This document shows, one piece after another, positions 1 through 25,282 of a stretch of 25,282 bases of DNA (the first letter of the stretch is position 1; the number at the start of each line of letters is the position of its first letter). The stretch is taken from positions 1 through 25,282 of IMG/VR virus record IMGVR_UViG_3300025732_000246; one strand, given 5' to 3'. The notes beneath the pieces are model-generated. The model had not been told where the DNA came from, searched no databases, and saw only the letters and a list, made by a program, of their open reading frames with translations. The DNA comes from a virus. Position numbers and translations under genes: made by a program.

Positions 1-1
1 C

Positions 2-160
2 AAGGGCATGGGTGAAGACGCAGACGCATGGGATGTGATCGATGCTGGCGACTTAGGTTACTGTGAGTTGTTTCACTTCAAATGTGCATCAAAGCGCACT
101 TGTTCGGCATGGATTGTTGGCGGCCCCATTACCGACGAAATGGAAGGCGAAGAATCATGA
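2..160 (+). CDS. Hypothetical protein, 3' end only
   Basis: The window opens inside a reading frame that stays open to a TGA at 158-160, giving about 52 residues with no 5' end. An internal ATG at position 8 could be the true start, but nothing before it allows a judgement. The peptide is acidic and contains the segment GDLGYCELFHFKC followed by SAWIVGGPITDEMEGEE, with three cysteines. I do not recognise the family. Its stop overlaps the start of the next gene (ATGA at 157-160), which is the reason for believing it is real: all the small genes that follow are joined the same way. No function is proposed. Confidence 0.55.
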   Translation, partial: KGMGEDADAWDVIDAGDLGYCELFHFKCASKRTCSAWIVGGPITDEMEGEES

Positions 161-333
161 TGAAAATGAAGATGACCCCTGCCGGACAAAAGAAAGTCGG
201 CAAGGTAATGTCAGAGTACAAAGCTGGCGAACTGCACTCCGGCAAGGGTGGCAAGGTCGTCAAGAACCCCAAACAAGCCATTGCGATCAGTCTGAGTGAG
301 GCGGCAAAGGTAATGCGTAAGAGGATGAAATGA
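157..333 (+). CDS. Small basic protein, DUF6496-like
   Basis: This 58-aa, lysine-rich protein has the pattern KVMSEYKAGELHSGKGGKV followed by KQAIAISLSEA, which I recognise as the DUF6496 family of small phage and bacterial proteins of unknown function. The start at 157 is chosen because it forms a 4-bp ATGA overlap with the upstream stop. Further in-frame ATGs lie at 160, 166 and 172. The stop overlaps the next start by 4 bp (330-333), so the genes are translationally coupled. High Lys content suggests nucleic-acid or virion association, but that is inference; no catalytic motif is visible. Confidence 0.8.
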   Translation: MMKMKMTPAGQKKVGKVMSEYKAGELHSGKGGKVVKNPKQAIAISLSEAAKVMRKRMK

Positions 334-485
334 AGGGACTTTACGCAAACATTCACGCCAAACGCGAACGCATTGAAAAGCAAAAAGCTGCTGGCAAGAC
401 CCCCGAGCGCATGAGAAAAGTCGGTTCAAAGGGTGCGCCAACTGCGGCTGCATTCAAGGCCGCTGCAAAGACCGCAAAGAAATGA
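330..485 (+). CDS. Conserved small basic phage protein (51 aa)
   Basis: ATG at 330 lies inside the previous stop (ATGA) and the frame runs 51 codons to TGA at 483-485. The product starts MKGLYANIHAKRERIEK and ends in an Ala/Lys-rich tail with KGAPTAAAFKAAAKTAKK. I have seen this GLYANI...KGAPTA pattern repeatedly in small phage proteins near DUF6496- and DUF6321-type genes, so it looks like a real conserved gene, but I know no function or family name. It is strongly basic. It is easily missed because of its length. Its stop overlaps the start of the next gene at 482. Confidence 0.75.
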   Translation: MKGLYANIHAKRERIEKQKAAGKTPERMRKVGSKGAPTAAAFKAAAKTAKK

Positions 486-733
486 TTAAGCGCGGCAAAG
501 AGACCTTCTCGGGGTACAACGCCCCAAAGAAGACCCCATCACACCCTACTAAGAGTCATGCGGTGCTGGCAAAGAGTGGCTCAGATGTGAAGCTGATTCG
601 TTTTGGGCAGCAAGGGGTAAAAGGCTCGCCGGATGGCACAAAGAGAAACGAAGCATTCAAAGCCCGACACGCTGAGAACATTGCAAAAGGCAAGATGAGT
701 GCGGCATATTGGGCCAACAAAGTAAAGTGGTGA
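482..733 (+). CDS. DUF6321-like small basic protein
   Basis: This 83-aa protein has the segment KTPSHPTKSHAVLAKSG, then VKLIRFGQQGVKGSP, then FKARHAENIAKGKMSAAYW, ending in KVKW. These blocks match what I know of the DUF6321 family, found in phages and phage-derived regions, with no assigned biochemical role. The start overlaps the previous gene by 4 bp (ATGA at 482-485). It is the last of three consecutive lysine/arginine-rich small proteins. Only 4 bp separate it from the 540-aa gene, so all are probably read from one transcript. Association with DNA or the virion is a guess from charge and position. Confidence 0.8.
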   Translation: MIKRGKETFSGYNAPKKTPSHPTKSHAVLAKSGSDVKLIRFGQQGVKGSPDGTKRNEAFKARHAENIAKGKMSAAYWANKVKW

Positions 734-737
734 CAGC

Positions 738-2360
738 ATGGACTACATACGCCCAACGCCACAGCAAAACCCAATTCTCGGGTTGCTTGCTGAACGCCTA
801 AAACAAGCACAAGGATTCGCTGCCAAGCCATTTGGCTATTCAAACCCACCCGCTGAAATGCTGATGAACCTATTGGGGATTCCGGCAGTACAGCAGACGA
901 TGGAGAGAATGGCCTACGGTGAACCGCTGACTACGGGCAGTGGCATGACCACACAAGTTAGGCCGGAAGTGGCTGAGGCTGCATTAACTGTGGCTCCCGC
1001 TGCTGGACTGTTGGGCAAAGCCACTAAGGGTTTACCCGTTGGCATGAGCATCAAGCCCGTTGACGACATGGCAAGTTTACTTACAACTTCGCGGGAATCA
1101 TTTGTTCCGGGTGTTGAAGCTGGTAAAGAATTAATTGTTCATCACAACATCACGCCTCAAAAGTTGGCAAATGTAGAAAAGGTCGGCGGTATGCCCGTCC
1201 CATCTATTGCTGTGTCCAATGTGGAAAATCCAATGATGGGATTTGGTGATATATCACTGATCGGCTCAAAGGAAATGGCTATCCCATCTGCAAAGAACCC
1301 CGTTTACGGGTTTGATGCTTACACAGCAAGAGCGCCAAAGATTGACTATCAGATAGACCCCAAAAGTCGCAAGGCATTGGAAGCCCAACTGAAAGACATT
1401 GCAGATGAAATTCCTGATGGCGGCTACAGCGTTGATAGACTGATAAACAATTGGGAAGATCGCAGGTTTTCCGATGTTTTATATGCAAAATTCTTAAAAG
1501 ATGAAGGTTATGGATTGCCAAATATCAGCGATTTCAAAGATGAACCGTGGAAATATCGCTCCGAAATCTCACAAAGAGTAAGTAATCTGAAAGGTGAATA
1601 TCAAGATTGGCTGAACAACTTTGAAAAGTCACTGCCGGAAACTGGTGTAAACATCAAAGAAAGAATCTTCAAAGGATTCACAGACTCCGGAAACCGCCGA
1701 TATGCTCCGGCAACGCTTGAAAATCTTGTGAAGGAAATGAAGGGCGGCGCGGGTTCGGAAGGCTACTTCTATGGGGTTGGGAACATTCGCGCCGTGGCTA
1801 CGCCCAAGTTCAAAAATTTGAATCAAGTCAAGGCGGCAAGAGAAAACATCGTTTCAACGGAAGAATTTGAACCAATCAAAAAGCAAATCAATAGCGCCTT
1901 TGATGATCTGACTGAAAGGCTCAACAAGCTGGAAGGCAAATCCGGTTATGGATATGACGCACCCGATGCGCTTTATGAGATTGGTCAAACACGGAATGTT
2001 AATCTGTTAGATAAGATTTACAAGGATGTGCCGGAAGCATTAAAGGCTGATGTTCAAATCTTTATGAACAAAGTCAAGGAAATGCCAACAGAGTATTTTG
2101 AGATCAAGCCTCAAAGGGCTGTGCAAATTGGTGAATTCAAAGGGGCCATATTGCCATCCAATGTGCCAAGTCAGTCTGTTGAATACCTAAAAAGCCAAGG
2201 ACTTGAAAATCTATACTACTATTCAACACCGGAAGAAAGAAAAGAGTTATTCAAGAAATTCGGCCCCGAAATGTTTGGCCTATTACCCGTAAGCCTATTG
2301 GCAGACCCCGAAACACGCCGAAAGCTAGATGAGGAATTGAGTCTGCTATATACTAAGTAA
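738..2360 (+). CDS. Large polyvalent-protein-like phage protein
   Basis: This 540-aa protein has no recognisable catalytic motif that I can point to. Residues about 131-201 (LIVHHNITPQKLANVEKVGG, then PSIAVS, GFGDISLIGSKEMA and YGFDAYTARAP) match a segment I know from large polyvalent proteins of phages and mobile elements, often beside MuF, ADP-ribosyltransferase or protease domains. The N-terminal part (residues about 78-102) is Ala/Gly-rich and mildly hydrophobic. The middle is mixed helical with many charged residues. The C-terminus has a short hydrophobic stretch (FGLLPVSLL) followed by a charged tail. Such proteins are often packaged and injected with the DNA; that role here is inference. 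It starts 4 bp after the DUF6321-like gene with a weak GGTGA ribosome site, and lies just before the packaging genes. Confidence 0.7.
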   Translation: MDYIRPTPQQNPILGLLAERLKQAQGFAAKPFGYSNPPAEMLMNLLGIPAVQQTMERMAYGEPLTTGSGMTTQVRPEVAEAALTVAPAAGLLGKATKGLPVGMSIKPVDDMASLLTTSRESFVPGVEAGKELIVHHNITPQKLANVEKVGGMPVPSIAVSNVENPMMGFGDISLIGSKEMAIPSAKNPVYGFDAYTARAPKIDYQIDPKSRKALEAQLKDIADEIPDGGYSVDRLINNWEDRRFSDVLYAKFLKDEGYGLPNISDFKDEPWKYRSEISQRVSNLKGEYQDWLNNFEKSLPETGVNIKERIFKGFTDSGNRRYAPATLENLVKEMKGGAGSEGYFYGVGNIRAVATPKFKNLNQVKAARENIVSTEEFEPIKKQINSAFDDLTERLNKLEGKSGYGYDAPDALYEIGQTRNVNLLDKIYKDVPEALKADVQIFMNKVKEMPTEYFEIKPQRAVQIGEFKGAILPSNVPSQSVEYLKSQGLENLYYYSTPEERKELFKKFGPEMFGLLPVSLLADPETRRKLDEELSLLYTK

Positions 2361-2386
2361 TACCAACAGACCTAAAGGAATTGGTA

Positions 2387-2443
2387 ATGCAAAAGAAAAC
2401 AATGCTAGCTATAGTAGCTAAAGATAGCAGGGGTGCTATATGA
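2387..2443 (+). CDS. Possible 18-aa leader peptide upstream of terS-like gene
   Basis: In the 79-bp gap between the polyvalent-like gene and the terS-like gene, an ATG at 2387 follows AAAGGA at 8-9 nt spacing. It encodes MQKKTMLAIVAKDSRGAI, and its TGA overlaps the ATG of the next gene (ATGA at 2440-2443). The ribosome site and exact overlap match the style of true genes in this window. A short frame in a short gap can arise by chance, so this may simply be leader sequence. If translated it would couple ribosome flow into the terS-like gene. Confidence 0.35.
   Translation: MQKKTMLAIVAKDSRGAI
2406..2420 (+). promoter_or_regulatory. Perfect inverted repeat in terS-like leader
   Basis: The bases TAGCTATAGTAGCTA consist of two copies of the palindrome TAGCTA around a 3-nt TAG spacer, so RNA could fold a 6-bp stem with a 3-nt loop. 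It ends about 19 nt before the ATG of the terS-like gene and lies inside the possible leader peptide. The stem is AT-rich and lacks a U-run, so it is not an intrinsic terminator. It could be a protein-binding site, a translation control element or chance. Confidence 0.3.
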
Positions 2444-2742
2444 GTGGCGTAAGATACGGCGGCAGGGCCGCAGGAACGCCAAATAAGGCCACATCTGAGG
2501 CAAGACAAGCCATAGCTACCTTCGTAGATGGAAACGCTTATAGGCTCACTGAGTGGCTCGATAAGGTGGCAAATGGCGACCCCGAGCATGACATAAAGCC
2601 AAACCCCGCAAAGGCATTTGAGTTGTTTCAGTCAGTGGTGGAGTATCACATCCCCAAGCTGGCAAGAACAGAACATGCGGGAGACGCGAACAATCCCATT
2701 GAAATGAAAGTCACATGGGCGCAACCGAACAATCCATCGTAA
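2440..2742 (+). CDS. Putative terminase small subunit
   Basis: This 100-aa protein begins with a basic segment (GGRAAGTPNKATSEARQAI) typical of small terminase or DNA-packaging proteins, in which such G-R-x-x-GTPNK motifs are common. Then come helices containing WLDKVANGDP and AFELFQSVVEYHIPKLART, ending in an acidic/polar tail. The terminase small subunit recognises phage DNA and recruits the large subunit. The assignment rests on the N-terminal motif, the size and the position directly before terL, with a 28-bp overlap. The start at 2440 has AGGGGTG a few bases upstream. The length is at the small end for TerS, and no full helix-turn-helix can be confirmed by eye. Confidence 0.72.
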   Translation: MSGVRYGGRAAGTPNKATSEARQAIATFVDGNAYRLTEWLDKVANGDPEHDIKPNPAKAFELFQSVVEYHIPKLARTEHAGDANNPIEMKVTWAQPNNPS

Positions 2743-3983
2743 TCCCCTACTCCCCGAGACGGGAGCAATTGCAGATTCACACTCTGCTAGACGCTCACAG
2801 ATTCGGGGTGGTGGTGGCCCACCGAAGGATGGGAAAGACGGTCAGCGCGATCAACCATCTGATTAAGGATGCGGTTCAAAACCAAAAGGAAAACCCGCGC
2901 TACGCTTACATTGCCCCAACATACGGGCAAGCAAAGAGGGTGGCATGGGACTACCTCACGAAGTACGCTAGACCTCTCGGGGGAACTGAGAATATCTCAG
3001 AGTTGCGGGTGGACTTTTGGAACCGTAGGATTCAGCTATACGGCTCAGACAACCCCGATTCACTGCGCGGACAGTACTTCGATGGGGTGATTCTTGACGA
3101 GATTGGCGACCAAAACCCAAAGATTTGGACAGACATAATCCGTCCGGCATTGGCTGACAGACTCGGGTGGTGTCTATTCATCGGAACGCCAAAGGGCCAC
3201 AATCACTTTAAAGACCTCAGAGATCGGGCAGAAACAGAGGAAGGTTGGGGACTGCTGGAGTTCAAAGCATCCCAAACGCAAGTATTGAGCGAGACCGAAC
3301 TCAAGGCCGCACGGCTGGAGATGGGGGACGACAAGTATCTACAAGAGTTTGAATGCTCATTCAGTGCGGCGGTAGAGGGCAGCTACTACGGTCAACTGCT
3401 CAACGATTTGGACGAAAAGAACCAAATTCAGACCATTCCCCGTGATGACCTCTGTAGAACAATAGCCGGATGGGACTTAGGAATGGGCGATTCAACCGCA
3501 ATTTGGGTGGCTCAGATAGCTGGCGCGGAAGTCCGGCTGATGGACTTTCACGAAAATAACGGGGTTGGACTAGACAATTATGTAAATTGGTTAAGGCATA
3601 ATGCGTGGGACAAAGCCGAGCAAATCCTACCTCACGATGTTCAAGTGCGGGAACTCGGCACGGGGAAAAGCCGACTAGAGGTTTTAACCGATGCTGGATT
3701 AAACATTCGGGTTGCCCCGCGCTTAGGGGTCGATGATGGCATCCAAGCGGTGCGAAGGCTTCTCCCGCGATGCTGGTTCAATGTGCCAAAGGTCAAACAA
3801 GGACTCGACGCACTCAGAAACTATCGAAGGGATTACGATGAGAAGCGCAAAATCTTCTACGAGCGACCACTGCACGATTGGTCTTCTCACGCCTCCGATG
3901 CTTTCAGATATTTGGCAATCGGTCTAAATGAAACTTCGGGGTGGTCAAAGATGCCTACTCAAAATGTGAAATGGATTGTGTGA
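2715..3983 (+). CDS. terL: Terminase large subunit (ATPase/nuclease)
   Basis: This 422-aa protein is the packaging motor that translocates DNA into the prohead at the portal and cuts it. The ATPase domain shows a deviant Walker A, VVAHRRMGKT (about residues 33-42), a Walker B VILDEI (125-130, with D128 and E129), and a coupling motif IGTPKG (156-161). The nuclease domain shows RNase H-fold acidic positions: D254 in AGWDLGMGDSTA, D308 in LPHDVQ, and D395 in WSSHASDAFRYL. Length is normal for compact TerL proteins. The start overlaps the terS-like gene by 28 bp, with only a weak purine-rich ribosome site, so translation is probably coupled. The stop overlaps the portal start (TGATG at 3981-3985). 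Confidence 0.95.
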   Translation: MGATEQSIVIPYSPRREQLQIHTLLDAHRFGVVVAHRRMGKTVSAINHLIKDAVQNQKENPRYAYIAPTYGQAKRVAWDYLTKYARPLGGTENISELRVDFWNRRIQLYGSDNPDSLRGQYFDGVILDEIGDQNPKIWTDIIRPALADRLGWCLFIGTPKGHNHFKDLRDRAETEEGWGLLEFKASQTQVLSETELKAARLEMGDDKYLQEFECSFSAAVEGSYYGQLLNDLDEKNQIQTIPRDDLCRTIAGWDLGMGDSTAIWVAQIAGAEVRLMDFHENNGVGLDNYVNWLRHNAWDKAEQILPHDVQVRELGTGKSRLEVLTDAGLNIRVAPRLGVDDGIQAVRRLLPRCWFNVPKVKQGLDALRNYRRDYDEKRKIFYERPLHDWSSHASDAFRYLAIGLNETSGWSKMPTQNVKWIV

Positions 3984-6001
3984 TGGACGAACAGAAACTC
4001 AAATCAATCATTGAAGCTGAGATTTCCAATTCTCTCGGGTATTTGGAGACTGAGACCACTGAACAACGCAGAGAAGCCCTACAAGCCTACCTACGACAGC
4101 CATACGGCAATGAGGTTGAAGGCAAGTCTCAGATTGTCACGGGTGAGGTTGCAGAGGCCGTAGACGGTTCTCTTCCATCATTGGTGCGAATCTTCACGGC
4201 AAGCGATGAGGTCGTGAGGTTTGAACCCCGTGGCCCTAATGACGAGCAAGCCGCAAAGCAAGCCACTGAATATGTCAATTGGGTGTTTAACCGCGACAAC
4301 GAAGGCGTGATTATTCTTCACGATTGGTTCAAGGATGCACTGCTTCAAAAGGTCGGCATCGTAAAAGCCTATTGGGAAGACAAAGAAGATGTAATCAAAG
4401 AAAAGTACCGTGATCTGACTGATGACGAACTCGCCATGCTGATGAGCGATGGCACGATGGAGATCGTCGATCAAGACACGCAAGAGTTCAATCAGATGAC
4501 TCCGATGGGGCCGATGACCGTCAAGATTCATGCGGTCACTGTCTCAAAGAAACAAAAGATTGGTCGTGTGGTGGTGGAGAATGTCCCACCCGAAGAATTC
4601 CTAATCTCAAAGAAGGGCCGCAAGATTGAGGGTTCGCCCTTCGTTGCCCACCGCAAGCTGATAACCCGTAGCGACTTGATTGCAATGGGCTTTGATGCGG
4701 ACATTGTGAACGGCATTCCATCTAGTGATTCACTGACATACACGCCCGAACGACTTGTGCGGTTCTCCAACGGTGAACAGCCGGACGACTCCACAAGCAT
4801 GGACGAATCAATGCAGAATGTGGAGGTGTTTGAGTGCTATCTACGCGCCGACATGGACGGAGACGGTATCGCTGAATTGCGTCAAGTGTTCTATGCTGGC
4901 AACGAGATTTTGGGAGACGAAGAATGCGACTATGTTCCATTCCACTCGATCTGCCCGATTCCCATCCCGCACAAGTTTTTCGGTCAATCGTTGGCTGACC
5001 GCACCACAGACATTCAGCTTCAAAAGACCACAATCACCCGTCAGATTTTGGATAACCTCTATCTGACAAACAATGCTCGGGTGACTGCGGTTGATGGGCA
5101 AGTGAACTTAGATGATTTGCTGACTGCCACTGCTGGCGGTGTGGTGCGGATTAAGTCTCAAGGCGCTGTGCAACCGTTGCAAGTGCAACCCGTTGCCGGA
5201 CAAGCATTCCCGATGTTGCAATATCTTGACTCTGTGGCCCAAAAGCGCACCGGAGTGACAGACGCTTCACAAGGGCTAGACCCCGCAATCTTGCAGAATG
5301 TGACTGCTGCGGCTGTGGCATCTATGCAAGCTGCTGGCGCGGGTAAGGTCGAACTGATTGCTCGAATCTTCGCAGAGACGGGCGTTAAATCGCTCTTTAA
5401 AGGGATTTTGCATCTGCTGTGCAAGTATCAAGACAAGCCCCGTATCGTGCGGATGAGAGGCACTTATGTGTCTTTTGACCCGCGAGAGTGGTCAAATCAG
5501 TACGATGTTGATATAAATGTTGGTCTCGGTGCTGGCAACCGTCAAGAACAGATGGCGATGCTTCAAATGGTTCTTGCCAAACAAGAGCAAGTGTTGGGTC
5601 AGATGGGTTTGGCTAACCCATTGGTGAGCATTGGGCAGTATCGCAACACGCTCGGTCGAATGGTGGAAGCTGCGGGATTCAAAGATAGCGCAGAGTTCTA
5701 CAAAGCCATTCCTCCGGAGGTCGATCAGCAACTGAGCAACCCGCAACCGCAAGCCCCACAAGTTTCGCCCGAAGCACAAGCGGCATTGGCAAAGGCTCAA
5801 GCCGACATTGAGAATATGCGGATGAAGGCACAAGCTGATATTCAGTTGGCCCGTGAGAAGGCCGCTGCTGATTTGCAGTTGCAATACGAGAAATTCCAAG
5901 CGGAAATGGCATTCCGTAGGCAAGAGTTTGAAGCAGAGGCCCAATTGAAGGCAATGAAAGTAGGTGCGGGGATTACCTCAAACATTGAGATTCCGGGGTG
6001 A
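3983..6001 (+). CDS. Portal protein
   Basis: The frame gives 672 aa from the ATG at 3983, chosen because it overlaps the terL stop as TGATG; in-frame starts at 3941 and 3971 would lie inside terL. Early residues (SIIEAEISNSLGYLETET, then EVEGKSQIVTGEVAEAVDG) and the WFKDALLQKVGIVKAYWE segment fit portal proteins of podoviruses of the epsilon15-like/SU10-like kind. These form the dodecameric head vertex through which DNA passes and to which terminase and adaptor bind. The last 80 or so residues are a long Ala/Gln/Glu-rich coiled coil with repeated KAQADI-type units, consistent with a portal barrel or helical tail. The position between terL and the capsid genes supports the call. Confidence 0.9.
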   Translation: MDEQKLKSIIEAEISNSLGYLETETTEQRREALQAYLRQPYGNEVEGKSQIVTGEVAEAVDGSLPSLVRIFTASDEVVRFEPRGPNDEQAAKQATEYVNWVFNRDNEGVIILHDWFKDALLQKVGIVKAYWEDKEDVIKEKYRDLTDDELAMLMSDGTMEIVDQDTQEFNQMTPMGPMTVKIHAVTVSKKQKIGRVVVENVPPEEFLISKKGRKIEGSPFVAHRKLITRSDLIAMGFDADIVNGIPSSDSLTYTPERLVRFSNGEQPDDSTSMDESMQNVEVFECYLRADMDGDGIAELRQVFYAGNEILGDEECDYVPFHSICPIPIPHKFFGQSLADRTTDIQLQKTTITRQILDNLYLTNNARVTAVDGQVNLDDLLTATAGGVVRIKSQGAVQPLQVQPVAGQAFPMLQYLDSVAQKRTGVTDASQGLDPAILQNVTAAAVASMQAAGAGKVELIARIFAETGVKSLFKGILHLLCKYQDKPRIVRMRGTYVSFDPREWSNQYDVDINVGLGAGNRQEQMAMLQMVLAKQEQVLGQMGLANPLVSIGQYRNTLGRMVEAAGFKDSAEFYKAIPPEVDQQLSNPQPQAPQVSPEAQAALAKAQADIENMRMKAQADIQLAREKAAADLQLQYEKFQAEMAFRRQEFEAEAQLKAMKVGAGITSNIEIPG

Positions 6002-6023
6002 TTAAACCTATTGAGGTCTTAAC

Positions 6024-7373
6024 ATGGCATTGAAAATACCCGGAACAATAATCGGCAATACCTATTACACGGGTGCTGGTGTAAAGCCGATTGACCCAAA
6101 TGATTCGTTTGCGGTGTTATTCCCATTTGCGGTTTCCGGTGCAGAAGAAGCCAAAAAAGCAGACCAAATGCGACTGCAAGGCTACAACATAGTCTATGGA
6201 GACCCACCTAAAAACGATAAATCGCTTGGTTCTTTTCTTGCCAGTTTAGACCCAACGACAGCGATCAGCCGTGAACTGACAAATGTTTTTCAACCCGTCG
6301 AACAGACAGTCAGCCAAAATCTTGCCCAACTGGACAAAGATTTAAGCCTATCGCAAAACGCCCCAATACTGGCGGCAATGGCTCTTAGTGTGGCTGCGCC
6401 GGGGGTCGGCTCTGCTATTGGTCAACAAATGATTACTGCGGGACTGCTACCCGCTACTACATCGGCGGCGGTGGCCTCTGCCATTGGGTCGGGTGTGGCA
6501 AATGCTGCCCTACAAGTGGCACAAGGCAAATCACCGGAGGATGCCTTAAAGGGCGCTGTGGTCGGCGGTGTGTCGGGCTTTGCTGGCGGTCAAGTTGGCG
6601 ACTATTTGGTGGGCGATGCTGGTGCGGTGAAAAACTTTGTCTCAAGCACTGCGGCAAACATGGTGGCGGGTAAAGACCCCGAGACAGCGGCTAAAACTGC
6701 ACTTGTGCAAACGGGCATTCAAGGCACTGCGGACACGCTTTCAAAAGCACAAGCCGAAAAGTACATCGAGACCCTTCCCATTCCCGATTACTTAGATGCT
6801 GGCCCTGCACCCACAAGCGCAGACACGATGGCGGCATATCCGGAGACCAATCCGGCAAATATTCAAGGCCCACCGGAGGCCATTGATACAACGCTACTGA
6901 ATCTAGCTAGCGCACCGCCAACGACACAGACTTATACCTACGAAGATGGAAGCACATTGACCGTCAATCAAAACGGTGATGTGGTTGGCTACACAGATGC
7001 CACCGAAACGCCATATCAAGGCCCAATCGCTACACCGTCTAACCCACTGACAAAATCCCAAATTGAAGGGATGATTAAACTCGGGTTGACAGTTGCGGGT
7101 GCAAGCCAAGCAAGTAAGGCAGTGCAAGACGCAATATCTAGCGGTGGCACACAAGCAAGCGGTTTCCCATTCACACCGTCAGACATATCAAGTTGGGGTC
7201 AGCCGGAGTACATGCAAACCTTCCAAGCCCCACTCGACATAAACACACTGTTTACACCCGAGAATCTTTTGGGTGGCACACAATGGGCTGGACTGCAAGG
7301 CAATCAGTTCTCCAATATCCCGCAAGTGTCAATATCTGACTTCATATCGAATATCCAAAATGGAAAAGTTTGA
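6024..7373 (+). CDS. Gly/Ala-rich putative virion protein
   Basis: This 449-aa protein starts MALKIPGTIIGNTYYTGAG after a GAGG ribosome site. Residues about 112-205 are a long Ala/Gly/Val-rich stretch with GxxxG-type spacing (GVGSAIG, GSGVANAALQ, GAVVGGVSGFAGGQVG), as in glycine-zipper segments that pack against or insert into membranes. Two related blocks follow each other, GKSPEDALKGAVVGG and GKDPETAAKTALVQTG, suggesting an internal duplication. The C-terminal half is Pro/Thr-rich and probably extended. I do not recognise a named family. Its position between portal and scaffold and its composition suggest a minor virion or DNA-delivery protein; that is inference. Confidence 0.7.
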   Translation: MALKIPGTIIGNTYYTGAGVKPIDPNDSFAVLFPFAVSGAEEAKKADQMRLQGYNIVYGDPPKNDKSLGSFLASLDPTTAISRELTNVFQPVEQTVSQNLAQLDKDLSLSQNAPILAAMALSVAAPGVGSAIGQQMITAGLLPATTSAAVASAIGSGVANAALQVAQGKSPEDALKGAVVGGVSGFAGGQVGDYLVGDAGAVKNFVSSTAANMVAGKDPETAAKTALVQTGIQGTADTLSKAQAEKYIETLPIPDYLDAGPAPTSADTMAAYPETNPANIQGPPEAIDTTLLNLASAPPTTQTYTYEDGSTLTVNQNGDVVGYTDATETPYQGPIATPSNPLTKSQIEGMIKLGLTVAGASQASKAVQDAISSGGTQASGFPFTPSDISSWGQPEYMQTFQAPLDINTLFTPENLLGGTQWAGLQGNQFSNIPQVSISDFISNIQNGKV

Positions 7374-7590
7374 ACGCGCACGGAACCTACTTTCAGATGA
7401 TTTCTTTTTGGAAGAAATGGAATCAATGAAGCAGTCTGAATTGCTGAATATAGTGAATAGCGCACCCGAAGATGTAGAGGTGCGTGAACTTGCATATTTA
7501 AAAATTCATGCCTTACAATCAATTAAAGGCCACTTTGAATCAATCGCTGCAACGGGCAAAATTGTTTCAAAGCGGTGGAAAATTTTGTAA
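7360..7590 (+). CDS. Small alpha-helical phage protein upstream of scaffold
   Basis: This 76-aa protein starts MEKFERARNLLSDDFFLEE and is predicted all-helical, with a basic end (KIVSKRWKIL). The ATG at 7360 was chosen because it begins a sensible protein and overlaps the previous gene by only 14 bp; the longer in-frame start at 7273 would sit deep inside that gene. Small helical proteins of this kind often lie between portal and scaffold in podovirus-like phages, and the pattern of a short N-terminal helix and AIAATGK near the end seems familiar, but I know no function. It is followed by 50 bp without a gene that holds a 5-bp hairpin (7608-7622) and no U-run. Confidence 0.7.
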   Translation: MEKFERARNLLSDDFFLEEMESMKQSELLNIVNSAPEDVEVRELAYLKIHALQSIKGHFESIAATGKIVSKRWKIL

Positions 7591-7640
7591 TCGTTGATTA
7601 CACCGTGGCACTCGGTAAGTGCTGACAACTTGGGTAAGAA

Positions 7641-8579
7641 ATGAGTGATAACACGACTCCGCAAGGAAGTGAATCGCTGAATGTGGAACAAGCTGCATCC
7701 GCATTTTTTGGATTGATGGACTCTGAACCGGAAGCCGAAGGCCAAACCGAACAGAGTGCAGATTCAGAAAATGATGATGGCGTTGATTCCGAGTTGGTGG
7801 ATTCTGAGAAAGTTGAAACAGAGCAAGCTAGCACTTTTCGCGTCAAAGCGGCGGGAGAAGAACGCGAAGTAACTCTCGATCAACTTATTGAGGGCTATCA
7901 ACTTGGGGCCGACTACACAAAGAAGACCCAAACGCTGAGTGAACAACGCAAGGCCGTGGAAGCGGAACGAGCGAAGATCGACGAAGCAAACAAGTTAAGA
8001 GATCAGTATGCTCAACGCTTGCAGATGATGGAGCAATTCCTAAGTCAGCAAACGAAGGGCGAGAACTTGGAGGCTCTAAAGGAAAGTGACCCAATAGGGT
8101 ATGCAGTCAAGGTAGCAGAACAGCAGCAACGCAAGGAACAGCTTGCGGTTTTGAAGGCAGAACAGCAACGCATTGCCCAACAGCAACAAGCCGAGCAATC
8201 TGAAAAACTCCAAAGCCACATTGCTCAAGAAAGTCAAAAACTTTCCACTGCTATACCGGGGTATGCAGACCCAAAGGCTGGCGACCAAATCCGCAAGGAT
8301 ATTCGGGACTACGCCAAGTCAATCGGGTGGACTGACCAAGAGTTAGCCAATGTCTATGATTCTCGTGCTGTACTCAGTTTGTATCACGGCATGAAGTACG
8401 CTGCATTGCAAAGGGGCAAGCCGGAGGTTTCCAAAAAGGTAGCCGAAGCACCCCGAATGATGAAAAGCGGTGTATCTCAACCGAGAGACAATCAAGAACA
8501 GCACAAAAAAGCAGTGGCGCAGTTGCGGAAGACCGGAAAAGTCCGAGACGCTGCAAGTGCGTTTGAACGGTTCGTTTAA
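7641..8579 (+). CDS. Putative capsid scaffold protein
   Basis: This 312-aa protein sits immediately before the major capsid gene, the usual place for the scaffold that directs prohead assembly and is then lost. Residues 1-65 are very acidic and rich in Ser, Glu and Asp. Next comes a short block REVTLDQLIEGYQLGADYTK, a pattern I associate with phage scaffold-like proteins. After that is a long Gln/Glu/Lys-rich coiled coil (about residues 85-205), and the C-terminus is basic (KKAVAQLRKTGKVRDAASAF), as expected for the capsid-binding end. The ribosome site is weak (GGTAAG). No protease motif is visible, so a scaffold-protease fusion is unlikely. Confidence 0.85.
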   Translation: MSDNTTPQGSESLNVEQAASAFFGLMDSEPEAEGQTEQSADSENDDGVDSELVDSEKVETEQASTFRVKAAGEEREVTLDQLIEGYQLGADYTKKTQTLSEQRKAVEAERAKIDEANKLRDQYAQRLQMMEQFLSQQTKGENLEALKESDPIGYAVKVAEQQQRKEQLAVLKAEQQRIAQQQQAEQSEKLQSHIAQESQKLSTAIPGYADPKAGDQIRKDIRDYAKSIGWTDQELANVYDSRAVLSLYHGMKYAALQRGKPEVSKKVAEAPRMMKSGVSQPRDNQEQHKKAVAQLRKTGKVRDAASAFERFV

Positions 8580-8594
8580 TTCAAGGATTCAATC

Positions 8595-9545
8595 ATGGCA
8601 ACCTATCAAACCTACACCTCCATCGGTCAACGCGAAGACTTGTCCGATGTGATCTACTCGATCTCCCCCACCGATACGCCTTTCATGTCGTCCATCGGCA
8701 AGGCCAAAGCAACCGCTACTAATCACGAATGGCAAACCGATGCTCTCGCATCTGCCGTTTTGACCAACTACGCAGTTGAAGGCGACACCGCATCTGATGC
8801 CACCATCGGCGTGACCACTCGCGTGGGCAACAAAACGCAGATCAGCCAAAAGACCGTGAAAATCTCCGGCACTTTGGAAGCTGTGGACAAAGCTGGTCGT
8901 AAGTCTGAGAAGGCTTACCAATTGGCTAAAGCCTCTGCTGAGATCAAGCGCGACATGGAAACCACCCTCTTGTCAAACCAAATCAGCACGAACGGTTCTT
9001 CTAGTTCTGCTCGCAAGTTGGGCGGTTTGCAAGCATGGTTGGCAACCAACTACAGCGGCGGCACTTCGGGTGTGGCTGGCGCAAGCGGCACGACTGCTCG
9101 CACCAACGGCACGAACCGCACCGGTACTGAGGACATCATGAAGGCAGTCATCAAGTCGGTTTATTCCGCTGGCGGCAACCCCAAAGTGTTGATGGTGAAC
9201 CCCGGACACAAGCAATTGGTCTCGACCTTTGCTGGTATCGCGGCTCAACGCTTCATTGCTCCCGCTGATGCGCCCACCACCATCATCGGTGCTGCTGACT
9301 TGTACATGAGCGACTTCGGCACGATCTCGGTCGTTCCCAACCGCTTCATGACTTCCACCAATAGCTGCGATGATTCGATGTTCATTTTGGACACCGACAT
9401 GGCTGCTGTGGCCTATCTGCGCCCATTCCAAACCAACGAGTTGGCTAAGACGGGTGACGCGGAAGTCACTCAATTGCTGGTGGAATACACCTTGCAAGTG
9501 AACAACGAAGCTGCACACGGCATCGTTGCTGACATTACTCCCTAA
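8595..9545 (+). CDS. Major capsid protein (DUF5309 / SU10-type)
   Basis: This 316-aa protein begins MATYQTYTSIGQREDLSDVI and continues SPTDTPFMSSIGKAKATA, then the motif HEWQTDAL. This is the hallmark of the DUF5309 family, which includes HK97-fold major capsid proteins of SU10-like podoviruses. It forms the icosahedral shell. A conserved ISQKTVKISGTLEAVDKAGR block follows (about residues 80-100), and the C-terminus has EYTLQVNNEAAHGIVADI. It is preceded by AAGGA at 8-nt spacing and the scaffold gene, and followed directly by a strong terminator, as expected for the most highly expressed product. Codon choice looks more restricted than in the neighbours, consistent with high expression. Confidence 0.93.
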   Translation: MATYQTYTSIGQREDLSDVIYSISPTDTPFMSSIGKAKATATNHEWQTDALASAVLTNYAVEGDTASDATIGVTTRVGNKTQISQKTVKISGTLEAVDKAGRKSEKAYQLAKASAEIKRDMETTLLSNQISTNGSSSSARKLGGLQAWLATNYSGGTSGVAGASGTTARTNGTNRTGTEDIMKAVIKSVYSAGGNPKVLMVNPGHKQLVSTFAGIAAQRFIAPADAPTTIIGAADLYMSDFGTISVVPNRFMTSTNSCDDSMFILDTDMAAVAYLRPFQTNELAKTGDAEVTQLLVEYTLQVNNEAAHGIVADITP

Positions 9546-9554
9546 GAGTGAATG

Positions 9555-9584
9555 CCCCCATGTTTAACCGCATGGGGGTTTTTC
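9555..9584 (+). terminator. Rho-independent terminator after major capsid gene
   Basis: CCCCCATG (9555-9562) and CATGGGGG (9571-9578) form a perfect 8-bp GC-rich stem around an 8-nt loop, followed at once by five T residues (9579-9583). It lies 10 bp after the capsid stop codon. It is the clearest intrinsic terminator in the window. The five G's end 7 nt before the ATG of the next gene at 9586 and look like that gene's ribosome site, so the same bases may serve termination and translation initiation. Confidence 0.92.
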
Positions 9585-9585
9585 T

Positions 9586-9891
9586 ATGAATCAGTTTCGT
9601 CAATCTGTTGCCCACGCCGATGGCGATGGCGGCATCATCGTTGAAACACGGCAAGATGTATCGGAAATCATTGGGCAAAATCGCAAGGAATTCAATTCCT
9701 ATGACGAACGCGCAAAGTGGTCAGATGATATGTTTGGCAATAAGGTAGCGTCAATTCCACTCACTGTGATTGATGACCTCAACGCAAAAGGAATCATGCG
9801 CGGGTTTGCGGTGCTAGACCAAAAACGCATGAAAGAATGGTTAAACAGTCCGGATAATCGTTATTTCCGAACTAGACCGGGGCAGGTATGA
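9586..9891 (+). CDS. Conserved phage protein between capsid and adaptor
   Basis: This 101-aa protein contains NRKEFNSYDERAKWSDDMFG, IPLTVIDDLNAKGIMRGF and the C-terminal SPDNRYFRTRPGQV. A closing motif of the form NRxFRTRPGxV is common in small proteins encoded between capsid and adaptor genes in podovirus-like phages. The function is not established as far as I know; a head-decoration or head-completion role is a guess from position. Its ribosome site appears to be the GGGGG arm of the terminator just upstream. Its stop overlaps the start of the adaptor gene (ATGA at 9888-9891). Confidence 0.75.
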   Translation: MNQFRQSVAHADGDGGIIVETRQDVSEIIGQNRKEFNSYDERAKWSDDMFGNKVASIPLTVIDDLNAKGIMRGFAVLDQKRMKEWLNSPDNRYFRTRPGQV

Positions 9892-10508
9892 GCATTGCTA
9901 CATTCTCTGAACTCAGTACAGCGGTTGCCAATTATTTGGCCCGTAGTGACTTGACCGATCAGATTCCCGACTTCATTCGGTTTGCAGAACTGAGACTACG
10001 CAGAGAACTCCGCATCCGGCAGATGCTCAAATCAGTAACCACTACGACAACGAGTGGTGACGGTACGGTAGAGATACCATCCGACTTTATTGAGGCTAGA
10101 GACTTCTATGTCACGGGAAACCCTCCGCAACCGTTGACTTATTTGTCACCATCGGTGTTTATCAGAAACACAGATTCGCATGTTCGCGGTAAACCGTTGA
10201 ACTACACAATTTTGGCGACTGAGTTTCAGTTAGCCCCAATGCCGGACAACACATATACGGTTCAACTGCTGTATTACTCTGCTCCGACATTCCTATCAAG
10301 CACGAACACAAGTAATGCGTTTATGGCAAACGCTCCGGATGCATTGCTTTATGCGGCATTGTTGGAGGCAGAACCATACATCATGAACGATGTACGAATT
10401 CAGACATGGGCTACCATGTATCAAAGGGCCATCGACACATTGACTAGATCGGATGAATCTGCTCAATACTCGGGTGTACCACTCGCAATGACTTTATCAA
10501 AGAGGTAA
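9888..10508 (+). CDS. Head-tail adaptor protein (SU10-type)
   Basis: This 206-aa protein starts MSIATFSELSTAVANYLARS, followed by IPDFIRFAELRLRRELRIRQ, a pattern I recognise as the phage (SU10-type) adaptor family. These proteins form the ring below the portal and give the surface on which the nozzle and tail appendages assemble. The middle includes VEIPSDFIEARDFYV and YLSPSVFIR, and the later helix ALLYAALLEAEPYIMND, all usual for the family. The 4-bp overlap with the previous gene and the GGGGCAGGT ribosome site support the start. Position after the capsid gene also fits. Confidence 0.88.
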   Translation: MSIATFSELSTAVANYLARSDLTDQIPDFIRFAELRLRRELRIRQMLKSVTTTTTSGDGTVEIPSDFIEARDFYVTGNPPQPLTYLSPSVFIRNTDSHVRGKPLNYTILATEFQLAPMPDNTYTVQLLYYSAPTFLSSTNTSNAFMANAPDALLYAALLEAEPYIMNDVRIQTWATMYQRAIDTLTRSDESAQYSGVPLAMTLSKR

Positions 10509-10511
10509 AAA

Positions 10512-10898
10512 ATGTCTGCAATGTCCAACTATTTAGAGAATGCTCTAATCAATGAAGTTCTCCGCGCAACCAATTATGTTGCACCTACAACTGTCTATGT
10601 TGCACTGTTTACGAGTGACCCTACAGATGCTGGTACTGGTACTGAGTGCAGTGGTACAAGTTACGCTCGTCAGTCTGCTACTTTTGCTGCTCCCTCTAAT
10701 GGCGCTTCTAGCACTAGTGCAGATATTAATTTCCCGCAAGCTGGCGGTTCATGGGGAACCATCACCCACTTCGGTATTTATGACGCTCTCACTAGTGGCA
10801 ATCTGTTGGTGCATGGTGCTTTGACCACTTCCAAGACAATCGACACGGGCGATGTGTTCAAAATCGCTAGTGGCTCACTGACTGTAACCTTTGCGTAA
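10512..10898 (+). CDS. Small conserved virion/tail protein
   Basis: This 128-aa protein contains NYLENALINEVLRATNYVAP, TTVYVALFTSDPTDAGTG and WGTITHFGIYDALTSGNLLV. This arrangement is very common in phages and metagenomic viral contigs, where it is usually left unnamed or called tail-fibre-like. It is almost certainly a beta-rich structural protein, but its exact place in the particle is unknown to me. The ATG at 10512 follows AGAGGT at about 7 nt; a second ATG at 10521 gives a shorter version starting MSNYLE. It is followed by the repeat protein with a 1-bp overlap (TAATG). Confidence 0.8.
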   Translation: MSAMSNYLENALINEVLRATNYVAPTTVYVALFTSDPTDAGTGTECSGTSYARQSATFAAPSNGASSTSADINFPQAGGSWGTITHFGIYDALTSGNLLVHGALTTSKTIDTGDVFKIASGSLTVTFA

Positions 10899-11788
10899 TG
10901 GCTGATGTTTGTGGCCCATTCACGCTTGAACAGCTAGACCTATTCGGGAGCATTGATAGTCTAGCCTTCTCGCTTGATTCAACCGTTTGGACTGATGCAA
11001 ATGTCTGCATCATTGAAGCGGCGGCATCCGTATCGGGTGCAGGGTCAGTCAACGCAGTGCCAAGCGCAATATGGCGCGGCGCATCGTCTGTCAGTAGCAC
11101 AGCAACAACGCAGATTACTTACATCCGTGTAAGGAATTCAAGCGCATCTGTAAACAGCACCGCTACATCTTCTTCCGGCTCACAAGTCACCTATGTTTCA
11201 AGTGCTTCGATTACGGGGCTTGGAACGGTCTCGGGTGACGGGATAAGGGTAAGGTTAGGCTCAAGTTCAATCAGTGGCATAGCGACCGTTCTAGCGGCTG
11301 GAAACGGCATCTACTCAAGCGGAGCATCGGTCTCCGGCTCTGCTTCGATCATTGGTGACGGTTATCGGGTACGAGAGGGCGCGGCTAATCTGTCCGGTGC
11401 GGCTACGGTCTCGGCTGCGGCAATCAGAATCAGAACCTCAAGCGGGTCGATCAATGGGACTACTAGCGTCTCGGCTCTCGGTGGGTTGGTCTCAAGTGCT
11501 GCGGGTATTCTTGATGGAATAGCGACCGTCTCGGCTGTGCCATCGGTGACATTTCAAGCACAAATGTCGATCAGTGGGACAGTGACGATTTCTTGTATTG
11601 GCATCCGATTGGGTGACAATTGGTCAAATGTCGCGGCAGACTCAAACACATGGACTGATGTTAGTGCTGGTGGCAACACATGGACAACCGTAACTGCTGA
11701 CGCGAATACATGGACAGATGTGGGAACATCGGGAAATACATGGACAGACACCGCAACGAATTCAAATGAATGGTTAAGGAACGGATGA
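10898..11788 (+). CDS. Repeat-rich putative tail/virion protein
   Basis: This 296-aa Ser/Ala/Gly/Thr-rich protein has three parts. The N-terminal 35 residues contain TLEQLDLFGSIDSLAFSLDS, a motif that recurs in the neighbouring nozzle-like protein. Residues about 41-236 hold roughly ten imperfect repeats of about 20 aa, with consensus S(I/V)SGxAxVSAxxIRxR. Residues 247-296 hold five exact-length 10-aa repeats built on NTWTD, with a decayed sixth copy just before. Such regular beta-forming repeats fit an exposed, elongated virion protein, perhaps a tail appendage or surface-binding protein. I know no named family, and function is inferred from composition and from its place among tail genes. 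There are two cysteines in the N-terminal part and one near residue 231. Confidence 0.75.
   Translation: MADVCGPFTLEQLDLFGSIDSLAFSLDSTVWTDANVCIIEAAASVSGAGSVNAVPSAIWRGASSVSSTATTQITYIRVRNSSASVNSTATSSSGSQVTYVSSASITGLGTVSGDGIRVRLGSSSISGIATVLAAGNGIYSSGASVSGSASIIGDGYRVREGAANLSGAATVSAAAIRIRTSSGSINGTTSVSALGGLVSSAAGILDGIATVSAVPSVTFQAQMSISGTVTISCIGIRLGDNWSNVAADSNTWTDVSAGGNTWTTVTADANTWTDVGTSGNTWTDTATNSNEWLRNG
11018..11605 (+). repeat. About ten ~20-aa coding repeats (VSGxAxVSA type)
   Basis: Within the 296-aa gene the protein repeats units such as ASVSGAGSVNA, SSISGIATVLA, ASVSGSASIIG, ANLSGAATVSA and MSISGTVTISC, each followed by a basic IRxR-like segment or a variant. Unit length varies between about 19 and 23 aa. 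DNA similarity is partial (for example repeated GTCTCGGCT around 11408, 11467 and 11529), so the array is old or under selection at protein level. Confidence 0.7.
11636..11785 (+). repeat. Five 30-bp tandem repeats (NTWTD)
   Basis: Five consecutive 30-bp units encode ADSNTWTDVS, AGGNTWTTVT, ADANTWTDVG, TSGNTWTDTA and TNSNEWLRNG, ending at the stop. The core AA(C/T)ACATGGAC is nearly identical in the first four at DNA level. A degenerate sixth unit (RLGDNWSNVA) lies just before. This strict periodicity suggests copy-number change by slippage or recombination. Confidence 0.85.
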
Positions 11789-13437
11789 TGCCTACTCAAA
11801 GAATCGCATTAGGTGAATGGCTCCCCGATCAGCCGGGGCTAACGGGGGCATTGACGGTTGCAAAGAACTGTTATCCGGTTTCTGCGGGTTATGGTGCTTT
11901 TCCATCTGAGGCCAATTTCTCGGCAGCGGCTGCGGAAGATTTGACCTCCATCATTTCTGCCAAAGACCAAAGCGGAACTACCAAACTGTTCGCGGCGGGG
12001 TTGCACAAGATTTACTCTGTTGATTCGGTTGGTGCTTTGACGGGTGTGTTCAGCTACACGGGCACATATTCCCAAAGCGGAACGACCACACTAACGGTAA
12101 CCTCCATTGCCCACAAGCTGAAAACCGGAGATTCTGTTTATTTGGACTTCACAAGCGGAACGGCGGCAGACGGTCAATTTACCGTTACCAAAATCAACGC
12201 TGACAGCTTTTCGATCACGACCACATCTGCGACCACATCGGGCAATGTGACCATCTCGTCTATCTCTTTGGGATACAACACGGGCGCAAGTGATCGGTTT
12301 CGCTTCACCCTATTTGGTAATCAGATCATTGGGACAAACTTCACTGAAAGGCTACAAGTCTATTCAGCGGACAGCAGTTCTTCATTCAAGAATCTGTCGG
12401 ACAGTGCCCCAATCGCAAAGTTCATCACTGTGGTGCGGGATTTTGTGGTGTGCGCCCATCTTTATGAGAGTGGCACGACAAAGCCATATCGAGTGCGTTG
12501 GTCGGCAATCAATGACGAAACCGATTGGGTGGAGAATGTAAACACTCAATCCGATTATCAAGACATTCCCGATGGTGGTCACATCACGGGCATTCGCGGT
12601 GGCGAGTTCGGAATCATTCTCATGGAGAAGTCAATCTCCCGCATGAGTTACGCCGGAACACCGTTCATCTTCCAATTCGACAACATATCGCGGGGCAAGG
12701 GCTGTATTGCTGCGGGGTCGGTGTGTCAGTATCAAGGGCTGACATTCTTCTTGTCTGACGATGGCTTTTATGTCTGTGATGGGCAAAAAGTCACGCCTAT
12801 CGGTGCGGAGAAGATTGATCGATTTTTCTTCAACGATGCGAATTTGGACTTCACCACAATGTCGGCGGCGGCAGACCCCATCCGCAAGATGATTATGTGG
12901 AACTACCTATCGAATGATGGGACAAGAAAACTGCTCGTGTACAACTTCACGATCAACAAGTGGTCATTGATGGAGACCACATCTGATTACATTTCAGACG
13001 CATCTACCGCATCTGTGACGCTTGAACAGTTGGATTCAATCAACGCCTCAATCGATGCTTTGCCCGTCAGTATGGATTCTGCTTTGTACACCGGAGGAAA
13101 GTATTTTCTCGGTGGCACTGATGGGGCGCGGGTTATCACCTTCACGGGCGCAAACAAATCAGCGGTGCTAGAGACGGGCGACATTGATGCGGGACGCTCG
13201 ATAGTGATGTTGGCCCGTCCTTTGGTGGATAACGGCTCTGCGAGTGTTTCTGTGGCCTCTCGGACGCTTCTCACGCAAAGTCTGTCATACAGCACTGCGG
13301 CAACGGCTGATGCTGATAACCGTGTATCGCTTAGAAGTTCGGGAAAGTACCACAGACTTCGGATGCAACCAACTGGCGACAATTGGAAAACCGCTATGGG
13401 GTTGGACATTGACATTGTTCCGCAGGGTGTACGCTGA
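11788..13437 (+). CDS. Putative tail nozzle / tail-tubular-like protein
   Basis: The frame gives 550 aa from the ATG at 11788 (MPTQRIALGEWLPDQPGLTG), which lies 7 nt after AAGGA and overlaps the previous stop (TGATG). An ATG at 11785 is nearly as good. Blocks such as LTVAKNCYPVSAGYGAFPS, TKLFAAGLHKIYSV, VRWSAINDETDW and GEFGIILMEKSISRMSY recur in large tail proteins of podovirus-like phages that follow the adaptor gene. That gene order suggests a nozzle or beta-propeller tail hub comparable in role to T7 gp12; this is inference. Near residues 410-435 it carries TLEQLDSINASIDALPVSMD, resembling the N-terminus of the preceding repeat protein. Its stop overlaps the next start (TGATG). Confidence 0.72.
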   Translation: MPTQRIALGEWLPDQPGLTGALTVAKNCYPVSAGYGAFPSEANFSAAAAEDLTSIISAKDQSGTTKLFAAGLHKIYSVDSVGALTGVFSYTGTYSQSGTTTLTVTSIAHKLKTGDSVYLDFTSGTAADGQFTVTKINADSFSITTTSATTSGNVTISSISLGYNTGASDRFRFTLFGNQIIGTNFTERLQVYSADSSSSFKNLSDSAPIAKFITVVRDFVVCAHLYESGTTKPYRVRWSAINDETDWVENVNTQSDYQDIPDGGHITGIRGGEFGIILMEKSISRMSYAGTPFIFQFDNISRGKGCIAAGSVCQYQGLTFFLSDDGFYVCDGQKVTPIGAEKIDRFFFNDANLDFTTMSAAADPIRKMIMWNYLSNDGTRKLLVYNFTINKWSLMETTSDYISDASTASVTLEQLDSINASIDALPVSMDSALYTGGKYFLGGTDGARVITFTGANKSAVLETGDIDAGRSIVMLARPLVDNGSASVSVASRTLLTQSLSYSTAATADADNRVSLRSSGKYHRLRMQPTGDNWKTAMGLDIDIVPQGVR

Positions 13438-14216
13438 TGTTTAGGATTCTTCCTTATGCCGGAGGTGACCCGCGCACAGTTGCGGAAGTCGTCAATGGCA
13501 TCATGAACGGCAAGACCAATAACACGGGAACAATCACGCTTGCCACCGGAGGCGCTACCACTACGACTATCACTGATAGACGCATTGGGCCGGACAGCAT
13601 CATCTTGCTTACTCCACTCACGGCAGCGGCAAATGTTGATTCTGTGCCATACGGGGCTTTTCAAGACACCACCGATCAAACAATCGCAAGCACGACCACC
13701 GCTTATGCGATGACCTTCAACACGACAGACTACGCAAACGGCGTATCTATCGAATCAAGTTCGCATCTGAAAGTCATAAACGCGGGGGTCTATAACATCC
13801 AATGGTCGGGACAATTCCAAAACACTGACACACAGCTTCACGATGTATCGGTGTGGCTCAGAAAGAACGGAACCAATGTAGCAGGGTCAACGGGGTTTAT
13901 TTCCATCCCCAACAGTCACGGCGGTGTGGATGGTCACATCATTGCGGGATGGAACTACTTTATTGAACTTGCGGCAAATGACTATGTTGAACTCATGTGG
14001 TCGGCTACAAACACAGCGATTAGCCTACAGCACTACCCTGCCGGAACATCCCCCACAAGGCCCACCACAGCATCCCTAATTGCTACATTAAGCTATGTGA
14101 ACACATCATCATCGTTCAATGTGTTCGTCAGTTCACGGGGACAAGGAACCGCAACGCTCACGCACTTTGCAAACTCAACTGCCGACAAAACCTATGGGTA
14201 TGTGATTGTTGGCTGA
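13437..14216 (+). CDS. Virion protein with inserted TNF/C1q-like domain
   Basis: This 259-aa protein begins with residues 1-66 (GGDPRTVAEVVNGIMNGKTN, then ITDRRIGPDSIILLTP) and ends with residues about 227-259 (VFVSSRGQGTATLTHFAN, then KTYGYVIVG). I know these two pieces as one continuous small virion domain of roughly 100 aa in many phages. Between them lie about 155 residues with the pattern of a TNF/C1q-like jelly roll: GVYNIQWSGQFQNTD, VSVWLRKNG, PNSHGGVDGHIIAGWNYFIE, NDYVELMWS and a closing ASLIATLSYV strand. Jelly rolls of this type usually trimerise and bind ligands, so the insert may be a receptor-binding or surface-exposed knob. The start overlaps the previous stop (TGATG) after an AGGGTG ribosome site. 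Confidence 0.78.
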   Translation: MFRILPYAGGDPRTVAEVVNGIMNGKTNNTGTITLATGGATTTTITDRRIGPDSIILLTPLTAAANVDSVPYGAFQDTTDQTIASTTTAYAMTFNTTDYANGVSIESSSHLKVINAGVYNIQWSGQFQNTDTQLHDVSVWLRKNGTNVAGSTGFISIPNSHGGVDGHIIAGWNYFIELAANDYVELMWSATNTAISLQHYPAGTSPTRPTTASLIATLSYVNTSSSFNVFVSSRGQGTATLTHFANSTADKTYGYVIVG

Positions 14217-14220
14217 TACA

Positions 14221-14268
14221 ATGACTACAGTGGATGACCCTGCTGGAGTCCTTTTAATGAAAGGATGA
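14221..14268 (+). other. 15-codon mini reading frame in a 56-bp gap
   Basis: Between the jelly-roll gene and the first putative ejection protein, ATG at 14221 opens a frame encoding MTTVDDPAGVLLMKG, ending 4 bp before the next ATG. It has no ribosome site of its own, though it starts only 4 bp after the previous stop, so re-initiation is conceivable. The AAAGGA serving the next gene lies at its 3' end. It may be only spacer. Confidence 0.15.
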
Positions 14269-14272
14269 ATTC

Positions 14273-15196
14273 ATGGCAACGGAAATTGCAACCACATCGC
14301 AGACAACGCAGATTGACCCCGCGATACAGCCATATCTCACTTATGGCCTTGAACAAGCAAAAGCACAATACTTAGGTGGTGGCCCAAAATACTACCCGGG
14401 TCAAACCTATGTAGGCCCATCTGAACCCACTCAAACGGCCCTACAAGCCCTACAAGCAAGGGCAATGGCGGGTAACCCTTTACTCGGTATCGCGCAAGGC
14501 AATGTTCGCGGTATGTTGGAGGGTGACTATCTCGGCGGCAATCCGTTCTTTCAAGGCGCATTCCAACCCGCTGCAACTGCGGCACAAATGGCCTTTCAAA
14601 AGACCATTGGCGACATTTCTTCCGCTGCCTCCAAAGCCGGACGATATGGCTCCGGTGCGATGGGAACTCTGCAAAATCAAGCGGCGGGAACCTTTGCCCA
14701 AAAGCTAGCAGACACTGCGGGTCGGCTCTCTTATGAGAACTACGCTCAAGAAAGAGCAAACCAAATGAGAGCGCTCGGATTGGCTCCAACTCTCGCAGAG
14801 GCCGATTATGGCGACATAAACAAATTGTTGGGCGCTGGTCAACTCGGTGAGGGTTATCAACAGACCGCACTTCAAGCGGACATTGCCCGACAGCAGTACG
14901 AGCAAAAATTGCCTCAACAGCAATTGCAAAACTATCTGAATATGGTTTATGGCTTCCCTGCTGGCAAAACCACCACCACACAAACGCCGATGTACACCAA
15001 CCCCACCGCTACGGCATTGGGTACGGGCTTGCTCGGACTGAATGTGTTTAACGCTGCAAACAAAGCGACCGGAGGTGGCTTGTCTGATGTGTTTAGAGGC
15101 GGTTGGAATTACTTAACAAGCGGTTTTAATAGCCCCGTCAACACGGGTCTATATGATGACTATTCAAGACGCAACGAAGTAGATACCAATTTCTGA
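14273..15196 (+). CDS. Putative internal virion/ejection protein A
   Basis: This 307-aa protein starts after an AAAGGA ribosome site. It contains the conserved-looking segment YYPGQTYVGPSEPTQTALQA (about residues 40-60), then Ala/Gln-rich helices (AAQMAFQKTIGDISSAASKA, and GRYGSGAMGTLQ). A Gly-rich hydrophobic stretch follows near residues 242-262 (TALGTGLLGLNVFNAA), and the C-terminus is polar. Phage genes of this type, placed after tail genes and before two longer helical proteins, are usually left unnamed. The set of three resembles in size and order the internal core or ejection proteins that podoviruses inject to form a DNA conduit. I infer that role; no lytic transglycosylase motif is visible. 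Confidence 0.65.
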   Translation: MATEIATTSQTTQIDPAIQPYLTYGLEQAKAQYLGGGPKYYPGQTYVGPSEPTQTALQALQARAMAGNPLLGIAQGNVRGMLEGDYLGGNPFFQGAFQPAATAAQMAFQKTIGDISSAASKAGRYGSGAMGTLQNQAAGTFAQKLADTAGRLSYENYAQERANQMRALGLAPTLAEADYGDINKLLGAGQLGEGYQQTALQADIARQQYEQKLPQQQLQNYLNMVYGFPAGKTTTTQTPMYTNPTATALGTGLLGLNVFNAANKATGGGLSDVFRGGWNYLTSGFNSPVNTGLYDDYSRRNEVDTNF

Positions 15197-15204
15197 GGAC
15201 AATC

Positions 15205-16605
15205 ATGGCACTACTCGACATTTTTGGTACGACACCATCCTACTACGGCGGTCTATTGGGTGAGGACGAGTTAAATCGCGTCCGTGAGCAAGCCCAAAAT
15301 CAAGCACTGCAAAACACCGCATTGGCACTCTTGCAAGCTGGCGCACCGAGCAGAACTCCGGGCGGTGAAGCACTCGCCATTGCTCAAGGTCTAGCGGGTG
15401 GTCAACAAGCCTACAAACAGTCAATGGAAGATGCTTTGCGCGGAAAGATGACTGAGTTACAGCTTCAAGATTTCATGATGAAGCAAAGAGAAGCACAAGC
15501 GCAAAAGACTCGTCAAGAGCAAATGCGTCAGATGTTCCCGCAAATCTTCACTCAGACTGTCACGCCCGAACAGCAAACGATGTACGGTGAAGCGGCTCCG
15601 GTGGTTCGTGACGATGAGGGCAATTTGATGCCGGGGGCACAGATTACCCCCGCACAGCGTCAAATCTCTGTTGACCCCAACAAGCTGCAAGCATTGGCGA
15701 TGTTGTCCAACGACCCATTGGCGGCATATTCGCAGATTGCCAAACTTGTGCCCGACTTGCGTAAAGCCGGATTCATTGGCGGTATGCAACAAGAAAACCC
15801 GTTTACTGCATTTGCCAAAGATGAGAGCATTCCCGCGCCATTACGCGCTGTGGCGGCTCAATACGAGAGAAGCTATGCAACGGGTCAGATCGATCAAGAA
15901 ACTGCTGATAAGCGGTTGGCTGAACTCGGCACACGGGTGCAGTCTGCTCAACAGTTTGCACAGACGCAAGCGGGGATTGAAGCGCAACGAACTTTTACGC
16001 AACAACTTCAACAAGAAATGAAGGACTTGAAAGCGCAAGGAATGCAAGATTCCAATCGCTTTAAAGAACTACAAGCGCAAAATACTGCTGCATTGCTTGA
16101 TCTTAGACGCTCACAAGAGGCTAACAAGCCGGAACAATTTTCATACTCTCAAAAGAAAGAGTTTGATGTTGTCAAAAAAGCAAATGAAGAAGCAAGAACG
16201 GCGGAAGATAGTGCATCAATTGCTGATCGTGCTATTCCATTGGTATCTCAAGCCTATGGCGGTCGGCTTGAATCTGCTCTTAAAAATGTTGCTGGAGCGG
16301 TTGGTTATTCAACACAAGCCAAAGACGCGAATGATGCTTTGCTGAGACTACAAAATCAATTGGCTGTGAAAACGCCTAAGTTCAGTGGCCCAACATCAAA
16401 TGCTGATGCTGCTCGTTACGACAAGGCTGTGGGTGATTTGGCTAATCCGAGTGTGTCCGGAACTGAAAAACTTAGAGCATTGAAAGACATTAAAGAATTA
16501 TCAGAAAAAGCTAAAAACTACGCCTCACAGCAAGAAAACTACTACTACCAAAACAACAAATCGTTGCGCGGGTTTAACTTTGAAGAAAATCCATTTGGAC
16601 GGTAA
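15205..16605 (+). CDS. Putative internal virion/ejection protein B (coiled coil)
   Basis: This 466-aa Gln/Ala-rich, largely helical protein starts MALLDIFGTTPSYYGGLLGE after GAGGA. Long coiled-coil-prone regions lie at about residues 80-110 and 240-320 (for example KRLAELGTRVQSAQQFAQTQ), separated by a Pro-containing segment. I do not recognise a named family. Its place between two other large helical, Gly-containing proteins, and the absence of enzymatic motifs, suggest a structural component delivered with the genome. The gene follows the previous stop by 8 bp and is followed by the third protein after 2 bp, so all three are probably made in fixed ratio from one transcript. Confidence 0.65.
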   Translation: MALLDIFGTTPSYYGGLLGEDELNRVREQAQNQALQNTALALLQAGAPSRTPGGEALAIAQGLAGGQQAYKQSMEDALRGKMTELQLQDFMMKQREAQAQKTRQEQMRQMFPQIFTQTVTPEQQTMYGEAAPVVRDDEGNLMPGAQITPAQRQISVDPNKLQALAMLSNDPLAAYSQIAKLVPDLRKAGFIGGMQQENPFTAFAKDESIPAPLRAVAAQYERSYATGQIDQETADKRLAELGTRVQSAQQFAQTQAGIEAQRTFTQQLQQEMKDLKAQGMQDSNRFKELQAQNTAALLDLRRSQEANKPEQFSYSQKKEFDVVKKANEEARTAEDSASIADRAIPLVSQAYGGRLESALKNVAGAVGYSTQAKDANDALLRLQNQLAVKTPKFSGPTSNADAARYDKAVGDLANPSVSGTEKLRALKDIKELSEKAKNYASQQENYYYQNNKSLRGFNFEENPFGR

Positions 16606-16607
16606 AT

Positions 16608-18821
16608 ATGACCCCCACTACAAAAGACATTTCTTTGCTGACTCAGCGTCCGGAACTTGCCGACAAGTTTGATAAGGTCTACGGTGAAGGTGCTGCGGCA
16701 AAGATTCTTGCTCAAGCCAAACCACAATCAGTTCCACAAAGGAAAGAAGAAAAAGCCGGAACCTTAGAGCAATACATGGGCGCGGCTACACGGGGTCTTG
16801 CGCCATCTGTGATTGGTGGTGCAGCACTATCCCCACTCGGGCCAATTCCGGCTCTCGTAGGGGCTTCTGCGACTGCTGGTGGGGATTTCCTAAACAGTCT
16901 GATTAACCTCATATTGGCGGGTGGTGAAAAGGTCAGTGGTCAGCAAATGCCGAGACTGCAAATGCCCTCTCAAGTCGTTCAAGATTTGATGACACGGGCC
17001 GGAGTCGCTAAACCTACTGAAACTGGCCCTCAATTGGTAGAGGCCGGAATGGGTGCATTGGGTGGCACTGCTTCTCAACTGCGCTCGATGCAACAACTTG
17101 CACAAGCTGCACCGTCCATCACGCAAAAGATTGCTCAACAGATGGCACAGCGTCCGGTTGCTCAGATGGTGACTGCACCTCCGGCTGGTGCTGCGGCTCA
17201 ATTGACAGCTCAAGCTGCTCAACCGTATGTTGGTGATATTGGGGCAATGTTGGCGGGTTTGGCGGGTGCAACGGCGGTGGGTGGTGCTGGAATGGCTATA
17301 CCAACTCGGCCCCGTCCCGCACCGAGCATGGCAGAGCAACGAGCAACCCGAGTAGCACAGACTGCGGCAGATTTAGGGTTTGAGGGTGAATCAGCATTGA
17401 CACCTGCTCAACGGGGAACCAATCGCACAGCACAAATCTTTGAGGGCGTAGTGTCGAATATCCCCGGCAGTGCTGGACAGATGACCAAACGCTACATGAA
17501 TCAAGCGGATAAGGCAGAGCAAATTCTTAACTCATTGGCTGCTAAGTTTGGTGGTATGCCGGATGCTCCCGACACTGCGATGAGTGTTGCGGCAAATGCT
17601 GTGCGTAATGCTGTGAGCAAGAATGTCGATAACATTGGTTCAAGCATTCGTGAAGTGGCATCAAAGGCTGATATTCCTCTGAGTGAAGTGCCGAACTTCC
17701 AAGATCAGATTATGAAGATTCGTGCTGGTCTACAGTCAATTCCTCCGGCTCTCAGACGCGATCCATTGTTTCAAGGGTTTGAAGAATTCTATTTTGGCAA
17801 GCCTAATGGCGAATTGGCGGCTTATGTTGAATCATTCATGACTGAATCCGGAATTGATCGCAAAAATCCTAAGTATGCTCAGACTGCGGCGCAAGTGCGT
17901 AAACAGTTGATTGATAGCGGTATTCCCGAGTTTGAATATCAAGGCTATGCACAGAAAGGGTTTATACCCGGTGCTGATTATCAAGATCAACGGGTTTTAT
18001 TTGGTCAGCTTGCAGAGGCCCAAAGCGGAACGAAGATAGGTTCAGCATTCAAACAACTGCAAAAAGAATTGGACAATGCGCGAGAAGTCACATTCAAGAA
18101 TGCTGGTATGGACGATGACCTCAAAGAATTGAAGTCGCTTCGTGCTTCGTATGGTGATGCACTTGATCTAAAGCAACGATTTTCAACGGCAAAAGATGCG
18201 ACTGTGGTTCGCTCGATCTCCACAAACGAGAGTCAAGCGGCAAACAATGTGATTCCTTTGCTAGACAATGAAGGAAAGCTAAAACTTGCTCAAGGCGTAT
18301 TGGCTGACATTAAGTTGGAATCTTTGAGTCCGGCGGGGGATTTGGACATTACCAAATTCGGTAAGACCGTAATTAAACGAAACGAACGCTCTCCCGCTAC
18401 ATTGCCAAACATCTTTGGAATGGAAGATGCAAGCACGATGATCGGTTTGGCAGATGTTGCACAAACTTCATTGAAGGCAAAGATTCCCACATCCGGAACG
18501 CAAGAACGATTGACAATGAGCAACTTGCTTACATCAATGCCCGCGAAAGTTGGTGCGGCTATGGCGGGTGGTACTGCTTTGACGGGTGAACCAATCTTAG
18601 GCACTGCATTGGCTCTCGGTACTCCGGCATTGGCAACAAAAGCATATTTGTCACCAACTGTTCAAAACCTCTATGAGAGAATGAATGTTGTTGACCCATT
18701 GCTTAACTACATGAGAGCACCAATCAATCCAATGTTGGAATACGCTGCATCTCCAAATCTTTTGTATTCTGCACCGCAAGTTCCATATATTGAATTGCGC
18801 GGAATGGCTCAACCGGACTAA
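16608..18821 (+). CDS. Putative internal virion/ejection protein C
   Basis: At 737 aa this is the largest protein in the window. It has at least three Gly/Ala-rich hydrophobic regions that could be membrane-active: about residues 64-106 (VIGGAALSPLGPIPALVGAS), about 207-230 (IGAMLAGLAGATAVGGAGMA) and about 645-675 (GAAMAGGTALTGEPILGTAL). Between them are mixed-charge helical segments. Such architecture fits a protein injected into the host envelope to form a DNA channel; this is inference from composition and from position just before the tail fibre. No peptidase, glycosidase or nucleotide-binding motif was found by eye. The ribosome site is poor, and translation may depend on the gene 2 bp upstream. 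Confidence 0.65.
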   Translation: MTPTTKDISLLTQRPELADKFDKVYGEGAAAKILAQAKPQSVPQRKEEKAGTLEQYMGAATRGLAPSVIGGAALSPLGPIPALVGASATAGGDFLNSLINLILAGGEKVSGQQMPRLQMPSQVVQDLMTRAGVAKPTETGPQLVEAGMGALGGTASQLRSMQQLAQAAPSITQKIAQQMAQRPVAQMVTAPPAGAAAQLTAQAAQPYVGDIGAMLAGLAGATAVGGAGMAIPTRPRPAPSMAEQRATRVAQTAADLGFEGESALTPAQRGTNRTAQIFEGVVSNIPGSAGQMTKRYMNQADKAEQILNSLAAKFGGMPDAPDTAMSVAANAVRNAVSKNVDNIGSSIREVASKADIPLSEVPNFQDQIMKIRAGLQSIPPALRRDPLFQGFEEFYFGKPNGELAAYVESFMTESGIDRKNPKYAQTAAQVRKQLIDSGIPEFEYQGYAQKGFIPGADYQDQRVLFGQLAEAQSGTKIGSAFKQLQKELDNAREVTFKNAGMDDDLKELKSLRASYGDALDLKQRFSTAKDATVVRSISTNESQAANNVIPLLDNEGKLKLAQGVLADIKLESLSPAGDLDITKFGKTVIKRNERSPATLPNIFGMEDASTMIGLADVAQTSLKAKIPTSGTQERLTMSNLLTSMPAKVGAAMAGGTALTGEPILGTALALGTPALATKAYLSPTVQNLYERMNVVDPLLNYMRAPINPMLEYAASPNLLYSAPQVPYIELRGMAQPD

Positions 18822-18831
18822 GGACTAAATC

Positions 18832-20304
18832 ATGCCAAAGACAAAAATCAGCGAGTACAGTGCAACCGCTAACTCAAACACAGATGTAGCATCAATCAAC
18901 ATTGATGAGGGCTGCGCCCCGAGTGGCATCAATAACGCCATTCGCGCCATCATGGGCCATCTGAAAGACTTTCAGAGTGGAACATCAAACGACCCCTTCA
19001 CCATTGGCTCTAGTGGCTCTCTAACGCTGTCCTACGGCACTGCCAACGGCGTTGCTTACCTCAATGGAAGCAAAGCAGTTACATCGGGCAGTGCGCTGAC
19101 TTTTGATGGGACAAACTTTGCCACCACTGGTACAGCATCTGCAACTAAGATGATTCCTACTGGTGGCTCTGCAACAGGCAATGGAATGTACTTGCCTGCA
19201 TCCAATACTTTGGCTTGGAGCAATAACGGCTCTGAGACTATGCGCCTTGACAGCGCAGGCAACCTTGGATTGGGTGTTACGCCTAGTGCTTGGGGCGGCT
19301 CGTTTAAAGCATTACAAATTGGACTTGGCACTTCGCTGTACAACAACGCCAGTGGAAACGGAACTTTTTTGGGTTCCAATTTTTATTGGGATGGCACAAA
19401 CAACAAATATCTAAACACCAATACTGCAACGGCATACGGGCAAAGTGCTGGTGCTCACCAGTGGTACACAGCCGCCTCCGGCACAGCAGGCAACGCCATC
19501 ACCTTCACCCAAGCAATGACGCTTGATGCTAGTGGGAATTTGGGTATTGGTACTACAAGTCCAGATACAAAATTGAATACCGAAGGCGGTAGTTTGCGCG
19601 TATCTGGAACTAGAACAGCGGGTTCATTTTTGGATGTTGCGCCGAGTAACACAGGAACAGATGGTGTTGCATTTAGCGTTAGTTACTATGGTTCTGGAAA
19701 TTATGGCCCATTGAAGTTCACCACAGGCGGCTCAGAACGAGCCCGTATCGACTCCAGCGGTAACTTGCTGGTGGGGGCGACAAGCGGTAGTGGCTTGGGT
19801 TCTTCAAAGATATATGTTTTGACCAACAATCAAAACGGCATTATTTCTCAACAGTCTGTCACTGGTTCATATTGCTATTTGTCAAACGCCTTATCAAACG
19901 GTGGCACTTACTATCATTTTCAATTTAACGAAAATGGAACGCAACGTGGTTTAATTTCTTCCAACGGAAGTGCTACCACCTACGGCACTTCATCTGATTA
20001 TCGGTTGAAGGAAAACATTGCTCCCATGACGGGCGCTTTGTCCACTGTTGCTCAACTTAAGCCATGTACATACACATGGAAAGAATCGGGCATAACAAGT
20101 CAGGGATTTATTGCACATGAGCTTCAGGCGATTGTCCCTGATGCGGTTGTCGGCGAAAAAGATGCAGTCAATGAAGATGGCTCAATCAAACCGCAAAGCA
20201 TCGACACTAGCTTCTTGGTTGCAACGCTGACTGCCGCAATCCAAGAGCAACAAGCCCTCATCACCCAACTGCAAGCCGATGTAGCGGCGCTTAAAGGAGC
20301 ATAA
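18832..20304 (+). CDS. Tail fibre with C-terminal S74 chaperone domain
   Basis: This 490-aa protein has a virion-binding-like N-terminus (KISEYSATANSNTDVASINI, then GCAPSGINNAIRAIMGHLKD) common to many phage tail fibres. The beta-rich shaft contains repeated units ending (R/T)LD(S/A)(A/S)GNLG(L/I)G. At about residue 388 it has SDYRLKENI, the signature start of the Peptidase S74 intramolecular chaperone domain, with GFIAHELQAIVPDAVVG following and a C-terminal coiled coil (QEQQALITQLQADVAALKG). In this family the chaperone trimerises the fibre and then cuts itself off at the Ser before Asp; S388 and the Lys of RLKE are the expected catalytic pair. It is the likely host-recognition fibre. AAGGA precedes the start. 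Confidence 0.92.
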   Translation: MPKTKISEYSATANSNTDVASINIDEGCAPSGINNAIRAIMGHLKDFQSGTSNDPFTIGSSGSLTLSYGTANGVAYLNGSKAVTSGSALTFDGTNFATTGTASATKMIPTGGSATGNGMYLPASNTLAWSNNGSETMRLDSAGNLGLGVTPSAWGGSFKALQIGLGTSLYNNASGNGTFLGSNFYWDGTNNKYLNTNTATAYGQSAGAHQWYTAASGTAGNAITFTQAMTLDASGNLGIGTTSPDTKLNTEGGSLRVSGTRTAGSFLDVAPSNTGTDGVAFSVSYYGSGNYGPLKFTTGGSERARIDSSGNLLVGATSGSGLGSSKIYVLTNNQNGIISQQSVTGSYCYLSNALSNGGTYYHFQFNENGTQRGLISSNGSATTYGTSSDYRLKENIAPMTGALSTVAQLKPCTYTWKESGITSQGFIAHELQAIVPDAVVGEKDAVNEDGSIKPQSIDTSFLVATLTAAIQEQQALITQLQADVAALKGA

Positions 20305-20306
20305 AC

Positions 20307-20990
20307 ATGGCAGTGCTAAAGCATCGACCTTGGGCTTTTCAGCCGCAAGAGCGAGCTTTTGCAAAGGCGGCAGGTAAAACAACCTATTTCACGGGTCGCT
20401 CATGCAAACATGGACATATTGCCCCAAGATGTACAGCAAGCGGATGTTGTGTGGAGTGCGCCAAAATCACCCAAAAACTCACTGTGCAAAAACGGCTAAA
20501 ACATAATCCAAGCTGGTATGCAGAAAATTATGCAAAGAATCCAGAGCGCTATAGGGCAATGTCAGCAAAATACAGGGAAAATAACCCAGAAAAAGTTAAG
20601 ATAACTGCATTGAAATCAATTCAAAAGCGTAAGCCGTTGAAGGCGGCGGCAGAGCGTGCGAGACAAGCGGCAAAACTCAAAGCAACACCGACTTGGCTTA
20701 CAAAACAAGATTGGCTTCAAATGGATGCCGTGTATGTTGCGGCAAGTAAAACAACGCAACTTGCAGGCTTTAAATGCCATGTAGATCACATCGTTCCCTT
20801 GCAGGGAAAATCTGTTTGTGGGTTGCATGTTCCATGGAATTTAAGAGTTGTTTCACAAAGCTACAACAGCAAGAAACGAAACTCTCTTGATGAAGCAGTA
20901 CTTTTTAACCCATCCTCAATGGGTAGCGTGATGGTTCATAGTTCGGCATTGCCGTGGAATTGGATAAAGGAGCAAAATCATGCAAGTTAA
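20307..20990 (+). CDS. HNH endonuclease
   Basis: This 227-aa protein has an N-terminal cysteine/histidine cluster (C33, H35, H37, C42, C47, C48, C51) that looks like a zinc-binding finger, and a very basic helical middle (residues 55-130). Its C-terminal HNH nuclease core has CHVDHIVPLQG (H158, D160, H161), GLHVPWNLR (N178) and YNSKKRN (N187, N192). HNH enzymes cut DNA at one metal-bound site. The ribosome site AAAGGAG lies in the last codons of the tail fibre gene, 2 bp before this start. Free-standing HNH genes between structural genes are typical of homing endonucleases, but packaging or host-takeover roles also exist. The frame is intact and overlaps the next gene by 11 bp. Confidence 0.9.
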   Translation: MAVLKHRPWAFQPQERAFAKAAGKTTYFTGRSCKHGHIAPRCTASGCCVECAKITQKLTVQKRLKHNPSWYAENYAKNPERYRAMSAKYRENNPEKVKITALKSIQKRKPLKAAAERARQAAKLKATPTWLTKQDWLQMDAVYVAASKTTQLAGFKCHVDHIVPLQGKSVCGLHVPWNLRVVSQSYNSKKRNSLDEAVLFNPSSMGSVMVHSSALPWNWIKEQNHAS

Positions 20991-21267
20991 TTGGAATGTT
21001 TCTCAGACTGACAGATATTTGGATAGCGGGTTTGTTTACTGTGCCCACTGGCAAGCAGTTGCAACAGATGGAGACTACTCAGCATCCATCATCAATACTT
21101 GCTCATGGACAGGTGAACCCACTGTTTCCTATGTTTCTTTGACTCAAGCTGATGTGTTGGCTTGGGTGTGGCAGTCTGTGGATAAAGAGGCTGTAGAGGC
21201 CGCTTTGGAGGCTCAGATTGCTGAACAAAAGGCTCCCAAAATTGCAAGGGGTCTACCTTGGAACTGA
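20980..21267 (+). CDS. Conserved small phage protein (possibly DUF7936)
   Basis: This 95-aa protein contains VNWNVSQTDRYLDSGFVYCA, HWQAVATDGDYSASI, LTQADVLAWVWQSV and the C-terminal EAQIAEQKAPKIARGLPW. I have seen this combination in many phages after tail fibre genes, and believe it corresponds to DUF7936, though I am not certain of the number. The function is unknown. The ribosome site AAAGGAG lies at good spacing from the ATG at 20980. It is followed by, and overlaps by 10 bp, a TTG-started small gene. Confidence 0.75.
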   Translation: MQVNWNVSQTDRYLDSGFVYCAHWQAVATDGDYSASIINTCSWTGEPTVSYVSLTQADVLAWVWQSVDKEAVEAALEAQIAEQKAPKIARGLPWN

Positions 21268-21407
21268 ATCTGACTTTGACTGTTGATGAGGTGAACAACA
21301 TCCTTCATGTGTTGGGTGAACTGCCCACCCGCATGAATGCCTACCCACTCTTGATGAAGATCAAAGAGCAAGCAGAGGCGCAATTACCGAAAGAACCAAA
21401 TGAGTGA
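21258..21407 (+). CDS. 49-aa conserved phage protein with TTG start
   Basis: From TTG at 21258 the frame encodes 49 residues beginning MELNLTLTVDEVNNILHVLG, then ELPTRMNAYPLLMKIKEQA. The first in-frame ATG is far inside, so the gene is missed if only ATG is allowed. AAGGGG ends 7 nt before the TTG, a near-ideal ribosome site. Similar small proteins with VDEVNxIL and a PLLxKI helix are familiar from phages at this locus, but have no known role. The protein looks wholly helical. It overlaps the previous gene by 10 bp and the next by 8 bp, which fits the coupled layout. Confidence 0.75.
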   Translation: MELNLTLTVDEVNNILHVLGELPTRMNAYPLLMKIKEQAEAQLPKEPNE

Positions 21408-21594
21408 AATCGAGCGAGAATTTGCCGTTCATCAAGCTATTTGCGATCAACGGTATAAAACCATTGAGGACAAGTTAGAGTCCGGCAAACAGCGAATGAA
21501 GATGATTGAAATACAACTCTACATTGTAATCGCGGCTATCTTGTTTGGCCCCGGCGTTGCTGCCGACATTGTGAAAAAGCTATTGGGGATTTGA
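21400..21594 (+). CDS. Small single-TM protein, XhlA/holin-accessory-like
   Basis: This 64-aa protein has a polar, coiled-coil-prone N-terminal half (EREFAVHQAICDQRYKTIED, then KLESGKQRMK). One hydrophobic segment follows at about residues 39-56 (QLYIVIAAILFGPGVAA), then a short basic-amphipathic tail. Layouts with a cytoplasmic helix followed by one TM segment occur in XhlA-like proteins that assist or act as holins. Its place at the head of the lysis region fits, but homology to XhlA is not established here. The ATG at 21400 lies inside the end of the upstream gene (8-bp overlap). Confidence 0.7.
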   Translation: MSEIEREFAVHQAICDQRYKTIEDKLESGKQRMKMIEIQLYIVIAAILFGPGVAADIVKKLLGI

Positions 21595-21613
21595 CATTGA
21601 CCCTCTCACGCTA

Positions 21614-22294
21614 TTGGCAATGGCAAACGGATGTGTTGCCGCCATCCGAAAAGGGTGTGAGTTATACAAAGATGTTAAGGGCACGATTTCTGCGGCGCAA
21701 AAGACAGCCAAAGAAGTTACAGCCATTGCAGAGGAAGTCGGTGGTTTCTTTGGTTTCTTCAAGAAGAAAAAGCCGACAGTTAAGCCAGTTGATGTACCCA
21801 AGCCGAAAAAGGCTGAACCCGAAGTTTGGGATGAGGGTCGTGTTGTGGCTGACTTGGCGGCGAATCTCGGTCAGTTCTTCAAAATTCAGCAACAGCTTGC
21901 AGACCACATTCGTGAAGAAGAAGAGAAGTCTAAGAATGTTTATGACCCAGATCAGAACATCATGGAATCTGCTCTTAACCGAGAACTGGCAAAAACTCAG
22001 TTTGAAAAGCTATCTAAGGAAATTAGAGAGATCATGGTGTATCAAAGTCCCCCCGAGTTAGGGAACTTGTACACCCGTGTGAATCAAATGAGGGTGCAGA
22101 TCATTGAAGAGCAAGAGCAAGCAAGATTGGCACAAGAGAAACGACAACGAGAAGCTGAATGGCAACGGCGCAAAGTAATTTCGGCAATTCAAGACAAGGC
22201 CATCTACGGGGCCGTATGCCTAATTTTCATGTTGTATCTGATTCTGTTTTTCAGCCTTCTCGTAATGGACAGAAAAGTAAGATGGGGTTTCTGA
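21614..22294 (+). CDS. C-terminally anchored charged helical protein
   Basis: This 226-aa protein has an N-terminal helix with the segment CVAAIRKGCELYKDVKG, then a Lys/Pro-rich linker (residues 49-68). A long charged helical region (about 85-190, with EEEEKSKN, LAKTQFEKLSKEIREI and EEQEQARLAQEKRQREAE) leads to one C-terminal TM segment (about 198-217). Most of the protein should therefore be cytoplasmic. I recognise the general type from phage lysis regions but no name. The start is uncertain: TTG at 21614 is used here and ATG at 21620 is possible, but neither has a ribosome site. ATT at 21596 sits 7 nt after GGGG and would add six residues. The + frame starting at 21591 overlaps it and is not believed. 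Confidence 0.75.
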   Translation: MAMANGCVAAIRKGCELYKDVKGTISAAQKTAKEVTAIAEEVGGFFGFFKKKKPTVKPVDVPKPKKAEPEVWDEGRVVADLAANLGQFFKIQQQLADHIREEEEKSKNVYDPDQNIMESALNRELAKTQFEKLSKEIREIMVYQSPPELGNLYTRVNQMRVQIIEEQEQARLAQEKRQREAEWQRRKVISAIQDKAIYGAVCLIFMLYLILFFSLLVMDRKVRWGF

Positions 22295-22476
22295 TTGCAT
22301 TAGTCGCTATGGTTATTGTGTTTGCGCTGATGCTGCCTTTGATTGGTAGCATCTACTACGACACACTTGCCACTCAAAAAGAGAGCAAGGCTCAGATCGA
22401 GAGGATGGAGCGACTTCGTAAACAATTGGAAGAAGAACGCAAATCATTGGAGAAACTCAAGAATGAATCAAAATAA
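22282..22476 (+). CDS. N-anchored coiled-coil membrane protein
   Basis: This 64-aa protein starts MGFLIALVAMVIVFALMLPL, a TM segment or uncleaved signal anchor. An Arg/Lys/Glu coiled coil follows (residues about 31-62, QIERMERLRKQLEEERKSLE). This is the overall layout of a short inner-membrane spanin (i-spanin), with the coil in the periplasm, but it is much shorter than Rz-type proteins, so the likeness is only structural. The ATG at 22282 is chosen because it begins the hydrophobic segment and overlaps the previous gene by 13 bp; the longer in-frame start at 22159 would lie inside that gene. It overlaps the lipoprotein gene by 14 bp. Confidence 0.7.
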   Translation: MGFLIALVAMVIVFALMLPLIGSIYYDTLATQKESKAQIERMERLRKQLEEERKSLEKLKNESK

Positions 22477-22708
22477 GTTCCTATGGATTGTGATTGCCAT
22501 ATCCATAGCGATGGTTCTCTTGTTAAGCGGGTGTGAGGACAAATACCGCTATGTGTGTCAGAACCCCGACAAATTCGATTTGCCGGAATGCCAAAAGCCC
22601 CGCTGTCTGTTTACCCAAACTTGCCCCGAGTATTTGGTGGCCCCTATCTTGACAAACAAGATCGAACCCCCGAAGGAAGAAAAGAAGGTAGAAAATGCAA
22701 CAAACTGA
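22463..22708 (+). CDS. Phage lipoprotein with four extra cysteines
   Basis: This 81-aa protein has a signal sequence with a lipobox, LLSGC, giving a lipidated Cys at position 24. The mature part starts CEDKYRYVCQNP and has cysteines at 32, 43, 48 and 54 (LPECQKPRCLFTQTCPE), probably two disulfides in the periplasm. The tail is Lys/Glu/Pro-rich. The EDKYRY-CQ-C-C-CP arrangement is familiar from lipoproteins near lysis genes in other phages. An outer-membrane partner role in lysis, or superinfection exclusion, are both possible; neither is shown. The start overlaps the coiled-coil membrane protein by 14 bp, and the end overlaps the holin-like gene by 14 bp. Confidence 0.85.
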   Translation: MNQNKFLWIVIAISIAMVLLLSGCEDKYRYVCQNPDKFDLPECQKPRCLFTQTCPEYLVAPILTNKIEPPKEEKKVENATN

Positions 22709-23189
22709 AACAAAGTACACCATGAACGACAAAATTCAATTGGTCGAAACTTATGTTTGGGCTAGTGTCGTTTTGATTGTGACCGTCATTCTCGCGGGTA
22801 TTGTCGTCGCAATGCTGTATTCGGTTACCTTCGTGACACAGCCAATCAAGAGCATGGCCCCCATCGATCAAGCATATTTGAAGATGATGAACGATATTGT
22901 TTTGCTCATCGTTGGTGGCATCGGTGGCGTAATGAGTAGAAAGGGTGTTCAAGCGATTACAGACAGAATTAGCACCCCTACCCCACCACCCACTGTTTTA
23001 TCGCCTTCTACGCCCGTTTCAGCGCCTTCTAGCCCACCTCCTTCCGGTGCTTTGCCCGTGTGGGTCAATCCACCCTTAGATGAAAGTTGGACTCCCCCAC
23101 CTCCCCCCACTACCCCACCCCAACATTTGGAAGCTGATTCTGTGCGTGAGGAAATCGCCCTTGCTCGGCATGAGGTGAAGAATGGTTAA
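22695..23189 (+). CDS. Putative holin with proline-rich tail
   Basis: This 164-aa protein has two predicted TM segments (about residues 22-44, WASVVLIVTVILAGIVVAML; and 67-81, DIVLLIVGGIGGVMS). A remarkable Pro/Ser/Thr-rich region follows (about 94-143, with STPTPPPTVLSP and TPPPPPTTPPQH), ending in a charged tail. Two TM segments beside the spanin and endolysin genes suit a class II-type holin, which makes the inner-membrane hole timing lysis. The proline-rich extension is longer than in textbook holins. The start at 22695 follows AGAAGG and overlaps the lipoprotein gene. A second ATG at 22722 would remove nine residues and could give a second, shorter form, as in dual-start holins. Confidence 0.72.
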   Translation: MQQTETKYTMNDKIQLVETYVWASVVLIVTVILAGIVVAMLYSVTFVTQPIKSMAPIDQAYLKMMNDIVLLIVGGIGGVMSRKGVQAITDRISTPTPPPTVLSPSTPVSAPSSPPPSGALPVWVNPPLDESWTPPPPPTTPPQHLEADSVREEIALARHEVKNG

Positions 23190-23673
23190 TCCGTATCTAA
23201 TCATTGGGGCGATGATTGCGGTAGCTGGTGCTTATGGGTATGGGCATCATGTTGGATGGGGTGATCGTGATGCTGAGATGCAGGCAGAGATTGCCAAAAA
23301 GAATGAGGAATCACGAGAGAAAGAGCGTGAACTTGCTCAACAACTCAATGACCAATCAACCAAACTTTTGGAGGCCAACAATGTCATCAATCAAAAACAG
23401 TCTTCTCTTGATCGTGCTATTCGTGATGGTAGGTTGCGCCTCCAAACCACAAGTTGTGTACAAGCCCCCACAAATGCCCCCGCTCCCACCGGAGATAGCC
23501 CAAAAGAAAGAAGTGAACCTAACCGACCGATTTATGAAACTTCTGACTCCGACAGAGCAACCCTTGCCGCCATCGCAGAAATCATTGCCCAAGGCGACAG
23601 AAACACCGCGCAACTAAATAGCTGCATCTCTGCATACGAGAAAGCAATGGAGATAATCAATGGTAAACGCTGA
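23182..23673 (+). CDS. Rz: Inner-membrane spanin (Rz-like)
   Basis: This 163-aa protein has an N-terminal signal anchor (about residues 5-22, YLIIGAMIAVAGAYGYG), then a charged coiled coil (EAEIAKKNEESREKERELAQ-like, about 30-80), and a C-terminal part with conserved-type cysteines (TTSCVQAP and NSCISAYEKAMEIING). This matches Rz-type i-spanins, which span the periplasm with Rz1 and fuse the two membranes in the last step of lysis of Gram-negative hosts. The strongest support is the second frame nested within it that encodes a lipoprotein of Rz1 type. It overlaps the holin-like gene by 8 bp, and the endolysin start overlaps its 3' end by 14 bp. Confidence 0.88.
   Translation: MVNPYLIIGAMIAVAGAYGYGHHVGWGDRDAEMQAEIAKKNEESREKERELAQQLNDQSTKLLEANNVINQKQSSLDRAIRDGRLRLQTTSCVQAPTNAPAPTGDSPKERSEPNRPIYETSDSDRATLAAIAEIIAQGDRNTAQLNSCISAYEKAMEIINGKR
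23381..23617 (+). CDS. Rz1: Outer-membrane lipoprotein spanin (Rz1-like), nested in Rz
   Basis: In a different frame inside the Rz-like gene, ATG at 23381 follows a full GGAGG at 6-nt spacing and encodes 78 aa. The signal sequence MSSIKNSLLLIVLFVMVGC ends in a lipobox with Cys19, followed by ASKPQVVYKPPQMPPLPPEI, the proline-rich mature segment typical of Rz1 o-spanins. It should be lipidated in the outer membrane and pair with the Rz coiled coil. Both ends lie inside Rz. The reading frame extends upstream to 23228, but that part lacks a signal sequence at its start, so 23381 is the true start. Confidence 0.92.
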   Translation: MSSIKNSLLLIVLFVMVGCASKPQVVYKPPQMPPLPPEIAQKKEVNLTDRFMKLLTPTEQPLPPSQKSLPKATETPRN

Positions 23674-24253
23674 CCAACTAAAGAAACTCCACATTGGCCC
23701 CGAGTGGGTTGACGCGCTGAATGAGACATTTGTTAAGTTCGGCATTAACACCAAACGCCAACAAGCGGCTTTTATCGGGCAGTGTGGGCACGAATGTGGG
23801 CACTTCAAGACATTGGAAGAAAACCTTAACTACCGCGCTGAGACGCTGATGAAGCTGTGGCCTAAGAGGTTTCCCACTTTGGAGTTTGCGAATCAATATG
23901 CTCGCAATCCTAAGAAGATCGCCAATATGGTCTACAGCGGTCGCATGGGCAACCGTGATGAGGCTAGCGGGGATGGGTATCGTTTTCGCGGTCGCGGTTG
24001 TATTCAGTTGACCGGACACGCTAACTACTTCCATGCCGGACAAGCATTAGGTGTAGATTTCGTGATGGAACCCGATCTAGTCGCCACACCCAAATACGCA
24101 GCACTTACAGCGGGTTGGTTTTGGTCAACACATGACTGTAACCGTCTCGCGGAAGATGCGAATTGGGTTGCTCTCACGAAGAAAATCAACGGCGGGACAA
24201 TCGGGCTTGAGGATAGGGTCAACCACACCAATCAAGCCCTATCTGTCTTGTAA
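23660..24253 (+). CDS. Endolysin, glycoside hydrolase family 19
   Basis: This 197-aa protein has the GH19 (class I chitinase-like) pattern: QAAFIGQCGHECGHFKTLEE with the catalytic acid E45 and a second Glu at 53/54, LNYRAETLMKLWPKRFP, NMVYSGRMGN, and YRFRGRGCIQLTGHANY. In phages this fold cuts the glycan strands of peptidoglycan. No signal peptide is visible, so release should depend on the holin. Its start overlaps the Rz-like gene by 14 bp after GGAGAT. Its last 22 bp overlap the end of the convergent zinc-ribbon gene on the other strand. The length is that of a catalytic domain without a separate wall-binding domain. Confidence 0.93.
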   Translation: MVNADQLKKLHIGPEWVDALNETFVKFGINTKRQQAAFIGQCGHECGHFKTLEENLNYRAETLMKLWPKRFPTLEFANQYARNPKKIANMVYSGRMGNRDEASGDGYRFRGRGCIQLTGHANYFHAGQALGVDFVMEPDLVATPKYAALTAGWFWSTHDCNRLAEDANWVALTKKINGGTIGLEDRVNHTNQALSVL

Positions 24254-24420
24254 CGCTTGACCATTCTAAGGATGGTCTCGTGTGAGATAAAGCGGTGTCC
24301 GTTGTAGCACTCCCTACGACGAACAAGCAAATTGTCAACCGTCTGAGTGTGTTGGACAAACGAGATTGCTTTGCACTCGGGGCACTTCATACCGCTATTG
24401 TTGGTACTCTTAGGATTCAT
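24232..24420 (-). CDS. Small zinc-ribbon protein (NrdR/Ogr-like pattern)
   Basis: This 62-aa protein has CPEC (C13, C16), then LLVRRRECYNGHRFISHET with C38 and H42, a likely four-ligand CCCH zinc site. The RRREC...RF...E pattern recalls the zinc ribbon of NrdR-type regulators, and similar stand-alone ribbons occur in many phages as probable DNA-binding regulators. Its targets are unknown. The start at 24420 has GGAAAG upstream at about 7 nt; an ATG at 24390 (MKCPEC) is the alternative. It is the last gene of the - strand operon and overlaps the TM gene by 11 bp. Its stop lies inside the convergent endolysin gene. Confidence 0.8.
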   Translation of the reverse strand: MNPKSTNNSGMKCPECKAISFVQHTQTVDNLLVRRRECYNGHRFISHETILRMVKRYKTDRA

Positions 24421-24514
24421 TCAACGCTTTCCAAATGACATAGAAAACAGCGGTGATCGCTACAAAGATTCCTAATAACCCCAAAGCAAAGATGGTTAGA
24501 ACGGTCTCGATCAC
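24410..24514 (-). CDS. 34-aa single-TM micro-protein (GTG start)
   Basis: From GTG at 24514 the frame encodes 34 residues starting MIETVLTIFALGLLGIFVAI, a single hydrophobic segment with a short polar C-terminus (VIWKALNES). GTG is preferred because it forms a GTGA overlap with the stop of the upstream gene, like every junction in this operon, and has GGGG 6 nt upstream. An in-frame ATG at 24535 would give 41 aa. It is an inner-membrane micro-protein; the function is unknown. Its end overlaps the zinc-ribbon start by 11 bp. Confidence 0.65.
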   Translation of the reverse strand: MIETVLTIFALGLLGIFVAITAVFYVIWKALNES

Positions 24515-24663
24515 ATAACACCCCGCATCTCCCATCCGGCTAGAAAATAGTTCCATCTTGTCGTGATAGCAGAGTTAGTAAATTTCTTGCCGTCCCAATG
24601 TAGTTCTTCTGCTGAGTAACCTTTGCCCGTCATGAGGGCGATAAAAACTTGTCGTGCTTTCAT
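24511..24663 (-). CDS. Conserved small phage protein (50 aa)
   Basis: ATG at 24663 (ATGA overlap with the upstream stop) opens a 50-codon frame starting MKARQVFIALMTGKGYSAEE. It continues LHWDGKKFTNSAITTRWNYF and ends WEMRGVM. Soluble, mixed-charge, with two helices suggested. The ARQVFxALMTxKG and FLAGWEMRG segments look conserved from other phage genomes I have seen, but no function is known to me. It is the fourth gene of the - strand operon and overlaps both neighbours by 4 bp. Confidence 0.7.
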   Translation of the reverse strand: MKARQVFIALMTGKGYSAEELHWDGKKFTNSAITTRWNYFLAGWEMRGVM

Positions 24664-24812
24664 GTGTTCTCTAAAACAATTTCTTCAAGTTTTTTAGTTG
24701 CCATACAAAGGTCATCGTGCAAATAGTCGGGGAGCATATTTTTTGTGCTGAACGCCCATGACTCCAGTGCCGACAACAGTTTGATAATGACAAGTGCTTC
24801 TTGTTTGCTCAT
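24660..24812 (-). CDS. Small helical phage protein (50 aa)
   Basis: ATG at 24812 lies 8 nt after AAGGAG and forms an ATGA overlap with the upstream gene. The product is 50 aa, starting MSKQEALVIIKLLSALESWA, then STKNMLPDYLHDDLCMATKK and a Leu/Glu/Val-rich end. It reads as two or three helices, possibly a helical hairpin. I have seen similar short proteins with SALESWA...LPxYLHDxL in phage early operons, without known function. It overlaps the next gene by 4 bp. Confidence 0.7.
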   Translation of the reverse strand: MSKQEALVIIKLLSALESWAFSTKNMLPDYLHDDLCMATKKLEEIVLENT

Positions 24813-24979
24813 GTGTTCTTCTCCTTGCGTGTGGCGCAAACTGCATAACCATTTCCAATCTTAGACAAAATGCTTTCTCTTGCTTTGTAGCAATCTTCTT
24901 GGGTTTTGTATTCATACACTCTTTGTTGGTGGCAAAGAGCAAAAGACATTCCAAAACACACTGAAAGAATCCAAGTCAT
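24809..24979 (-). CDS. Small exported or membrane-anchored Cys-containing protein
   Basis: From ATG at 24979, 6 nt after AAGGAG and in an ATGA overlap with the upstream gene, the frame encodes 56 aa. The N-terminus MTWILSVCFGMSFALC is hydrophobic and could be a signal peptide or short membrane anchor. The rest contains QQRVYEYKTQEDCYKARESI and GNGYAVCATRKEK. Cys30 and Cys48 could form a disulfide if exported. The residue before Cys16 is Leu, so this is not a good lipobox. I do not recognise a family. It overlaps the next gene by 4 bp (24809-24812). Confidence 0.68.
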   Translation of the reverse strand: MTWILSVCFGMSFALCHQQRVYEYKTQEDCYKARESILSKIGNGYAVCATRKEKNT

Positions 24980-25282
24980 ATGTTCTCCTTGGCGTAGCCG
25001 TTCTTTTGCTTGAGTTTGGATTCAATGGCTCGGGTAAAACGCATCGCATACCCCATTTCTCTGTCATGAAAGGCATACCAAATTGCTTCAATCTCCTCAT
25101 CCGTCAGTCCAACCCATTCACGCTTTGGCTCCCACTCCAGTGCCGTAGCAATGCGAATAGCCGCTGACTTGTCGATGACAGGCTCTTGCTCTGTGCGCTG
25201 TGGTGGGTGGGTGTTCCCCAAAACCAACGGGCCAACACAAAACCAACTTGCATCGCAATCGGTAACTGAGTCTGGAAATGTC
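24976..25282 (-). CDS. Hypothetical phage protein, 5' end outside window
   Basis: The frame is open from the window edge to TGA at 24976-24978, giving about 101 residues. A TTG at 25227 is the only start-like codon early in the frame, and the sequence before it (DASWFCVGPLV) reads as normal protein, so I treat the gene as running off the edge. The C-terminal part has REWVGLTDEEIEAIWYAFHD followed by MRFTRAIESKLKQKN. This LTDEEI...FxRAIExKLKxKN ending is widespread in small phage proteins of unknown role. It heads the visible part of the - strand operon. Confidence 0.7.
   Translation of the reverse strand, partial: TFPDSVTDCDASWFCVGPLVLGNTHPPQRTEQEPVIDKSAAIRIATALEWEPKREWVGLTDEEIEAIWYAFHDREMGYAMRFTRAIESKLKQKNGYAKENI

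Follow-up and report, generated by a model that had tools for sequence, protein, structure and literature searches.

The locus and its neighboring genes

The analyzed stretch of 25,282 nucleotides, in the following called the window, contains the late region of a short-tailed phage, an aquatic virus of bacteria. It encodes a portal of the SU10 type (Pfam SU10_portal, E 5.8e-224), a scaffold, a major capsid protein, small connector genes, and a nozzle, which is followed by the gene under study, here named the knob gene, an ejection-like protein, two large proteins, and a separate S74 tail fiber (18832-20304). The knob gene (13437..14216, plus strand; ORF list and translation) encodes a protein of 259 aa. 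It overlaps the nozzle gene by one base, as its start codon begins with the last base of the nozzle stop codon. The upstream neighbor (11770..13437, plus strand) encodes the nozzle protein of 555 aa, which matches nozzle chains of solved phage structures (PDB 8zkk, "nozzle gp16", E 4e-13; 9nwi, E 1.5e-9), and the downstream neighbor (14273..15196, plus strand) encodes a protein similar to DNA ejection proteins (phrog_4287).

At about residues 97-167 (about 12058-12270), the nozzle protein has an additional, optional module, which is about 70 residues long and weakly similar to an endosialidase beta-barrel (Pfam E 0.016; PDB 4hiz E 0.0066). The module is present in only 15 of 227 related nozzles, 14 of which adjoin knob-bearing genes. 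The gene preceding the nozzle gene (10898-11788) encodes a protein with a C-terminus of Trp repeats (about 11618-11785) that have a period of 10 (W...NTWTDV...NTW). These repeats also occur in phage C72C1 and are reminiscent of the Trp dock loop of the SU10 short fibers. A gene located 5' of the large terminase gene (738-2360) encodes a PBECR5 domain (Pfam E 3.9e-23), a phage Barnase-EndoU-ColicinE5/D-RelE-like nuclease, and therewith a toxin-type nuclease fold within the head gene cluster.

An outer domain in two pieces

The product of the knob gene is an outer domain that is interrupted by a complete TNF/C1q-like knob, and the insertion is real. A profile HMM was built exclusively from insert-free proteins, excluding three insert-free relatives that nest among the inserted ones. 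It matched the window protein in two collinear pieces, residues 1-69 (92 bits) and residues 224-259 (29 bits), with no match above noise in the middle. The C-terminal 34 residues by themselves scored 33.3 bits (E 1.8e-6 for 1e6 sequences), compared to 7.5 bits for the best of about 1000 shuffles, and joining of the outer ends resulted in a single unbroken match of 133 bits. The alignment of insert-free with inserted proteins shows a single, clean gap of roughly 160 residues, and hhalign of the insert-free profile versus the inserted profile gave 99.9% over residues 1-68. The best boundaries are residues 1-66 and 226-259 for the outer parts and residues 68-224 for the knob.

The outer parts are composed of two elements. 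The N-terminal segment (residues 1-28; 13437..13520, plus strand) contains a helix (residues 12-23, DSSP on the model) and the motif GK.NN.G. It is the most conserved part of the protein and presumably the attachment segment. Model and profile agree in placing the first half of a tip domain at residues 29-66 (13521..13634, plus strand; strands 30-34, 40-46, and 55-60, helix 63-67) and its second half at residues 226-259 (14112..14213, plus strand; strands 230-235, 238-246, and 252-258). According to the models, the two halves would combine into a single small beta domain of the type present at the C-terminal tips of phage tailspikes. An insert-free relative, L323, was modeled separately (pLDDT 84.5), and its elements (helix 12-23; strands 30-34, 42-46, and 55-60; helix 63-66; strands 70-76, 79-84, and 93-99) have the same order as those of the window model after excision of the knob between helix 63-67 and strand 230-235. 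In the model of this relative, residues 28-100 have the tailspike tip-domain fold, and phage tailspikes lead the list of fold matches (depolymerase S2-4 of K64-1, Z 8.8; K1 capsule lyase, Z 8.0; Pam1, Z 7.6; Sf6, Z 6.1). However, the tips of these tailspikes form the end of a long enzyme spike, whereas the tip domain in the window makes up nearly the entire protein and accommodates the knob. The Pfam family K1-lyase_C did not match the window protein, and the best homolog, P0010, reached 16.1 bits, which is under the cut-off of 27. It has been described that the terminal lectin-like domain of another tailspike suffices for trimerization (PMC13082707), and by analogy a trimer is therefore plausible also for the window protein.

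The inserted knob

The AlphaFold2 model of the window protein, which was calculated from an alignment of 65 rows and is, like all AlphaFold2 structures used here, a monomer prediction, has a mean pLDDT of 88 and a pTM of 0.70. It consists of two separate folds, and the hinges of low confidence, residues 61-70 and 221-230, coincide with the two joints. The knob (residues 68-224; 13638..14108, plus strand), delimited by its fold matches and by its absence from insert-free homologs, is a ten-stranded TNF/C1q jelly roll, mostly with pLDDT values over 90. The best fold match was BxpB (VIA Z 17.1; best match with rmsd 2.1, 134 aligned), and further matches were the C1q domain of Caprin-2 (Z 16.0), the knob of the phi812 central spike (Z 15.9; 9eul), and EDA-A1 (Z 15.7). 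The same jelly-roll fold is present in the CBD of the A-1(L) short fiber (8ke9) and in the tail chain 9k09_A of cyanophage A4; these two and the phi812 chain were compared as fold matches only. The record KF356199 had been considered as Anabaena phage A4 and was rejected, as it is a Microcystis phage. The Pam3 fiber gp24 also has this fold, but there it is one of several serial domains (PMC9608196).

By sequence the knob is not a member of the Pfam C1q/TNF families, although it shares their fold: the window protein had no match to these families, and its homologs stayed under the cut-off. The window protein, its joined ends, and its middle gave no usable match in PHROGs or Pfam. PDB sequence searches with two of our profiles (A3 and A4) revealed no relative, and neither a structure of a homolog nor one of this virion was found. 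A published account of such an insertion was not found in the literature searched.

In two homologs, L191:6154-7128 and L269 (minus strand), an extra module of about 65 residues lies within the knob, right after PYGEFQD. The arrangement is thus nested twice, with a module inside the knob and the knob inside the tip domain.

Relatives without the knob and knobs without the outer parts

Homolog searches covered public collections, a subset of all sequences. In annotated phages, insert-free relatives of about 104 residues occupy the identical place directly after the nozzle gene, for example gp48 (104 aa) of the Methylophilales phage Venkman, an isolate from a cultured host, and the respective proteins of C72C1, ctDrO704, and Bradyrhizobium phage ppBeUSDA76-2. 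About 90 distinct IMG/VR proteins consist of the outer parts only. A scan of genome contigs yielded only two Bradyrhizobium loci. Conversely, the middle without the ends, fused to other N-termini, is found in Limnohabitans phage DC33, ctQRb9, and Acinetobacter phage phiAC-1. DC33 (L083, PQ492659.1) is listed as a member of the Inoviridae, which is at odds with its size of 39 kb.

These results bear on an earlier note, made from the DNA sequence of the window, which had proposed that a loop of a small virion domain has accepted a complete TNF/C1q-type module, and that both parts occur independently in phage proteins. The two-piece profile match, the modeled jelly roll, the two independent distributions, and the insert-free homologs at the same locus bear out this proposal. 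Neither of the two outcomes that the note had named as refuting it was observed: the model does not show one continuous fold, and homologs lacking the insert are numerous and lie at the corresponding place in the gene order. The term "small virion domain" needs revision. The ends are not one undefined domain, but comprise an N-terminal helix plus a tailspike-tip-like domain, and the gene lies in the position of a tail needle gene. The alternative, one continuous fold without any insertion, the outer segments of which merely resemble a separate domain, has hardly any probability left. Inserted proteins are common and conserved along their whole length, yet no support for this view was found. 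It is contradicted by the insert-free homologs and the two-piece match, by the independent occurrence of the knob, and by the matching secondary structure of the insert-free model.

The knob modules of DC33, ctQRb9, and phiAC-1 are parts of head-region proteins, and in phiAC-1 the module is C-terminal to a Phage_cement_2-like domain encoded by the gene after the capsid gene. Analogously, the window protein might be a decoration or cement protein of the head that displays its knob on the capsid. We regard this as very improbable, because the three head-region proteins lack the outer parts, and because the knob gene of the window lies in the tail cluster, right behind the nozzle gene, and encodes an outer domain that resembles tailspike tips.

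Presence, absence, and exchange of the knob

The knob is polymorphic among close relatives. For example, the knob-less L174 and the knob-bearing L178 and L366 are 87-89% identical in their flanking DNA, which was compared for 1.66 kb on the upstream and about 2.4 kb on the downstream side. For L323, which lacks the knob, and L025, which has it, identity is 84% in the 3 kb upstream and 78% in the 1.26 kb downstream. In the comparison of L174 with L366, codons 1-30 are 93-100% identical and identity afterwards drops to 44%; therefore, in this case recombination replaced the entire tip and left the N-terminal segment in place. In L278 and L323, both flanks of the insertion site have remained of the inserted type. 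In a tree of the outer parts, 80 of 81 inserted rows fall into one starred branch, with L244 standing apart, and the insert-free L323, L278, and L320 are nested inside that branch. Parsimony on this tree requires four changes, but a single inserted clade was not rejected by the AU test (p 0.27). A claim of repeated gain and loss was therefore dropped, and we restrict the conclusion to a polymorphism of the knob, without giving a number of events.

Comparison of genes that have retained the knob revealed a second type of variation. Between the window and L051, identity is 88% upstream, 85% and 89% for the two outer parts, and 88% downstream, but only 61% for the knob. In some pairs the outer parts are at least 88% identical, yet knob identity is down to about a third. 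Swap pairs were defined by outer parts of at least 88% and knobs of at most 62% identity, and 164 such pairs were found, which derive from 82 genes and share genes, so that their number does not represent independent events. In these pairs, identity at silent fourfold sites amounts to 69% for the outer parts and to 47% for the knob, in contrast to 82% and 83%, respectively, in 434 control pairs. The pair L264 and L184 has silent-site identities of 89/44/88% (outer/knob/outer). The drop thus includes silent sites, and therefore the knob has been replaced as DNA, and not by amino acid change alone. Exposed phage surfaces often evolve fast, and this general behavior would be the basis for explaining the diversity of the knob by rapid amino acid evolution of an exposed surface instead of cassette exchange. 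In view of the silent sites, this explanation is very unlikely. From the sequence comparisons, the knob is exchanged as a cassette while the outer parts stay. The reciprocal combination, similar knobs (at least 85%) in dissimilar outer parts (at most 65%), was absent among 168 genes. The earlier note had supposed that the arrangement is a way to vary one part while attachment is kept, and cassette exchange lends it independent support. The virus can probably change the display at its tail tip without altering the part that holds the protein on.

Position in the virion and proposed function

The upstream gene matches solved nozzle proteins, and therefore the knob gene occupies the place of the tail needle gene of P22 and SU10. 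In P22, the gene for gp26 comes after that for gp10. In SU10, the gene for the needle gp18 directly follows that for the nozzle gp17, and three copies of gp18 plug the nozzle (PMC9509320). The nozzle of LUZ24 is related to that of the window, and the LUZ24 protein encoded after the nozzle matches a chain that is present three times in PDB 9nxp. The location directly downstream of the nozzle gene applies to the window and also to the insert-free relatives. In contrast, the coiled-coil shaft typical for the P22 and SU10 needles is missing, the only helices of the window protein being residues 12-23 and a few short ones. For this reason we do not assign the protein to the family of P22 gp26 and SU10 gp18, although it may work like one. 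SU10 gp18 is composed of a coiled coil and a beta-prism tip without a knob insertion. The Sf6/HS1-type needles of P22-like phages (PDB 3RWN, 4K6B) are similar to the window protein in having a gene after the nozzle gene and a TNF-like trimeric knob at the tip, which some relatives possess and others have replaced (PMC3741392), but their knob forms the C-terminal end of a long coiled-coil shaft, whereas that of the window is within a loop of a small tip domain. Profile searches of the PDB did not yield a sequence match between these needles and the window protein.

The best explanation of these results, which we consider fairly probable, is a trimeric protein at the tip of the nozzle that carries an exchangeable TNF-like knob; tip location, trimeric state, and receptor contact are the inferred parts of it. 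By analogy with the needles of P22 and SU10, the protein would be located at the nozzle mouth or inside it, and residues 1-28 would anchor it to the nozzle. The jelly roll would be inserted into the loop that connects the third strand of the tip domain with the fourth. TNF-fold and tailspike-tip-type domains are usually homotrimers, and the chain ends of the TNF fold lie near each other at the base of the trimer. Therefore, a trimeric guest would fit into a loop of a trimeric host with the symmetry kept. The knob would be the most exposed part, facing the cell, where it might bind a receptor, and its exchange or loss by recombination would alter the surface contact while attachment remains fixed. 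Its task may be receptor contact or, in analogy to P22, the timing of ejection. Changes at the P22 needle tip altered ejection kinetics, and the HS1/Sf6-type knob did not confer host specificity (PMC3741392).

A different location in the tail is unlikely, but less so than one on the head. The protein could be a short spike or fiber on the side of the nozzle or the adaptor, present as several trimers per virion with the knob pointing outward, instead of a central needle or plug. The similarity of the tip domain to the tips of lateral tailspikes is in agreement with this arrangement, as is the fact that the SU10 short fibers dock on Trp repeats (PMC9509320), with which the product of the gene in front of the window's nozzle gene ends. 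However, a gene that follows the nozzle gene has the position of a needle gene, while the short fiber gene of SU10 precedes the nozzle gene, and a dock in the window could be used by the separate S74 tail fiber.

TNF-like knobs at tail tips have already been known as end pieces or serial domains of fibers and needles. In the present family, the knob lies inside a loop of another tip domain, and among metagenomic relatives it is present, absent, or swapped in nearly identical flanking DNA. With these natural allele pairs, one could directly address the function of a tail-tip knob in adsorption, in host range, or in the timing of ejection, which the P22/Sf6 chimera work did not settle. In addition, a widespread family that is unnamed in Pfam and PHROGs scans gains a predicted structure and a testable role. 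As a tentative generalization, which is possible rather than probable, an exchangeable tail tip with two levels may be common in aquatic short-tailed phages. It would combine a fixed N-terminal segment, attached behind the nozzle, with a wholly replaceable tip domain, and the knob inside it could be replaced, lost, or equipped with a further module and would be a main, fast-recombining contact with the host at the exit of the DNA channel.

Other proteins encoded after a nozzle gene were also compared. A near-identical record of VP1 (PDB 8zkk) was absent from the phage collection searched, and the respective protein of a Vibrio relative of VP1 had no PDB match. An N-terminal anchor shared with the 49-aa protein of HTVC106P and with LUZ24 gp55 seemed plausible by eye, but was rejected, as the similarity of the N-terminal helix to these proteins was not significant (1% and 0.1% probability in hhalign). 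In HTVC106P-type pelagiphages (L369:4685-4834, L379-L458), the nozzle gene is directly followed by a gene for a protein of fixed size, and all 29 distinct sequences have 49 residues; this protein is perhaps a minimal plug.
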